64,000 nt of DNA from contig JAIUPH010000006.1 of the NCBI GenBank assembly GCA_020161065.1, forward strand, positions 1 through 64,000, written 5' to 3'. Numbering within the stretch: position 1 is the stretch's first letter; each line of letters begins with the position of its first letter. The notes under the pieces were generated by a model. It worked only from the letters and a program-made list of their open reading frames with translations. It was not told the DNA's origin and did not search any database. The DNA is from Pseudomonadota bacterium. GTDB taxonomy: Bacteria; Pseudomonadota; Gammaproteobacteria; Burkholderiales; Burkholderiaceae_C. The translations under genes and the position numbers were made by a program. Below are positions 1-64,000 of this stretch, in pieces.

Positions 1-87
1 CAGGAACTCGTCGCGCCGCGTCGGGCGGCGGAACCGCTCGAAGTTCTCGCCTTGGTCGGCGGCCATCGCAAGGGTTTGCTGCTTCAT
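1..87 (-). mobile_element. IS5-family transposase, N-terminal fragment cut by window edge
   Basis: Read leftward from an ATG at 85-87, the first 29 codons give a peptide beginning MKQQTLAMAADQ and containing RFRRPTRRDEFL. IS5-group transposases commonly begin with an MKQ(Q/L)-type start followed by a Y/F-R-K/R-PTRR-x-x-FL segment, so I assign it to that group. Only the start is present because the window begins here; catalytic DDE residues lie outside. The terminal inverted repeat should lie a little to the right of 87, but I could not define it. The lower-GC DNA up to about 284 fits an insertion-sequence end. Confidence 0.7.
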
Positions 88-284
88 CGGTTGATAACGT
101 CCAATTGACGCGAGCGGCTGACCTTTTGCAGCGTTGCCTTAGGTCGAAAGGCTCGTCCCTCCACTCATCTCTCTTGTTGACGCTGCTTCAGCAAACTCTC
201 CCTAAAGTGGCAAGCGCCGTGATGCGAAACGGTGCTTCAAGGCGTCATGCCGGGCAGCACGCTTTTGCTCTCGGCAACAACAAC

Positions 285-1190
285 ATGACGGGGGAGAAAA
301 TTTTGACGAGCCTCGACCACTTCGCGGTTCCTTCCACGGAACACGTCCAGCCGTTCATGGCGGCACTCGAACAGCTGAGGGCGGCGACGCCGTACGATGA
401 GTGGCGCACCCTGGTCCGGGCGTCGCCATTGATCAGATCCTGGCGCTTCTTCCTGAGCATGGATCCGTACACGCGCTGGGGACTCGTCAAGCCGCGTGGC
501 TACCCCGGCGACGCGACGTTGATGGACTTCGCGTATGGCCACGAATCCATCCACGCTCACATCGAGGCTGCGGGTCCGATCGCGAGCAGCATCTACGCGG
601 CAACGTTCGGGGCGAAGCAGTCCAGGTCGGCAAGGGAGCGCGTCGAACTCCTGCGCGACGAGATCGAAGTCATGGCCGCGCGCCGCCCCATCACGGCAAT
701 TTCGGTGGCGTCGGGCCATGCCCGCGAGCTTGAAGCATTGTCGGAATCCACCCGAACGCAGATCGTGTCGTTCACGGCGATCGACCTCGATCCAGCCTCA
801 CTCGAGCAAGCAAGGAAGTGTGCCGGTTCCATTGCCTTCAAACCCATCCGTCGAAACGTGGTCAAGGATGAACTGGCCACGGCTGGCCCGGGAGACTTGG
901 TGTACTCCCTGGGCCTTTTCGACTATCTCGTTGACAAACACGCCAATGCGGTTCTCGACAAGATGCTTGCGCTGACCCTGCCAGGTGGAAAATGCATCGT
1001 TGCCAATCTGGCTCCCGACGCAGCGAATCTTGGTTACTGCGAGGCCATCATGGATTGGTGGATGATCACCAGGAATGAAGAGAAGATGCTCGAACTCGGA
1101 AGCGCCTGCAACGCCGTGAAAGATGGTTCGTTCAGACTCGAGGTCCGCAGAGCCGGCTGCTTCAACTATCTGCAACTCATTGCGGCCTAG
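285..1190 (+). CDS. SAM-dependent methyltransferase-like protein (RGYPGD family)
   Basis: The 301-residue product carries KPRGYPGD near residue 70 and a later Rossmann-like region (ITAISVASGHARELE, then FTAIDLDPASLEQA) that reads as a degenerate SAM-binding fold: a glycine-poor motif I and an acidic residue after strand 2. The RGYPGD signature occurs in methyltransferase-like proteins annotated as extracellular-factor (3-hydroxypalmitate methyl ester) biosynthesis proteins; the substrate here is unknown. The frame is open from a TTG at 105 and has an ATG at 222, but that upstream part looks like insertion-sequence edge with atypical codons, so I use the ATG at 285. The gene is less GC-rich than most of the window, which fits transfer. 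No partner gene is adjacent. Confidence 0.6.
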   Translation: MTGEKILTSLDHFAVPSTEHVQPFMAALEQLRAATPYDEWRTLVRASPLIRSWRFFLSMDPYTRWGLVKPRGYPGDATLMDFAYGHESIHAHIEAAGPIASSIYAATFGAKQSRSARERVELLRDEIEVMAARRPITAISVASGHARELEALSESTRTQIVSFTAIDLDPASLEQARKCAGSIAFKPIRRNVVKDELATAGPGDLVYSLGLFDYLVDKHANAVLDKMLALTLPGGKCIVANLAPDAANLGYCEAIMDWWMITRNEEKMLELGSACNAVKDGSFRLEVRRAGCFNYLQLIAA

Positions 1191-1238
1191 CCTTTCGCCG
1201 GACGCCAACTCGCGCGGTTTGCTGCGAGCGGCCTCGGC

Positions 1239-1463
1239 GTGTTTCTCCTCTTCGCGGCCTTCCGCGGTGCCTTCCAGCTGCTTGCGTTCATCGCGGGCTT
1301 CGTGAGCGTGGTGTCGTTTCTCTACCTCGCCTGGTCGGTCGGCACCTACGACGCGCAGCTTGGCCGTGTCTTCCTCGCCGACGTCGTCGCGCGGGTTTGC
1401 CTCGTCGTTGGTGCTGCCGCCAACGTGTGCGTGTCGCGCGACGGCGCGCTCGGAAGCCGGTAG
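1239..1463 (+). CDS. small membrane protein, unknown
   Basis: A 74-residue product starting at GTG 1239 with one or two hydrophobic segments (MFLLFAAFRGAFQLLAFIAG and VVSFLYLAWSVG). It ends 2 bases before the next gene's ATG, so the two look co-transcribed. I do not recognise a family. It could be the remnant of a longer membrane protein, because the first residue already sits inside a hydrophobic stretch and a charged N-terminus is lacking. Confidence 0.4.
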   Translation: MFLLFAAFRGAFQLLAFIAGFVSVVSFLYLAWSVGTYDAQLGRVFLADVVARVCLVVGAAANVCVSRDGALGSR

Positions 1464-1465
1464 TC

Positions 1466-1903
1466 ATGGCGGTTCCCGCTCACACGCTTCGCGTGGTGTT
1501 CGCACTCAGCGCGCTCGCTTGCTCGGTCATCCTGGTGCTCTTCGTTCGAGGCCGGGCCGCATGGACGACCGGGTTCTGGGTTCAGCTGGTGGCCGCGGCC
1601 GTCGCTGTCGCCGCCGTGCTCTGCTGGCTCGTCTTTCGCCATGGGAGACTGCGCTTGGTCGGCGTGCCGTCGGGGCCGTTCTTCCGCGTGTTCCTGTTGC
1701 AACTCATGCTCGGCTACGTCGCTTCGGCGCTTGCGATCACGGCCATCGCCTTGGCGGTGATCTACTGGGTGACCCGCTCGGGTGCCGACTCGCTGGCGCT
1801 GGCGGTTCTGGCCGGGCTCTGGCTCGCGCTCTGGTTGGCGCCGGGCGTCGCGGCGCTCACCAGTTGGCTCAAGCTCCGCTCGATGCAAAGCAATGACGCC
1901 TAG
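1466..1903 (+). CDS. four-helix integral membrane protein, unknown
   Basis: A 145-residue product beginning MAVPAHTLRVVFALSALACS. Four hydrophobic segments can be seen at roughly 8-28, 35-58, 80-105 and 110-135, joined by short basic loops. No catalytic or binding motif was recognised. The start at 1466 is chosen because it follows the previous stop by 2 bases; longer in-frame readings run back through the preceding gene. Together with the small gene upstream it may form a two-component membrane assembly, which is only inference from spacing. Confidence 0.5.
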   Translation: MAVPAHTLRVVFALSALACSVILVLFVRGRAAWTTGFWVQLVAAAVAVAAVLCWLVFRHGRLRLVGVPSGPFFRVFLLQLMLGYVASALAITAIALAVIYWVTRSGADSLALAVLAGLWLALWLAPGVAALTSWLKLRSMQSNDA

Positions 1904-2093
1904 CCAGGGCCACTGGCGGTTCTTCTCGCGTGAGTGCCGTCGCATCGGGCGCGAGCCGAGCGAGGACATGCCGGTCGTCTGTTCGGTCTTCGAACTGCTG
2001 GCCGCCGTGCCGTGACCAGACGAGTGGCCATGACGCGCAACCTGCGCGCCATGGCGCCCTGTTCGATCACCTCGCCGCGGATCTCGGCCTCGT
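1893..2093 (+). other. gap with possible 40-codon ORF
   Basis: An ATG at 1893, overlapping the previous stop, opens a 40-codon frame ending at 2015 (MTPSQGHWRFFSRECRRIG and onward). It has no recognisable family and no clear ribosome binding site. The rest of the gap, to the chemotaxis receptor stop at 2094, shows nothing I can name. It may be a decayed remnant of the accessory region to the left. Confidence 0.25.
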
Positions 2094-3698
2094 TCAGCCT
2101 TGCGCCGCCGTTCCGGCCACCGCGGCCGCCGGCGCGAACTGCAGCTTGAACACGCTGACCGTCTCGGCCAGGCGCTGCGCCTGTTGATGCAGGCTTTCGG
2201 CGGCCGCGGCGCTTTGTTCCACCAGCGCGGCGTTCTGCTGCGTGGCGCGGTCGAGTTGGGTCACCGCCTCGCCCACCTGCAGGATGCCGTTGGCCTGTTC
2301 GCCGGTGGCGCCGGAGATGCGGCCGATCAGCGCGCTGACCTCGCGCACCTGGGTCACGATCTCGTCCATGCTGCGGCCGGCGTCGGCCACCAGCCGGGTG
2401 CCGTTCTCCACCTTGTCGACGCTGCTGCCGATCAGGTCCTTGATCTCGCGCGCCGCCTCGGCGCTGCGCTGGGCCAGGCCGCGCACCTCGCCGGCCACCA
2501 CCGCGAAGCCGCGGCCCTGCTCGCCGGCGCGCGCCGCTTCCACCGCGGCGTTGAGCGCCAGGATGTTGGTCTGGAACGCGATGCCGTCGATGACGCCGAT
2601 GATGTCGGAGATCTTGCGCGACGAGGCCGAGATGTCCTGCATCGTGGTGATCACCTGGCCGACCACGGTGCCGCCCTTGGCGGCCGCGGCCGAGGCGCCG
2701 CCGGCCATGCGGTCGGCTTCGGCGGCGGTGTCGGCGTTGACCTGCACGGTCTGCGACAACTGCTGCATCGACGCGGTGGACTGCTGCACGTTGCTGGCCT
2801 GGGCCTCGGTGCGGCGGCTCAGGTCGGAGTTGCCGGCGGCGATCTGCTGCGAGCCGGTGGCGATGGAGTCCGACGCGCTGCGCACCTCACCCACCAGCCG
2901 CGCCAGGCTGGCCTGCATGGTGCCCAGCGACGACAGCACGCTGCCCGCCGGTGCCTTGGCGGCGCCCGGCACCGGGCTCAGGTTGCCGTCGGCCACGCGG
3001 CGCGCGGCGTCGCCCAGCGCGCTGGGCTCGGCACCCAGTTGCGCCAGGATGCTGTGCGTGATGCGCCAGGCCAGCGCCGCGCCGGCCAGCAGCGCCAGCA
3101 CCAGCGCCACCAGCATCACCGACAGGAAGCTGGCGGCCTGCTGCATCGCGGTCTGGTTGGCGTTCTGGATGCGCGCTTCCTCGAAGTCGATCAGCTTGTT
3201 GATCGACGCCAGCCACTGCACGTATTGCGGCTTGGCCTGCGTCCACAGCGCGTGGTAGGCGGCGGCCGAGTCGCCTTTGTTGACCGCGTTGATCACGGCC
3301 TCGGTGCTGGCCACGGCCTGGCGCTCGATGTCCTTGATCGCCTCGTACAGGCGGGCCAGTTCGGGCGAGGCGCCGGGTGCGCCGATCAGCGCCTCCAGCG
3401 GGCCGGCCGACTTGGCGTAGAACGCGGCCAACTGCTCGATGGCGGCCACCTCGCGCTGGCGGTCGGCCGGGCTGGCGCTCAGCACCACGTCGCGAACGGC
3501 GATCGAGCGGTCGTGCGCCGAGCCGCGGAAGTTGATCGCGAAGCGCTGCACCGCGGCGTACTGCTCGCTGTTGGTGCGCAGGGCATCGTTGATGATCTGC
3601 ACCTTGACGACCGCGACGGCGGTCACGGCCATGAGGATGGCCAGGATCAATCCAAAGCCCAGGTACAGGCGTTTGGACACGGTCATTGCCGACAGCAT
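2094..3698 (-). CDS. methyl-accepting chemotaxis protein
   Basis: A 534-residue transmembrane chemoreceptor. An N-terminal helix (about 10-32) and a second one (about 190-215) bracket a periplasmic four-helix-bundle type sensor domain rich in alpha-helical heptads. HAMP-like sequence follows, then the long cytoplasmic signalling helix pair. The hairpin tip region is unmistakable: EAARAGEQGRGFAVVAGEVR followed by GLAQRSAEAAREIKDLI, where CheA and CheW bind. The frame stays open to 4145, but the ATG at 3698 is preceded by AAGGAG and starts a normal signal anchor, so it is the real start. The gene follows coxG after about 170 bases in the same direction and may sense a related compound, but could have its own promoter. 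Confidence 0.93.
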   Translation of the reverse strand: MLSAMTVSKRLYLGFGLILAILMAVTAVAVVKVQIINDALRTNSEQYAAVQRFAINFRGSAHDRSIAVRDVVLSASPADRQREVAAIEQLAAFYAKSAGPLEALIGAPGASPELARLYEAIKDIERQAVASTEAVINAVNKGDSAAAYHALWTQAKPQYVQWLASINKLIDFEEARIQNANQTAMQQAASFLSVMLVALVLALLAGAALAWRITHSILAQLGAEPSALGDAARRVADGNLSPVPGAAKAPAGSVLSSLGTMQASLARLVGEVRSASDSIATGSQQIAAGNSDLSRRTEAQASNVQQSTASMQQLSQTVQVNADTAAEADRMAGGASAAAAKGGTVVGQVITTMQDISASSRKISDIIGVIDGIAFQTNILALNAAVEAARAGEQGRGFAVVAGEVRGLAQRSAEAAREIKDLIGSSVDKVENGTRLVADAGRSMDEIVTQVREVSALIGRISGATGEQANGILQVGEAVTQLDRATQQNAALVEQSAAAAESLHQQAQRLAETVSVFKLQFAPAAAVAGTAAQG

Positions 3699-3864
3699 GG
3701 GGCTGTACTCCTTGAAGGTTGACGACGGGGTTGGGGCCCGGGGCGCCGCCCGCGAACAAGCGGCAGCAGCCAACGCGGCAGCCGCAGTCTCCGGCGCCGG
3801 CGGCCGGCCCGATCGATCGAATAAAGGGAGATTTCCTGACAGGAGTTCGCGACGCGCCCGGCGG

Positions 3865-4404
3865 TCAGCCGCCGAACACGCGGCGCAACCACGCCGCCAG
3901 CCGCGACAGCAGCCCGGCGGGCGGCGCGGCTTCGGCGGGCGCGGCGGCGGCCACGCCGTACTTCTCCTGCAGCTTGGCCTTGAAGGTCTCGAAGAACTCG
4001 GTGACCATCTTCTGCGCGGCCATGTCGACCAGGCGCGAGCCGATCTGCGCCAGCTTGCCGCCCACGCTGGCGTTGGCGGTGTAGTGCAGCACGGTCTCGC
4101 GCGGGCCCGCGGCTTCCAGCCGGATGTCGGCGCTGCCCTTGCCATGGCCGGCGGCGCCGCCCTGGCCTTCGAACACCAGCTTGTACGACTGCGGCGGCTG
4201 GATGTCCTCCAGCCGCAGCTTGCCCTTGAACTTGGCCTTCACCGGGCCGACGGCGGCCGTCACCAGCGCCTCGTACTGGTTCTCGCCGGTGGCGGTGATG
4301 CTCTCGCAGCCGGGGATGGCCTGCTGCAGCAGGCTCATGTCGTTCAGCGCCTCCCAGGCCTGGGCCTGGCTGACGGGCAGGGTCTGTTGGTTGGTGAGTT
4401 GCAT
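3865..4404 (-). CDS. coxG: CoxG family protein (SRPBCC fold)
   Basis: A 179-residue protein with the CoxG/SRPBCC start (MQLTNQQTLPVSQAQAWEAL) and IPGCESI, the usual hallmark of carbon monoxide dehydrogenase subunit G proteins. Residues 1-145 form the helix-grip domain. The C-terminus is an Ala/Pro linker ending in a short amphipathic segment (LLSRLAAWLRRVFG), the expected membrane-anchoring tail; in the Oligotropha enzyme CoxG is implicated in recruiting the enzyme to the cytoplasmic membrane. It is the last gene of the coxSLMDEG operon, 6 bases after coxE. Confidence 0.9.
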   Translation of the reverse strand: MQLTNQQTLPVSQAQAWEALNDMSLLQQAIPGCESITATGENQYEALVTAAVGPVKAKFKGKLRLEDIQPPQSYKLVFEGQGGAAGHGKGSADIRLEAAGPRETVLHYTANASVGGKLAQIGSRLVDMAAQKMVTEFFETFKAKLQEKYGVAAAAPAEAAPPAGLLSRLAAWLRRVFGG

Positions 4405-4410
4405 GATTCG

Positions 4411-5616
4411 TTAGTGGCGGCGTGGGGGCGGGGGCGGGCGGTCGTCGGCGGCCAGCACGTGGACCAGTTGCTGCAGGCTGGCCAGGTTGTGCACCGGCAT
4501 GAAGCGGTCGACGTGCGGCAGCATGGTCTTGATGCCGCCGGCGCGCGGCTCGAAGCGCTCGAAGCGCAGCAGCGGGTTCAGCCAGATCAGGCGGCGGCAG
4601 CTCTTGTGCAGGCGCTCCATCTCGAAGGCCAGCGCCTTCGTGTCGCCATGCTCCAGGCCGTCGGACACCAGCAGCACCGTGGCGCGGCCCGACAGCACGC
4701 GCCGCGCCCAGCGCTGGTTGAACTCGTGCAGGCTGGTGGTGATGCGCGTGCCGCCCGACCAGTCTTCCACCGCGCGCACCACCTGGCCGACGGCCAGGTC
4801 GGGGTCGCGGCTTTTCAGCAGCCGCGTGGTGCGCGTCAGCCGGGTGCCGAAGACGAAGCTCTCGACGCGCGCATCGGCGTGCCCCAGCAGGTGGCCGAAG
4901 TGCAGCAGCATGCGCGAATAACGGCTCATGCTGCCGGAGATGTCGGCCAGCAGCACCAGCGGCGCCGGCTTGGTGCGGGCTTTGCGCCAGCGCAGGTTCC
5001 ACAGCTCGCCGCCGTGGCGCGCCATGGCCTGCAGCGTGGCGCGCCAGTCGGCGCGGCCGGGCTGCGCGGCACGTCGGCTGCGCCGCGTGAGGATGGGCTC
5101 GAAGGCCAGCCGCAGCTCGGCCAGCAGCCGCTTGGCCATGCGCCATTCGTCGGCCGTCATGGTCTCGAAGTCGGCCTTCTGCAGGTGTTCGCGGTCGTTG
5201 AAGGTGAGTGCCGCGTCGAGCTCGACCTGCTCTTGCGCCGGCTCCGGCGGCGGCTCGTCGGCCTGGCGCGGGAAAAGCGCTTCGCCCAAGCGGCGGTTCT
5301 CGGGCACCGGCGGCTTGCCGTCCTTGATGTGCACCTTGGGCAGCAGCAGCGCGCGCATGCGGCCTTCGAGGTCGGGGTCGCGCCAGAACAGGTCGAAGGC
5401 CTGGTCGAACAGCTCGCGGTGCTCGATGCGGTCCAACAGGCAGGCCGCCAGCACGGCGCGAAAGTCGCCGCGCTGCTGCAGCCCCGCCACCTGCAGCGCC
5501 TGCAGCGACAACTGCACGCGGTCGCTGCCCACCGGCATGCCGGCGGCGCGCAGCACGCGGGCGAAGTGCATCACGTTCTCGGCCAGGCGGCCTGGGGTCT
5601 GGCGCGCGGGCAGCAT
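4411..5616 (-). CDS. coxE: CoxE-like von Willebrand factor A domain protein
   Basis: A 401-residue protein with a VWA domain in its second half. The metal-ion-dependent adhesion site is intact: DISGSMS at residues 225-231 (DxSxS), a conserved Thr in GGTRITTSL, and VSDGLEHGD. CoxE proteins work with the AAA+ protein CoxD to assemble the Cu/Mo or Mo active site of CODH-type molybdenum hydroxylases. The gene lies 7 bases after coxD, in the usual D-E-G order. The Pro-rich acidic linker (about 118-130) and the His-rich tail are unremarkable. Confidence 0.9.
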   Translation of the reverse strand: MLPARQTPGRLAENVMHFARVLRAAGMPVGSDRVQLSLQALQVAGLQQRGDFRAVLAACLLDRIEHRELFDQAFDLFWRDPDLEGRMRALLLPKVHIKDGKPPVPENRRLGEALFPRQADEPPPEPAQEQVELDAALTFNDREHLQKADFETMTADEWRMAKRLLAELRLAFEPILTRRSRRAAQPGRADWRATLQAMARHGGELWNLRWRKARTKPAPLVLLADISGSMSRYSRMLLHFGHLLGHADARVESFVFGTRLTRTTRLLKSRDPDLAVGQVVRAVEDWSGGTRITTSLHEFNQRWARRVLSGRATVLLVSDGLEHGDTKALAFEMERLHKSCRRLIWLNPLLRFERFEPRAGGIKTMLPHVDRFMPVHNLASLQQLVHVLAADDRPPPPPRRH

Positions 5617-5623
5617 CGAGCGT

Positions 5624-6538
5624 TCAGCGCGCGGCGGTGCGCACCTGGTCGAGGATGCGGCCGATCTCGCTGCCCTGCACCTTGACGATGTCGTCCTGGT
5701 ACTTCAGCAGCACGCCCAGGGTGTGCTGGATCACCGCCGGGTCCAGCACCACGGTGTCGAGCTGCATCAGCGCGCGCGTCCACTCGATGGTCTCGGCAAT
5801 GCCGGGCAGCTTGTAGAGCTCGATCTCGCGCAGGCGCTGCACGAAGGCGACGATCTGCCGCGCCAGCGCCTCGCCGGCGCCGGGCACGCGGCGCTGCAGG
5901 ATCTGCAACTCGCGCGCCGCGTCGGGGAAGTCCACCCAGTGGTACAGACAGCGGCGCTTGACTGCGTCGTGGATCTCGCGCGTGCGGTTGCTGGTGAGGA
6001 TGACGATCGGCGGGTGCTTCGCCTTCACCGTGCCCAGCTCGGGAATGGTGATCTGGAACTCGCTCAGCACTTCCAGCAAAAAGGCCTCGAAAGGCTCGTC
6101 GGCGCGGTCGAGCTCGTCGATCAGCAGCACCGGCGGCACCGAGCGCGCCGGGTCGATGGCTTGCAGCAGCGCGCGCTGGTTGAGAAAGCGCTCGCTGAAC
6201 AGCTCGGCGCCCAGCGCTTCGCGCGAGACGCCTTCGCGCTCGGCCAGGCGGATCTCCATCATCTGGCGGCCGTAGTTCCATTCGTAGGCGGCGCTCGCCA
6301 GGTCCAGGCCTTCGTAGCACTGCAACCGGATCAGCTCGCGCCCGAGCATGGCCGCCAAGGTGCGCGCAATCTCGGTCTTGCCGGTGCCGGGCTCGCCTTC
6401 CAGGAACAGCGGCCGCTGCAGCTTCAGCGCCAGGAAGACCACGGTGGCCAACTGGCGGTCGGCCACGTAGTCGTGCGCCAGCAGTTGCGCGGCGGTGTCG
6501 TCGATGGAGGCGGGGATGTCGCTCACGATGGGGGTCAT
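5624..6538 (-). CDS. coxD: CoxD-like MoxR-family AAA+ ATPase
   Basis: A 304-residue AAA+ ATPase. Walker A is GEPGTGKT at residues 48-55, Walker B is LLIDELD near 140, and sensor 1 (ILTSNRTREI) and the arginine-containing second region are present, all typical of the MoxR/CoxD group. These act as ATP-driven chaperones that help load or mature metal cofactors, here that of the cox-encoded hydroxylase, together with the VWA partner CoxE that follows 7 bases downstream. A terminator-like hairpin separates it from coxM, so its expression relative to the structural genes may be reduced. Confidence 0.92.
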   Translation of the reverse strand: MTPIVSDIPASIDDTAAQLLAHDYVADRQLATVVFLALKLQRPLFLEGEPGTGKTEIARTLAAMLGRELIRLQCYEGLDLASAAYEWNYGRQMMEIRLAEREGVSREALGAELFSERFLNQRALLQAIDPARSVPPVLLIDELDRADEPFEAFLLEVLSEFQITIPELGTVKAKHPPIVILTSNRTREIHDAVKRRCLYHWVDFPDAARELQILQRRVPGAGEALARQIVAFVQRLREIELYKLPGIAETIEWTRALMQLDTVVLDPAVIQHTLGVLLKYQDDIVKVQGSEIGRILDQVRTAAR

Positions 6539-6540
6539 CG

Positions 6541-6569
6541 AAATGAAAACGCCGCAGCGGCTGCGGCGT
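6541..6569 (-). terminator. intrinsic-terminator-like hairpin between coxM and coxD
   Basis: The sequence holds a 9-bp perfect stem (6549-6557 with 6561-6569) and a 3-base loop. On the minus strand it is followed by TTTTCATTT. It sits in the 54-base gap between the coxM stop and the coxD start, inside the operon, so it may act as an attenuator that lowers maturation-gene expression relative to coxSLM. This is read from sequence only. Confidence 0.6.
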
Positions 6570-6592
6570 CGTTGCGGGCGCTGCGGCTCAGC

Positions 6593-7372
6593 TTAACCGA
6601 CTGCGCGCGCCGCCAGCACCGGGATCAGCGCCGCGCGGTATTCGGCCGAGCCGTGCAGGTCGCTGTTCAGCCCCTCGGCGCTGACCGTCGCACCGTTCAG
6701 CGCCGCGGCCGACCAGTTGGCCGCCAGCTTGCCTTCCAGCGCCTTGGCGCGGAACACGCCGGGCCCGGCGCCGGTGACCGCCACGCGCACGCCTTGAGGT
6801 CCCTTGCTGACGAACACGCCGACGATCGAGAAGCGCGAGGCCGGCTGCTTGAACTTCTGCCAGCCGGCCTTCTCGGGCACGGGGAAGCTCACCGCGGTGA
6901 TCACTTCGCCATCGGCCAGTGCCGTTTCGAACATGCCCTTGAAGAAGTCGTCGGCGGCGATGGCGCGCGTGTTGGTGTGGATGGTGGCGCCCAACCCCAG
7001 TACGGCCGCCGGGTAGCAGGCCGCGGGGTCGTTGTTGGCCAGGCTGCCGCCGATGGTGCCGCGGTTGCGCACCTGGCGGTCGCCGATGTTGCCGGCCAGC
7101 GCGGCCAGCGCGGGAATGGCTTGCTGCACTTCCTTGCTGGCGGCCACCGCGGCGTGCGTGGTCATGGCGCCGATCTTCACCGTACCGCCGGCGACGGTGA
7201 TGCCTTTGAGTTCAGCGATCGCGCCGAGGTCGGCCAGCGCCTCGGGCGCGGCGAGGCCCAGCTTCATCGACGGCAGCAGGCTTTGCCCGCCGGCCATCAG
7301 CTTGGCGCCGGCGGCCGCGGCGCGGGCGGCGTCGGCCACCGAGGCGGGGGTTTCGTAGTTGAAGGCTTGCAT
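6593..7372 (-). CDS. coxM: FAD-binding medium subunit of CODH/xanthine dehydrogenase-type hydroxylase
   Basis: A 259-residue flavoprotein subunit that passes electrons from the FeS clusters to an external acceptor. Two FAD-contacting motifs of the family are present: [13 protein letters not shown] (about residues 28-40) and [13 protein letters not shown] (about 107-119). Its length is slightly under that of the well-studied CoxM but all core segments are there. It follows coxL by 16 bases. Gene order S-L-M matches form II clusters rather than the M-S-L order of form I carbon monoxide dehydrogenases. Confidence 0.93.
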
Positions 7373-7388
7373 GTGCGTGTGCTCCTGG

Positions 7389-9764
<2,376 letters not shown>

Positions 9765-9783
9765 GGTCGGTGCTCCGCTCGTC

Positions 9784-10251
9784 TTACTTCATGCCCGCGG
9801 CGCCTTGCTGCACCGCGCGGACGATGTTGTGGTAGCCCGTGCAGCGGCAGATGTTGCCCTCCAGGCCGGCGCGCACCTGTTCCTCAGTGGAACAGTCGTG
9901 GTTCTGCACGAGATCCACCGCGCTCATCACCATGCCGGGGGTGCAGAAGCCGCATTGCAGCCCGTGGCAGGCGCGGAAGGCGGCCTGCATCGGGTGCAGC
10001 GTGCCGTCTGCGCCGGCCAGGCCTTCGATGGTGGTCAGCGCCGCGCCCTGCACCTGCACGGCCAGCGTGTTGCAGCTCTTCACCGCGCGGCCGTCCACGT
10101 GCACGGTGCAGGCGCCGCACTGCGCGGTGTCGCAGCCGACGTGGGTGCCGGTGAGGTGCAGGTGTTCGCGGATGAATTCGACGAGCAGGGTCGAGGGTGG
10201 AACGTCGCGCGAAACCTCGCGCCCGTTGACCTTCAAGGTGAGCAGGGCCAT
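9784..10251 (-). CDS. coxS: [2Fe-2S] small subunit of CODH-like hydroxylase
   Basis: A 155-residue subunit carrying two [2Fe-2S] clusters. The plant-ferredoxin-type cluster has [21 protein letters not shown]-like spacing (Cys-x4-Cys-x2-Cys then Cys), and the C-terminal helical domain has CGFCTPG and CRCTG. The start at 10251 is preceded on its strand by GGAGA at proper distance and gives the normal N-terminus [13 protein letters not shown]; the frame is open further upstream but that part is not family-like. First gene of the leftward cox operon. Confidence 0.93.
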
Positions 10252-10446
10252 GGTGTCTCCGTGGGCTGGATGGCGTGTTGACGCATGGATGCTATGAACA
10301 GCGGCCGCTGCTGGCTCGTACTCGCAAACCCTAGGGCCCGCCCGGATCGGCATCCGGGCAAACCCGAGGTCGCGGCGCGCGGGCCGGGCGGCGATGGTGC
10401 AGACTCCGAACCTGCGGATTCGTCAGACAGGAAGCGGGCGGTGGCC
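10252..10446. promoter_or_regulatory. divergent cox/xdhC intergenic region with hairpin
   Basis: This 195-base gap separates the leftward coxS operon from the rightward XdhC-like gene, so both promoters must lie here. It contains a perfect inverted repeat, GCCCGGAT (10340-10347) and ATCCGGGC (10352-10359), with a 4-base spacer, a possible operator or leader hairpin. I could not pick -35/-10 boxes with confidence. Confidence 0.45.
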
Positions 10447-11448
10447 ATGGACAACGTCGACCTCAACGTCTTGCGCCAGGTGGTGGCCTGGCGGCGCGAA
10501 GGCCACGCGGTGGTGCTGGGCACCATCACGCGCACCTGGGGCTCGGCGCCGCGGCCGGTGGGCTCGGTGGTGGCGGTGCGCGGCGACGGGCAGATCGCCG
10601 GCTCGGTCTCCGGCGGCTGCATCGAGGACGACCTGATTGCCCGCATGCGCGAGCACGCGCTCGCCGCCGGCGGCGCCGAGGTGGTGCGCTACGGCGTCAG
10701 CGGCGACGAGGCGGCGCGCTTCGGCCTGCCCTGCGGCGGCACGCTGGAGCTCGTGCTGGAGCCGCTGTCCGACGCCAGCCGCATCGACGAGTTGCTGGCC
10801 GCCCTCAGCGAAGGACGGCGCGTGCGCCGCGAACTGCTGCTGGCCAGCGGCGCCGTCACCTTGGGCGCCGCCGATGGCGCCGACGTGGTGCTGCTGGACG
10901 AGCAGCGCCTGGTCACCACGCATGGGCCGAACTGGCGGCTGTTCATCGTCGGCGCCGGCCAGATGACGCAGTACCTGGCGCAGATGGCGCAGGCGCTGGA
11001 CTACCAGGTGATCGTCTGCGACCCGCGCGACGAGTACATGCCCGACCTGCCCGGCGTGCAGCGCACGCGCGCGATGCCCGATGACGCGGTGGTCGCGCTG
11101 CAGCCCGACGCCCACACCGCGGTGATCGCGCTGACCCACGACCCCAAGCTCGACGACCTGGCGTTGATGGAGGCGCTGCGCTCCAACGCCTTCTATGTCG
11201 GCGCGATCGGCTCGCGCGCCAACCAGGCCAAGCGCAAGCAGCGCCTGGCCGAGCACTTCGGCCTGGCCGAGGCCGAGCTGGCGCGGCTGCATGGGCCGGT
11301 GGGCATCAAGAACGGCGCGCGCACGCCGCCGGAGATTGCCGTGTCCATCCTCGCCGAGCTGACCGCGGTGCGCTACGGCTGGCGCATCCCCGAGCCGGTG
11401 TTCGAAGGTCGCGCCGCGCCGGCCGTGGCCGCCGGCTGCGTGGCCTGA
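10447..11448 (+). CDS. XdhC/CoxI-family molybdenum cofactor maturation protein
   Basis: A 333-residue protein with the XdhC N-terminal domain (GTITRTWGSAPRPVGSVVAV and SVSGGCIEDD near residues 28-65) and a C-terminal Rossmann-like domain (FIVGAGQMTQYLAQMA, then FYVGAIGSRANQAKRKQRL). XdhC proteins bind the molybdenum cofactor and help sulfurate and insert it into xanthine dehydrogenase-type enzymes, so the likely client is CoxL encoded divergently. ATG 10447 is chosen over the upstream in-frame ATG at 10285 because the extension is not family-like and would cross the promoter region. Confidence 0.9.
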   Translation: MDNVDLNVLRQVVAWRREGHAVVLGTITRTWGSAPRPVGSVVAVRGDGQIAGSVSGGCIEDDLIARMREHALAAGGAEVVRYGVSGDEAARFGLPCGGTLELVLEPLSDASRIDELLAALSEGRRVRRELLLASGAVTLGAADGADVVLLDEQRLVTTHGPNWRLFIVGAGQMTQYLAQMAQALDYQVIVCDPRDEYMPDLPGVQRTRAMPDDAVVALQPDAHTAVIALTHDPKLDDLALMEALRSNAFYVGAIGSRANQAKRKQRLAEHFGLAEAELARLHGPVGIKNGARTPPEIAVSILAELTAVRYGWRIPEPVFEGRAAPAVAAGCVA

Positions 11449-11637
11449 AGCGGGCGCGGCGAGCGCCGGCCTCGCCACGGAAGTGACGTGAAAACCGCGT
11501 TCTGATCGACCGCTTGCCCGGCCGCCGCGTCGCCATCATTTGGCGTACGAGGCAATCGGGGGCGATCTCTTGCAAACACCATCCTGTCCGGCGGCGACGC
11601 CGCGGCCGGCCGGCCGGCAACGGCGCAAAGGCGCGCC

Positions 11638-14846
<3,209 letters not shown>

Positions 14847-14850
<4 letters not shown>

Positions 14851-16022
14851 ACGCCGACTTCGCCACCCTCGCCACCCTTGCGGCGCCGACCGCAGCGGCC
14901 GCAGCGGCCGCGGCTAACGCCACGATTGCAGGCACCGCCGCCGCCGACCACCGCCACACCGTGCTGGTGGTCGACGACACGCCGGCCAACGTCAACCTGC
15001 TGGCCAACGTGCTGGACAAGACCTACCGCGTGCAGGTGGCCACCTCGGGCCAGAAGGCGCTGGACCTGGTGCTGCGCCAGCCGCCCGACCTGATCGTGCT
15101 CGACGTCATGATGCCCGGGCTCGACGGCTACGAGGTCTGCCGCCGGCTGAAGGCCGACCCCGGCACGCAGGCGCTGCCGGTGCTGTTCCTGACCGCGCTG
15201 ACGCGGCCCGAGGACGAGACCCGCGGCTTCGAATGCGGCGCCGCCGACTTCATCCACAAGCCCTTCAACCCGGTCACCGTGCTGGCGCGCGTGGCCACCC
15301 ACCTGCAGTTGCGCGCGCTGCACGAGGCCACGCGCCAGCGCGCGCGCTGGCTGCAGACCGAGCTGGACCAGCGGCTGCGCGACGTCGACCAGCTGCGCGA
15401 CGCCACGCTGCACGTGATGGTCTCGTTCGCCGAGTTCCGCGACCAGGAGACCGGCAACCACGTGCGCCGCACGCAGGAATGCGTGCGCCTGCTGGCGCGC
15501 TGGCTGCGCGACCAGGGCCTGCGCCCCGAGCTGGACGACGCGCGCATCGAGCAGCTGGCACGCTCGGCGCCGCTGCACGACATCGGCAAGATCGCCATCC
15601 CCGACGGCATCCTGCTCAAGCCCGGTCCGTTGACGGCCGAGGAGATGACCATCATGCGCAGCCACGCGATGCACGGCTGGGAGATGCTGCGCCGCGCCGC
15701 CGACCGCATGGGCCCCGAAGGCGCGCTGTACCTGAGCGACGGCATGGACATCGCGCGCCACCACCACGAGCGCTGGGACGGCGGCGGCTACCCCGACCGC
15801 CTGGCCGGCGAGGACATCCCGCTGTCGGCGCGGCTGATGGCGGTGGCCGACGTCTACGACGCGCTGATCAGCCGCCGCCCCTACAAGCCACCGATGCCGC
15901 GCGAGCAGGCGCTGCAGCACGTGCGCGCCGAGAGCGGCCGCCACTTCGACCCGCTGGTCGTGCGCGCGCTGCTGGCCAACGCCGAGGCGCTGGCCAGCAT
16001 CGCCGAGCGCTGGCGCGACTAA
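14847..16022 (+). CDS. response regulator with HD-GYP phosphodiesterase domain
   Basis: A 391-residue cytoplasmic regulator. An Ala-rich N-terminus leads to a receiver domain with [11 protein letters not shown] and acceptor Asp 86 ([13 protein letters not shown]). A linker helix follows, then an HD-GYP domain: [33 protein letters not shown] and [19 protein letters not shown] proteins hydrolyse cyclic di-GMP to GMP, and all metal ligands and the GYP loop look intact, so activity is expected. It overlaps the hybrid kinase gene by 4 bases, indicating translational coupling and a cognate pair. Confidence 0.95.
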
Positions 16023-16050
16023 CTTCAGCTTCCCAACGTTCGACATCACC

Positions 16051-17355
16051 ATGACTCGCAGACTTCGCCCGGCCTGGCGCCGGCTTGCCCTGGCCGTCGC
16101 GCTGGCCGTGCCGGCGCTGCCGGCGCCGGCGCTCGACCTGCAATGGTCGGGCTTCGGCACCCTGGGCTATGCCCAGTCCAACCGGCCCTATGCCTGGCAG
16201 CGTTCGGTCACCGACGACGGCAGCTTCGAGCGCGACACCGTGATGGGCCTGCAGGCCGACCTGCGCTTGAGCACCGAATGGTCGGCCACGGTGCAGGCGC
16301 GGCTGGCGCAGGACGGCAAGAAGGACCACGCCTGGAGCCCGACCATCGCCTGGGCCTTCGTCGCCTGGCGGCCCGACAACGACTGGCTGCTGCGCGCCGG
16401 GCGCTTCCGCGTGCCGATGTTCCTGTTCAGCGAGACGCAGGACATCGGCACCGCGCACGACATGGCGCTACTGCCCAACGACAGCTACTCGCTGAACCCG
16501 ACCTCCGACTTCAACGGCTTGTACGGCACGCACACCTGGCAGATCGGCGCGCGCGAGCTGTCGGCCGACCTCTACGCCGGCCGCGCCGGCGCCACCTACC
16601 GCTACTGGCTGCAGGACGGCGTGCCCGGCCTGGTGGCGCCAGGCCCGCTGTACAACGACGTGCAGGTGCGCGCCAAGGGGCTGGTGCTGACGCTGCGCGA
16701 CCCCACGCTGACCATGCGGGTCGGCGTGCACCAGGTGCGCGTGCGCTCCGAAGACTACGACGTGCCGGCGGTGAACTACCCCTACGTCGACCTCGGCAAC
16801 GGCCTGGGCTACTGGCAGGTAACCAACCTGCTGCCCGGCCCCGGCCTGGAGACGACCGACTCGGTGCGCGTCAAGGTCTACGTCGCGGGCGCCGACTGGA
16901 ACGTCGACGGCCGCTGGCGCGTCATCGGCGAGGCGGTGGTCTTCGAGCAGGACAACACGGCCTTCGGCGTCGGCGGCAAGGCCGGCTACCTGAACGTCTC
17001 ACGGCGCATCGGCAAGTTCACGCCCTACGTGACGATCAGCCGCACGCTGTCGGCGGCCAGCCAGCGCGAATGGGCGCAGCGGCTGCGCAGCGTCGACCTG
17101 CCGGCCGCCGTGCCCGGCGCCGCGATGATCAACGCCACGCAGCGCATGGCGGCCGACACCACCGTCAACTGGGACCACCGCTCGCTGGCGCTCGGCGCCT
17201 CGTACGCGCTGGCGCCCAACGTCAAGCTCAAGGGCGAGTGGATGCGCACGCGCATCGGCGCCGGCACCGGCTCGGCCAGCCTGCTGCCGGGCATGGCGTA
17301 CCCGAGCCACAGCCGCATCGACGTGCTGTCGCTCAACCTCAACTTCGATTTCTGA
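16051..17355 (+). CDS. porin-like outer membrane beta-barrel protein
   Basis: A 434-residue exported protein. The basic start and hydrophobic run MTRRLRPAWRRLALAVALAV plus an Ala-rich cleavage area form a signal peptide. The mature part begins LDLQWSGFGTLGYAQS and alternates polar and aromatic residues throughout, ending in a beta-strand with terminal Phe (VLSLNLNFDF), the outer-membrane insertion signature. I assign it to porin-like barrels but not to a named family. It lies 28 bases after the HD-GYP regulator and 11 bases before a small phosphate-binding-type protein, so the four genes appear to form one unit. Confidence 0.7.
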   Translation: MTRRLRPAWRRLALAVALAVPALPAPALDLQWSGFGTLGYAQSNRPYAWQRSVTDDGSFERDTVMGLQADLRLSTEWSATVQARLAQDGKKDHAWSPTIAWAFVAWRPDNDWLLRAGRFRVPMFLFSETQDIGTAHDMALLPNDSYSLNPTSDFNGLYGTHTWQIGARELSADLYAGRAGATYRYWLQDGVPGLVAPGPLYNDVQVRAKGLVLTLRDPTLTMRVGVHQVRVRSEDYDVPAVNYPYVDLGNGLGYWQVTNLLPGPGLETTDSVRVKVYVAGADWNVDGRWRVIGEAVVFEQDNTAFGVGGKAGYLNVSRRIGKFTPYVTISRTLSAASQREWAQRLRSVDLPAAVPGAAMINATQRMAADTTVNWDHRSLALGASYALAPNVKLKGEWMRTRIGAGTGSASLLPGMAYPSHSRIDVLSLNLNFDF

Positions 17356-17366
17356 AGGCGAGCGCC

Positions 17367-17801
17367 ATGCACTTCCTGCCGCGCCTTGCTTTCGCACTGG
17401 CCTTGTCGCTCCAACTGTCGCTCGGCGCGTTGCCGGCGCAGGCCGCCGACGACGACCTCGTCGTCATCGCCCATCCTTCCGTGCCGCGCCTCGACCTGCA
17501 GACGCTGCAGCGGCTGTACACCGGCCGCGTGGTCGAGGTCGGCGGCGTCGACCTCGTGGTCGCCAACGCCGCCCCCGGCAGCAGCCTGCGCCAGCGCTTC
17601 ATGACGCAGGTGATGCAGCAGGACGACGAACGCTACCGCGCCTACTGGACCGTGCGCCGCCACGTCGGCAAGGGCACGCCGCCGCGCGACCTGCGCAGCA
17701 CCGCCGAGGCGCTGGAGTTCGTGCAGTCCACGCCCGGCGCGGTAGCCTACGTCAGCGCCGGCGAGCTGAAGCCCGGGCTGCACGTGGTGGCCAGGCCCTG
17801 A
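17367..17801 (+). CDS. small periplasmic PstS-like substrate-binding protein
   Basis: A 144-residue protein with a signal peptide (MHFLPRLAFALALSLQLSLG) and mature start around AADDDLVVIAHPS. It contains LQRLYTGRVVEVGGVDLVV, RQRFMTQVMQ and GAVAYVSAGEL, the pattern of short phosphate ABC transporter substrate-binding-like proteins: a single-lobe PBP-like unit much smaller than PstS. No ABC transporter genes are adjacent, so it may serve as a sensor accessory for the hybrid kinase rather than for transport. It ends the kinase/regulator/porin gene unit. Confidence 0.7.
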   Translation: MHFLPRLAFALALSLQLSLGALPAQAADDDLVVIAHPSVPRLDLQTLQRLYTGRVVEVGGVDLVVANAAPGSSLRQRFMTQVMQQDDERYRAYWTVRRHVGKGTPPRDLRSTAEALEFVQSTPGAVAYVSAGELKPGLHVVARP

Positions 17802-17817
17802 CGGACCCTCACCCCAG

Positions 17818-17841
17818 CCCTCTCCCGCAGGCGGGAGAGGG
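17818..17841 (+). repeat. GC-rich palindrome of the CCCTCTCCCG/CGGGAGAGGG type
   Basis: A perfect 10-bp stem (17818-17827 with 17832-17841) and a 4-base loop lie just after the stop of the PstS-like gene. Palindromes of this kind, preceded by ACCCTCACCCCAGC, recur in intergenic DNA of many proteobacteria and often end transcripts. There is no T-tract, so it is not a classic intrinsic terminator. Confidence 0.6.
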
Positions 17842-17853
17842 AGCCTGTTACGC

Positions 17854-18085
17854 GCGACCCTCGGCGCATGAAACGAATTCCCCCTCGGGGACAGGTCGCC
17901 GCAGGCGACCAGGGGGAGCGGCGGTGAAAAGCGGGCCGAACCCGATCCGAATTTCCCCTCGGGGACAGGTCGCCGCAGGCGACCAGGGGGAGCGGCGGTG
18001 AAAAGCGGGCCGAACCCGATCCGGGTCTCCCGGTCGGGTTCGGAGCCCCCTCGGGGGGCGGCCGCCCCAGCGGCCGGGGGCCGTC
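17854..18085 (-). repeat. dispersed intergenic repeat, copy A, with internal tandem duplication
   Basis: This stretch matches, in inverted orientation, the DNA at 31441-31594. Shared blocks include GCATGAAACG, CCCCTCGGGGACAGG, CAGGGGGAGCGGCG, GCGGGCCGAACCCGATCC, GGGTCTCCCGGTCGGGTTCG and GGCCGGGGGCCGTCA. In copy A a 74-base unit starting at 17881 is repeated in tandem from 17955. No coding potential is evident. It fills the gap between two convergently transcribed genes. Confidence 0.85.
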
Positions 18086-18089
18086 AGTT

Positions 18090-19514
18090 TCAACCCGGGT
18101 CGCCCTGCGGCAGCGTCAGGCGAAAGATCGAGCCGTGCGGCCGGTTGGGCCGCCACTCGATGCTGCCGCGGTGCAGCCGCGCCACGCGCTTGACGACGTG
18201 CAGGCCGAGGCCGTCGCCGGGCACCAGCGTGGCCGGCGCGCCGGGCGTGCTGTCGTCGACCATGCGCTGGCGCATCTCGTCGGGGATGCCGGCGCCCTGG
18301 TCGCTGACCTCGATCACCAGCGCCAGCGGGTCGTCGCTGTCGAGCACCCGCAGTTGCACCGGCGCGTCGGGCGGGCTGTGCTGCAGCGCGTTGGTCAGCA
18401 GGTTGCGCATCGCCAGCCGCACCAGCGTGGGCTCGAGCATCGCGCTGCGCGCGTCGGCGCGGTAGTCGAGCTGCACGCGTGCGCGCGCGTCGGGCGCCAG
18501 GTCGCCCAGGCACAGCTCCACCAGCATCTGCAGGTCGGTGTCGGTGGTGCCGACGCGGCCGCTGGCGACGAGCTGCGTGGCCACCGCGACGGTGTTGTCC
18601 AGCGTCGCGCTGATGCGCCGCAGCACCGCCTGCGCCTGGCCGATGGCGCGCGCCGCGTCGGCCGGGTCGCTGCTGTGCGCCAGCGTGGTGGCGCCCATCT
18701 GCAGCGCCACCGCGGCGTTGTGCAGCGGCTGGCGCACCTCGTCGGCCAGCAGCCGCGTGGTGCGCGCGCGCTCGTCGGCCACCGCGGCGCGCGTGCGCGA
18801 GGCCGCCTCGCGCGCCGCCTCGGCTTCGCGCAGCGCGTCCAGCGCCTGCTGCTGCGACAGGCCTTCGACGCGCAGGCGATCGAGCGCCAGGCCGATGAAG
18901 GCGACGTTGGTGCCCAGCGCGGCGATGTTGGCGCTGCCCACCAGCAGCAGCGCCAGGCCGACTTCCACGCCGGCCGGCAGCGCATGGCCCCAGGTGAAGA
19001 ACACCGCGGCGCGCAGCAGCAGCACCGCCGCCATCAGCGCCGACAGCAGCGAGATCACGCGCGCGCTGCGGCTGTGCAGCGCGGCGGCCAGTTGCCGCGC
19101 CTGCGCGGCGGCGGCCGTCGCCCACAGGCCCAGCAGCAGGTTGGCCAGCGCATCGGCGTTGCCCAGCGTCAGCCGCGGCGGCAGGCTCAGCAGCAGCAGC
19201 ACGCTGGCCGCGGCGGCCAGCGCGATCAGCGGCCAGCCGGCGCGGCCTCGGGTCTCGCCGCGCAGCACGCCGACCTTCAGCGCCATCGCCGCGCAGGTCA
19301 GCGAGTTGCTGATCTGGAAGGCGACGAAGAAGGCCAGCGTGTCGACCAGCCCGAACACCAGCACGCCGGCGGCCAGCAGCAGCCCGCTCAGGCACCACAG
19401 CCGCACCGCCGCCACCGGGTAGCGGCGGCGCAGCAGCGCCCACACCGTCAACGGCGTGGCCACGTACAGCAAGGCCGTGGCCAACAGGTAGCTGCGAATG
19501 TCCGGCGTGATCAC
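18090..19514 (-). CDS. membrane histidine kinase paralogue lacking the phospho-acceptor His
   Basis: A 474-residue protein with seven or so N-terminal membrane helices (about 8-215), a short coiled coil and a kinase module. The H-box reads LLADEVRQPLHNA, with Asp 258 (codon GAC, 18741-18743) exactly where the neighbouring paralogue has His 258 (CAC). One base separates the two. The ATP-binding domain is intact: MRNLLTNALQHSP, DQGAGIPDEM and GDGLGLHVVKR. It may therefore bind ATP without autophosphorylating, for example as a partner or inhibitor of its paralogue. It is the third gene of the regulator/kinase/kinase unit, 40 bases after the true kinase. Confidence 0.9.
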   Translation of the reverse strand: MITPDIRSYLLATALLYVATPLTVWALLRRRYPVAAVRLWCLSGLLLAAGVLVFGLVDTLAFFVAFQISNSLTCAAMALKVGVLRGETRGRAGWPLIALAAAASVLLLLSLPPRLTLGNADALANLLLGLWATAAAAQARQLAAALHSRSARVISLLSALMAAVLLLRAAVFFTWGHALPAGVEVGLALLLVGSANIAALGTNVAFIGLALDRLRVEGLSQQQALDALREAEAAREAASRTRAAVADERARTTRLLADEVRQPLHNAAVALQMGATTLAHSSDPADAARAIGQAQAVLRRISATLDNTVAVATQLVASGRVGTTDTDLQMLVELCLGDLAPDARARVQLDYRADARSAMLEPTLVRLAMRNLLTNALQHSPPDAPVQLRVLDSDDPLALVIEVSDQGAGIPDEMRQRMVDDSTPGAPATLVPGDGLGLHVVKRVARLHRGSIEWRPNRPHGSIFRLTLPQGDPG

Positions 19515-19554
19515 GGTGGGCTCGTCAGGCGTCGGCGGGACGGCGGCGCGCGGC

Positions 19555-20976
19555 TCAGCCCGGGTCGCCCTGCGGCAGCGTCAGCCGGAACACCGAGCCC
19601 TGCGGCTGGTTGGGCCGCCACTCGATGCGGCCGCCATGCAGTTGCGCCACGCGCTTGACCACGTGCAGCCCGAGGCCGTAGCCGGGCACGGTGGGCTGCT
19701 GGCCGCGCACGCCTTCTTCGAAGATGCGCTCGCGCATCTCGTCGGGGATGCCGGGGCCCTGGTCGGCCACCTCGATCATCAGCGCCAGCGGGTCGTCGCT
19801 GTCCAGCACGCGCAGGCGCACCGGCGAGTCCGGCGGCGCGTACAGCATGGCGTTGGCCAGCAGGTTGCGCAGCGCCAGGCGCACCAGCGTGGGCTCCAGC
19901 CGGGCGCTGCGCGCGTCGGCCTGGTACTCGACCTGCACGCGCGGCCGCGCGCCGGGCGCCAGGTCGCCGAGGCTCAGCTCGATCAGCATCTGCAGGTCGG
20001 TGTCGGCGGTGCTCAGGCGGCCGGCGCCGCTGAGCAAGGCGGTGGCGGCGACGGTGTTGTCCAGCGTGGCGCTGACGCGGCGGATGACGGCCTGCGCCTG
20101 CTCGATGGCGCGCCCGGCGTCGCCGGCGTTGCGGCTGCTCGACAGCACGCTGACCGCGCTTTGCAGCGCCACCGCGGCGTTGTGCAGCGGCTGGCGCACC
20201 TCGTGGGCCAGCAGCCGCGTGGTGCGCGCGCGCTCGCCGGCCACCGCCTCGCGCGTGCGGGTGGCGAGATCGCGCGCGATCTGCTGGTCGCGCAGCGCGT
20301 CGAGCGCGCCGCGCTGCGCGCTCGTGCTGGCGCGCACGCGGTCGAAGGTCATGCCCAGGAAGGCGATGTCGGCCGCCGCGCACGACAGGAAGGCCAGCGC
20401 CACCAGCGTGACGAAGTCCCATTGCGGGCTGAGCGGCTGGCCGTCGGACCAGCCGACGATCATGCGCAGCGCGCGCAGCGCGCAGAAGGCGCCGAAGGCG
20501 GCGAACAGCCAGCCCATCAGCGCCGCGCTGCGGCTGCGCCAGGCGGCGTGCAGCTGGTACGCCGTCCAGGCCAGCATTGCCGAGTAGGCGGTGTAGATGA
20601 GGTAGGCGCCGGCGGCGCGCGCGCCGGGCGACAGCAGCAGCAGGCCGATGAACTGGATCACCAGCGCCGCCAGCCCGAACGCCGCCAACCGCGGCCAGCG
20701 CGGCGCCTGGCCGTTTTCCATGCGCAGCACGCCGGCCTTCAGCAGCGGCGAGACGAAGCCCAGGCCGTCGGCCAGCACGATGGTGAAGACGTCGTGGATG
20801 GTGCCGCGCAGCCCCAGCAGCACCAGCGCGGCCGACGACAGCAGCCCGCTCAGGCACCACAGTTCGAGGTTGGGCCGCGCATGGCGCCGGTACAGCAGGC
20901 CCCACACCGCGACCGGCATGGCCAGGTACAGCAGCCCCGCCGAGATCAGCAGGCTGTGGGGCTCCAGCGCGGGCAT
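19555..20976 (-). CDS. membrane sensor histidine kinase
   Basis: A 473-residue kinase with an N-terminal multi-helix membrane region (about 8-215) and little periplasmic sequence, suggesting that it senses within the membrane. The H-box LLAHEVRQPLHNA places phospho-His at 258. The ATP-binding domain shows LRNLLANAMLYAP, DQGPGIPDEM and GYGLGLHVVKR. It is 4 bases after the response regulator gene, so they form a cognate pair. The protein aligns along its whole length with the next gene, a clear tandem duplication. Confidence 0.93.
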   Translation of the reverse strand: MPALEPHSLLISAGLLYLAMPVAVWGLLYRRHARPNLELWCLSGLLSSAALVLLGLRGTIHDVFTIVLADGLGFVSPLLKAGVLRMENGQAPRWPRLAAFGLAALVIQFIGLLLLSPGARAAGAYLIYTAYSAMLAWTAYQLHAAWRSRSAALMGWLFAAFGAFCALRALRMIVGWSDGQPLSPQWDFVTLVALAFLSCAAADIAFLGMTFDRVRASTSAQRGALDALRDQQIARDLATRTREAVAGERARTTRLLAHEVRQPLHNAAVALQSAVSVLSSSRNAGDAGRAIEQAQAVIRRVSATLDNTVAATALLSGAGRLSTADTDLQMLIELSLGDLAPGARPRVQVEYQADARSARLEPTLVRLALRNLLANAMLYAPPDSPVRLRVLDSDDPLALMIEVADQGPGIPDEMRERIFEEGVRGQQPTVPGYGLGLHVVKRVAQLHGGRIEWRPNQPQGSVFRLTLPQGDPG

Positions 20977-20980
20977 CGCG

Positions 20981-21682
20981 TCAGCGCGAGCCGGCGTACA
21001 GCTTGATCGGCGCCTTGAAGACGTAGCCCACGCGCGACTGCGACTGCAGCGGCACCACCGCGCCGGTGACCTTCTCGATGCGCCGGCGCAGGCGGTAGAT
21101 CATCGCGTGCAGGCCGTTGTCGGAGGTGTCCAGCACCGGGCGGCCCAGGCGCTCGCACAGCGTCTCGCGCGGCACCACGCCGCCGTTGGCCGGCGGAAAG
21201 CACGACAGGATGGTGACGTCGTTGTCGCCCAGCTCGATCAGCTCGCCTTCGGGCGAGGTCAGGCGCTGGCGCTCGGGGTCGAGCAGCCAGGCGCGCTGGC
21301 TGTCGTCGCGCTGGCGCACGATGCGGCGGTACACCGCCTCGATGGCCAGCGTGATCTGCTCCAGGCTCACCGGCTTGGCGACGTGCATGTCGGCGCCGGC
21401 GGTCAGCACGTTCTCGAACACGCCGCTCTCGGCCTTGCCGGTGACCACCAGCACGCCGGCGTCGCTGCGCAGGCGCAGGATGCGGATCAGCTCTTCGCCG
21501 CCGACGCCGGGCAGCATCAGGTCGATGATGTAGAAGGCGTCGCCGAAGGGGTCGGGGTCGGCCAGCAGCCGGTTGCCGTCGGCGAAGGTGCGCACGCGGA
21601 TGTCCTGCCCGCGCAGGTGTTCGGCCAGGTACTCGCGGTAGTCGGCATCGTCGTCGACGATGGTCAAGGTGGCAGGCAGCAT
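20981..21682 (-). CDS. response regulator with winged-helix DNA-binding domain
   Basis: A 233-residue regulator. The receiver domain has the acidic pair in TIVDDDADY, acceptor Asp 54 (YIIDLMLPGVGG) and the switch Lys in HVAKPVS. The C-terminal part (about 145-228) resembles the OmpR/PhoB winged helix: GLHAMIYRLRRRIEK followed by SRVGYVFKAP. It heads the three-gene unit with the two paralogous kinases and should be activated by the one with an intact His. Targets are unknown. Confidence 0.92.
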   Translation of the reverse strand: MLPATLTIVDDDADYREYLAEHLRGQDIRVRTFADGNRLLADPDPFGDAFYIIDLMLPGVGGEELIRILRLRSDAGVLVVTGKAESGVFENVLTAGADMHVAKPVSLEQITLAIEAVYRRIVRQRDDSQRAWLLDPERQRLTSPEGELIELGDNDVTILSCFPPANGGVVPRETLCERLGRPVLDTSDNGLHAMIYRLRRRIEKVTGAVVPLQSQSRVGYVFKAPIKLYAGSR

Positions 21683-21798
21683 GGTGCGGTGGCGTCGGTT
21701 CGGTTGCGGTGCGGCCGCGCCGGGCGTCCCCGGCGCCGACGGCGGTTACCAACCGTAGATTGTGATCCGACCGGCGGCCCGCCGGGCGCCGCCGCGGC

Positions 21799-22278
21799 TC
21801 AACCGGCCGGGATCTCGGGCTCGACCAGCGTGGCCAGCTGCGCCAGCGACTCCTGCCAGCCCAGGTAGCACATCTCCAGTGGAATGGCATCCGGAATGCC
21901 GGCCTGCGTGACGGCGAGCTCGGTGCCGCCGATCACCGGCCGCAGCGACACGGTGACCTGCAGCTCGCCCGGCAGGTTGGGGTCGTCGAAGCGGTCGGTG
22001 TAGCGGATGGTCCGGTGCGGCACCAGTTCGAGGTATTCGCCGCCGAACGAGTGGCCCTGGCCGGCGCCGAAGTTGCGAAACGACATGCGGAAGCGCCCGC
22101 CGACGCGGGCGTCCAGCTCGTGCACCTGGCAGGTGAAGCCGTAGGGCGGCAGCCACTTGGCCAGCGCCTCGCCTTCGGTGAAGGCGCGGTACAGCTTCTC
22201 GGGCGACGTGCGCAGCACGCGGTGCAGGTGGACGGCGCGGGCGGCGGTGGCGTTGGTGTCGGTGATGTTGTCGGACAT
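21799..22278 (-). CDS. SRPBCC (AHSA1-like) family protein
   Basis: A 159-residue protein with the AHSA1/SRPBCC pattern: VLRTSPEKLYRAFTEGEALAKWLPP at the start (a Trp-Leu-Pro-Pro close relative of the usual KWW motif), GGRFRMSFRNFG in the middle and GWQESLAQLATLVE in the final helix. Proteins of this fold bind hydrophobic ligands; those in bacteria are often stress-related with no set function. ATG 22278 is preceded by AGGAG, which rules out the long upstream open frame. It stands alone between two unrelated units. Confidence 0.85.
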   Translation of the reverse strand: MSDNITDTNATAARAVHLHRVLRTSPEKLYRAFTEGEALAKWLPPYGFTCQVHELDARVGGRFRMSFRNFGAGQGHSFGGEYLELVPHRTIRYTDRFDDPNLPGELQVTVSLRPVIGGTELAVTQAGIPDAIPLEMCYLGWQESLAQLATLVEPEIPAG

Positions 22279-22334
22279 GGGCGGCTCCTGGTGGGTGGGC
22301 GAGGCACGACGGTCGGGCCGGCGCCGGCTCGACA

Positions 22335-23255
22335 TCATCGCTGCGTGCCGGGCTGCCAGGCCAGCCCGATGGCGATGCCCAGCACCGACTGGCGCGTGGC
22401 CGGCTGCTGCGCGGCGCCGACGATCTGGCCGTTGCGCGTGAGCGCCTGCAGCGGCCCGGCGGCCGCGCGCTCGCTGCCGGCCTGCAGCGCCAGCTGCCAG
22501 CGCCAGGCCGGCGCCAGCGGGCCGTGCAACCGCGCCTCGAACTGCAGCAGCCGGCTGCTGCCCAGGCGCAGCGTGGCCGGGTCGAGGCCGGGCAACTGCA
22601 GGCGCAGGCGGCCGCCGGGCCCACCGCCCAGCGCCAGCTGCAGCTCCCACTGCGCGGCCTGCAGCGGCGGCGCCGGTGCCGTTGCCGATGATCGATCCAA
22701 CGATCCATCCAACGATCCAGATAAGCGGCCGACCAGCGCGGCCTGCGCGGTGTCGAAGCGCTCCGGGTAGCCGGCGGCCGCGGCGGTGGAGCGGATGTCG
22801 CGCGCCACCCGCTGCCAGCGCAGCCGCGCGCCCAGGCGCCAGTGCTCGTCGCCCCAGGGCAGGGCCTGCAGCACGAGGCCGGTGTGCTGCAGGTCGCTGC
22901 GCGTCTGCAAGGCCTGGCCGCTGCTGGTCTGGCCGTCGTAGTCGCGCCCGCCGCGGGCGGCCGACAGCGTGGCCGACCACGGCCCGGCCCAGCGCCAGGC
23001 GCAATCCTGCCCCTGCAGCGCCAACGCCGCGGCCTGAAGGCTGCCGCGCTCGCGCACCAGCGTCTCGCCCTGGGCGCCGGTCTCGTGCCAGCGGCTGGCC
23101 AGCGGGCCGGCGTCGGCCGCCCACTGCAGCGTGCAGGCGGCGGCCGGCAGCGCCGGCGCCAGCAAGGCCAGGGCCGGGCCCAGGCCCAGGCCCGCGCGGC
23201 CGAGACGCGCCAGGCCGCGCCGCGCCGCCGCCCGCGCCGTGGCGAGCCGCCTCAG
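22335..23255 (-). CDS. probable exported beta-barrel-like protein with CTG start
   Basis: A 306-residue frame whose first residues (RRLATARAAARRG, then GLGLGPALALLAPALPAAA) make a signal peptide, with cleavage before a mature part of alternating polar/hydrophobic residues and many Trp, ending GIAIGLAWQPGTQR. There is no ATG, GTG or TTG at the right place. CTG at 23253-23255 overlaps the previous stop as CTGA and has GGAG 5 bases upstream, so I take CTG as the start. A short repeat encodes SGSLDGSLDRS inside. Family unknown; an outer-membrane or secreted beta protein is likely. It probably works with the lipoprotein gene to which it is coupled. Confidence 0.6.
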   Translation of the reverse strand: MRRLATARAAARRGLARLGRAGLGLGPALALLAPALPAAACTLQWAADAGPLASRWHETGAQGETLVRERGSLQAAALALQGQDCAWRWAGPWSATLSAARGGRDYDGQTSSGQALQTRSDLQHTGLVLQALPWGDEHWRLGARLRWQRVARDIRSTAAAAGYPERFDTAQAALVGRLSGSLDGSLDRSSATAPAPPLQAAQWELQLALGGGPGGRLRLQLPGLDPATLRLGSSRLLQFEARLHGPLAPAWRWQLALQAGSERAAAGPLQALTRNGQIVGAAQQPATRQSVLGIAIGLAWQPGTQR

Positions 23256-24250
23256 AGCAGCTCCGACCAGCTGCGGGTGGTCGTGGTCTCGTAGACGCCG
23301 TCGCCTTGGGCGTCGAGCTCGAAGCGCACGGTGTTGCCGTCGATGGCGGTGACACGCACCACGCCGGCCGTGCCGCCGCTGACCACGGCCTGGCCGCTGG
23401 ACGGGTAGCGCGCGCCGCCGTTGACGACGAAGGGCGCCACCGTCGTCACGCTGATGCTGCGGTTGTTGAAGCCGACGGTGGCCAGCGTGCCGTCGAAGCG
23501 GATGCTGCTGCGCTGGCCGCCGCTGTCGGGCACGTGGCTCTCGTTGACGCTGAAGTTGCTCAAGCTGCGCGAGCTGGTCTGGTTGCCGAACACCGCCACG
23601 CTCTTGAAGCTGGGGGCGCTGATGCTGCCGCTGCCGGTGTCGGCCGCGGTGCCGACGAGCGTGACGTCGAACTGCCCGTCGCCGGTGTAGCGGCCCGAGT
23701 CGCCGCCCAGCGTCAGCGCCGTCATCGCGAGGCTGAAGCTGCCGTTGTAGACGTCGCTGTTGAGGTTGCCGCTGAGGCTCTTGATGGTGATCGTCGCGCT
23801 GCCGTTGGCGGTGTCGCCGCCCAGCGTGCAGTTGCTGAAGGTGAAGGTCAGCGTGTCGCCAGCGTCGTACCGGTTGTTGTTGTTGGCGTCGTCGCTGGCC
23901 AGCGTGTAGCGGCCGCCGGCGTTGTCGCAGTTGAAGCTGGCGGTGATGACGAGGCCGGTGGCCGTGACCGGCAGCGCCGGCGCGCTGCCGGCGGCCGCGC
24001 GCAGCGCCGTCAGCGCCACGTTCAGCAGCGAGGCGTCGCTGCGCCGCACGGCCTGCGCGCCGACGATCAGCTCGGTCGACTCCTCGAACTGCAGCCCGGC
24101 GGCCAGCGCCTCCTGGCCGGCGCTGACGTAGTTGTCGGCCGACAGCCCGAGCTTGCCGCCGCCGGCGCTGTCGCCACCGCCGCCGCAAGCCGCCAGCAGC
24201 GCCGCGGCCGCCAGCGTGGAGAGGGAAGGAAGAACGGGCAGGCGGGGCAT
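23252..24250 (-). CDS. lipoprotein, beta-rich, unknown function
   Basis: A 332-residue lipoprotein precursor. The ATG at 24250 begins MPRLPVLPSLSTLAAAALLA and the lipobox LAAC is followed by GGGG, a common outer-membrane lipoprotein linker. The mature part is rich in Ser, Thr, Asn and Gly and in beta-strand-like alternation, with an acidic Asn-rich stretch (SDDANNNNRYDAGD) that resembles a calcium-binding turn. I do not recognise the family. The stop overlaps the start of the next gene, so the two are translated together. Confidence 0.75.
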   Translation of the reverse strand: MPRLPVLPSLSTLAAAALLAACGGGGDSAGGGKLGLSADNYVSAGQEALAAGLQFEESTELIVGAQAVRRSDASLLNVALTALRAAAGSAPALPVTATGLVITASFNCDNAGGRYTLASDDANNNNRYDAGDTLTFTFSNCTLGGDTANGSATITIKSLSGNLNSDVYNGSFSLAMTALTLGGDSGRYTGDGQFDVTLVGTAADTGSGSISAPSFKSVAVFGNQTSSRSLSNFSVNESHVPDSGGQRSSIRFDGTLATVGFNNRSISVTTVAPFVVNGGARYPSSGQAVVSGGTAGVVRVTAIDGNTVRFELDAQGDGVYETTTTRSWSELL

Positions 24251-24370
24251 GGTCGGGCTCCAGGTGGCGACGAATGGCGTGCAGCATAGCACGCCGTGTG
24301 CAAATGTCCCACGCGTTTATGGCGCGGCGCGGCGGGGCGCTGCGATCGATCCCTGCGGGTCGCCTCAGCG

Positions 24371-24453
24371 CCCGCGGGCTCGCCGCCCGCCCGCGGGCTC
24401 GCCGTCCGCCCGCGGGCTCGCCGCCCGCCCGCGGGCTCGCCGTCAGCCCGCGG
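24371..24453 (+). repeat. 19-bp tandem repeat, 4.4 copies
   Basis: Units of CCCGCGGGCTCGCCGyCCG occur at 24371, 24390, 24409 and 24428, followed by a partial CCCGCGG. Each unit carries the palindrome CCCGCGGG. The array lies in the 231-base gap between the lipoprotein gene and moeA, 28 bases before the moeA start, so copy number could affect divergent transcription. Confidence 0.85.
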
Positions 24454-24481
24454 TGCGACGGCGGCCGCAGAATGGCGTCCC

Positions 24482-25756
24482 ATGTCCATACCGCTCGCAG
24501 AGTCCCCGCTGGCCGCCGGCGACCGCTCGCTCAGCGTGGCCGCGGCGCGCGCGGCCATCGCCGCCGCGCTGCGGCCGCTGGCCGGCGTCGAGACCGTGCC
24601 GCTGGCCGCCGCGCTGGGCCGCGTGCTGGCGGCCGACGTGGTGTCGGCTATCGACGTGCCGGCGCACGACAACTCGGCGATGGACGGCTATGCCTTCGAC
24701 GGCGCCGCGCTGGCGGCCGGCGCCGTGCTCGACCTGCAACTGGCCGGCACCGTGCACGCCGGCGACGCCAGCCCGCCGGCGGTGGCGAGCGGCCAGGCGC
24801 TGCGCATCATGACCGGCGCCGTGATGCCGGCCGGCTGCGACACCGTGCTGCCGCAGGAACTGGCGCAGCTCGACGGCGGCCGGCTGCGCGTCGCCCCCGG
24901 GCTGGTGAGCGCCGGCGACAACCGCCGCCGCCGCGGCGAAGACCTGGCGCGCGGCAGCGTGGCGCTGGCCGCCGGGCGCGTGCTGCGGCCGGCCGACGTG
25001 GGGCTGCTGGCCTCGCTGGGCAGCGTGTCGGTGGCGGTGCGCCGGCGCCTGCGCGTGGCGCTGTTTTCCACCGGCAACGAAATCCAGTCGCCGGGTGCGC
25101 CGCTGGCGCCCGGCGGCGTCTACGACAGCAACCGCCACAGCCTGGCCGCGGCGCTGCAGCGCCTGGGCGTGGAGGTGCTGGACCTCGGCCTGGTGCGCGA
25201 CGACCCGGCCGCGCTGCGCCTGGCTTTCGAGCGCGCCGCGGCCGAGGCCGACGCGGTGCTGACCAGCGGCGGCGTCAGCGTCGGCGAGGCCGACCACACG
25301 CGCCGGCTGCTGGCCGAACTGGGCGAGGTTGCGTTCTGGAAGGTGGCCATGCGCCCGGGCCGGCCTTTCGCCTTCGGCTCGCTGCGCGCGCGCGATGGCC
25401 GCCCGGCCTGGCTGTTCGCGCTGCCGGGCAACCCGGTGGCGGCGCTGGTGGCGTTCTACGTCTTCGCGCGCGACGCGCTGCTGCAACTGGCCGGTGCCGA
25501 CGTGCCGCCGCTGCCGGCGCTGCCGCTGCCGTGCGCCGGCGCCATCCGCAAGCGCCCGGGGCGCACCGAGTTCCAGCGCGGCATCGTCGAGCGCGACGCC
25601 GGCGGCCGCTGGCAGGTGCGGCTGACCGGCGAGCAGGGCGCCGGCATCCTGCGCTCGATGTCCGAGGCCAACGCGCTGGTGGTGCTGGAGCACGACCGCG
25701 GCCCGGTGGCTGCCGGCGAGCCGGTCACCGTGTGGTTGTTCGACGGCTTGGTCTGA
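24482..25756 (+). CDS. moeA: molybdopterin molybdenumtransferase MoeA
   Basis: A 424-residue enzyme that inserts molybdate into adenylated molybdopterin. Family motifs in order: PAHDNSAMDGYAFDG (about 61-75), MTGAVMPAGCDTV, RRRGEDL, DVGLLASLG, STGNEI, SGGVSVGEADHTR (near 263) and LPGNPVAALVAF (near 313). Length is normal. ATG 24482 starts at the family N-terminus; the frame is open further up through the repeat array but that part is not family-like. The cofactor is needed by the molybdenum hydroxylase encoded elsewhere in this window. Confidence 0.95.
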   Translation: MSIPLAESPLAAGDRSLSVAAARAAIAAALRPLAGVETVPLAAALGRVLAADVVSAIDVPAHDNSAMDGYAFDGAALAAGAVLDLQLAGTVHAGDASPPAVASGQALRIMTGAVMPAGCDTVLPQELAQLDGGRLRVAPGLVSAGDNRRRRGEDLARGSVALAAGRVLRPADVGLLASLGSVSVAVRRRLRVALFSTGNEIQSPGAPLAPGGVYDSNRHSLAAALQRLGVEVLDLGLVRDDPAALRLAFERAAAEADAVLTSGGVSVGEADHTRRLLAELGEVAFWKVAMRPGRPFAFGSLRARDGRPAWLFALPGNPVAALVAFYVFARDALLQLAGADVPPLPALPLPCAGAIRKRPGRTEFQRGIVERDAGGRWQVRLTGEQGAGILRSMSEANALVVLEHDRGPVAAGEPVTVWLFDGLV

Positions 25757-25828
25757 TCGGAAGCGGCCAGCGCCCGGCGCCGCGCGGTGCGAAACTGGCC
25801 GCACGACCCCGACCCGAGGAGACGGCCG

Positions 25829-26827
25829 ATGACGAGTTCGACGATGCCGCCGCGCCGCGCCGCGCGGCGGCGCCTGCTGGCGCTGACCGGCGCCGCCGTG
25901 GTGGCGCGCGCCGCCCGCGCGCAGGACGCCTGGCCGGCGCGGCCGCTGCGCATCGTGCAGGCCGGCGCGCCCGGCGGCGGCAGCGAGATGATGGTGCGCG
26001 CGATCGAGCCCCGCCTTGCCGAGCGGCTGCACCAGCCGCTGGTGATCGAAAGCCGCCCCGGCGCCGGCGGCATGGTGGCCGCCGGCCTGGTGGCCACGGC
26101 CGCGCCCGACGGCTACACCTACTTCGTCAGCAACCTGGCGACCAACGGCATTGCGCCGTCGCTGTACCGCAAGCCGAGCTTCGATCCGCGCCGCGACCTG
26201 CCGGGCGTGGCGCTGATCGCCACCATGTCCAACGCCGTCGCGGTGCGTGCCGACGGCGGGCTGCGCAGCGTGGCCGAGCTGGCGGCGTACATCAAAGCCA
26301 ACCCGAAGAAGGCCTTCTACGGATCGGCCGGCGCCGGCACCTCGTCGCACCTGTGCGGCGTGCTGCTCGGCCAGCGCGCCGGCTTCGAGGCCAGCCACGT
26401 GCCGTACAAGGGCACGGCGGCCAACCTCAACGCGCTGCTGGCCGGCGAGGTGCTGTTCAGCATCGACAACGTGCCGCTGTACGCGCCGCACGTCAAGGCC
26501 GGCACGCTGCGGCTGCTGGCCGTCACGCGCGCCACCCGCATCGACAGCTTTCCCGACGTGCCGACGCTGGCCGAGGCCGGCGTGCGCGACTTCGACGTGT
26601 CGTCGTGGTACGGCTTGTCGGCGGCCACTGGCACGCCGCCGGCCATCATCCAGCGCCTGGGCGCCGAAGTGGTGGCGGCGCTGGCCGATCCGGCCATCCA
26701 GGCGCGCATCCGCTCGCTGGGCGCCGAGCCCGCGCCGATGGGCCCCGAGGCCTACTCGGCGTTCATGCGTTCCGAGCTGGAGCGCTGGGCGCCGGTGGTG
26801 AAAGCCTCGGGGGCGGTGCTGGACTGA
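25829..26827 (+). CDS. Bug-family tripartite tricarboxylate transporter receptor
   Basis: A 332-residue periplasmic solute-binding protein. The signal peptide holds an Arg-rich region (RRAARRRLLALTGAAV), and the mature part starts near QDAWPARPLRIVQAG. Family motifs: GGGSEMMVRAIEPRLAERL, VIESRPGAGGMVA, PDGYTYF and VPYKGTAANLNALLAGEV. Members bind carboxylates or related small organic acids and are greatly expanded in Burkholderiales, mostly without adjacent membrane subunits, as here. GAGGAG lies just before the ATG at 25829. The ligand cannot be read from sequence. Confidence 0.93.
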   Translation: MTSSTMPPRRAARRRLLALTGAAVVARAARAQDAWPARPLRIVQAGAPGGGSEMMVRAIEPRLAERLHQPLVIESRPGAGGMVAAGLVATAAPDGYTYFVSNLATNGIAPSLYRKPSFDPRRDLPGVALIATMSNAVAVRADGGLRSVAELAAYIKANPKKAFYGSAGAGTSSHLCGVLLGQRAGFEASHVPYKGTAANLNALLAGEVLFSIDNVPLYAPHVKAGTLRLLAVTRATRIDSFPDVPTLAEAGVRDFDVSSWYGLSAATGTPPAIIQRLGAEVVAALADPAIQARIRSLGAEPAPMGPEAYSAFMRSELERWAPVVKASGAVLD

Positions 26828-26882
26828 GTGCGCCCGGCGGTCCGGGTGATCCCGGTGGCCGCGGCCGGCCGTCTCGGTTAGG

Positions 26883-26897
26883 CTAGTACGCTAGTAC
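26883..26897 (+). promoter_or_regulatory. direct repeat CTAGTAC-G-CTAGTAC upstream of MarR gene
   Basis: Two identical heptamers (26883-26889 and 26891-26897) occur 66 bases before the MarR-type gene. They may be a regulator site or part of the promoter; only the repeat itself is certain. Confidence 0.35.
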
Positions 26898-26908
26898 ACG
26901 ATCAGCAC

Positions 26909-26950
26909 GGTTTCCTTTTTTCGGTTTCCTTTTTTCGGTTTCCCTTTTTG
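26909..26950 (+). repeat. 14-bp tandem repeat, three copies, before MarR gene
   Basis: GGTTTCCTTTTTTC is present at 26909 and 26923 and, with two changes, at 26937 (GGTTTCCCTTTTTG). The array ends 12 bases before the ATG of the MarR-family gene and occupies the place of its leader and ribosome binding site. Its pyrimidine tracts stand out in a GC-rich genome. Confidence 0.9.
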
Positions 26951-26962
26951 CGAGCGCCCGAC

Positions 26963-27451
26963 ATGGCCCCGAAAGTCCACGCCCCCAAGACGCCCGACGG
27001 CATCGACATCGACTGGGAGCTGCGCCTGGGCTTTCTGATCCACGACGTGTCGCGCCTGCGCCGCAACGCCTTCGACCGCTCGGTCAAGTCGCTCAACGTG
27101 ACGCGCTCGCAGTGGTGGGTGATGGCCTACCTGTCGCGCAACGACGGCATGACGCAATCGCGCCTGGCCGAGGAGCTCGATCTCGGCAAGGTCGCCATCG
27201 GCGGCCTGCTCGACCGGCTGGAGCGCGCCAAGCTCGTGCGCCGCGAGGCCGACGAGTCCGACCGCCGCATCAACCGCGTCTTCCTCGAACCGGCCGGCCA
27301 CAAGCTGGTGGCGCGGCTGCGCAAGGTCAGCCAGGAGCACAACGACGAGATCCTGGCCGGGCTCAGCCTCGACATGCTGGAGTGCACGGCGACGACGCTC
27401 AACGCCATCAAGCACCGGCTGATCGCCAAGCTGCAGACGCTGCCGACCTGA
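26963..27451 (+). CDS. MarR-family transcriptional regulator
   Basis: A 162-residue winged-helix regulator. The domain runs from about 15 to 150 with VTRSQWWVMAYLSRNDGM, the helix-turn-helix TQSRLAEELDLGKVAIGGLLDRLE and the wing VRREADESDRRINRVFLE, including the conserved D-x-R-x-x-R wing pattern. MarR proteins are usually repressors released by small phenolic or oxidising ligands. The ATG at 26963 lies at the family start; a TTG 15 bases upstream is possible. It precedes the octapeptide-repeat gene on the same strand, with a dyad between them that could be its operator. Confidence 0.93.
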   Translation: MAPKVHAPKTPDGIDIDWELRLGFLIHDVSRLRRNAFDRSVKSLNVTRSQWWVMAYLSRNDGMTQSRLAEELDLGKVAIGGLLDRLERAKLVRREADESDRRINRVFLEPAGHKLVARLRKVSQEHNDEILAGLSLDMLECTATTLNAIKHRLIAKLQTLPT

Positions 27452-27483
27452 GGCGGCGGCGGCCGCCGCGGCGGCGCCCCCCC

Positions 27484-27535
27484 GAACGCGCGATCCCGAA
27501 CGCGCGATCCCGAACGCGCCCCGAACGCGCCCGCC
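27484..27535 (+). repeat. tandem CCCGAACGCGC(GAT) repeat
   Basis: CCCGAACGCGC recurs four times within about 50 bases just after the MarR gene, twice followed by GAT. The units are out of any gene. The block separates the regulator from the promoter region of the octapeptide-repeat protein. Confidence 0.7.
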
Positions 27536-27576
27536 CAAGCCTGAATTGGCCGGGTTTCGGCCCGTTTCATCGCGCC

Positions 27577-27601
27577 TTGACAAGACTTGTTTCACAACAA
27601 G
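27577..27601 (+). promoter_or_regulatory. TTGACA box and dyad CTTGTT-TCAC-AACAAG
   Basis: A consensus-like TTGACA (27577-27582) is followed by a perfect 6-bp dyad (27586-27591 and 27596-27601). The dyad would lie between -35 and -10, a good place for repression. A matching -10 is weak (AAGATG), so promoter assignment is tentative. The MarR-type protein encoded just upstream is the natural candidate binder. Confidence 0.45.
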
Positions 27602-27724
27602 ATGGCGGCGCCCCCAGCTTTCACTCAAGCCGGAGCGCACGCGGCCGAAACCCCCGTCGACGTCGGGAGTGACAGCCGACGCCCAAAACGTCCGCGCTGC
27701 GCGGCACGTCCACGAGGGAACCGC

Positions 27725-30700
27725 ATGACCACGATCACCAGCTTCAAGTCCTACACCGTCGAACAGATCGCGACGCTGTCGGCCGACGACATCAAGACGG
27801 CCAACTCGGCAGCCGTCAAGACGTTGAGTGCCGACCAGATCAAGGCCTTGTCGCCGGAACAGATCGCGGCCTTCGGCAACACCGGCTCCGGCTACGACCC
27901 CTCGGTCATCACCGCGTTCAGCGGCTCGCAGCTGGCGGCGTTCACGCCGTACCAGGCGCAGTTCGGCTTCACCACCGGGCAGATCACGGCGCTCAGCTCC
28001 ACGCAGCTGAAGTCGCTGTCGTCCAGCCAGCTGGCGGTGATGAGCTACGACCAGATCGACGCCATCCAGACCGCCGACGTGCAGGCGCTGTCGACGACGC
28101 AGCTGAAGGCGCTGTCGGCCGAGCAGATCCGCGCGCTGGAAGACAACGCCGGCGACCAGCTCAGCGCCTCGCAGGTGGCCGCGCTGTCGGGCGACCAGCT
28201 CGACGCCGTCACCGAGTTCAGCACGGCGCAGATCAAGGCCTTGTCGGCCAAGCAGGTGCAGTCGCTGTCGGAAGAGCAGCTGCGCAGCCTGACGCCCACG
28301 CAGGTGGGCGCCTTCACGTCGACGCAGGTGCAGGCGCTGACCAGCAGCCAGCTCAGCGCCATCGACGTGCTCGGCAGCCAGGTCGGCTACCTCAACACCA
28401 AGCAGCTGACCGGCCTCACCACCGACCAGCTGCAGTCGATCGGCAGCGCCCAGGTCGGCGCGCTCACCGCCTCGCAGATCAAGGTGCTGTCCACCGCGCA
28501 GGTGGCCGCGCTCACCGACACCCAGGTCAGCAACCTCAGCGCCAACCAGATGCGCGCGCTGACCAACGCCCAGGTCGGCGCGCTGACCACGGCGCAGATC
28601 GGCGCGCTGTCGGCGTCCAACGTCGGCGTGCTCAACACGGCGCAGATCCAGTCGCTCACCGCGGCGCAGGTGCAGTCGCTGTCCGACGAGCAGATGGGCG
28701 CGCTCATCAACGGCCAGGTCGCGGCGCTGAAGACCAACCAGATCAACCAGCTCAGCAACGACCAGATCGCCGCGCTGTCGACCTCGGCGATTGCCGCGCT
28801 CACCACCGCGCAGGTGCGGGCGCTCGGCACCGACCAGTTGCAAAGCCTGTCCGACGCCCAGCTCGGCGCGCTGACCACCGCCCAGGTGCGGGCGCTGTCG
28901 GCCGATGCCAGCGGCATCGGCGCGCTCGCCGGCGACCGCGTGGCCGCGCTCAGCACGGCGGCGGTGCGCGCGCTCACCACCACGCAGGTGGCGGCGCTGT
29001 CGTCGGACCAGATCACGCGCCTCACCGCCACCCAGGCGGCGGCGATGTCGGCGGCCCAGGTGCTGGCGTTGTCGGCCGACGCCAACGGCATTGGCGCGCT
29101 CACCAACGACCAGGTGGCGGCGCTGTCGACCTCGGCCATCGCGGCGCTGAAGACCAACCAGATCCAGGCGTTGTCGACCGAGCAGATCCAGTCGCTCAGC
29201 GACGGCCAGATGGCCAAGCTCAGCTCGACCGCGGCGCGCCAGCTCTCGGGCAGCCAGTTGCAGGTGCTGGCCTACACCACCGTGCAGGCGCTGCTGCCCA
29301 CGCTGCAGGCCAACCAGGTGGCGGCGCTGACCACCGACCAGGTGCAGTCGCTGACCACCTCGCAGGTGCGCGCGCTGACCACCGGCCAGATCGCCGCGCT
29401 GACCAGCGACCAGGTGGGCGCCTTGAGCACCGGCCAGATCAACGCGCTGACCACGGCGCAGGCGCGCGCGCTGAGCACCGACCCCACCACCGGCCAGATC
29501 CAGGCGCTCAGCAACGAGCAGGTGGCCGCCTTCAGCACCGCCGCCATCGCCGCGCTGAAGACCGACCAGGTGCGCAGCCTGAGCACCGAGCAGATCCGCA
29601 GCCTGAGCGACGCCCAGGCCGCCAGCCTGACCGGCGCCTCGGTGGCCGCGCTGTCGGCCAACCAGGTGAAGGCGCTGGAGCAGGCCGACCTGGTGGCGCT
29701 GCAGTCGAAGATCCAGACCAGCCAGATCGGCTCGCTCACCGGCGACCAGCTGCAGTCGCTGACCACCGCGCAGGTGGCCGCCTTCACGACCAGCCAGCTG
29801 GCCTCGATGGGCACCGCCCAGCTCAGCCTGCTGTCGTCCACCCAGGCCGCGGCGCTGACCACGGCGCAGGTGCGCGCGCTCAGCAACACGCAGCTGCAAA
29901 GCCTCAGCACCGACGCGGTGGCCGCCTTGAGCACCGGCGCCGTGGCGGCGCTGTCGACCTCGCAGGTGGCCTCGCTCAGCACCGAGCAGATCCGTTCGCT
30001 CACCAACGACCAGGTCGACAGCCTGACCAGCGTGCAGGTGCGCGCGCTCACCGCCAACCAGGTGAAGGCGCTGGAGGCCTACGACGTCGGCGCCGTCAAG
30101 AGCGTGCTGCAGACCAACCAGGTGCAGGCGCTGTCGGCCAACCAGCTCAGCGGCCTGGGCAACGACGTCTCGGCGCTGACCACCAGCCAGGTGCGCGCGA
30201 TGACCACCGGCCAGATCGCGCTGATGACCTACGGCCAGATCGCCGCGCTCTCCACCGCCCAGGTGCGCGCGATGAGCAGCGCGCAGCTGCAGCAGCTCAA
30301 CGCCGGCCAGATCGGCGCCATGGAAGTGGCCGACGTGCAGGCGCTGCAGACCGACCAGCTCGGCGCCTTCTCGTCGACGCAGCTCCAGTTCCTCGGCTCG
30401 ACGCAGGTGCAGGCGCTGAGCAGCACGCAGCTGCGCGCGCTCGACGCCGGCCAGCTGGGCGCGGTGATCGGCAACATGGCCACCGGCCAGATCGCCAAGC
30501 TCACCACCGGCCAGGTGCAGGGCCTGAGCACCACCCAGCTGCAGGGGCTGACCAACAGCCAGATCGGCGCCTTCTCGCAGACCCAGCTGCGCGCGCTCGA
30601 CCAGACGCAGCTGGCGGTGCTCAACGACATCGCCGCCGCGGCCGACATCGCCAAGCTGGGCGTCGACCAGATCAGCGGCCTCAGCAACGCCGTGCTCGGC

Positions 30701-31429
30701 GGGCTGACCACGCGCCAGATCAACGCGCTGAACTCCGACCAGATGCAGGCGCTCAGCAACGCCCAGGTGGGCCTGATCGCGGCGCGCATGTCCGACCTCA
30801 GCGAGCTGTCGAACACGCAGACCGCGGCGCTCGACTTCACGACGCTGAAGGACAGCCAGCTCGCCACGCTGACCGACACCCAGGTGCAGGCGCTGACCGC
30901 CACGCAGCTGCAGGCCACGCTGGCCAACCCGGCCGACAGCGTGCTGCAGACGCTGGGCGCGCGCGTGGCCACGCTCAGCGGCACGCAGATCACGGCGCTG
31001 GGCACCAACATCAGCGGCATCAGCGACACGCAGGCCGGCCAGCTCACCGGCGCGCAGCTGCGCTCGCTCAGCAACGCGCAGCTCGGCGCCTTCACCGCCA
31101 ACCAGGTGCAGGCCGTCGACGTGACCGAGCTGCTGAACACGCAGGTGGCGTCGCTCGACGTCACCAAGCTGGGCGACTCGCAGGTCGGCGACCTCACGTC
31201 GACGCAGTTGCGCGCGCTGTCCACGTCGCAGATCGGCGACCTCTCGGCCACGCAGCTCGGCGCGATCGACGGTTCGCTGGTCAGCGAGTTCACGCTCAGC
31301 CAGGTGGGCGCGATGGATGCCACGCAGATCGGCGCGCTCAGCAGCTACGCGACCAACCTCACCGACGACCAGAAGGACGCCATCCTGGCATCGCTGGGCG
31401 CCACCGCCTACGCGACCTTGTTCCCTTGA
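27725..31429 (+). CDS. giant Ser/Thr-rich octapeptide-repeat protein
   Basis: A 1234-residue protein made almost entirely of octads with consensus A-L-[ST]-[ST]-x-Q-[IV]-x, for example ALTTAQVR, ALSTEQIQ and ALTTDQVQ. Length corresponds to about 150 octads, some degenerate (ADASGIGAL and ADANGIGAL inserts, longer spacers). Leu and Val/Ile spacing suggests a regular solenoid, but the fold is unknown. There is no signal peptide, transmembrane helix, LPXTG or GGxGxD repeat; the C-terminus (DDQKDAILASLGATAYATLF) is non-repetitive. Similar repeats occur in proteins loosely labelled heme utilisation or adhesion proteins. ATG 27725 has GAGGGAA upstream. The next gene encodes an O-GlcNAc transferase, and each octad offers about two Ser/Thr, so it may be that enzyme's substrate (inference). 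Confidence 0.85.
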   Translation: MTTITSFKSYTVEQIATLSADDIKTANSAAVKTLSADQIKALSPEQIAAFGNTGSGYDPSVITAFSGSQLAAFTPYQAQFGFTTGQITALSSTQLKSLSSSQLAVMSYDQIDAIQTADVQALSTTQLKALSAEQIRALEDNAGDQLSASQVAALSGDQLDAVTEFSTAQIKALSAKQVQSLSEEQLRSLTPTQVGAFTSTQVQALTSSQLSAIDVLGSQVGYLNTKQLTGLTTDQLQSIGSAQVGALTASQIKVLSTAQVAALTDTQVSNLSANQMRALTNAQVGALTTAQIGALSASNVGVLNTAQIQSLTAAQVQSLSDEQMGALINGQVAALKTNQINQLSNDQIAALSTSAIAALTTAQVRALGTDQLQSLSDAQLGALTTAQVRALSADASGIGALAGDRVAALSTAAVRALTTTQVAALSSDQITRLTATQAAAMSAAQVLALSADANGIGALTNDQVAALSTSAIAALKTNQIQALSTEQIQSLSDGQMAKLSSTAARQLSGSQLQVLAYTTVQALLPTLQANQVAALTTDQVQSLTTSQVRALTTGQIAALTSDQVGALSTGQINALTTAQARALSTDPTTGQIQALSNEQVAAFSTAAIAALKTDQVRSLSTEQIRSLSDAQAASLTGASVAALSANQVKALEQADLVALQSKIQTSQIGSLTGDQLQSLTTAQVAAFTTSQLASMGTAQLSLLSSTQAAALTTAQVRALSNTQLQSLSTDAVAALSTGAVAALSTSQVASLSTEQIRSLTNDQVDSLTSVQVRALTANQVKALEAYDVGAVKSVLQTNQVQALSANQLSGLGNDVSALTTSQVRAMTTGQIALMTYGQIAALSTAQVRAMSSAQLQQLNAGQIGAMEVADVQALQTDQLGAFSSTQLQFLGSTQVQALSSTQLRALDAGQLGAVIGNMATGQIAKLTTGQVQGLSTTQLQGLTNSQIGAFSQTQLRALDQTQLAVLNDIAAAADIAKLGVDQISGLSNAVLGGLTTRQINALNSDQMQALSNAQVGLIAARMSDLSELSNTQTAALDFTTLKDSQLATLTDTQVQALTATQLQATLANPADSVLQTLGARVATLSGTQITALGTNISGISDTQAGQLTGAQLRSLSNAQLGAFTANQVQAVDVTELLNTQVASLDVTKLGDSQVGDLTSTQLRALSTSQIGDLSATQLGAIDGSLVSEFTLSQVGAMDATQIGALSSYATNLTDDQKDAILASLGATAYATLFP

Positions 31430-31440
31430 TCGTGACGTGA

Positions 31441-31594
31441 CGGCCCCCGGCCGCCTGGCGGCCGCCCCCCAAGGGGGCACCGAACCCGACCGGGAGACCC
31501 GGATCGGGTTCGGCCCGCTAACATCGCCGCTCCCCCTGGCCGCCGGTGGCGGCCTGTCCCCGAGGGGACCGCGTTTCATGCGTCGGGGGGTCGC
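31441..31594 (+). repeat. dispersed intergenic repeat, copy B (inverted relative to copy A)
   Basis: The reverse complement of this block matches 17854-18085 nearly base for base over its core, including GCGGGCCGAACCCGATCC and the terminal GGCCGGGGGCCGTCA. It contains one copy of the unit that is duplicated in copy A. It fills most of the 189-base gap between the octapeptide gene and the O-GlcNAc transferase gene. Confidence 0.85.
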
Positions 31595-31618
31595 CTTGAG
31601 CGCGGTGGAGCCAGCAGG

Positions 31619-33448
31619 ATGAACGAGAACAGCGAGGAGGACGCGGAGCGGACGTTCGCGCAGGCCGTGCAGCAGGCCTGGAGCGGCCAGCTCGGCGTGA
31701 TGCCGCTGTTCGAGGCCGCCAACGGCCTGGCGGCGCGCGGCCGCAACGGCTACGCCGCGGTGCTGTACCAGACCTGGCTGCGGCGCTGCCGCAGCGCGCA
31801 CCACCACCTGGTGTGGTTCAACCTCGGCGTGCTGCTGTTCACCGAGGGCGACTTCGCCGGCGCGCGCGACGCCTATGCCGAGGCGCTGCACCTGGCGCCC
31901 GACTTCCTGCAGCCGCGCTTCAACCTCGGGCTCACCTACGAGCGCCTGGGCCAGGCCGACGCCGCCACCGCGCAGTGGCTGCAGTTGCGCACCCAGGCCG
32001 ACGCGGCCAACCCCGAGCACCAGCCGCTGCTGCTGCTGGCGCTGAACAACCTCGGGCGCCATTACGAGGACCATGGCCGTTATGCCGAGGCGCTGGACGC
32101 ACTGACGCAAAGCCTGCGCCTCGCGCCGGCGCAGCCCGACGTCATCCACCACTGGGTGTTCCTGCGCGCCAAGCAATGCCTGTGGCCGGTGTACCAGCCG
32201 CTGCCCGGGCTGGACGAGGCGGCGCTGCGCCGCCACACCTCGGCGCTGGCGATGATCAGCCTGTCGGAAGACCCGCAGGCCCAGCTCGACGCCGCGCGCC
32301 AGTACGTGCAGAGCAAGCTCACGCTGGACGTGCCGCGGCTGGCGCCCGAGCGGCCTTACGCCGGCCATGAGCGCATCCGTATCGCCTATTGCTCGGGCGA
32401 CTTCTGCCTGCACCCGGTGGCGATGCTGACGGTCGAACTGCTGGCACTGCACGACCGCAGCCGCTTCGAGGTGTTCGCCTTCGACTGGAGCCGCGAAGAC
32501 GGCTCCGAGCTGCGCCAGCGCGTGGTCGACGCCGTCGACCACTTCGAGCGCATCCATGCGCTCAGCGACGAGCAGGCGGCGCGGCTGATCCGCAGCCGCG
32601 AGATCGACGTGCTGATCGACCTGCAAGGCCAGACGCTCGGCGCCCGCGCCAACATGCTGGCCTGGCGGCCGGCGCCGATCCAGATCACCTACCTCGGGCT
32701 GCCGGCGACCACCGGGCTGCCCTTCATCGACCACGTGATTGCCGACCGCGTGCTGATCCCAGAGGCGGAAGCCGCGTTCTATTCCGAGAAGCCGCTGTAC
32801 CTGCCCGACGTCTACCAGGCCAGCGACCGCCAGCGCAAGAGCACCCCGCCGCCGGCGCGCGCGGCCTGCGGGCTGCCGGAAGAGGCCTTCGTCTTCTGCT
32901 CGTTCAACAACAACTACAAGATCACGCCGGAGATGTTCACGGCCTGGATGAACATCCTGCGCCGCGTGCCCGGCAGCGTGCTGTGGCTGCTGGCCGACAA
33001 CGTGTGGGCGCAGGAGAACCTGCGCCGCGAGGCGGGCTTGCGCGGCGTCGACGGCGCGCGCCTGGTGTTTGCCCCGCGGGCGCTGCCGCCGGATTACCTG
33101 GCGCGTTACGCGGTGGCCGACCTGTTCCTCGACGCCTACCCCTTCAACGGCGGCACCACGGCCAACGACGCGCTGTGGATGGGCCTGCCGGTGCTGACGC
33201 GCAGCGGCCGCACCTTCGCCTCGCGCATGGCCGCGGCGCTGCTGACGGCGGCCGGGCTGCCCGAGCTGATCACCACCGACGTGCACGCCTACGAAGACCA
33301 GGCCGTGCGGCTGGCCACCAGCGCCGGCGCCTGCGCCGGCTTGCGCGCCCGGCTCGGACAGGTGCGCGCCGACGGCGTGCTGTTCGACACGCCGCGCTTC
33401 GTGCGCCAGCTGGAGCAGGCCATCGAGGGGCTGGTGAAGGCCGGCTGA
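31619..33448 (+). CDS. SPINDLY/OGT-type O-GlcNAc transferase with TPR domain
   Basis: A 609-residue GT41-family glycosyltransferase. Residues about 60-190 hold three TPR-like repeats (for example FNLGVLLFTEGDFAGARDAY). The catalytic half has the two family lobes: GDFCLHPVAML with His 265 where OGT-type enzymes have GDFxxHP, then FNNNYKITPEMF with Lys 434 matching the UDP-binding Lys, and DAYPFNGGTTANDALWMG, the conserved sugar-nucleotide motif. GT41 enzymes add N-acetylglucosamine (or another sugar) to Ser/Thr of proteins in the cytoplasm. The ATG follows CAGCAGG closely. It lies 189 bases after the octapeptide-repeat gene, the obvious candidate acceptor. Confidence 0.93.
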   Translation: MNENSEEDAERTFAQAVQQAWSGQLGVMPLFEAANGLAARGRNGYAAVLYQTWLRRCRSAHHHLVWFNLGVLLFTEGDFAGARDAYAEALHLAPDFLQPRFNLGLTYERLGQADAATAQWLQLRTQADAANPEHQPLLLLALNNLGRHYEDHGRYAEALDALTQSLRLAPAQPDVIHHWVFLRAKQCLWPVYQPLPGLDEAALRRHTSALAMISLSEDPQAQLDAARQYVQSKLTLDVPRLAPERPYAGHERIRIAYCSGDFCLHPVAMLTVELLALHDRSRFEVFAFDWSREDGSELRQRVVDAVDHFERIHALSDEQAARLIRSREIDVLIDLQGQTLGARANMLAWRPAPIQITYLGLPATTGLPFIDHVIADRVLIPEAEAAFYSEKPLYLPDVYQASDRQRKSTPPPARAACGLPEEAFVFCSFNNNYKITPEMFTAWMNILRRVPGSVLWLLADNVWAQENLRREAGLRGVDGARLVFAPRALPPDYLARYAVADLFLDAYPFNGGTTANDALWMGLPVLTRSGRTFASRMAAALLTAAGLPELITTDVHAYEDQAVRLATSAGACAGLRARLGQVRADGVLFDTPRFVRQLEQAIEGLVKAG

Positions 33449-33483
33449 GCCGCCGGAGCCGTGCGAGGGAACGGGCGGGCGAG

Positions 33484-33543
33484 GGCGCGGACAGGGCGCG
33501 GGACAGGGTGCGGACGGGGCGCGGGACAGGGCGCGGACCGGGT
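33484..33543 (+). repeat. degenerate GCGCGGGACAGG/GCGGAC repeat
   Basis: About five imperfect units of GCGCGG(G)ACAGG or GCGGACGGG lie between the glycosyltransferase and the zinc-ribbon gene. No coding role is visible. The remainder of this 208-base gap shows nothing else I can name. Confidence 0.6.
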
Positions 33544-33656
33544 GAGCGCGGCGGCCGACTGCGCACTCTGCCGCAGCCGCGGCCGGCGGCGGCCTTCATC
33601 GCGCCGCCGCGGCTGTGCAGAATGCCGGTTGTCGCCCCGCCCCAGCCGTTGACGCC

Positions 33657-33971
33657 TTGTCGGACTTTGCCCCCTCGTCGCCCCACCGCTCGCGCTGCCC
33701 GCAATGCGGCAGCCGCGTCAAGCGCGTGCTGCGCACCGAGAACGACAAGCGCCGCTGGGACGCCGACGACTTCCGCCGCTACCGCTGCCGCAGCGACCAC
33801 TGCAACTGGCAGGGCCTGCTGATGGTCGACCCCGAGCGCCGCGCGCCGGCCGGCGGCGGGCGCGGCGGCTCGGTCATCGCGCGTGCCGGCCGCTTCGCCC
33901 TGGGCCTGCTGCTGGCCGCCGGCCTGGCCTGGGCCGGCATGGTGGCGCTGCAGGCGATGCTCGACCCGTAG
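33657..33971 (+). CDS. small zinc-ribbon membrane protein, unknown
   Basis: A 104-residue product with four Cys arranged as CPQCGS and, some 30 residues later, CRSDHC, a treble-clef or ribbon-type metal site. A C-terminal hydrophobic helix (FALGLLLAAGLAWAGMVALQAM) anchors it. A TTG at 33657 (giving MSDFAPSS) is my preferred start; the frame is open to a GTG at 33615. Family unknown. It is convergent with the ATPase gene, 4 bases apart. Confidence 0.55.
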   Translation: MSDFAPSSPHRSRCPQCGSRVKRVLRTENDKRRWDADDFRRYRCRSDHCNWQGLLMVDPERRAPAGGGRGGSVIARAGRFALGLLLAAGLAWAGMVALQAMLDP

Positions 33972-33975
33972 CGCC

Positions 33976-36525
33976 TCAGGCGTTGGTCGTGGCGCGGACC
34001 TCGGCGATCGAGGTGATGCCGGCCAGCACCTTCTCGATGCCGTCCTGGCGCAGCGTGCGCAGGCCTTCGGCCAGCGCGGCCTGCTGGATCTGCTCGGCGC
34101 GGCCGCCGGTCTGGATCAGGCGGCGCACCGCGGGCGTCATGTGCATCAGCTCGTGCACGCCGGCGCGGCCCTTGTATCCGCTGGCGTCGCACTTGTCGCA
34201 GCCCGGCGCATCGTAGGCCTGCAGCCGGCCCTCGCGGCCGAAGCGGCGCTGCCAGTCGGCCAGCACCGCGTCTTCGGTGGGCTTGCCTTCGAGGTCGCCG
34301 AAGGCGTGCAGGTGGTCGGCCAGCAGCTCTTCCACCTCGTGCGGCAGCGCGTCGCGCGGCTTGCAGCAGTGCGGGCACAGGCGCCGCACCAGGCGCTGCG
34401 CCAGCACCACCAGCAGCGCGTCGGCGAAGTTGAACGGGTCCATGCCCATGTCCAGCAGCCGGGTCACGGTCTCGGCGGCGCTGTTGGTGTGCAGCGTGCT
34501 CATCACCAGGTGGCCGGTCAGCGACGACTCGATGGCGATGCTGGCGGTTTCCTTGTCGCGGATTTCGCCGACCATGATGACGTCCGGGTCGGCGCGCAGG
34601 AAGGCGCGCAGCGCGCGCGCGAAGGTCCAGTCGATCTTCGGGTTGACCTGCACCTGGCGCAGCCCGCTTTGCGTGATTTCGATCGGGTCCTCGGCCGTCC
34701 AGATCTTGCGGTCGGGCGTGTTGATGAAGCCCATCACCGAGTGCAGCGTGGTCGTCTTGCCCGAGCCGGTGGGGCCCACGCACAGGATCATGCCGTAGGG
34801 CCGCTCGGCGGCGAACTTCAGCCGCTCCAGGTTGTGCGGGCTCAGGTTGAGCTTGTCCAGCGGCAGCGGCTTGGACGAGGCCAGCAGCCGCAGCACCGCG
34901 TCTTCGCAGTTGTTGTTGGTCGGGATGGTGGCCACCCGCAGCTCGAGCTTCTGGCCCTGCATGAAGCGGCCGAAGTTGATCTTGCCGTCCTGCGGCTTGC
35001 GGCGCTCGGAGATGTCGAGGTCGCACATGATCTTGATGCGCGCGATCAGCGCGTTGCGGTAGGTCGGCGGCAGCTCGATGTAGGGCTGCATCTGGCCGTC
35101 CTTGCGGAAGCGGATCTTGACCTTCTCGCGCCCCGGCGCGCATTCGATGTGGATGTCGGACACGCCCTGCGCCTGGGCGTCGTGGATCATGCTGTTGATC
35201 AGCCGCACCAGCGAGTTGTCGCTCTGCTCGATGGGCTTGCCCAGGTTCTCGTCGCCGGCGGCGGCCTCGACGTTGTTGCTGTGCTCCTGCTCCAGCGTGG
35301 CCAGCAGCTTGCCGGCGTCGTCGGGCTGGAACTCGGCGCCGCTCTTGCTGTCGGTGCCGCCGGTGGCGACGCCGGTCTTCTGGTAGGCCAACTCCACCGC
35401 CGTGCGCAGCGTGCCGGCGCGCGCCAGCACGGGGATCACCTTGCAGCCGGCGGTGAACTCCACCTCGTCGATGGTCTTGCGCCGCGTCGGGTCTTCCAGC
35501 GCCACCACCAGGCGGCCGCCGCCCATCATCAGCGGCAGCGCCTCCAGGCGCGAGGCCACGCCGAACGGCAGCTTGCCCAGCGCGTCGGCCTCGGCCGGGA
35601 ACTGCATCGGGTCGACCAGCGGATAGCCCATCTTGCGCGCCAGCGCCGTCTGCAGGTCCTGCTGGCTGATGGTGCCGCTGCGCACCAGCAGCTCGCCCAG
35701 CGGCACGCCCTTGTCCTGCTGCTGCTGCTGCAGCGCCTGCTCGAGCTGCGCCTCGGTGATGTAGCCCAGCGCCGTCAGCGCCTGGCCGATGCGCACCATG
35801 GGCATGTGCGCCTGCTCGTCGATGGCGGCTTCGAGCTCCTGGCGCGAGATCAGCTGGCGCACCACCAGGATTTCGCCGAGCTTGCGGTTGCGCAGCCGTT
35901 GCTGCTCGCCCAGCGCCGCGCTCACCTGCTCGGCGGTGGCGGCGCGCTGCTCGATCAAGGCCTCGCCCAGGCGCTGGCCGATGTCGACGTGGCGGTAGTT
36001 GTCGCGCGGCACGAAGCAGCGGCGCACGGCGCCGTTGTCGTCGGTAGGCTCGAACAGGAACAGGCCGCTGGCCGTTTCCTCGTGCGTGATGGTGCGGCCT
36101 TCGAGCCGCGAGCCGTCCTTCAGCTCCACGCGGTAGGGCTGGGCCTTGCGCTCGGTCAGCGCCAGCGGCGTGGTCTCGGTGGGCTTGAAGGGCAGCGGGT
36201 TCAGCGGCTTGGCCAGGCGCAGCGCGCGGAACTGCGAAAAGCGCAGCGGCAGCGTGGTGCGCGAGGCCGACACCTGCACGTGGGCCAGCCCCGCTTCGGG
36301 GCTGAAGTGCATCAGGCGGCCGGCCATCGTGCTGCCGTTCAGGCCTTCGATGACGCAGGCCTCGGGCGCCAGCGCCGGCTGCGGCGCCGGGTAGCAGGGC
36401 AGGTTGGGCGTGGGCCAGGCGAAGCGCGCGCCGGCGGCGGCGGCCGGCGGCGCGGCGGCGGCGCGGCCGGTGTCGGCCGCATCGAGCGGCAGCAGCGAGA
36501 TCGGGGGGACCGACAGGTCGGACAT
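33976..36525 (-). CDS. GspE/PilB-type secretion ATPase with four tandem MshEN-like repeats
   Basis: An 849-residue ATPase. The C-terminal half is a standard type II secretion/type IV pilus extension motor: Walker A GPTGSGKT at 584-591, Walker B region DVIMVGEIRD and the Zn tetracysteine (CPHCCKP then CDKCDASGYKGR). N-terminal residues 185-300 contain four repeats starting RLGE, KLGE, RIGQ and PLGE at exact 30-residue intervals, each with the MshEN pattern (RLGxxL...LxxxLxxQ) known to bind cyclic di-GMP. An extra N-terminal domain (about 60-180) precedes them. No pilin or secretion genes are next to it. ATG 36525 has AAGGAAG upstream and is preferred over 36573. Confidence 0.92.
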   Translation of the reverse strand: MSDLSVPPISLLPLDAADTGRAAAAPPAAAAGARFAWPTPNLPCYPAPQPALAPEACVIEGLNGSTMAGRLMHFSPEAGLAHVQVSASRTTLPLRFSQFRALRLAKPLNPLPFKPTETTPLALTERKAQPYRVELKDGSRLEGRTITHEETASGLFLFEPTDDNGAVRRCFVPRDNYRHVDIGQRLGEALIEQRAATAEQVSAALGEQQRLRNRKLGEILVVRQLISRQELEAAIDEQAHMPMVRIGQALTALGYITEAQLEQALQQQQQDKGVPLGELLVRSGTISQQDLQTALARKMGYPLVDPMQFPAEADALGKLPFGVASRLEALPLMMGGGRLVVALEDPTRRKTIDEVEFTAGCKVIPVLARAGTLRTAVELAYQKTGVATGGTDSKSGAEFQPDDAGKLLATLEQEHSNNVEAAAGDENLGKPIEQSDNSLVRLINSMIHDAQAQGVSDIHIECAPGREKVKIRFRKDGQMQPYIELPPTYRNALIARIKIMCDLDISERRKPQDGKINFGRFMQGQKLELRVATIPTNNNCEDAVLRLLASSKPLPLDKLNLSPHNLERLKFAAERPYGMILCVGPTGSGKTTTLHSVMGFINTPDRKIWTAEDPIEITQSGLRQVQVNPKIDWTFARALRAFLRADPDVIMVGEIRDKETASIAIESSLTGHLVMSTLHTNSAAETVTRLLDMGMDPFNFADALLVVLAQRLVRRLCPHCCKPRDALPHEVEELLADHLHAFGDLEGKPTEDAVLADWQRRFGREGRLQAYDAPGCDKCDASGYKGRAGVHELMHMTPAVRRLIQTGGRAEQIQQAALAEGLRTLRQDGIEKVLAGITSIAEVRATTNA

Positions 36526-36655
36526 AGGGCTTCCTTGGGCGATCGGGGCCGCGGCCAGACGAGGCTGGTCCACGTGCTCCGATCCTAGAAAACCCTACCC
36601 GCGGCCGATCGCCCGAGAAGGGCGGTTTTCGCGGCCCAAACCGCGCGGCGCGGGG

Positions 36656-37627
36656 CTACTTCTGCAGCGCGTCGACGAGTTGCTTGCCCTCGGGGCCGGC
36701 CTTGTCCAGCCACTCCTTGATCATGGTGTCGCCGACCTTCTTCATGTCGGCCTTCAGCGCGGCGCTGGGCGGCAGCGTCTGCATGCCGCCGGCGCGCAGC
36801 TTCTCCAGGCTTTCGGAGTTGGTCTTCTTGCTGGCGGCCAGGCCGCGCACCTCGGCGTCGGCGGCGGCCTTCAGCACGGCGGCGCGGGTGTTGGCGTCCA
36901 GCGCCTCGAAGGCCGCCTTGTTGACGAGCACCAGGTTCTTGGGCAGCCAGGCCTGGGTGTCGTACCAGTACTTCAGGTGCTCGTAGGTCTTGCTGTCGGC
37001 GCCGGTGGAGCCGCTGGACATGTAGCTTTCCACCAGCCCGGTGGCCAGCGCCTGCGACAGCTCGGCCGCCTGCACGGTGACCGGCTGCGCGCCCACCAGC
37101 TCGGCGATGCGCGCGGTGGCCGGGCTGTAGGCGCGCCACTTCAGGCCCTTGAGGTCGGCCGCGCTGCCGAGCGGCTTCTTGCTGTAGATGCCTTGCGGCG
37201 GCCAGGGCACGGCGTACAGCGCCATCAGGCCCTGCTCGCCGAGCTTCTTGTCGACCAGCGGCTTTTGCGCGCGCCACAGCTTCATCGCCTCGTCGTAGCT
37301 GTCGGCCAGGAACGGGATGCCGTCGGCGCCGTAGAGCTGCCACTCGTTCTGGTAGTTGACCATCAGGATCTCGCCGATCTGCGCCTGCCCGCCCTGCACC
37401 GCGCGCTTGATCTCCGGCGCCTTGAACAGCGAGGCGTTGGCGTGCACGGTGATCTTCAGCTTGCCGGCGCTGGCCTTGTCGACGTCGTCGGCGAACTGCT
37501 GCAGGTTGACGGTGTGGAAGTTGCCGGCCGGGTAGGCGGCGGGCAGGTCCCACTTCACCTGGGCCTGGGCGGCGAAGCTGCAGGCCAGGGCGGCGCTGGC
37601 CAGCAGCAGACGGCGGGCGATGGGCAT
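36656..37627 (-). CDS. TRAP transporter solute-binding protein (DctP family)
   Basis: A 323-residue periplasmic receptor. Signal peptide: MPIARRLLLASAALACSFAA with cleavage after AQA. The mature protein begins VKWDLPAAYPAGNFH and has the family features LKGLKWRAYSPATARIAELV and VESYMSSGSTGADSKTYEH; the Arg in KWRAYS is the position that usually binds a carboxylate group. It is divergent from the racemase and the TRAP membrane subunits, 64 bases apart, so both sides likely share one regulatory region. Confidence 0.93.
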   Translation of the reverse strand: MPIARRLLLASAALACSFAAQAQVKWDLPAAYPAGNFHTVNLQQFADDVDKASAGKLKITVHANASLFKAPEIKRAVQGGQAQIGEILMVNYQNEWQLYGADGIPFLADSYDEAMKLWRAQKPLVDKKLGEQGLMALYAVPWPPQGIYSKKPLGSAADLKGLKWRAYSPATARIAELVGAQPVTVQAAELSQALATGLVESYMSSGSTGADSKTYEHLKYWYDTQAWLPKNLVLVNKAAFEALDANTRAAVLKAAADAEVRGLAASKKTNSESLEKLRAGGMQTLPPSAALKADMKKVGDTMIKEWLDKAGPEGKQLVDALQK

Positions 37628-37691
37628 CGAAGGCTCCTCAAGGGTTGCGCTGCAAGGGTGGCAAGGATAGCGGCCCCGCTATGCTGCGCCG

Positions 37692-38345
37692 ATGCTGGGC
37701 ATCCTGATGCTGGACACGCGCTTCCCGCGGCCCGTGGGCGACATCGGCCACGCGGGCAGCTTTGCCTTCGCGGTGCGCCACCGCGTGGTGCGCGGCGCCG
37801 ACCCGGCGGCCATCGTGCGCGGCAGCGATTCGCGCTGGGTGCAGCCCTTCGTGCAGGCCGGGCTCGACCTGGTGCGCGAAGGCGCCACCGCCTTGGCGAC
37901 GAGCTGCGGCTTCCTGGCGCGCTGGCAGCGCGAGCTGCAGGCGGCGCTGCCGGTGCCGGTGTGGAGTTCGGCGCTGCTGGCGCTGCCGGCGCTGCCGCAG
38001 CCGGGGGTGATCACCATCGAGGCGGCGTCGCTGCGTGCCGAGCACTTCCTGGCCGTCGGCGCCGACCCGGCGACGCCGGTGGAAGGCATCACGCCGGGCT
38101 CGCCGCTGCACCGCAGCCTGCTGCTGGACCTGCCGACGCTGGACGCCGCCGATGCGCAGGCCCAGGTGCTGGCCGCCGGGCAGCGGCTGCTGGCGCGCCA
38201 CCCGGGGCTGCAAAGCTTGCTGCTGGAATGCACCAACCTGCCGCCCTACGCGCCGGCGCTGCAGGCGGCCTGCGGGCGGCCGGTGCACCACGTCGTGTCG
38301 CTGCTGCACCAGCGCATGCAGGCACTGGAATCGGGGGCCGGGTAG
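37692..38345 (+). CDS. Asp/Glu/hydantoin racemase-family protein
   Basis: A 217-residue protein of the aspartate/glutamate racemase superfamily. The first catalytic-Cys motif is visible as ALATSCGFLARWQ (near residue 70), and the second as LLLECTNLPPYAP (near 178), so both catalytic Cys are present. Such enzymes racemise amino acids or hydantoins without cofactor. Its place between a TRAP receptor and TRAP permease, with a hydantoinase-type gene downstream, supports a role in using a cyclic or acidic amino-acid derivative. Confidence 0.75.
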   Translation: MLGILMLDTRFPRPVGDIGHAGSFAFAVRHRVVRGADPAAIVRGSDSRWVQPFVQAGLDLVREGATALATSCGFLARWQRELQAALPVPVWSSALLALPALPQPGVITIEAASLRAEHFLAVGADPATPVEGITPGSPLHRSLLLDLPTLDAADAQAQVLAAGQRLLARHPGLQSLLLECTNLPPYAPALQAACGRPVHHVVSLLHQRMQALESGAG

Positions 38346-38391
38346 TTTCGCGGGGGGCCGCGGGCCGCGCGGGCGGCCAGAATCGCCGGCC

Positions 38392-38925
38392 ATGCGCCGC
38401 TTCCTCGACCGCCTCTACGACGCCGCCGCCGCCATCGCCGCGCTGTGCGTGCTGGCCATCTGCGTGCTGATGATCTACGGCTCCATCGGCCGCGAGCTGG
38501 GGCTGCGCGTCAGCACCATCAACGACCTGGTGTCGTGGCTGACCGCGGCCGCCGCCTTCCTGGCGATGGCCAAGGCCTTTCGCAACGGCGACTTCGTGCG
38601 CGTCACGCTGCTGCTGGAGACGCTGGGCCCGCGCGCGCGCCGGCGGCTGGAGGTGGCGTCGCTCTTCATCGCGGCGCTGGCCATCGGCTACCTGGCCTGG
38701 TGGGCGGCGCGCTTCACCATCGAGAGCTGGCAGTTCAACGACATGGCCGGCGGCCTGCTGGTGCTGCCGATGTGGATTCCGCAGACCACCTTCGTGGTCG
38801 GCGCGGTGCTGTTCTTCATCGCCGTGCTCGACGAGCTGGTCAACGCGCTGCGCGGCGGCCAGCCCACCTACGTGCGGCTGGTGGAAGAACGCCACGCGCG
38901 CGGCGATTTTTCCGAAGACATGTAA
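38392..38925 (+). CDS. TRAP transporter small permease (DctQ family)
   Basis: A 177-residue membrane protein with four transmembrane helices (about 10-32, 45-65, 85-108 and 125-148). RNGDFVRVTLLLETLGPRAR is the typical cytoplasmic loop of DctQ proteins. It forms a complex with the large permease encoded 9 bases downstream. The ATG at 38392 fits the family start; the frame is open further upstream inside the racemase gene. Confidence 0.92.
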   Translation: MRRFLDRLYDAAAAIAALCVLAICVLMIYGSIGRELGLRVSTINDLVSWLTAAAAFLAMAKAFRNGDFVRVTLLLETLGPRARRRLEVASLFIAALAIGYLAWWAARFTIESWQFNDMAGGLLVLPMWIPQTTFVVGAVLFFIAVLDELVNALRGGQPTYVRLVEERHARGDFSEDM

Positions 38926-38934
38926 GGCGGCACG

Positions 38935-40245
38935 ATGGACCTCGTCTGGCTCGGCGCCTTCCTGCTCGTCATCATGCTGCTGTTCCTCGCCGGCGGCGTC
39001 TGGATCGCCATGACGCTGGCCATCGTCGGCTGGATCGGGCAGGCCTTCTTCGCCAACACCCAACCGGGCAAGAACCTGTTCTCGGCCTTCTGGGAAAGCA
39101 ACGCGAGCTGGGAGCTGGCGGCGCTGCCGCTGTTCATCTGGATGGGCGAGATCCTGTTCCGCACGCGCTTGTCGGAGCAGATGTTCGAAGGCCTGGCGCC
39201 GTGGCTGGACCGCATCCCCGGGCGGCTGATGCACACCACCATCCTCGGCTGCGGCGTGTTCGGCTCGGTCTCGGGCAGCTCGGCGGCCACCTGCGCCACC
39301 ATCGCCAAGGTGGCGCTGCCCGAGCTGCTGCGCCGCGGCTACGACGAGCGGCAGGCCGTCGGCTCGCTGGCCACCGCGGGCACGCTGGGCATCCTGATTC
39401 CGCCGTCGATCACGATGGTGGTCTACGCGGTGGCGGCCGACGCCTCGATCATCCGCATCTTCCTGGCCGGCTTCCTGCCCGGCTTTTTGCTGATGGGGCT
39501 GTTCTCGGGCTACATCGCGTGGTGGGCGATCCGCCACCCCGATCGCGTGCCGGCCGCCGGCGAGCCTTTGAGCCTGGCGCAGAAGATCCGCCGCTCGGGC
39601 AGCCTGATCCCGGTGAGCCTGCTCATCGTCTTCATCGTCTGGGTGCTGGTGGCCGGCTGGGCGACGGCCACCGAATGCGCGGCCTACGGCGTGCTGGGCT
39701 CGCTGGCCATCGCGGCGGCCGGCCGCATGCTGACCTGGCAGAACTTCTGGGACGGCCTGATGGGCGCCACGCGGGTGAGCTGCATGATCATGTTCATCCT
39801 CGCCGGCGCGGCCTTCCTCACCAAGACCATGGCCTTCACCGGCATCCCGCGCGCGCTGGCCGATTGGGTCAACGCGCTGCAGCTCTCGCCGTACGCGCTG
39901 ATCGCCGTGCTGACCGTGGTCTACCTGCTGCTGGGCACCGCGCTCGACGGCATCAGCATGATCGTGCTGACCAGCGCCGTCGTGCTGCCGATGATCCAGA
40001 AGGCCGGCTTCGACCTCGTGTGGTTCGGCATCTTCATCGTGCTGCTGGTGGAGATCGCCGAGGTCACGCCGCCGGTCGGCTTCAACCTCTTCGTGCTGCA
40101 GAACATGACCGGCAAGGACAGCAACACCATCGCCCGCGCGGCGATCCCGTTCTTCGTCTGCCTGGTGCTGTGCATCGCGCTGATCACCGTGTTCCCGGCG
40201 ATCGTCACCTGGCTGCCGGACGTGGTGATGGGGGTGAGCAAGTGA
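38935..40245 (+). CDS. TRAP transporter large permease (DctM family)
   Basis: A 436-residue membrane protein with about 12-13 helices that uses the sodium gradient to move the substrate delivered by the periplasmic receptor. Family motifs seen: FGSVSGSSAATCATIAKVAL, GSLATAGTLGILIPPSITMV and the late EITPPVG-like sequence EVTPPVGFNLFVLQ. It follows the small permease by 9 bases and ends 46 bases before a toxin-antitoxin pair. Confidence 0.95.
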   Translation: MDLVWLGAFLLVIMLLFLAGGVWIAMTLAIVGWIGQAFFANTQPGKNLFSAFWESNASWELAALPLFIWMGEILFRTRLSEQMFEGLAPWLDRIPGRLMHTTILGCGVFGSVSGSSAATCATIAKVALPELLRRGYDERQAVGSLATAGTLGILIPPSITMVVYAVAADASIIRIFLAGFLPGFLLMGLFSGYIAWWAIRHPDRVPAAGEPLSLAQKIRRSGSLIPVSLLIVFIVWVLVAGWATATECAAYGVLGSLAIAAAGRMLTWQNFWDGLMGATRVSCMIMFILAGAAFLTKTMAFTGIPRALADWVNALQLSPYALIAVLTVVYLLLGTALDGISMIVLTSAVVLPMIQKAGFDLVWFGIFIVLLVEIAEVTPPVGFNLFVLQNMTGKDSNTIARAAIPFFVCLVLCIALITVFPAIVTWLPDVVMGVSK

Positions 40246-40291
40246 TGGCCGCCACTACACTGCTGCGTCGCGTCCAGCGGGAGAGCACACC

Positions 40292-40510
40292 ATGAAGTCG
40301 CCCCGTGTCGTCTCCGACCCCGAGATCCTCGGCGGTACGCCGGTTTTCATCGGCACGCGCGTGCCCGTGCGCATCCTGTTCGAACACCTGGAAGCCGGCG
40401 ACCCGCTGGAGGTGTTCCTCGACGACTTCCCCTCGGTGAGCCGCGAACTGGCCGTGCAGGTGCTCGAAGACGCCAAGGCCTCGCTGGTGGCTGATGCGCA
40501 TTCTGCTTGA
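40292..40510 (+). CDS. DUF433-family antitoxin
   Basis: A 72-residue protein with the DUF433 pattern: SDPEILGGTPVFIGTRVPVRILFEHLEAG, a short helix-turn-helix-like domain. In many genomes DUF433 proteins pair with DUF5615 PIN-like proteins as VapB45/VapC45-type antitoxin and toxin. Here it overlaps the next gene by 17 bases, which supports the pairing. It may also repress its own promoter. Confidence 0.88.
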   Translation: MKSPRVVSDPEILGGTPVFIGTRVPVRILFEHLEAGDPLEVFLDDFPSVSRELAVQVLEDAKASLVADAHSA

Positions 40511-40814
40511 CGAGTCGGTGCCTTGGCGCCTGGGGCGCCTGCTCGCCGGCCACACGACAACGTCGGTCCAGCGCCAGGGCTGGGCCAGCGTCAAGAACGG
40601 CAAGCTGCTGGCCCTGGCGGCCGAGGCCTTCGACGTGGTGCTGACGGCCGACAAGGGCATGGCCTACCAGCAGAACCTCGACACGCTGCCGGTGGCCGTG
40701 CTGATCGTGCTGGCCCGGAGCAACCGCATGCAAGACCTCGCCCTGACGGTGCCGGCGATCCTGAAGGCACTGGATGAACTGCAACCGCGAACGCTGCACC
40801 GAGTGAGTGCCTGA
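40494..40814 (+). CDS. DUF5615 PIN-like toxin
   Basis: A 106-residue PIN-like protein starting [17 protein letters not shown], with the first acidic residues of the nuclease site (DES) and a second acidic cluster in [17 protein letters not shown]5615 proteins are predicted RNases paired with DUF433 antitoxins. The pair sits inside what looks like a transport/hydrolase operon, 5 bases before the hydantoinase gene, so it may be a later insertion that rides on the operon. Confidence 0.85.
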
Positions 40815-40819
40815 CGCCC

Positions 40820-44479
<3,660 letters not shown>

Positions 44480-44509
<30 letters not shown>

Positions 44510-44585
44510 CGTGACTGGCGGCGGCTACGGCGCCGCCCCCGGCTGACGATGACTGGGGGTGGCGGCTACGGCGGCGCTGCCGGCT
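44480..44585 (+). repeat. three imperfect copies of the hydantoinase 3' end
   Basis: GGCGGCTACGGCGCCGACCCCAGCTGA, the last coding bases of the hydantoinase gene, recurs 37 bases later and again 41 bases after that with changes. The third copy forms the 3' end of the convergent TIR-fusion gene, giving its C-terminal QPAAPP. This looks like local tandem duplication at the gene boundary. Confidence 0.7.
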
Positions 44586-46662
44586 GAGCCGCCGCCGGTA
44601 CGCGCACTTCCGACGCCAGGTCCGCCAGCTCCGGCGGCAGCGGCGCGCGGCGCGGCGGGTCCAGCCGCAGCGCGTCGATGGCGCCCAGGCCGCGGCGGCG
44701 CAGCATCAGCCGCCATTCGAAGTCGACCCAGGGCGATTCGGCCGCGGCGGCCGACCAGAACAGGAACAGCCGCTCGCTGCGCGCCATCTCGCGCTCGATG
44801 CGGTCGCGCCAGTCTTCGCCGCTGCGCAGCGCCGAGCCCTCGGCGAAGATGGCCAGCCCCGGCGCCACCGCCTGCAGGTCGCGCGCGATGTCCTGCACCA
44901 CGTCGCGGTCGGCCGGCGCAAACGCGGCGTAGGCCGACTGCAGCATGCGGCGCGCGGCGTGCATGTCCTCCAGCGCGGCCGCCGCCGCGGCCGGCGCGGT
45001 GGACGGCGCATCGGCCGTGATCTGCAGCACGAAGGCCAGCTCGCCGATCGGCAGCCCGTCCACCGCCAGCCGCACGCGCGCCGCATGCGCACCGGGCCGC
45101 ACGTTGCCGGCCACCGGCACCAGGAAGCGCACGCGCTCGGGCCGCCGTGTCCAGGCCAGGCGCTGCGCCGGGCCCGAGGCCAGCACGCCGTCGATGCGCA
45201 ACTGCACGCTGATGGCCGGGAAGCTGGTGTCGCCGAAAGGCGGTGGCGGCGGCCCGCCGGCCGCGCGCCGCGCCTGCGCCGCCACCTCGTCGGCCTGCGC
45301 CGGCAGCGCAGCCCAGAGGTCGATGGTGGCCAGCGCGCCCGGCGCCACGGCGGCCGGCGCATAAGCGTGAAACTGCGCGGCATCGGGGTGCGGCGGCTGG
45401 CGGTCGGGGCCCGACCAGTCGACGTCGTCGAACTGCGTATCGGGCGTCGGCGCGGCCATCGGCAGCGGCCGCGCCGCGGCTTCGGCAAAGTCGAACGGGT
45501 CGCCCATCGGCGCCGAGGTCTCGAACACGTCGGCGAAGCCGGTGTCGACGGTGACCGGCGCCGTCGCCGCGTCGGGCTGCGGGCGCGGCACCTCGGCGGC
45601 CACGCGGTGCGCGAAGGCGGCGCGGTCGACGGCGCGGCGCATCGCGTTTTCGGGCGTCACCAGGCCCTCGGCCAGCAGCGCCCACAGGTGTTCGTCGGCC
45701 TGCGGCCGGCCGCGCAGCAACTCGGCCAGCGCCACGGTGTCGCCCTCGGCCAGCGTGGCCGACAGCTCGGGCGAGTTGGCCAGCGCCTCGGTGGCCGCCA
45801 GGTCGGCGCCGCCGGCGGCCGCCGGCACGGCGCGCAGCGCCAGCACGGCGTTGAGGTGCAGCGCGGCGCGGCGCAGCAACTCGGGGCCGCCGTGCTCGGC
45901 GCTGAGCGTGACCAGCCGCTGCAGCGCGGCCAGCGGGTCGTCGGCGTCCAGCGTCAGCAGGCACAGCGCGTGCTCGGCGGCGCGCAGTACCTGTTCCAGC
46001 AGCAGGCCGTCGCGCAGCTCGCCCCAGGCGATGGCCAGCGGCGGCGCCGGCTGGCCGGCGGCCGTGCGCGCCTGGCGGCGCTGCAGCAGGTCGAGCGCCG
46101 CGGCGGCGCTCAAGCCCTGGTGCAGCGCGCCGCGGCCGGCCTCGTGCCAGAAGCGGCTGGCGTCTTCCAGCAGCGCCAGTTCGCCGGCCACGTTGCGCTT
46201 GCGCTGCTCGATCAGCGCGGCGGCGGCGTCGCGCCGCAGCCCGGCCGAGCGGCTGGCCAGCAGCAGCAGGCCGCGGTCGGCCGCGGCCAGCGGGCACACC
46301 AGCGCCGGCAAGGCCAGCTGGCGCGGCGTCGGCGCGTGCAAGGCGTAGGGCCTGATCGTCATCGCCGGCTGGCCGTGGCGGCGGAAGGCGTGGACGCGAA
46401 AGCGCCCGACCTCGTCGAGCACGAAGCTGAAATGGATCTCGCGGCTGCGGTCCAGCGCGGCGCGGTGCGCCTCGTCCAGCAGGTCCAGCACCAGCAGCGT
46501 GGACTGCTCGGGCGCGAAGGCCACCGGCGACAGCGGCACCGAGCGCTCGTCGATGCGCAGCGTGGGCGGCATCCACGGCACGACGTAGACCGCCGACGCC
46601 TCCTTGCGCATGGCGAGCTGCAGCAGGTCCAGCAAAAAGGGAATCGTCGGACGAGCGGACAT
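44566..46662 (-). CDS. degenerate PilT/PilU ATPase fused to a TIR domain
   Basis: A 698-residue protein with three parts. Residues 1-360 align with PilT/PilU retraction ATPases: IPFLLDLLQLAMRKEASAVY and FSFVLDEVGRFRVHAFRRHG match the N-terminal domain, but Walker A is lost (GLLLLASRSAGLRRDAAAAL where PilT has GPTGSGKST) and GEMRD is GELRD. A Pro-rich linker and a beta-sandwich-like domain (485-550) follow. Residues 570-690 form a TIR-like domain: SALRSGEDWRDRIEREMARS, RLFLFWSAAAAESPWVDFEW, with Glu 649 at the NADase catalytic position. TIR domains that cleave NAD act in anti-phage defence; here the pseudo-ATPase could be a sensor (inference). The gene stands alone. Confidence 0.75.
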   Translation of the reverse strand: MSARPTIPFLLDLLQLAMRKEASAVYVVPWMPPTLRIDERSVPLSPVAFAPEQSTLLVLDLLDEAHRAALDRSREIHFSFVLDEVGRFRVHAFRRHGQPAMTIRPYALHAPTPRQLALPALVCPLAAADRGLLLLASRSAGLRRDAAAALIEQRKRNVAGELALLEDASRFWHEAGRGALHQGLSAAAALDLLQRRQARTAAGQPAPPLAIAWGELRDGLLLEQVLRAAEHALCLLTLDADDPLAALQRLVTLSAEHGGPELLRRAALHLNAVLALRAVPAAAGGADLAATEALANSPELSATLAEGDTVALAELLRGRPQADEHLWALLAEGLVTPENAMRRAVDRAAFAHRVAAEVPRPQPDAATAPVTVDTGFADVFETSAPMGDPFDFAEAAARPLPMAAPTPDTQFDDVDWSGPDRQPPHPDAAQFHAYAPAAVAPGALATIDLWAALPAQADEVAAQARRAAGGPPPPPFGDTSFPAISVQLRIDGVLASGPAQRLAWTRRPERVRFLVPVAGNVRPGAHAARVRLAVDGLPIGELAFVLQITADAPSTAPAAAAAALEDMHAARRMLQSAYAAFAPADRDVVQDIARDLQAVAPGLAIFAEGSALRSGEDWRDRIEREMARSERLFLFWSAAAAESPWVDFEWRLMLRRRGLGAIDALRLDPPRRAPLPPELADLASEVRVPAAAQPAAPP

Positions 46663-46756
46663 CGGTCAAAACTGCCCCCGCCGTGCCAGGCGGCCGGGCT
46701 GACGCGCATTGTGCGGCGATCCACGCCGGCTGCGGCGGCGCCGCGGCGCGGGGCCG

Positions 46757-47440
46757 TCAGCCGTCCGTGGGGTGCAACACCGGCTGCGGCAGCGCGGGGC
46801 GCCGCGGCGGCATCAGCGCGGCGCAGCAGGCCCAGCACAGCCACGCCGTCCACAGGCTGTGGCTGGGGAAGTGCGCGCCGCGCAGCGTCTGGCCGACGCC
46901 GTAGACCACGCCCAGCAGCAGCACGCCGACAAGCCACCGGCGCGCCGCGCGCGGCTGGTACTCGCGCAGCGCGAACCAGCCGCTGAAAAAGGCGAAGGCC
47001 GCCGTCGCGTGGCCCGAGGGGAAGCAGCGCCCGGGGCCGCCGTCGCCCACGCCGAACTGCCAGTGCGAGACGTAGGCCGCCCAGCCGCCGAATTCGGCCA
47101 GGTCCCAGGGGCAGCTGGTGTGGCTGATCTGCTTGAGCGCGGGCACGCCCAGCAGGCACAGGGCCGTCACCGCCAGCCAGCGCCAGCGTTCGGCGCGGCT
47201 GGGCCCGGCCCACAGCGGCCGCGCCACGTTGACGGCGAGCAGCCCGATCAGCAGCCAGCCGGCGACGCGTCCGCCGCCGTGGATGAGTTGCGCCGTCAGC
47301 CAGTGCTGGCGCCAGGCAAAGCCCTGCTCGTCGTCGGCCAGCGCGCGCATCACCGCGAGGTCGAGCCCGCTCAGGTCCCAGGCCAGCAGCAGCGCCAGGC
47401 CGGCCAGCGTGACGTAGAGGTCGGCGAGACGGCGCTTCAT
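46757..47440 (-). CDS. PAP2-family membrane phosphatase
   Basis: A 227-residue protein with about six transmembrane helices and the PAP2 phosphatase signature: a first motif around KQISHTSCPWD, then CFPSGHATAAFAFF and GQTLRGAHFPSHSLW with the catalytic His residues. Enzymes of this fold remove phosphate from lipid phosphates, for example undecaprenyl diphosphate or lipid A. It starts 1 base after the eptA stop, so it is co-transcribed with the phosphoethanolamine transferase, and a role in lipid A modification is likely. Confidence 0.9.
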   Translation of the reverse strand: MKRRLADLYVTLAGLALLLAWDLSGLDLAVMRALADDEQGFAWRQHWLTAQLIHGGGRVAGWLLIGLLAVNVARPLWAGPSRAERWRWLAVTALCLLGVPALKQISHTSCPWDLAEFGGWAAYVSHWQFGVGDGGPGRCFPSGHATAAFAFFSGWFALREYQPRAARRWLVGVLLLGVVYGVGQTLRGAHFPSHSLWTAWLCWACCAALMPPRRPALPQPVLHPTDG

Positions 47441-47441
47441 C

Positions 47442-49145
47442 TCACGAGGCCGCCGCCGTGCGCCGGCAGGGCGCGGCCAGGTCCCAGGCCGGCTCGTGCA
47501 GCGCGGTGCGCACGTCGAGCAGGCCCAGCACGGTGTGGAAGACGTGGTCGTGCGCCGCCGGCGTGGCGGCGCGCGCTTTCAGGCAGCCGAGGTCCAGGCC
47601 GCGGGCCTGCGCGAAGCCGTCGGAGAACCACATCAGCATCGGTACCTGCTTCTGCACCGCGGGGGCGATGGCGTAGGGCAGGCCGTGCAGGTAGAGGTTG
47701 GCCTCGCCCAGCGATTCGCCGTGGTCCGAGACGTACAGCAGCGCGCCGTCGACGCGGCCGGCCTCGGCCTGCAGCGCGCCGATCAGCTCGGCCAGCACGT
47801 GGTCGGTGTAGAGCAGCGCGTTGTCGTAGGCGTTGACGATCTGCTCGCGGCTGCAGGTGCGCAGGTCGTCGCTGCGGCACTCGGGCTGGAAGCGCGCGAA
47901 CGCCGGCGGGTAACGCCTGAAGTAAGACGGCCCGTGGTTGCCCAGCTGGTGCAGCACCAGCAACTGGTGGCCGCGCGCGTGGTGCAGGATGTCGCCCAAG
48001 CCGCGCAGCAGGCCTTCGTCGAGGCAACGGCCCTCGGGGCATTGCGCGGCCGGCTGGATGTCGGCCACCTGCTGCTGCGGCAGGCCGTCGCACACGCCCT
48101 TGCAGCCGCTTTGGTTGTCGCGCCAGGTCACGCCGACGCCGACGCGGGCCAGCAGGTGCAGCAGCGATTCGCTGCCGCGGATGCGGTCTTCGTCGTAGTC
48201 GCGCCGGCCCACCGGCGCGAACAAGCAGGGCACCGAGGTCTCGGTGTTGGTGCCGCAGCTCGTCGCGTGGACGAAGTTGATCACCGGCAGCGCGGCCAGC
48301 TTCGGCGTGGTCTGACGCGCGTAGCCCGACAGGCCCCAGTTGGCGGCGCGCGCCGTCTCGCCGACCACCAGCACCAGCAGTTGCGGCCGGCCCGGCGCCG
48401 CCCAACTCGGCCCCGGGCGGGCGTCCAGGCCGATGGGCTGGCGCGGCGCGGCGTGCGCCTTGGCGTCGGCGCGCGCCACCGCGGCCAGCGACCACACCAC
48501 GTTGGCTGGCGTCACCAGGTAGCGCAGTTCCTTCTGGTTGCGCATCAGCGACGACAGCGGCTGGAACACCGCCAGCCCCAGCGCCACCAGCAGCGCCAGC
48601 ACCGCCAGCCAGCCGATCAGTCGGTACAGCAGCGCGCGCGGCCACGAGCGGGCGATCAGGTCGGTGCGCCACAGCAGCACGAGCGGCGGGCCGGCCATCA
48701 GCAACAAGTGCAGCAGCAGCGCCGGGCCCAGCAGTTCGCCGGCCTCGTGCCAGTCGGTGCGCAGCACGTTGCGCATCATCGTCGGGTCGAGGTAGACGCC
48801 GTAGCGCTGCGTGTAGAACGAGGCGCCGGCCGCGATGACGGCCAGCACCGCCAGCAGCGGCTTGACGCTCCAGCGCCAGGCCAGCGGCGCCAGCAGCAGC
48901 CAGTGCAGAAATAGCACGCCCAGCAGCAGCGCGGCGCCCAGGCCCCAGGCGCTGGCATCGGCCCAGTCGCGGCCTTTCAAGGCCTGCTGCACGAAGCTGC
49001 GGTTGGCCAGCAGCGTGAACCACAGGCACACCAGCAGCAGCAGGGTTTCGGTCGACAGGCGCAGGCGCAGCAGGCGCGGGCGCTGGCGCAGGGGGACCAC
49101 GGTGGCCGGCGGTGCCGGGTCGGGGCGCGGCGTCAGGGGCAGCAT
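47442..49145 (-). CDS. eptA: lipid A phosphoethanolamine transferase
   Basis: A 567-residue inner-membrane enzyme that moves phosphoethanolamine from phosphatidylethanolamine to lipid A. Five helices occupy residues about 35-205; the periplasmic sulfatase-fold domain follows. The nucleophile motif SCGTNTETSVPCLF has Thr 299 at the catalytic position; GETARAANWGLSGY and SDHGESLGE carry zinc ligands. The modification lowers surface negative charge and gives resistance to polymyxins and cationic peptides. ATG 49145 is preferred to a longer frame start at 49283, which would overlap the divergent regulator gene. The divergent PmrA-like regulator and a direct repeat in the gap suggest its control. 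Confidence 0.93.
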   Translation of the reverse strand: MLPLTPRPDPAPPATVVPLRQRPRLLRLRLSTETLLLLVCLWFTLLANRSFVQQALKGRDWADASAWGLGAALLLGVLFLHWLLLAPLAWRWSVKPLLAVLAVIAAGASFYTQRYGVYLDPTMMRNVLRTDWHEAGELLGPALLLHLLLMAGPPLVLLWRTDLIARSWPRALLYRLIGWLAVLALLVALGLAVFQPLSSLMRNQKELRYLVTPANVVWSLAAVARADAKAHAAPRQPIGLDARPGPSWAAPGRPQLLVLVVGETARAANWGLSGYARQTTPKLAALPVINFVHATSCGTNTETSVPCLFAPVGRRDYDEDRIRGSESLLHLLARVGVGVTWRDNQSGCKGVCDGLPQQQVADIQPAAQCPEGRCLDEGLLRGLGDILHHARGHQLLVLHQLGNHGPSYFRRYPPAFARFQPECRSDDLRTCSREQIVNAYDNALLYTDHVLAELIGALQAEAGRVDGALLYVSDHGESLGEANLYLHGLPYAIAPAVQKQVPMLMWFSDGFAQARGLDLGCLKARAATPAAHDHVFHTVLGLLDVRTALHEPAWDLAAPCRRTAAAS

Positions 49146-49170
49146 CGGGGCGCGATTGCAGCGCCGCCGC

Positions 49171-49187
49171 CTGAAGCCAGCCTGAAG
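49171..49187 (+). promoter_or_regulatory. PmrA-box-like direct repeat CTGAAG-N5-CTGAAG
   Basis: CTGAAG at 49171-49176 and 49182-49187 are separated by five bases, an 11-base period. OmpR-family regulators of the PmrA/QseB type bind CTTAAG-N5-CTTAAG-like direct repeats. It lies in the 106-base gap between eptA and the regulator gene, so it could serve both promoters. Binding is inferred. Confidence 0.55.
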
Positions 49188-49251
49188 ATCACCCCGGTCG
49201 CGGGCCGCCGGCGCCGCATCGACGCCAGACCGTGCGCCGCACAATCGGCGC

Positions 49252-49917
49252 ATGCGCCTGCTGCTGCTGGAAGACGATGCCATCCTCGGCGAGGGCCTGC
49301 GCGACTACCTGCGCGCGGAAGGCCACGTGGTCGACTGGTTCGCCAGCCTGCGCGAGCTGCAGGCCGTGGACGGCGAGCCCTACGACGTGTGGCTGCTCGA
49401 TTGGCACCTGCCCGACGGGTCCGGCCTCGACTGGCTGGCGCGCCGCCGCCGCGCCGGCGACGCCACCGCGGCCTTCATGCTGACGGCGCGCGACCGGCTC
49501 GACGACCGCGTGCTGGGCCTCGATTCGGGCGCCGACGACTACCTCGTCAAGCCGGTCGACCCCGCCGAGCTGGCGGCGCGGCTGCGCGTGCTGCAGCGCC
49601 GCCAGGCCGCGCCGCAGCACGCCGCCGGCACGCTGGCGGTGGGCGACGCGGTGTTCGACCTGGCCGCCCGCAGCGCCGCCGCCGGCGGCCGCCGCGTGGA
49701 ACTGACGGCGCGCGAATGGGCGCTGGTGGAAGCGCTGCTGCGCCGCGCCGGCCGCGTGGTGGCCAAGGCCGACCTCGAGCGGCTGCTGCTCGGCGCCGAC
49801 GCCGATCTGCAAAGCAACGCGCTGGAGGTGCACGTCTCCAGCGTGCGCCGCAAGCTGGGCCACGGCGTGATCGAGACGCTGCGCGGCCTGGGCTACCGCA
49901 TGACGGCCAACGGATGA
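49252..49917 (+). CDS. OmpR-family response regulator, PmrA/QseB-like
   Basis: A 221-residue regulator beginning MRLLLLEDDAILGEGLRDYL. The acceptor is Asp 50 in VWLLDWHLPDGSG, and the switch Lys lies in DDYLVKPVDPAEL. The C-terminal winged helix includes LTAREWALVEALLRRAGRVV and the recognition helix region NALEVHVSSVRRKLG. This short form is typical of PmrA, QseB and TctD. The sensor gene overlaps it by 4 bases (ATGA). Its position back-to-back with eptA points to a PmrA role. Confidence 0.93.
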   Translation: MRLLLLEDDAILGEGLRDYLRAEGHVVDWFASLRELQAVDGEPYDVWLLDWHLPDGSGLDWLARRRRAGDATAAFMLTARDRLDDRVLGLDSGADDYLVKPVDPAELAARLRVLQRRQAAPQHAAGTLAVGDAVFDLAARSAAAGGRRVELTAREWALVEALLRRAGRVVAKADLERLLLGADADLQSNALEVHVSSVRRKLGHGVIETLRGLGYRMTANG

Positions 49918-51302
49918 CGAGCGCGCCGCGGCTGCCGTCGATCCGCTCGCGCCTGACGCTGCTGCTGGTCGGCGTGGCGCTGGTGTGGGGCCTGCTGGTC
50001 TCGCTGGGCGTGTGGCTGGCCGTGCGCAACGAGGTCGACGAGCTGCTGGACGACACGTTGCAGGCCTCGGCCGAGGTGCTGGGCAAGCTGCTCAGCGTGG
50101 GCGATGCGCAGGCGCTGGTGAAGGCGGGGGCCGGGGCCGGCGCCGGAGCGACAACCGGCGCCGGCACCGGCGCCGAGGCCGATGCCGCCACCGCGATCGC
50201 CGTGCCCGACACCGACGGCAGCCACCAGCACTTCGCCTGGCAGTTGGTCGGCCCCGGCGGCCGCTTGCTGCTGCGCTCGGCCCGCGCGCCGCAACAGCCC
50301 TGGCTGCCGTTGCCGACGCCGGGCTTCGTCACCGCGGCCGACGGCTGGCGCGTCTACGGGCTGCGACTGGCCGACGGCGAGCGCGTGCTCTACGTCGCGC
50401 AAACCGGCGACGAACGGCTGGAGGCCGAGACCGAGGTCGTGCTCACCGCCGTCTGGCTGACGCTGGCGGTGGCCGCGCTCAGCGCCTGGTGGCTGGGCCG
50501 CCGCGTGCGGCGCGAGCTGCGGCCGCTGCTCGAATTGCCGGCGGCGCTGGCGCACTACGAACCGCTGCACAGCGGCGCCGCGCTGCCGGCGCCGACGCGG
50601 CGCGAGCTGCAGCCGATGCAGCAGGCCATCGAGGCGCTGGGCCGCCGCCTGGCCGGCCGCGTGGCCAACGAGCGTGCCTTCTCGGCGCACGCGGCGCACG
50701 CGCTGCGCACGCCGCTGGCCGGCATCGACACCCAGCTGGCCGTGGCCCAGCGCGAGGCGCCGGCGGCGCTGCAACCGCGGCTGGCGCGCGTGCGCGAAGC
50801 GGCCGCGCGGCTGACGCGCGTGGTGACGGCGCTGCTGGCGCTGTTCCGCAGCGGGGCCGAGCTGCAATGGCAGCCGCTGGCCTTGCCGCCGCTGCTGCAG
50901 CGGCTGCCTCACGAAGGCCTGCAACTGCGCTTCGAGCCGCCCGAGCCCGACATGCTGCAGGCCGACGCCGACCTGCTGGCCGCGGCGCTGATCAACCTGC
51001 TCGACAACGCGGTGCGCCACGGTGCCGGCGAGGTGGTGGTCAGCTTGCAGCCCGCGGCCAATGGCGGCTGCCGGCTGCGCCTGCACGACGACGGCCGCGG
51101 CTGCACGCCGCAGCAACGCGAGCAGTTCGCGCAGGCGCTGGCGGCGCAGGACTACGAAGGCCGCATGGGCCTGGGCCTGATGCTGGCCGACCTGGTGGCG
51201 CGCGCCCACGGCGGCGCCCTGGGCCTGCCGGCGGTGGCGCGCGGCTTCGCGGTCGAGCTGCACCTGGGCCCGCCGCCGGCGCCGGCCGGCCGCGCGCGAT
51301 GA
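49914..51302 (+). CDS. sensor histidine kinase, PmrB/QseC-like
   Basis: A 462-residue membrane kinase. Helices at about 15-38 and 172-192 flank a periplasmic domain that holds an unusual Ala/Gly/Thr-rich insert (AGAGAGATTGAGTGAEADA). The phospho-acceptor is His 262 in AHAAHALRTPLAGI; the ATP-binding domain shows LINLLDNAVRHG, DDGRGC and GRMGLGLMLADL. QseC/PmrB relatives respond to metal ions or acid; the signal here is unknown. Overlaps the regulator upstream and the oxidoreductase gene downstream by 4 bases each. Confidence 0.92.
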   Translation: MTSAPRLPSIRSRLTLLLVGVALVWGLLVSLGVWLAVRNEVDELLDDTLQASAEVLGKLLSVGDAQALVKAGAGAGAGATTGAGTGAEADAATAIAVPDTDGSHQHFAWQLVGPGGRLLLRSARAPQQPWLPLPTPGFVTAADGWRVYGLRLADGERVLYVAQTGDERLEAETEVVLTAVWLTLAVAALSAWWLGRRVRRELRPLLELPAALAHYEPLHSGAALPAPTRRELQPMQQAIEALGRRLAGRVANERAFSAHAAHALRTPLAGIDTQLAVAQREAPAALQPRLARVREAAARLTRVVTALLALFRSGAELQWQPLALPPLLQRLPHEGLQLRFEPPEPDMLQADADLLAAALINLLDNAVRHGAGEVVVSLQPAANGGCRLRLHDDGRGCTPQQREQFAQALAAQDYEGRMGLGLMLADLVARAHGGALGLPAVARGFAVELHLGPPPAPAGRAR

Positions 51303-52336
51303 CGCGGCTGGTGCTGCTGGGCAGCGGCCCGCTGCATCTGCGCTGGCTGCGCGCGCTGGCGCGTGCGCGGGCGCGTGCTCCAGCCGGGCCGGCGCCGGCG
51401 GACCTGGAGGTCTGCTGGGTCGTGCCCTTCGCCGAACGGCTGCACGCGCCGATGCTGCCGGCGCTGGTGGCCGGCCGCTGCAGCGTGGCGCAGGCGTCCA
51501 TCGCGCTGCGGCCGCTGGCCGAGGCGGCGCGCGTCGCCCTGGTCGAAAGCCCGGTGCTGGCCGTCGACGCCGCGGCGCGCCGCGTCACGCTGGGCAACGG
51601 CGACGTGATAGAGGCCGATGCCGTCTCGGCCGACGCCGACCCGGTGGTCGACCGCGACGCCATCCCCGGCGCCCGCGAGCACGGCCTCTTCCTGCGGCCG
51701 CTGGAGCACTTCGCGCGGCTGCTGGAGCCGCTGCTGGCGCTGGCTGCCGAGCGCGTGCTCGACGTGGTGGTGGTCGGCGGCGACCTGGCCGCCGTGGAAC
51801 TGGCGCTGGCGCTGCAGCAGCGCCTGGCCGGCGGCGGCGAGGAGCGGGCGCGCGTGGCGCTGGTCAGCGGCGGGCCGGCGCCGCTGCTCGGCCAGCCATC
51901 GACGGGGGTCGACCGCCTGCGGCCCGCGCTGGAAGTCGACCGCGTGCGGCGCACGCTGGTGCGCCAGCGCATCACCGTCTTTCCCGACGCCTGCGCGCGC
52001 ATCGAGGCCGGCATGCTGCACCTGGCCAGCGGCGCGCGGCTGGCCTGCGACGCGCCGCTGATCGCCGATGGCGGCGCGCCGCCACCCTGGCTCGTGGCCA
52101 GCGGCTGGCAAGCCGTTGACCATGGACGTTATGCAATCGGCGATCTGCCGCCGCTGCCATCGCTGCCGCCGTGGCCAGCGTCGCCGCCGGCCGCGGCGCC
52201 GCGCCTGCAGTGGCTGATCACCGGCGACGGCGGCGCCATCGCCTGGCACGGCGCGCCGGCCTGGCAAGGGCGTTGGCTGGGCGGGTGGAAAGAGCGCGCC
52301 GAGCGGCGCGCCGTTGCCCGCCTGGCGCGGCCCTGA
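51299..52336 (+). CDS. FAD/NAD(P)-dependent oxidoreductase-like protein (NDH-2-type)
   Basis: A 345-residue protein with two dinucleotide-binding regions: LVLLGSGPLHLRWLRAL at the start, a degenerate GxGxxG, and VVVVGGDLAAVELALALQ near 160. Overall it resembles type II NADH dehydrogenase or pyridine nucleotide-disulfide oxidoreductase-like proteins, but it lacks a CxxxxC redox pair and is shorter than NDH-2. It overlaps the PmrB-like kinase by 4 bases, an unusual partnership; whether it adds a redox input or is just co-expressed is unknown. Confidence 0.65.
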   Translation: MTRLVLLGSGPLHLRWLRALARARARAPAGPAPADLEVCWVVPFAERLHAPMLPALVAGRCSVAQASIALRPLAEAARVALVESPVLAVDAAARRVTLGNGDVIEADAVSADADPVVDRDAIPGAREHGLFLRPLEHFARLLEPLLALAAERVLDVVVVGGDLAAVELALALQQRLAGGGEERARVALVSGGPAPLLGQPSTGVDRLRPALEVDRVRRTLVRQRITVFPDACARIEAGMLHLASGARLACDAPLIADGGAPPPWLVASGWQAVDHGRYAIGDLPPLPSLPPWPASPPAAAPRLQWLITGDGGAIAWHGAPAWQGRWLGGWKERAERRAVARLARP

Positions 52337-52390
52337 ACAGCGAGCCGGCGCCGAGCCGGCGCGCGGCCCTGAACAGCGAGCGGGCTGCGC
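52327..52390 (+). repeat. direct repeat GCGCGGCCCTGAACAGCGAGC
   Basis: A GCGGCCCTGAACAGCGAG block occurs at the stop of the oxidoreductase gene and again about 38 bases later, with GCCGAGCCGGC between. It spans most of the 82-base gap before the convergent gene. It may be a small duplication of the gene's 3' end. Confidence 0.6.
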
Positions 52391-52418
52391 GGTGGCGCAC
52401 CGGCGGCGCCGGCGCGCC

Positions 52419-53693
52419 TCACACGCCGGCGCAGGCGCGGCCCAGCAGTTCGGCCGATTGCACCACCAGCGGCTGGTCCAGCCAGCCCTGCTGGGCGGCC
52501 TGGCGCACCAGGCGGTGGACTTCGGCCAGGTCCATCTCGGCGAGCGCCTCGCGCAGCTGCAACGACAGCAGCAGAAAGCCCAGTTGCTGCCGCTGCGCCG
52601 CCGGGCAGCGCTGCCATTGCGCGCGCCAGGCGCTGGCGCTGCCACCACGGCCACCACCGCCACCACCGCCACCACTGCCACCACCGGCGCCACTGCCGAT
52701 CGCCGGCGGCGCCGCGTCGGCATCGGCCAGCGCGCCCAGCGGCGCCGTCGGCGGCAAGGCGTCGGCGGCCAGCAGCGCGGCGCAGGTCATGCCGGCGGCC
52801 AGCGTCGAGTGGTAGACGGTGCCCAGCACGCGGCGCACGGTCTGCGTGCGGTTCTCGCCGGCCACCGGCGGCGGCAGGCCGGGGCCGGGCACGAAGCCGT
52901 GCTCGGTCCACACGCGGTCGAGCACCTGCCAGCCGAAGGCGAGGATGGGCGTCCACGGCCGGCGCAGCACGGCCGGCGCCATCAGCACCTCGGCCAGCAG
53001 GTCGAGGTCGTCGCTGGCCAGCGCCTGCACGGCCACGGCGTCGGCGAGGTCGGCCAGTTGCGCCAGGCGGCTGGCGTCGAACGTTGGGGGCAGCGGCACG
53101 CGGCCGAAGTCGCTGGCATAGGGCAGGGCGTGGGTGAAGGCGTAGGCGTCTTCCACCGTGGCTTCGACGAGGTCGATGCCGGCGCCCAGCGGCGACAAGC
53201 CCAGCGCCGGGTGCTGCAGCTCGCCATCGCCGAGCGCGAGGTGGCGCGTCCAGGCGGCGTCGAGCAGCCGGTAGGGCACGCGCTCGTTGGCATTCGCCGC
53301 GCTGCAGGCCAGCGCCAGGCGCACGACGCGGTCGAGCGCGTCGTCGCGCTCGCCCAGGGCCTGCAGGCACAGGTGGGCCATCGCGTGCATCGGCGCGCGC
53401 GAGGGCCGCATCACCAGCGAGCGCCAGACGCGCGGCGTGCGCGCCAGCGGCGCCAGGTCGCGCGCCAGCGCGCGCACGCGCGCGCGGCCGGCGTCGTCGG
53501 CGCAGGCGCGGTCGGCCAGGCGCAGCAGCATGGCCACTTCGCCGCCGGCCTTGCCGACGAGGTCGGCATGGGCATCGCCGTCGGTGCCGGCATGGCGCGG
53601 ATGCAGCACTTCGTCGAGCAGCAGCCGCGCCATCTGCAGGGCCGAGTCCAGGTGCTCCTGCAAGCGGCGCCGCATGGGCGCCGTCGTGGTCAC
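52419..53693 (-). CDS. protein of unknown function with Gly-rich linker
   Basis: A 424-residue, mostly alpha-helical, soluble protein I cannot assign. Visible features: CSAANANERVPYRLLDAAW (about 130-150), ALPYASDFGRVPLPPTFD, and TVYHSTLAAGMTCAALLAADAL near 310, followed by a Gly run (about 335-355) and a C-terminal helical part rich in Gln and Leu. The start is GTG 53693, which overlaps the previous gene's stop as GTGA; ATG 53675 is possible. It is the second of two genes after tolA and is probably translated with the small protein upstream. Such helical proteins of about 400 residues beside a tiny partner occur in peptide-modification loci, but nothing here proves that. Confidence 0.6.
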   Translation of the reverse strand: MTTTAPMRRRLQEHLDSALQMARLLLDEVLHPRHAGTDGDAHADLVGKAGGEVAMLLRLADRACADDAGRARVRALARDLAPLARTPRVWRSLVMRPSRAPMHAMAHLCLQALGERDDALDRVVRLALACSAANANERVPYRLLDAAWTRHLALGDGELQHPALGLSPLGAGIDLVEATVEDAYAFTHALPYASDFGRVPLPPTFDASRLAQLADLADAVAVQALASDDLDLLAEVLMAPAVLRRPWTPILAFGWQVLDRVWTEHGFVPGPGLPPPVAGENRTQTVRRVLGTVYHSTLAAGMTCAALLAADALPPTAPLGALADADAAPPAIGSGAGGGSGGGGGGGGRGGSASAWRAQWQRCPAAQRQQLGFLLLSLQLREALAEMDLAEVHRLVRQAAQQGWLDQPLVVQSAELLGRACAGV

Positions 53694-53962
53694 CGCGGGC
53701 CGGCCGCGCGCTTGAGTTCGAAGCCGAGCTGCTTGACCTGGTCGGCCACGGTGACGAGGTCGAAGTCGCGCCGCGGGCCGATGTGCAGGTTGAACAGGTA
53801 GCAGATCTCGCCCGGCTCCAGGCCGGCCATGCCGGCGATGGACTTGATCTCCGACGACTTGCTGACCAGCACGTCGAGGTTGATCGCGCCCAGGGCGTCG
53901 AGTTTCTTCAGCACATCGAAGGCCGTGCGGTGTTCGGCCGATGCGTTGGCGATGGTGTCCAT
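53690..53962 (-). CDS. small soluble protein, unknown
   Basis: A 90-residue product beginning MDTIANASAEHRTAFDVLKK, with GGAG at correct distance before ATG 53962. Predicted mixed helix; the sequence IKSIAGMAGLEPGEICYLFN resembles a small helical bundle, with one Cys. The C-terminus is basic (LGFELKRAAGPR). I do not recognise it. It overlaps the larger unknown gene by 4 bases, so the two are a unit; a substrate, regulator or carrier role for the small one is possible. Confidence 0.6.
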   Translation of the reverse strand: MDTIANASAEHRTAFDVLKKLDALGAINLDVLVSKSSEIKSIAGMAGLEPGEICYLFNLHIGPRRDFDLVTVADQVKQLGFELKRAAGPR

Positions 53963-54143
53963 GGAAATGCTCCAGCAGGGGAAAACCGGCTTTGAATACG
54001 GCGGGCCGGCGGATGCCGCGGATGCCTCGGGGCATCGTGCGACCAATGTAGGCAAGGGGAGGCCTTGCGGGCATCAACAGCCGAGCAGACGGCGCGCGGC
54101 GCGGCCGTCGGTTCCGTCACGCTTGCGGCGCCGGTGTGGGCGG

Positions 54144-55043
54144 CTATTCCTGCGGCCTGAAGGCCATCAGGATGACCGGCGGCACGCGGCCGTCGGTGTC
54201 GCGCGGCAAGTTGCCGGTGCGGTCGATGGCGCGCAGAACGGCTTCGTCCCAGTCCTTGTTGCCGCTGCTGCGCACCAGGCGGCGCGACAGGATGCTGCCG
54301 CTGGGGCCGGCGCGCACTTCCACCTCGGCCGACGGGTTGCCGTTGACGGTGTCGGTGAACACGATGTTGGGCTTGATCGCGGCGATCAGCTTGCCGGTGT
54401 AGCTGGCCGAGGGGCCCGACGACTGCGCCGCCGTGGCGCCGGGCGTGCCGGTGCTGCCGGCGCCGGCCTGGCCCATCAGGCGTTCGAGGTTCTTCTTGCG
54501 CTGCTCGGCAAGGCGGGCTTCCTCGGCCTTCTCCTTTTCGTTCTGCTCGCGCTGGAGCTGCTCGCGGCGCGCGGCTTCAGCCTTGGCTTTGGCCTTGCGC
54601 TCGGCTTCGGCCTCGGCCTCGCGTTCCTTGCGCTGGCGCTCCTTCTCGGCGCGCTCGCGCTCGATCTTTTCGGCCTTCTCGCGCTCGGCCTTGGCCTTGG
54701 CGATGGCGATCTGCGGATCGGGCTGCGGCGGCGTCTCGGCCTCCACCTTGCGCGGGGGCGGCGGCGGTGGCGGCGCGGGCTGGACCTTCGGGACGGGCGC
54801 CGGCGGCGGCGCGGGCGCGGGTGTGGGTGTGGGTGCCGGTGCCGCCGGCGGCGCCGCCACCTGCGGCACGGCCGACCACAGCTCGGCTGTCACCGCCTCG
54901 GGCGCGCTGGCCCGCCATTGCACGGCCAGCGTCAGCGCCAGCAGCAGCGCGGCGTGGGCCAGCAGCGCCAGCCCGGCGGCCGGCAGCAGGCCGCCGGGCG
55001 GCTGCGGCAGCAACTCGTTGGCGCGGACGGCGGCGCTGGACAT
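54144..55043 (-). CDS. tolA: TolA cell-envelope protein
   Basis: A 299-residue inner-membrane protein of the Tol-Pal system. One helix (LLPAAGLALLAHAALLLALT) is near the N-terminus, then a Pro-rich stretch, a long Lys/Glu/Ala/Arg helical rod (about 100-190) and a C-terminal TolA domain (from about 215; SYTGKLIAAIKPNIVFTDTV, then EVEVRAGPSGSILSRRLVRS). It couples TolQR in the inner membrane to TolB/Pal at the outer membrane during cell division. It follows tolR by 19 bases. Confidence 0.92.
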   Translation of the reverse strand: MSSAAVRANELLPQPPGGLLPAAGLALLAHAALLLALTLAVQWRASAPEAVTAELWSAVPQVAAPPAAPAPTPTPAPAPPPAPVPKVQPAPPPPPPPRKVEAETPPQPDPQIAIAKAKAEREKAEKIERERAEKERQRKEREAEAEAERKAKAKAEAARREQLQREQNEKEKAEEARLAEQRKKNLERLMGQAGAGSTGTPGATAAQSSGPSASYTGKLIAAIKPNIVFTDTVNGNPSAEVEVRAGPSGSILSRRLVRSSGNKDWDEAVLRAIDRTGNLPRDTDGRVPPVILMAFRPQE

Positions 55044-55062
55044 CGCGGGCGGCCTGCCGTGT

Positions 55063-55494
55063 CTACTCGGCGCCTTGCTTGACCGTCAGCCCGACGCGCG
55101 CGATGCGCTCTTTCTGCAGCGCGGCCATCACCTTCATCACCGCGTCGTACTTGATGTTGCGGTCGGCGCTGATGATCACCGGCACCTCGGCGTTGCCGGC
55201 CTGCAGCTGGCGCACGCGCGCCGGCAGCCGCGCCAGCGTCACGGCTTCGGGGTCGCCCTGGTCCAGCCGCAGACGGAGCTTCTCGTCGGCGCCGACCAGC
55301 ACCTCCACCACGCTGGGCGGCCGCTGGCGGCTCTTGCCGACGGTGGGCACGTCGACCACGCCGGTGGTGATCAGCGGCGCCGTGACCATGAAGATGATCA
55401 ACAGCACCAGCATCACGTCGATGAACGGCACCATGTTGATCTCGTTCATCGCGCGCCGGTGGCGGCTGCCGCCGCGCGAGGCCAGCGCCGGCAT
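55063..55494 (-). CDS. tolR: TolR/ExbD family protein
   Basis: A 143-residue protein with one N-terminal helix containing the proton-channel Asp (NMVPFIDVMLVLLIIFMVTA), then a periplasmic domain ending RVGLTVKQGAE. TolR forms the motor with TolQ. The start overlaps or abuts tolQ: one base lies between its ATG at 55494 and the tolQ stop at 55496. Length and sequence are typical of TolR rather than of the TonB-linked ExbD. Confidence 0.93.
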   Translation of the reverse strand: MPALASRGGSRHRRAMNEINMVPFIDVMLVLLIIFMVTAPLITTGVVDVPTVGKSRQRPPSVVEVLVGADEKLRLRLDQGDPEAVTLARLPARVRQLQAGNAEVPVIISADRNIKYDAVMKVMAALQKERIARVGLTVKQGAE

Positions 55495-55495
55495 G

Positions 55496-56212
55496 TCAGC
55501 GCGCCGCCGTCACGGCCGACGGCGTGGCGGAAGCAGGGCCGGGCGCCACCGCGGCGTTGCGCTGCAGGATGTTGGTGAACTCCTCGATGAAGGTCTCCAG
55601 CTGGATGGCGATGCGGTCGATGTCGCGCGCGAAGCGGTTGTAGGCCACCACCGCCGGGATGGCCGCGAACAAGCCGATGGCGGTGGCCACCAGCGCCTCG
55701 GCGATGCCCGGCGCCACGGTGGCCAGCGTCACCTGCTGCAGGTTGGACAGGCCGACGAAGGCATGCATGATCCCCCACACGGTGCCGAACAGGCCGACGT
55801 AGGGCGAGACCGAGCCGACCGAGGCCAGGAAGCTCAAGTTGCTTTCGATGGCGTCCAACTCGCGCTGGTAGCTGGCGCGCATCGCGCGGCGCGCGCCGTC
55901 GAGCTGCGCGGCGGCGTCGAGCCGGCGTTCGCGCAGCTTCAGGAATTCGCGGATGCCGCTGGCGAAGATGCGCTCGATCGGCGCCGTCTCGGCCTTGTTG
56001 CCGACCGCCTGGTTCATCTCCGACAGGCTCTTGCCCGACCAGAACTCGCGCTCGAAGGCCTCGTTGTTGGCGCGCACGCGGCGCAGGCCGAACAGCTTGC
56101 CGAAGATGACGGTCCAGCTCGCCAGCGAGGCCAGAAGCAGCCCCGCCATCACGAGCTGCACGACGAAGCTGGCATGCAGCACCAGCGCGGTGATCGAGAA
56201 GTCCTGGTTCAT
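55496..56212 (-). CDS. tolQ: TolQ/ExbB family protein
   Basis: A 238-residue inner-membrane protein with three helices (about 15-38, 130-155 and 165-190). The conserved channel motif GSVSPYVGLFGTVWGIMHAF and VAPGIAEALVATAIGLFAAI are present. With TolR it uses the proton gradient to energise TolA. ATG 56212 overlaps the ybgC stop by 4 bases, giving the classical ybgC-tolQ-tolR-tolA order. Confidence 0.94.
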   Translation of the reverse strand: MNQDFSITALVLHASFVVQLVMAGLLLASLASWTVIFGKLFGLRRVRANNEAFEREFWSGKSLSEMNQAVGNKAETAPIERIFASGIREFLKLRERRLDAAAQLDGARRAMRASYQRELDAIESNLSFLASVGSVSPYVGLFGTVWGIMHAFVGLSNLQQVTLATVAPGIAEALVATAIGLFAAIPAVVAYNRFARDIDRIAIQLETFIEEFTNILQRNAAVAPGPASATPSAVTAAR

Positions 56213-56616
56213 GGCAAGGCTTGCAGCACGGTGTCGGGAAGGCGCCGCGGCCGCAGCGTGGCGGCGTCGACGCAGCCGATGCGGATGCGCCCTTCGGCCA
56301 GCAGCGCGCCCTCGCACCAGGCCTGCTGCTGCAGCGTGAACGAGGCGCGGCCGGCCTGGTCGATGACGACGGTGACGTCGAGCAGGTCGTCCAGCCGCGC
56401 CGGGCGCTTGTAGCTGACCTGCGTGTCGGTGACGACGAAGATGGCGCCGGTCTCGGCCTTCAGCGCCTGCTGGCCGACGCCGCGCGCACGCAGCCATTCG
56501 GTGCGCGCGCGCTCGAAGAACTTCAGGTAGTTGGCGTAGAACACCACGCCGCCGGCGTCGGCATCTTCCCAGTACACGCGCAGGCGGTGGCGGAAAGCGG
56601 TGTAGGCGTCCGGCAT
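56209..56616 (-). CDS. ybgC: YbgC-type acyl-CoA thioesterase
   Basis: A 135-residue hot-dog-fold thioesterase. RVYWEDADAGGVVFYANYLKF is the YbgC/4HBT active-site motif with the catalytic Asp; FFERARTEWLRARGV follows. These enzymes cleave short-chain or acyl-ACP thioesters in phospholipid metabolism and are the first gene of tol-pal operons in most Proteobacteria, as here. Stop overlaps tolQ. Confidence 0.94.
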   Translation of the reverse strand: MPDAYTAFRHRLRVYWEDADAGGVVFYANYLKFFERARTEWLRARGVGQQALKAETGAIFVVTDTQVSYKRPARLDDLLDVTVVIDQAGRASFTLQQQAWCEGALLAEGRIRIGCVDAATLRPRRLPDTVLQALP

Positions 56617-56676
56617 CGGCGCGCGAATTATGCGCGAGCCCTCGGGGCCGCCGCGCCGATCATCTCAAGATAAACG

Positions 56677-57990
56677 TTAGCCCGGCGTGCGCGGCGCCGC
56701 TGCGTGGAAGACGGCCGGCGCCGCCGACGATGTGGGCCCGCGCTCGCGCAGCAGCAGCGCCGCGCCGGCGGCAGCGGCCAGGACCAGGCCGCCGGCCAGC
56801 AGCCAGCGCAGTGGCTGCCGGGCGTGACGCCAGCGCAGCGGCGGCCCGGAGTGACGCCGCGGCGATGCGTCGGGCTCGGCGGTTGAGGCGCTTGCAGCAG
56901 TCGCGGCCGCCGGCGGCAGTTGCTGACCTGGCTGCGCCAGGATCCAGCGCCGCAGGTCGGCGCTCAACTCGCGGGCGCAGGTGTAGCGGTCGGCCGGCGC
57001 CGGCGCCATCAGCCGCGCGACCATCGCCGCGATCTCCGGCGGCACGGCCGGCGCGGCGGCCAGCAGCGGCGGCGGGCCGGCCAGCACGGCCTGGTGGATC
57101 TGCCCCAGCGTCGCGCCTTCGAAGGCGCGGCGGCCGCTCAGCAACTCGTACATCACCGCGCCCAGCGAGAACAGGTCGGTGCGCGCATCGACCTCGTTGC
57201 CCAGCAGCTGCTCGGGCGCCTGGTAGCGCGGCGAGCCGGCCAGCGCGCCTTCGAACACCGGCAGCTTGGCGCCGTGCACGATGCGCGCGATGCCGAAGTC
57301 CAGCACCTTGGGCCGCTCGCGGCGCTGCAGGAAGATGTTGGCCGGCTTGATGTCGCAATGGATCACGCCGCGCGCGTGGGCGTAGGCCAGCGCGTCGGCG
57401 ACGCGGCGCACGAGCTGCACCGTCTGCTCCAGCGTCGGCCGCCAGCCGGCCGCCAGCGCGCAGTGCAGGTCGCAGCCGTAGAGGCGCTCCATCGCGATGT
57501 ACACGCCGTGCGGCGACAGCCCGGCATCGTGGATGGTGACGATGTAGCGGTGGTTCAGCCCGGCGGCGGCGCGCGCTTCGTTGAGGAACAGGCCGTCCAG
57601 CGGCAGGCGGCTGCGCTGCTCGACCTCGAGCTGCAGCGTCTTCACCGCGACCGCGCGCGACAGCAGCGGATCCCAGGCCTCGAACACCGTGCCCAAGCCG
57701 CCGGCGCCGAGCTGGCGCTTGAGCGCATAACGTCCGATGTGAGACAACGTGGGCGCCAGCGCGGGGTCGGTCGCGCCGCCCGACAGGCCGCCGATGTCGG
57801 TGACGATGTCGGGCACCGCGGGGTTGGCGCCCGCGCCCGGCAGCGCCAGGCTGTCGGGCGACACGGTGTCGGGGTCCAGGGCGTCGGCCGGCGGCGCGGG
57901 GGTGGCGAGGGTCGGGCCCGGCAGGCCGGGCGGCGGGGCGGCGAACGGTGCGTCGGACGACGCGGCGCCGGGCAGAAGCTTGGCAGTCAC
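56677..57990 (-). CDS. Ser/Thr protein kinase with C-terminal membrane anchor
   Basis: A 437-residue Hanks-type kinase. After a Pro-rich N-terminus (1-85) the kinase domain runs from about 87 to 350: RQLGAGGLGTVFEAWDP (a Gly loop with Leu), VAVKTL with the ATP Lys, HCDIKPANIFL (catalytic loop with Cys instead of Arg, so a non-RD kinase), DFGIARI and the SPRYQAPEQL activation segment. A single helix (LLAGGLVLAAAAGAALLL) near 405 anchors it, with a short periplasmic tail. No partner phosphatase is adjacent. It is divergent from the aminotransferase gene. Confidence 0.92.
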   Translation of the reverse strand: MTAKLLPGAASSDAPFAAPPPGLPGPTLATPAPPADALDPDTVSPDSLALPGAGANPAVPDIVTDIGGLSGGATDPALAPTLSHIGRYALKRQLGAGGLGTVFEAWDPLLSRAVAVKTLQLEVEQRSRLPLDGLFLNEARAAAGLNHRYIVTIHDAGLSPHGVYIAMERLYGCDLHCALAAGWRPTLEQTVQLVRRVADALAYAHARGVIHCDIKPANIFLQRRERPKVLDFGIARIVHGAKLPVFEGALAGSPRYQAPEQLLGNEVDARTDLFSLGAVMYELLSGRRAFEGATLGQIHQAVLAGPPPLLAAAPAVPPEIAAMVARLMAPAPADRYTCARELSADLRRWILAQPGQQLPPAAATAASASTAEPDASPRRHSGPPLRWRHARQPLRWLLAGGLVLAAAAGAALLLRERGPTSSAAPAVFHAAAPRTPG

Positions 57991-58080
57991 CGGGGCAGCT
58001 TAAGCGGCCGTCATTGGCGAGGTGCCACGAAAAGCGTGTGCCCTGGCCCCTGGTTAACGCCTTGTCACCCTTTGCCGGCC

Positions 58081-58135
58081 GATGGGTGCCGATCGGTGCC
58101 GCTGGGTGCCGCTGGGTGCCGCTGCGCGCCGCGTT
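58081..58135 (+). repeat. 10-bp tandem repeat GCTGGGTGCC
   Basis: GATGGGTGCC, GATCGGTGCC, GCTGGGTGCC, GCTGGGTGCC and GCTGCGCGCC follow each other from 58081, five units with changes. They lie in the 256-base gap between the divergent protein kinase and aminotransferase genes. Nothing else in the gap was recognised. Confidence 0.75.
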
Positions 58136-58246
58136 GCGCCGAACTTGCGCCCACGCACGGCCACCGCGAGCGGCGCGACGACAATGCGCGCTTTCCGCAC
58201 GCTTGCGATGCGCCGCACCCGCCGCCGCGCCGCCGCCCCGCCACTC

Positions 58247-59461
58247 ATGAACGCACCTCCGACCCCGCGCCTGCGATTGGCGCAACGCACCGCCCGCATC
58301 GAGCCTTTCCGCGTGATGGAGCTGGTCAAGCGCGCCCGCGAGCTGGAGCGCGCCGGCCGCTCGATCATCCACCTGAGCATCGGCGAGCCCGACTTCACCG
58401 CCGCACCGCCGGTGCTGCAGGCCTTGCAGCGCGCGGTGGATGCCGGCGCCACCGGCTACACCGCGGCGCTGGGCCTGCAGCCCTTGCGTGAGGCCATCGC
58501 CCGCCACTGCGGCGAGAGCCACGACGTCGAGCTGGACCCGGCGCGCGTGGTGGTCACGGCCGGCGCCTCGGCCGCGCTGCTGCTGGCCTGCTGCGCGCTG
58601 GTCGACCCGGGCGCCCAGGTGTTGATGGCCGACCCTTGCTATCCCTGCAACCGGCACTTCGTCAGCGCCTTCGACGGCGTGCCGGTGACCATTCCCGTCG
58701 GCCCGGAAAGCCGCTACCAGCTGGACGCCGCGACCGTGGCCGCGCATTGGCGCGCCGGCGACGACCGCGTGCGCGGCCTGCTGCTGGCCACGCCCAGCAA
58801 CCCCACGGGCACCTCGATCGAGTTCGACGAACTGCGCCGCCTGGTCGAACTGGCGCGCGAGCGCGGCGGCTTCAGCCTGGTCGACGAGATCTACCTCGAC
58901 CTCAGCTACGGCCAGCGCCCGCGCAGCGCCGTGGCGCTGGGCGACGACGTGCTGGTGGCCGGCAGCTTCTCGAAGTTCTTCCACATGACGGGCTGGCGGC
59001 TGGGCTGGCTGGTGGTGCCGCCGGACCTGGTGGACAGCTTCGAGAAGCTGGCGCAGAACCTCTTCATCTGCCCCTCGGCGCTGGCCCAGCATGCGGCGCT
59101 GGCCTGCTTCGAGCCCGAGGCGATGGCGACGTATCGCGAGCGGCGCGACGAGTTCCAGGCGCGGCGCGACTACATCGTGCCGGCGATGCGCGAGCTGGGC
59201 TTCGGCATTCCCGTCGAGCCCGACGGCGCCTTCTACGTCTACCTGGACTGCAGCGCCTTCAGCAACGACAGCGCGGCCTTCGCGGCGCAGATGCTCGATC
59301 AGGCCGGCGTGGCGCTGGTGCCCGGCATGGACTTCGGCCACCACCACCCCGAGCGCCACCTGCGCCTGTCGTATGCCACCGGCCTGCCCGAACTGCACGA
59401 GGCCGTGCGCCGGCTGCGCACGTGGCTGGCGGAGCGCGGCGGCGCCGCCGCTCAGGCCTGA
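58247..59461 (+). CDS. PLP-dependent class I/II aminotransferase
   Basis: A 404-residue fold-type I aminotransferase. Motifs: [36 protein letters not shown] and the PLP-lysine region [17 protein letters not shown], followed by the substrate-carboxylate Arg near the end (HLRLSYATG). The family includes alanine, aspartate and kynurenine aminotransferases; substrate cannot be told. ATG 58247 gives a normal N-terminus; the frame is open upstream through the repeat but that part is not family-like. Confidence 0.93.
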
Positions 59462-60006
59462 GGCTTGCCGGTGCCGGTGCCGGTGCCGGTGCCGGTGCCG
59501 GTGCCGCGTGCCTGCCGCGCGGCCGCCACTTCGGCAGGCCGCAGGTCGGCCGCCGTCTTGTCGAGCACGCCGTTGACGTACTTGTGGCCATCGGTGCCGC
59601 CGAAGCTCTTGGCCACTTCCACCGCTTCGTTGATCACCACGCGGTAAGGCACCTCGGCGCAGTGCGTCAGCTCGTAGCAGCCGATCAGCAACACCGCGTG
59701 CTCCACCGGCGAAAGCTGCTTGGTCGGGCGGTCGACGTGGCGGGCCAGCGCCGCGTCCAGCGCGGCGGCGCCGTCGATGCAGCCGTGCAGCAGCGCGTCG
59801 AAATGCGCGCTGTCGCATTTGTCGAAGCCTTCCTGCTCGCGGATATGGGCGTCGATCACGGCGGCTTCGGCGCCCGACACCAGCCATTCGTACAGGCCTT
59901 GCAGCGCGAACTCGCGCGAGCGGCGGCGCGGCGAATGCGCGGCCGGCTTGCCGCCGCGCGGCGCGGCCTTGCGCGGCGGCTTGTTGAGGTCGGCGGCGGC
60001 GTTCAA
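59452..60006 (-). CDS. nusB: transcription antitermination factor NusB
   Basis: A 184-residue Nus[21 protein letters not shown] is the family N-terminal helix, and [28 protein letters not shown] is the C-terminal core. NusB with NusE binds boxA in rRNA leaders for antitermination. It starts at TTG 60006, overlapping the ribH stop, and its 3' end overlaps the convergent aminotransferase gene by 10 bases. After the core comes an unusual tail of alternating Gly-Thr (about seven pairs) encoded by a GGTGCC hexamer repeat, absent from typical NusB. Confidence 0.93.
59466..59508 (-). repeat. hexanucleotide repeat GCCGGT in nusB tail
   Basis: CCGGTG-type hexamers repeat about seven times on the plus strand, encoding (Gly-Thr)n at the NusB C-terminus. 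Length changes would be in frame and would alter only tail length. The region lies in the last 60 bases of nusB, next to the convergent gene. Confidence 0.85.
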
Positions 60007-60467
60007 TCCAGGTCCTCCAGCAAATTGGCCATCTCCACCGCCACCCGCGCCGCATCGGCACCCTTCTCGGCCACGCGCGCCCAGGCCTGTTCGCTGTTCT
60101 CGACGGTCAGGATGGCGTTGGCGATCGGGATCTGGTGGTCCAGCGACACGCGCGTGACGCCGGCGCCGCTTTCGTTGGCCACCAGCTCGAAGTGATAGGT
60201 CTCGCCGCGGATGATGCAGCCCAGCGCGATCAGCGCGTCGAAGTCGCCGCTCTCGGCCATCGCCTTCAGCGCCACCGCCACCTCCAGCGCGCCGGGCACC
60301 GTGCGGTGGGTGATGTCGCGCGCGTGCACTTCCAGCCGCGCCAGTTCGCTGCGGCAGGCCTCGGCCAGCTGGTCGGTGATGTCGAGGTTGAAGCGCGCCT
60401 GGACGATGCCGATGCGCAGGCCGGCACCGGCCAGTTCAGCCGCCGTGCCCTTGTTCGCCCCTTGCAT
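60003..60467 (-). CDS. ribH: 6,7-dimethyl-8-ribityllumazine synthase
   Basis: A 154-residue lumazine synthase, the penultimate enzyme of riboflavin synthesis, condensing the pyrimidine intermediate with 3,4-dihydroxy-2-butanone 4-phosphate. Motifs: [26 protein letters not shown] (catalytic region) and [20 protein letters not shown]. The C-terminal [10 protein letters not shown] is typical. It lies between ribBA (34 bases) and nusB (overlap), the standard beta-proteobacterial order. Confidence 0.95.
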
Positions 60468-60501
60468 GCCTTGTACTCCGGAGATCAGAAAGCGGCGGCG
60501 G

Positions 60502-61629
60502 TCAGGCGGCGACGAAGCCGGTGACCTCCAGGCCGTAGCCCGTCATGCTGGGCATGCGGCGCGGGCTGCCCAGCAGCTTCATGCGGCGCACGCCCAGTTC
60601 GCGCAGGATTTGCGCGCCCACGCCGTAGGTGCGCAGGTCGAGCTGGCCGCGCGGCACGGCGGCCGCCGGCGCCGCGCCGGCCGCGGGCGCCAGCTGCGCC
60701 AGCAAGGCCTGCGCGTCGTGGCTGCAGTTCAGCAGCACGGCCACACCCTTGGGCGCCGCCTGCAAAGCCTGCAGCGCATGCGCCAGCGGCCAGGAATGGC
60801 CGGCGGCCGAGGTGTCGAGCAGGTCCATCGCCGTGAAGGGCTCGTGCACGCGCACCAGCACCTCGTCGCCGAGGTCCCACTGGCCATGGGCCAGCGCCAG
60901 GTGCACGCCGCCGCCGTGGTCGCGCCAGATCGTGCAGTCGAAGCGGCCCTGCGGCGACTCGATCGTGCGCCGGCCCACCTGCTGCACCAGCGATTCATTG
61001 CGGCTGCGGTAGCCGATCAGGTCGGCAATGGTGCCGATCTTCAGCCCGTGCTCGCGCGCGAAGACCTCCAGGTCGGGCAGCCGGGCCATGGTGCCGTCGT
61101 CCTTCATCACCTCGCAGATCACGGCGGCCGGCGTCAGCCCGGCCATGCGCGCCAGGTCGCAGCCGGCCTCGGTATGGCCGGCGCGCATTAGCACGCCGCC
61201 GTCCTGCGCCTGCAGCGGGAAGATGTGGCCGGGCTGCACGAGGTCGGCCGCGCGGGCGTCGCGCGCGACGGCGGCCTGCACGGTACGCGAGCGGTCGGCC
61301 GCCGAGATGCCCGTGGTGACGCCGGTGGCCGCCTCGATCGACACCGTGAACGCCGTGCCGTGGCGGGTGCCGTTGCGCGCGGCCATCGGCGAGAGCTGCA
61401 GCCGCTCGCAATGCTCGCGCGTCAGCGTCAGGCAGATCAGCCCGCGTGCGAAGCGCGCCATGAAGTTGATGGCCGCCGGGCTCACATGCTCGGCCGCCAG
61501 CACCAGGTCGCCTTCGTTCTCGCGGTCTTCCTCGTCGACGAGGATCACCATGCGGCCGGCCGCGAGTTCGGCGACGAGTTCGGGGATCGGGGCGATCGGG
61601 GAGTTGGGCGACGGGGGCATGGTCGGCAT
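60502..61629 (-). CDS. ribB: RibB synthase with degenerate RibA domain
   Basis: A 375-residue fusion. Residues 1-205 are a complete 3,4-dihydroxy-2-butanone 4-phosphate synthase: [12 protein letters not shown], the metal site, and [16 protein letters not shown]. Residues 206-375 fold like GTP cyclohydrolase II but lack the three zinc Cys (where active RibA has a GEC...RCDCG pattern this protein has [18 protein letters not shown]), so cyclohydrolase activity is not expected and a separate RibA must exist. Such RibB-X fusions are common. No FMN riboswitch is visible upstream. Confidence 0.92.
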
Positions 61630-61665
61630 TGTAGGAAGGCTGCCCGTGACGCCGGCGGCGGGTCC

Positions 61666-61699
61666 GGAAAAAGAAAATCGGGCCTCGAAAGGCCCGATT
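61666..61699 (-). terminator. intrinsic terminator after the PEP-CTERM gene
   Basis: A perfect 10-bp stem (AATCGGGCCT at 61676-61685 and AGGCCCGATT at 61690-61699) with a 4-base loop is followed on the minus strand by TTTCTTTTT. It lies just past the PEP-CTERM stop and so should end that leftward transcript before ribB. Confidence 0.88.
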
Positions 61700-61724
61700 C
61701 CCTGGGAAGCGGATGACGCTTGCT

Positions 61725-62537
61725 TCAGCGGCGAGCGCGGCGCGCGGCGCCTGCAGCACCCAAGCCGGCAAGCACCAGCAGGGCCGTCAGCGGCTCCGGC
61801 GTCGGGTTCGGCGGGACGTCTGCCAGCGTGCCGACCACGAAATCGTCCAGACCGAAACCATCGTTGGCCTGGGTCGGCGGATAGAGATTGGTGAACATCA
61901 CCGACTTGTAGCTGTTCTTCGAATCGACGAAGCCGAAGAAGAGCAGCGAACTGTTGTCCAGAGCGGCACCGCTGACCAGGTCAAGCGTCGTTTGGTTGCC
62001 CTGCACATCGGTCAGCACGATCGAGAACGTTCCGCCGAAGTCGCCGATGTCGGTGCCAAAGAAGCCGAAGGCATGAACGGCCGAATCGAATGTCACCACG
62101 ATGGCACCGGTGTCTGCCGTGCTCGAATCGCCCTTCATGTTCTGGTTGTTCACCAGATACGCACCAACGGCCGTGCCGGTGGTGTCGTAGCGGCCACTGC
62201 TGGCACCGCTGGCCAGCTGGCACGTGGCCAAGTCAGGGACCACATCACCATCGCCCTTGCGCAGGCAGCCGATCGTCGCGCCAAGGCCGGCAGACGTGAA
62301 CGGTTGAGTGCCGGTGAGGCTGGAAAAGGACTCGGTGCCCGCAACGTCGATCAGGCTCAGGAAAGCGGTGTGAGCCTTGGACACATCGCCACTGGGCCCA
62401 TTGATTGAGCCGTCGTTGCGATCACCATAGAACGTGGTCATGGTTCCATTCGTCGTCGTCACGTAGTTTGCATGGGCTGATGCCCAGCATCCCAGTACGG
62501 CACTGATGACGGCAACTTTGCGAAGCGTGGAAGTCAT
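61725..62537 (-). CDS. PEP-CTERM sorting-domain protein
   Basis: A 270-residue exported protein. A signal peptide ([20 protein letters not shown]) is followed by a Ser/Thr/Gly-rich mature domain with [20 protein letters not shown] in its middle, typical of surface or matrix proteins. The C-terminus is a PEP-CTERM signal: TPEP, a hydrophobic helix ([16 protein letters not shown]) and RRARR, which an exosortase would process. It has lower GC than its neighbours and its own terminator, so it may have been inserted between ribD and ribB. GAGGATC lies before ATG 62537. Confidence 0.92.
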
Positions 62538-62724
62538 TCTTGATCCTCGTCGTTGGAGTGACCATGCGCTACCGGCAGATCCCTCGATGGATAAAGCGGT
62601 GACAGCAAGTCGTGTGCCTTGTGAGAAATTCCTATGATCGACAGGAACTTGGGGGGTGCCGACGCAAATCGAACGAAGGCCGTGTCAAAGGAGCCGACAG
62701 GTGTTGCCGGCATGCCGGCAAGCG
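62538..62724 (-). promoter_or_regulatory. promoter region for the PEP-CTERM gene
   Basis: This 187-base gap lies between the ribD stop and the PEP-CTERM start. It is more AT-rich than surrounding DNA and must hold a promoter for the PEP-CTERM gene if that is separate, but I could not fix -35 and -10 boxes. A GAGGATCAAGA ribosome binding site directly precedes the ATG. Nothing else is recognised. Confidence 0.35.
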
Positions 62725-63837
62725 TCAGGGCTGCCGAAACCGCAGTCGCAGGTCGCCCGCGACCACCACGGCCTCTTGCAAACGCCAGGCCACGGCCTGC
62801 TCCAACTGCTCGATAGGTCCGAACTGAGCGATGGCCGGCCCTGACCCCAGCACCTTCGGGGCCAGGTAGACGATCAACTCGTCCACCAGGCCGGCAGCCA
62901 TCCAGGCCCCGTTGAGCACGGCGCCCGCCTCCACGTGCACTTCGTTGACCTGCCGCCGTGCCAGGGTTTTCACCAGTTCGTGCAGGTCGACCCGCTGACC
63001 GGGAAGACCGCTGACCAGTACCTCGGCTCCCGCCGCCCGCAAGGCGTCGGCGCGCGCGCGGTCGACGCTGGTCGTGGCGATCAGGCATTTTCCGGGTGGC
63101 GCCAGAATGGGTGCGTCCGTCGGTGTTCGAAGTGCCGAGTCGACGATCACCCGCAGCGGTTGCAGCGCCGTCTCGACCAGCCGAACATCGAGGCGCGGCC
63201 GGTCGGCCAGCACCGTGCCAATGCCGGTCAGCACGGCCGATGCGCGTCGGCGCCAGGCATGGGTGTCGTGTCGCGCGGCTGGGCCGGTGATCCATTGGCT
63301 GCGGCCATTGGGCAGCGCGGTGCGGCCATCGATCGACATGGCCACTTTCAGGCGCACCCAGGGGCGGCCGCGCTCCACGTGGGACAGAAAGCCGATGTTG
63401 ATCTCGCGCGCTTGCGTCGCCAGCGGGTGATCGGCAGGTAGCAAATCCACCTGCAGGCCGGCCGCCGCCAGCCGCCGCAATCCTTCGCCCGCCACCTGCG
63501 GAAAGGGGTCGCGGATCGCCACGACCACCCGCGACAGCCCGGCCCGTGTCAGCGCGTCGCAGCACGGCGGCGTGCGACCGTGGTGGGCACAGGGTTCGAG
63601 CGTGACCCAGGCAGTGCCGCCGCGGAGATCGGCGCCGGCTTGTTCGGCCAGGTGCAAGGCATGCGCTTCGGCATGCGGCCCGCCCGCATGTTGAGTCCAG
63701 CCTTCGGCGCGTACCACTCCCTCGCGGTCGGCCAACACGCAGCCGACTCGCGGATTGGGATCGGACAGGCCGATCGACTTCTCGGCCAGTGCAAGTGCCA
63801 GTTGCAAACGGCTTTCGTCGATGCCACTGAGATTCAT
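62725..63837 (-). CDS. ribD: bifunctional riboflavin deaminase/reductase
   Basis: A 370-residue RibD. The N-terminal deaminase has the zinc site GGPHAEAHAL (about 53-62) and PCAHHGRTPPC (near 82-92); the C-terminal reductase begins around 150 with VRLKVAMSIDGRTALP, and has VEAGAVLNGAWMAAGLVDEL for NADPH/substrate binding. It carries out the second and third steps of riboflavin synthesis. ribE is not beside it in this window. The upstream region to 63871 shows no FMN riboswitch. Confidence 0.95.
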   Translation of the reverse strand: MNLSGIDESRLQLALALAEKSIGLSDPNPRVGCVLADREGVVRAEGWTQHAGGPHAEAHALHLAEQAGADLRGGTAWVTLEPCAHHGRTPPCCDALTRAGLSRVVVAIRDPFPQVAGEGLRRLAAAGLQVDLLPADHPLATQAREINIGFLSHVERGRPWVRLKVAMSIDGRTALPNGRSQWITGPAARHDTHAWRRRASAVLTGIGTVLADRPRLDVRLVETALQPLRVIVDSALRTPTDAPILAPPGKCLIATTSVDRARADALRAAGAEVLVSGLPGQRVDLHELVKTLARRQVNEVHVEAGAVLNGAWMAAGLVDELIVYLAPKVLGSGPAIAQFGPIEQLEQAVAWRLQEAVVVAGDLRLRFRQP

Positions 63838-63871
63838 TGCAGCGCGGTCGCGCCGATCGGACCAGGCAACG

Positions 63872-64000
63872 TCAGGGCTGATGGTTCCAGGTGGTGCTCT
63901 GGATCAGTGGCGTTGACGTGTCGTCGTCGGGGCACGAAAAGTCCGCTCGGATAATCAGGAAATTCTGACTGACCAGCGATTCGGTGACGTTGGCATACAG
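63872..64000 (-). CDS. 3' end of an unknown upstream gene
   Basis: Read leftward from the window edge, an open frame of 42 codons ends with TGA at 63872-63874. It includes YANVTESLVSQNFLIIRADF and STPLIQSTTWNHQP at the end. I cannot name the family from so little. In related genomes type IV pilus minor-pilin genes often precede ribD, so that is one possibility. Confidence 0.4.
   Translation of the reverse strand: MYANVTESLVSQNFLIIRADFSCPDDDTSTPLIQSTTWNHQP

What the first reader, a model, noticed from the sequence alone, without database searches (positions are those of the whole stretch)
26963..33448. Octapeptide mega-repeat protein next to an O-GlcNAc transferase
A 1234-residue protein of about 150 Ser/Thr-containing octads (A-L-[ST]-[ST]-x-Q-[IV]-x) lies between a MarR regulator and a SPINDLY/OGT-type enzyme with intact catalytic residues. 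About two Ser/Thr per octad would offer some hundreds of acceptor sites. The idea that the repeat protein is a densely glycosylated substrate, possibly a surface or matrix fibre, is inference; no secretion signal is obvious.
Basis: partly seen in the sequence, partly recalled or inferred. Interest (0 to 1): 0.88.

Follow-up and report, generated by a model that had tools for sequence, protein, structure and literature searches.

The report
Octad-repeat fibre protein with sugar-transferase partner
A bacterial gene pair encodes a long rod-like protein built of about 137 eight-residue units and a sugar-adding enzyme, and the same pairing recurs in many other bacteria, which points to a rod decorated with sugars before it leaves the cell, although no sugar has been measured.

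Summary
ORF 27725-31429 encodes 1234 aa with 137 octads (Pfam PF20080, ALTTAQ repeat); 31619-33448 is a TPR + GT41 enzyme. Linkage is not universal. AlphaFold predicts one short helix per octad. Position-3 Ser/Thr is the N-cap, common with or without GT41. Position 4 is Ser/Thr-rich mainly where GT41 is adjacent (0.74 v 0.50), though this depends on how 16 proteins are coded. Relatives show a hidden period near 3.4 octads, a superhelix. Neighbours include type I secretion or flagellar genes. Best reading: a dedicated glycosyltransferase-substrate cassette for an exported solenoid fibre. Glycosylation, donor and, here, exporter are inferred. Both families are known; no print of their pairing was found in the library searched.

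The parts
26963..27451 (+). MarR-family regulator, probably incidental: I noted no MarR gene directly beside the other pairs (read by eye)
   Evidence: PF12802 1e-14, PF01047 3.3e-11; neighbourhoods
27725..31429 (+). ALTTAQ octad-repeat solenoid protein, 1234 aa, 137 parsed octads, no Pfam domain other than the repeat that I take as real
   Evidence: AlphaFold models of residues 1-480 (pLDDT 90.4) and 761-1234 (pLDDT 87.1); residues 481-760 were not modelled
31316..31426 (+). C-terminal cap of about three longer helices (residues about 1198-1234), recognisable in four of the five orthologues aligned (the fifth is cut by unknown bases)
   Evidence: helices 439-451, 454-464, 466-472 of the second model; ortholog alignment
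31430..31618 (+). 189-bp gap between the two genes; no terminator-like or promoter-like site found in it
   Evidence: same order and strand with gaps of 77-163 bp in 11 related loci
31619..33448 (+). TPR + GT41 (OGT-like) glycosyltransferase, 609 aa, no signal peptide evident
   Evidence: PF13844 7.1e-81 plus TPR families; XcOGT alignment; tree

Best explanation
The two genes form a dedicated glycosyltransferase-substrate cassette. The repeat protein folds as a rod: each octad is a short helix, capped by the position-3 Ser/Thr and the position-6 Gln, and about 3.4 octads make one turn of a superhelix (seen clearly in relatives, only weakly in this irregular member). In the cytoplasm the neighbouring OGT-like enzyme attaches a sugar to Ser/Thr on the first helical turn, mainly position 4 and perhaps 5. 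The rod then leaves the cell without a signal peptide through a one-step exporter, type I secretion in many relatives and an unidentified or flagellar route here, and serves as a surface or matrix fibre. Shown: repeats, predicted fold, recurrent adjacency, co-occurrence, a position-4 bias, exporter genes beside related pairs. Inferred: the sugar transfer itself, the donor sugar, the export, the surface role.
For: Of 17 genome contigs relatives of the GT41 (49-70% identity) 12 have an ALTTAQ ORF upstream on the same strand: 11 directly, 77-163 bp away, and L064 with a second GT41 between; 2 more start at a contig edge, 3 lack it. Genus sample of 60: 31 of 31 ALTTAQ genomes have GT41, 18 of 29 others do, p 1e-4. 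Phylum sample of 397: GT41 in 14 of 15 genomes with 20 or more ALTTAQ hits v 114 of 382, p 8.6e-7, not corrected for kinship. Position-4 Ser/Thr: 33 linked proteins median 0.74, 12 unlinked 0.50, p 0.0017; near-copies thinned (28 v 9) p 0.009; position 3 is not higher in linked proteins. Helix begins at octad position 4 in 50 of 55 octads. Period 3.3-3.5 octads in 37 of 61 proteins v 4 of 100 octad-order shuffles. Type I secretion genes beside the pair (by gene order 26, 39); GT41-ABC-HlyD gene order in 8 of 11 genus GT41 stretches fetched (Pfam for one). The GT41 tree puts the window enzyme with ALTTAQ-adjacent enzymes of Pseudomonas and Accumulibacter/Propionivibrio, not with its genus.
Against: No modification data. 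Linkage is partial: in the genus the listed ALTTAQ and GT41 places (capped lists) are mostly on different contigs; 34 of 60 listed plasmid ALTTAQ records have no listed GT41 within 10 kb; G397 has a full ALTTAQ gene and no GT41 match in its genome. The position-4 result rests on 45 of 61 proteins; if the 16 left out (GT41 in the genome but not adjacent) count as unlinked, medians are 0.74 v 0.65, p 0.055. Rhizobiaceae alone p 0.054. The window protein (0.47) and its five orthologues (0.47-0.63) are low for linked proteins; Shinella L129 is linked at 0.14; L117 and L122 are unlinked at about 0.80. Window genome: no HlyD over the type I cut-off, no near relative of the genus exporter.
Confidence: 0.52

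Rival explanations
1. The GT41 acts on flagellin or another surface protein, and the repeat gene is merely a neighbour in surface-glycan or flagellar glycosylation islands.
For: Flagellar genes lie near the pair in 7 of the 12 linked loci (Pfam check of four of these seven); in the window genome a different GT41 lies next to flagellin; relative L059 has GT41 beside FliS and no ALTTAQ gene in the stretch held.
Against: The pair recurs beside type I exporters, where I saw no flagellar gene; I saw none near the window pair (20-42 kb called); same order and short gap in 11 loci; position-4 Ser/Thr tends to follow GT41 adjacency.
Confidence: 0.22
2. The repeat protein is a structural solenoid whose Ser/Thr are only helix caps and first-turn residues; it is unglycosylated, and GT41 linkage reflects another shared surface function.
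For: Position 3 is Ser/Thr whether or not GT41 is adjacent and is the predicted N-cap; Thr and Ser are also acceptable at the first helical residue (recalled); many ALTTAQ genes have no GT41 in the fetched stretch; the position-4 effect is p 0.055 under one coding.
Against: Several proteins without adjacent GT41 use more Ala and Pro at position 4 (G397, G356b, L118, L123, L124, L131, L134), while most linked ones use Thr and Ser.
Confidence: 0.14
3. The repeat protein stays in the cytoplasm as a scaffold or regulator that binds the TPR domain of the GT41.
For: No signal peptide evident; no type I exporter recognised in the window genome; stable adjacency.
Against: Type I exporter genes beside several pairs and in genus GT41 gene clusters; lengths up to 5401 aa suit a fibre better than a regulator.
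Confidence: 0.1

Closest known systems
ALTTAQ repeat family, Pfam PF20080
   Same: The window protein is a full-length member (E 1.2e-176)
   Different: No paper in the library holds the string ALTTAQ; the GT41 link, octad helix geometry and 3.4-octad period are reported here from sequence and prediction
GT41 O-GlcNAc transferases (XcOGT, human OGT)
   Same: TPR plus Glyco_transf_41; best solved relative XcOGT 2jlb
   Different: Donor unknown; encoded beside a repeat protein
HMW1A-HMW1C (adhesin plus cytoplasmic GT41-family enzyme)
   Same: A large exported protein with a partner glycosyltransferase (PMC3012730 and PMC3983070: start of abstract in the search listing)
   Different: HMW1 is glycosylated on Asn and uses two-partner secretion (same listing); here Ser/Thr octads and type I or unknown export; NGTferase model 33.6 bits against a cut-off of 1000
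FlmG flagellin O-glycosyltransferase of Caulobacter
   Same: Soluble TPR + GT-B enzyme that modifies flagellin before export (PMC7591256: part of the abstract and passages)
   Different: Substrate is flagellin and the sugar pseudaminic acid; FlmG was not aligned here
HeliScrew4 (PDB 9zem)
   Same: Octads of similar pattern matched by sequence, E 7.4e-14
   Different: 120 aa, name suggests a designed protein; position 4 is often Pro; its structure was not seen, no paper found, and it was not among the 50 Foldseek rows shown
Mesothelin superhelix
   Same: Foldseek match of probability up to 1.00, short-helix solenoid (PMC10035497: passages including part of the abstract)
   Different: TM at most 0.41; 24 short helices in nine layers; an analogy only

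Membership tests
PF20080 ALTTAQ repeat | Profile match over the curated cut-off | tested here: met
   572.5 bits v 26.4, 37 stretches
GT41 (PF13844) | Both halves of the catalytic domain matched, over cut-off | tested here: met
   272.5 bits v 25, two stretches; separate N and C matches
GT41 (PF13844) | Histidine and lysine of the active site conserved (XcOGT H218, K388; roles recalled) | tested here: met
   H265 and K434 align
GT41 O-GlcNAc transferase | Transfers GlcNAc to Ser/Thr | not testable with these tools
   needs biochemistry
HMW1C-type N-glucosyltransferase | Match to NGTferase model over cut-off | tested here: not met
   33.6 bits v 1000
Type I secretion substrate | Cognate ABC, HlyD and outer-membrane genes in the genome | tested here: inconclusive
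   window genome: HlyD best 103.1 bits v 208.65, ABC best 28% identity, one C39-type ABC with an HlyD-like neighbour on C3; the genus HlyD was not scored against that model (one search failed). Type I genes are beside the pair in G377, L060, G104 and two plasmids
Type I secretion substrate | C-terminal uncleaved secretion signal | not testable with these tools
   the C-terminus is predicted as a helical cap
Flagellar export substrate | N-terminal export signal recognised by the flagellar exporter | not testable with these tools
   only neighbourhood evidence

The most novel reading that the evidence does not exclude
ALTTAQ proteins are an undescribed class of glycosylated extracellular solenoid fibre, each with its own OGT-like enzyme, exported without a signal peptide by whichever one-step machine the lineage offers: type I secretion in some, the flagellar export apparatus in the window's lineage. 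Reading the fetched stretches by eye I saw no locus with both kinds of neighbour.
Probability: 0.2. Interest if true: 0.85.

Novelty: new variant of a known kind. Interest (0 to 1): 0.7.

Why it matters
Bacterial OGT-like enzymes are common (128 of 397 genomes in the phylum sample), and most have no known substrate (recalled). A recurrent gene pair names one that can be tested, and a position within the repeat to look at. The repeat itself appears to be a simple helical rod with a measurable 3.4-unit twist, of use to those who study or design repeat proteins. The Cereibacter sphaeroides 2.4.1 pair, and Caulobacter vibrioides, which rang for both families among the control genomes, make it testable in laboratory organisms.

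Tried and rejected
Rejected: the 2131-aa antisense ORF as a gene; Pfam side hits of the repeat protein (CAAP1, DUF4351, AvrM_N) as cross-matches of a repetitive sequence; LRR and variable lymphocyte receptor hits in PDB as Leu-rich likeness; the MarR gene as part of the system. G229's weak ALTTAQ-like ORF and L079 gene 6 were dropped before the counts from then on; Polaromonas L132 fell under the 20-motif threshold and was not counted. Phage collection: no match. Paper searches that gave nothing on the pair; some searches gave context only. The library misses most subscription journals.

Weak points. The position-4 test used 45 of the 61 ALTTAQ proteins held (33 linked, 12 unlinked). The 16 left out come from genomes with GT41 that was not in the fetched stretch (8 genus, 8 family-f55 proteins; position 4 from 0.47 to 0.94). 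Counted as unlinked they take the test to 0.74 v 0.65, p 0.055; counted as linked, p 0.0005; near-copies thinned, p 0.009. 'Unlinked' means no GT41 in the fetched stretch; only for G397 was the genome searched without a match, and G356, source of one unlinked protein, has GT41 elsewhere. 'Linked' includes G037, whose GT41 is about 9 kb away. The loci are a chosen set, not a random sample, and are related. The shuffles used the 20 longest proteins, five each. The 3.4 period stays in 36 of 61 when multiples of 17 are left out; the window protein gives 3.17 with a weak peak, most of the family-f55 proteins tested without type I neighbours give 2.0, others give other values.

Full report
What is there. 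The window holds MarR (26963-27451), a 1234-aa repeat protein (27725-31429) and a 609-aa TPR + GT41 enzyme (31619-33448), all on the + strand. The repeat protein belongs to Pfam PF20080, 'ALTTAQ repeat'. A parse finds 137 octads over 1096 residues, with Leu at 2, Ser/Thr at 3, Gln at 6 and Val/Ile/Leu at 7. Octad periodicity is far above composition shuffles. The enzyme's closest solved relative is XcOGT; it is far below the HMW1C-type N-glycosyltransferase cut-off. The window genome has this one ALTTAQ locus and four GT41 genes.

Fold. AlphaFold with six sequences (window and five orthologues) gives residues 1-480 at mean pLDDT 90.4, pTM 0.75, and with five sequences residues 761-1234 at 87.1, pTM 0.61, weak in the first 50 residues. 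Fifty of 55 octads begin their helix at position 4, so position 3 is the N-cap, position 4 the first helical residue and position 6 the third, as in a capping box (recalled motif). A protein with a solved structure named HeliScrew4 matches by sequence; I did not see its structure. Foldseek gives mesothelin, another short-helix solenoid, at low TM. Of 16 proteins tested, most of the longer ones have their top lags among 7, 10, 17, 24, 27 or 34 octads, 17 most often; the window protein and two orthologues peak at lags 1 to 5. A periodogram gives 3.3-3.5 octads per turn in 37 of 61 proteins, 36 when multiples of 17 are left out, against 4 of 100 octad-order shuffles. The window protein, broken by short insertions, gives only a weak 3.17.

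Linkage. In 60 genomes of the genus, 31 have ALTTAQ and all 31 have GT41, against 18 of the other 29 (Fisher p 1e-4). In 397 genomes of the phylum, 24 match ALTTAQ, 20 over cut-off, and 128 have GT41. Of the 15 with 20 or more hits (window genome included) 14 have GT41; of the 20 over cut-off 15 do. Ten of those 15 are from one family (f55, of another class than the window's), so the tests overstate independence. Beside the window genome, G377, G356, G104, G132, G093, G100, G156 and G452 have both genes within about 5 kb. Among 17 relatives of the window's GT41, 12 have an ALTTAQ gene upstream (11 directly, L064 with a second GT41 between), 2 are at contig edges and 3 lack it. On plasmids, 26 of the 60 ALTTAQ records listed have a listed GT41 within 10 kb, 11 of them Cereibacter sphaeroides (counted by hand; 25 GT41 records and one ALTTAQ record were not listed, and four of the 60 look like chance matches).

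Against linkage: in the genus most listed places of the two families are on different contigs (capped lists, many contigs short); 34 of 60 plasmid records show no listed GT41 nearby; G397 has a full ALTTAQ gene and no GT41 match.

Which Ser/Thr. If GT41 modifies the repeats, exposed Ser/Thr should follow GT41 and structural ones should not. Position 4 is Ser/Thr in a median 0.74 (0.78 with the full parse) of octads in 33 linked proteins against 0.50 (0.51) in 12 unlinked ones (p 0.0017; 0.0022), while position 3 is 0.76 v 0.78 (p 0.17; 0.19). G397 is 0.26, with Ala and Pro commonest. Exceptions: L129 linked at 0.14, L117 and L122 unlinked at about 0.80. Rhizobiaceae alone: p 0.054. Sixteen proteins whose genome has GT41 elsewhere were left out; coded as unlinked they weaken the test to p 0.055, coded as linked they give p 0.0005. 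The bias is thus suggestive, not proof. The window protein is 0.47, with 64 Ser/Thr at position 4, 48 at 5 and 103 at 3; 'some hundreds of acceptors' is likely too many.

Export. No signal peptide is evident by eye. In G377 an ABC, HlyD and TolC set stands two genes from the repeat gene, all three over the NCBIfam type I cut-offs; in L060 and G104 the HlyD is over its cut-off and the ABC is HlyB-like but under it. Cereibacter plasmid pA and a Pseudomonas plasmid are annotated with such genes beside the pair; G132, G093 and G100 show the same gene order as G104 (not scanned). Of 11 genus stretches with GT41 that I fetched, picked largely by match pattern, 8 have GT41-ABC-HlyD order; L045, L080 and L086 do not (Pfam for one). 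In the window's own clade the neighbours are flagellar instead: 7 of the 12 linked loci (L049, L050, L055, L056, L062 by Pfam; L058 and L065 by likeness to L050 and L056); also Pseudorhizobium and Rhodovastum. The window genome has flagellin beside another GT41 and no type I adaptor over cut-off, though the genus adaptor was not scored against that model. The route here is open.

Origin. The GT41 tree puts the window enzyme with those of Pseudomonas, Accumulibacter/Propionivibrio and a proteobacterial MAG, all ALTTAQ-adjacent, and away from the genus GT41-ABC-HlyD clade (quick method). Of nine genus relatives fetched at the gspE-like gene, two show moeA on the other side without the TctC-MarR-ALTTAQ-GT41 block; the rest have other genes or contig ends there. 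This fits gain of the pair as a cassette.

Verdict. A real, recurrent pairing of a helical octad-repeat rod with an OGT-like enzyme, most simply a dedicated glycosylation system. Chemistry and location remain to be shown. Both families are known; I found no description of the pairing in the open-licence library searched.

Noticed in passing
L060:10472-11287; L046:11709-12533; L080:7272-8102: Proteins of 271-276 aa with no Pfam match and similar starts sit beside ALTTAQ, GT41 or type I exporter genes; likeness judged by eye.
   Followed up: partly
L039 (G156:C92) and GT41 places of G124, G140, G144, G164: GT41 open frames of about 2400-3800 aa, several with more than one catalytic match, in one family (f55) of another class.
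   Followed up: no
L103, L107, L108 and the G156 ALTTAQ protein (L039/L040): ALTTAQ proteins of family f55 that show an octad period of 2.0 instead of 3.4.
   Followed up: no
L129:8944-11094: Degenerate ALTTAQ protein of Shinella sp. PSBB067 with few position-4 Ser/Thr, still next to a GT41 gene.
   Followed up: no
L070:6543-9803: Own-genome flagellin next to a different GT41 gene, perhaps a flagellin glycosyltransferase.
   Followed up: partly
window 26891-33286 (-): A 2131-aa antisense open frame across all three genes, put down to third-codon G+C near 0.99.
   Followed up: yes
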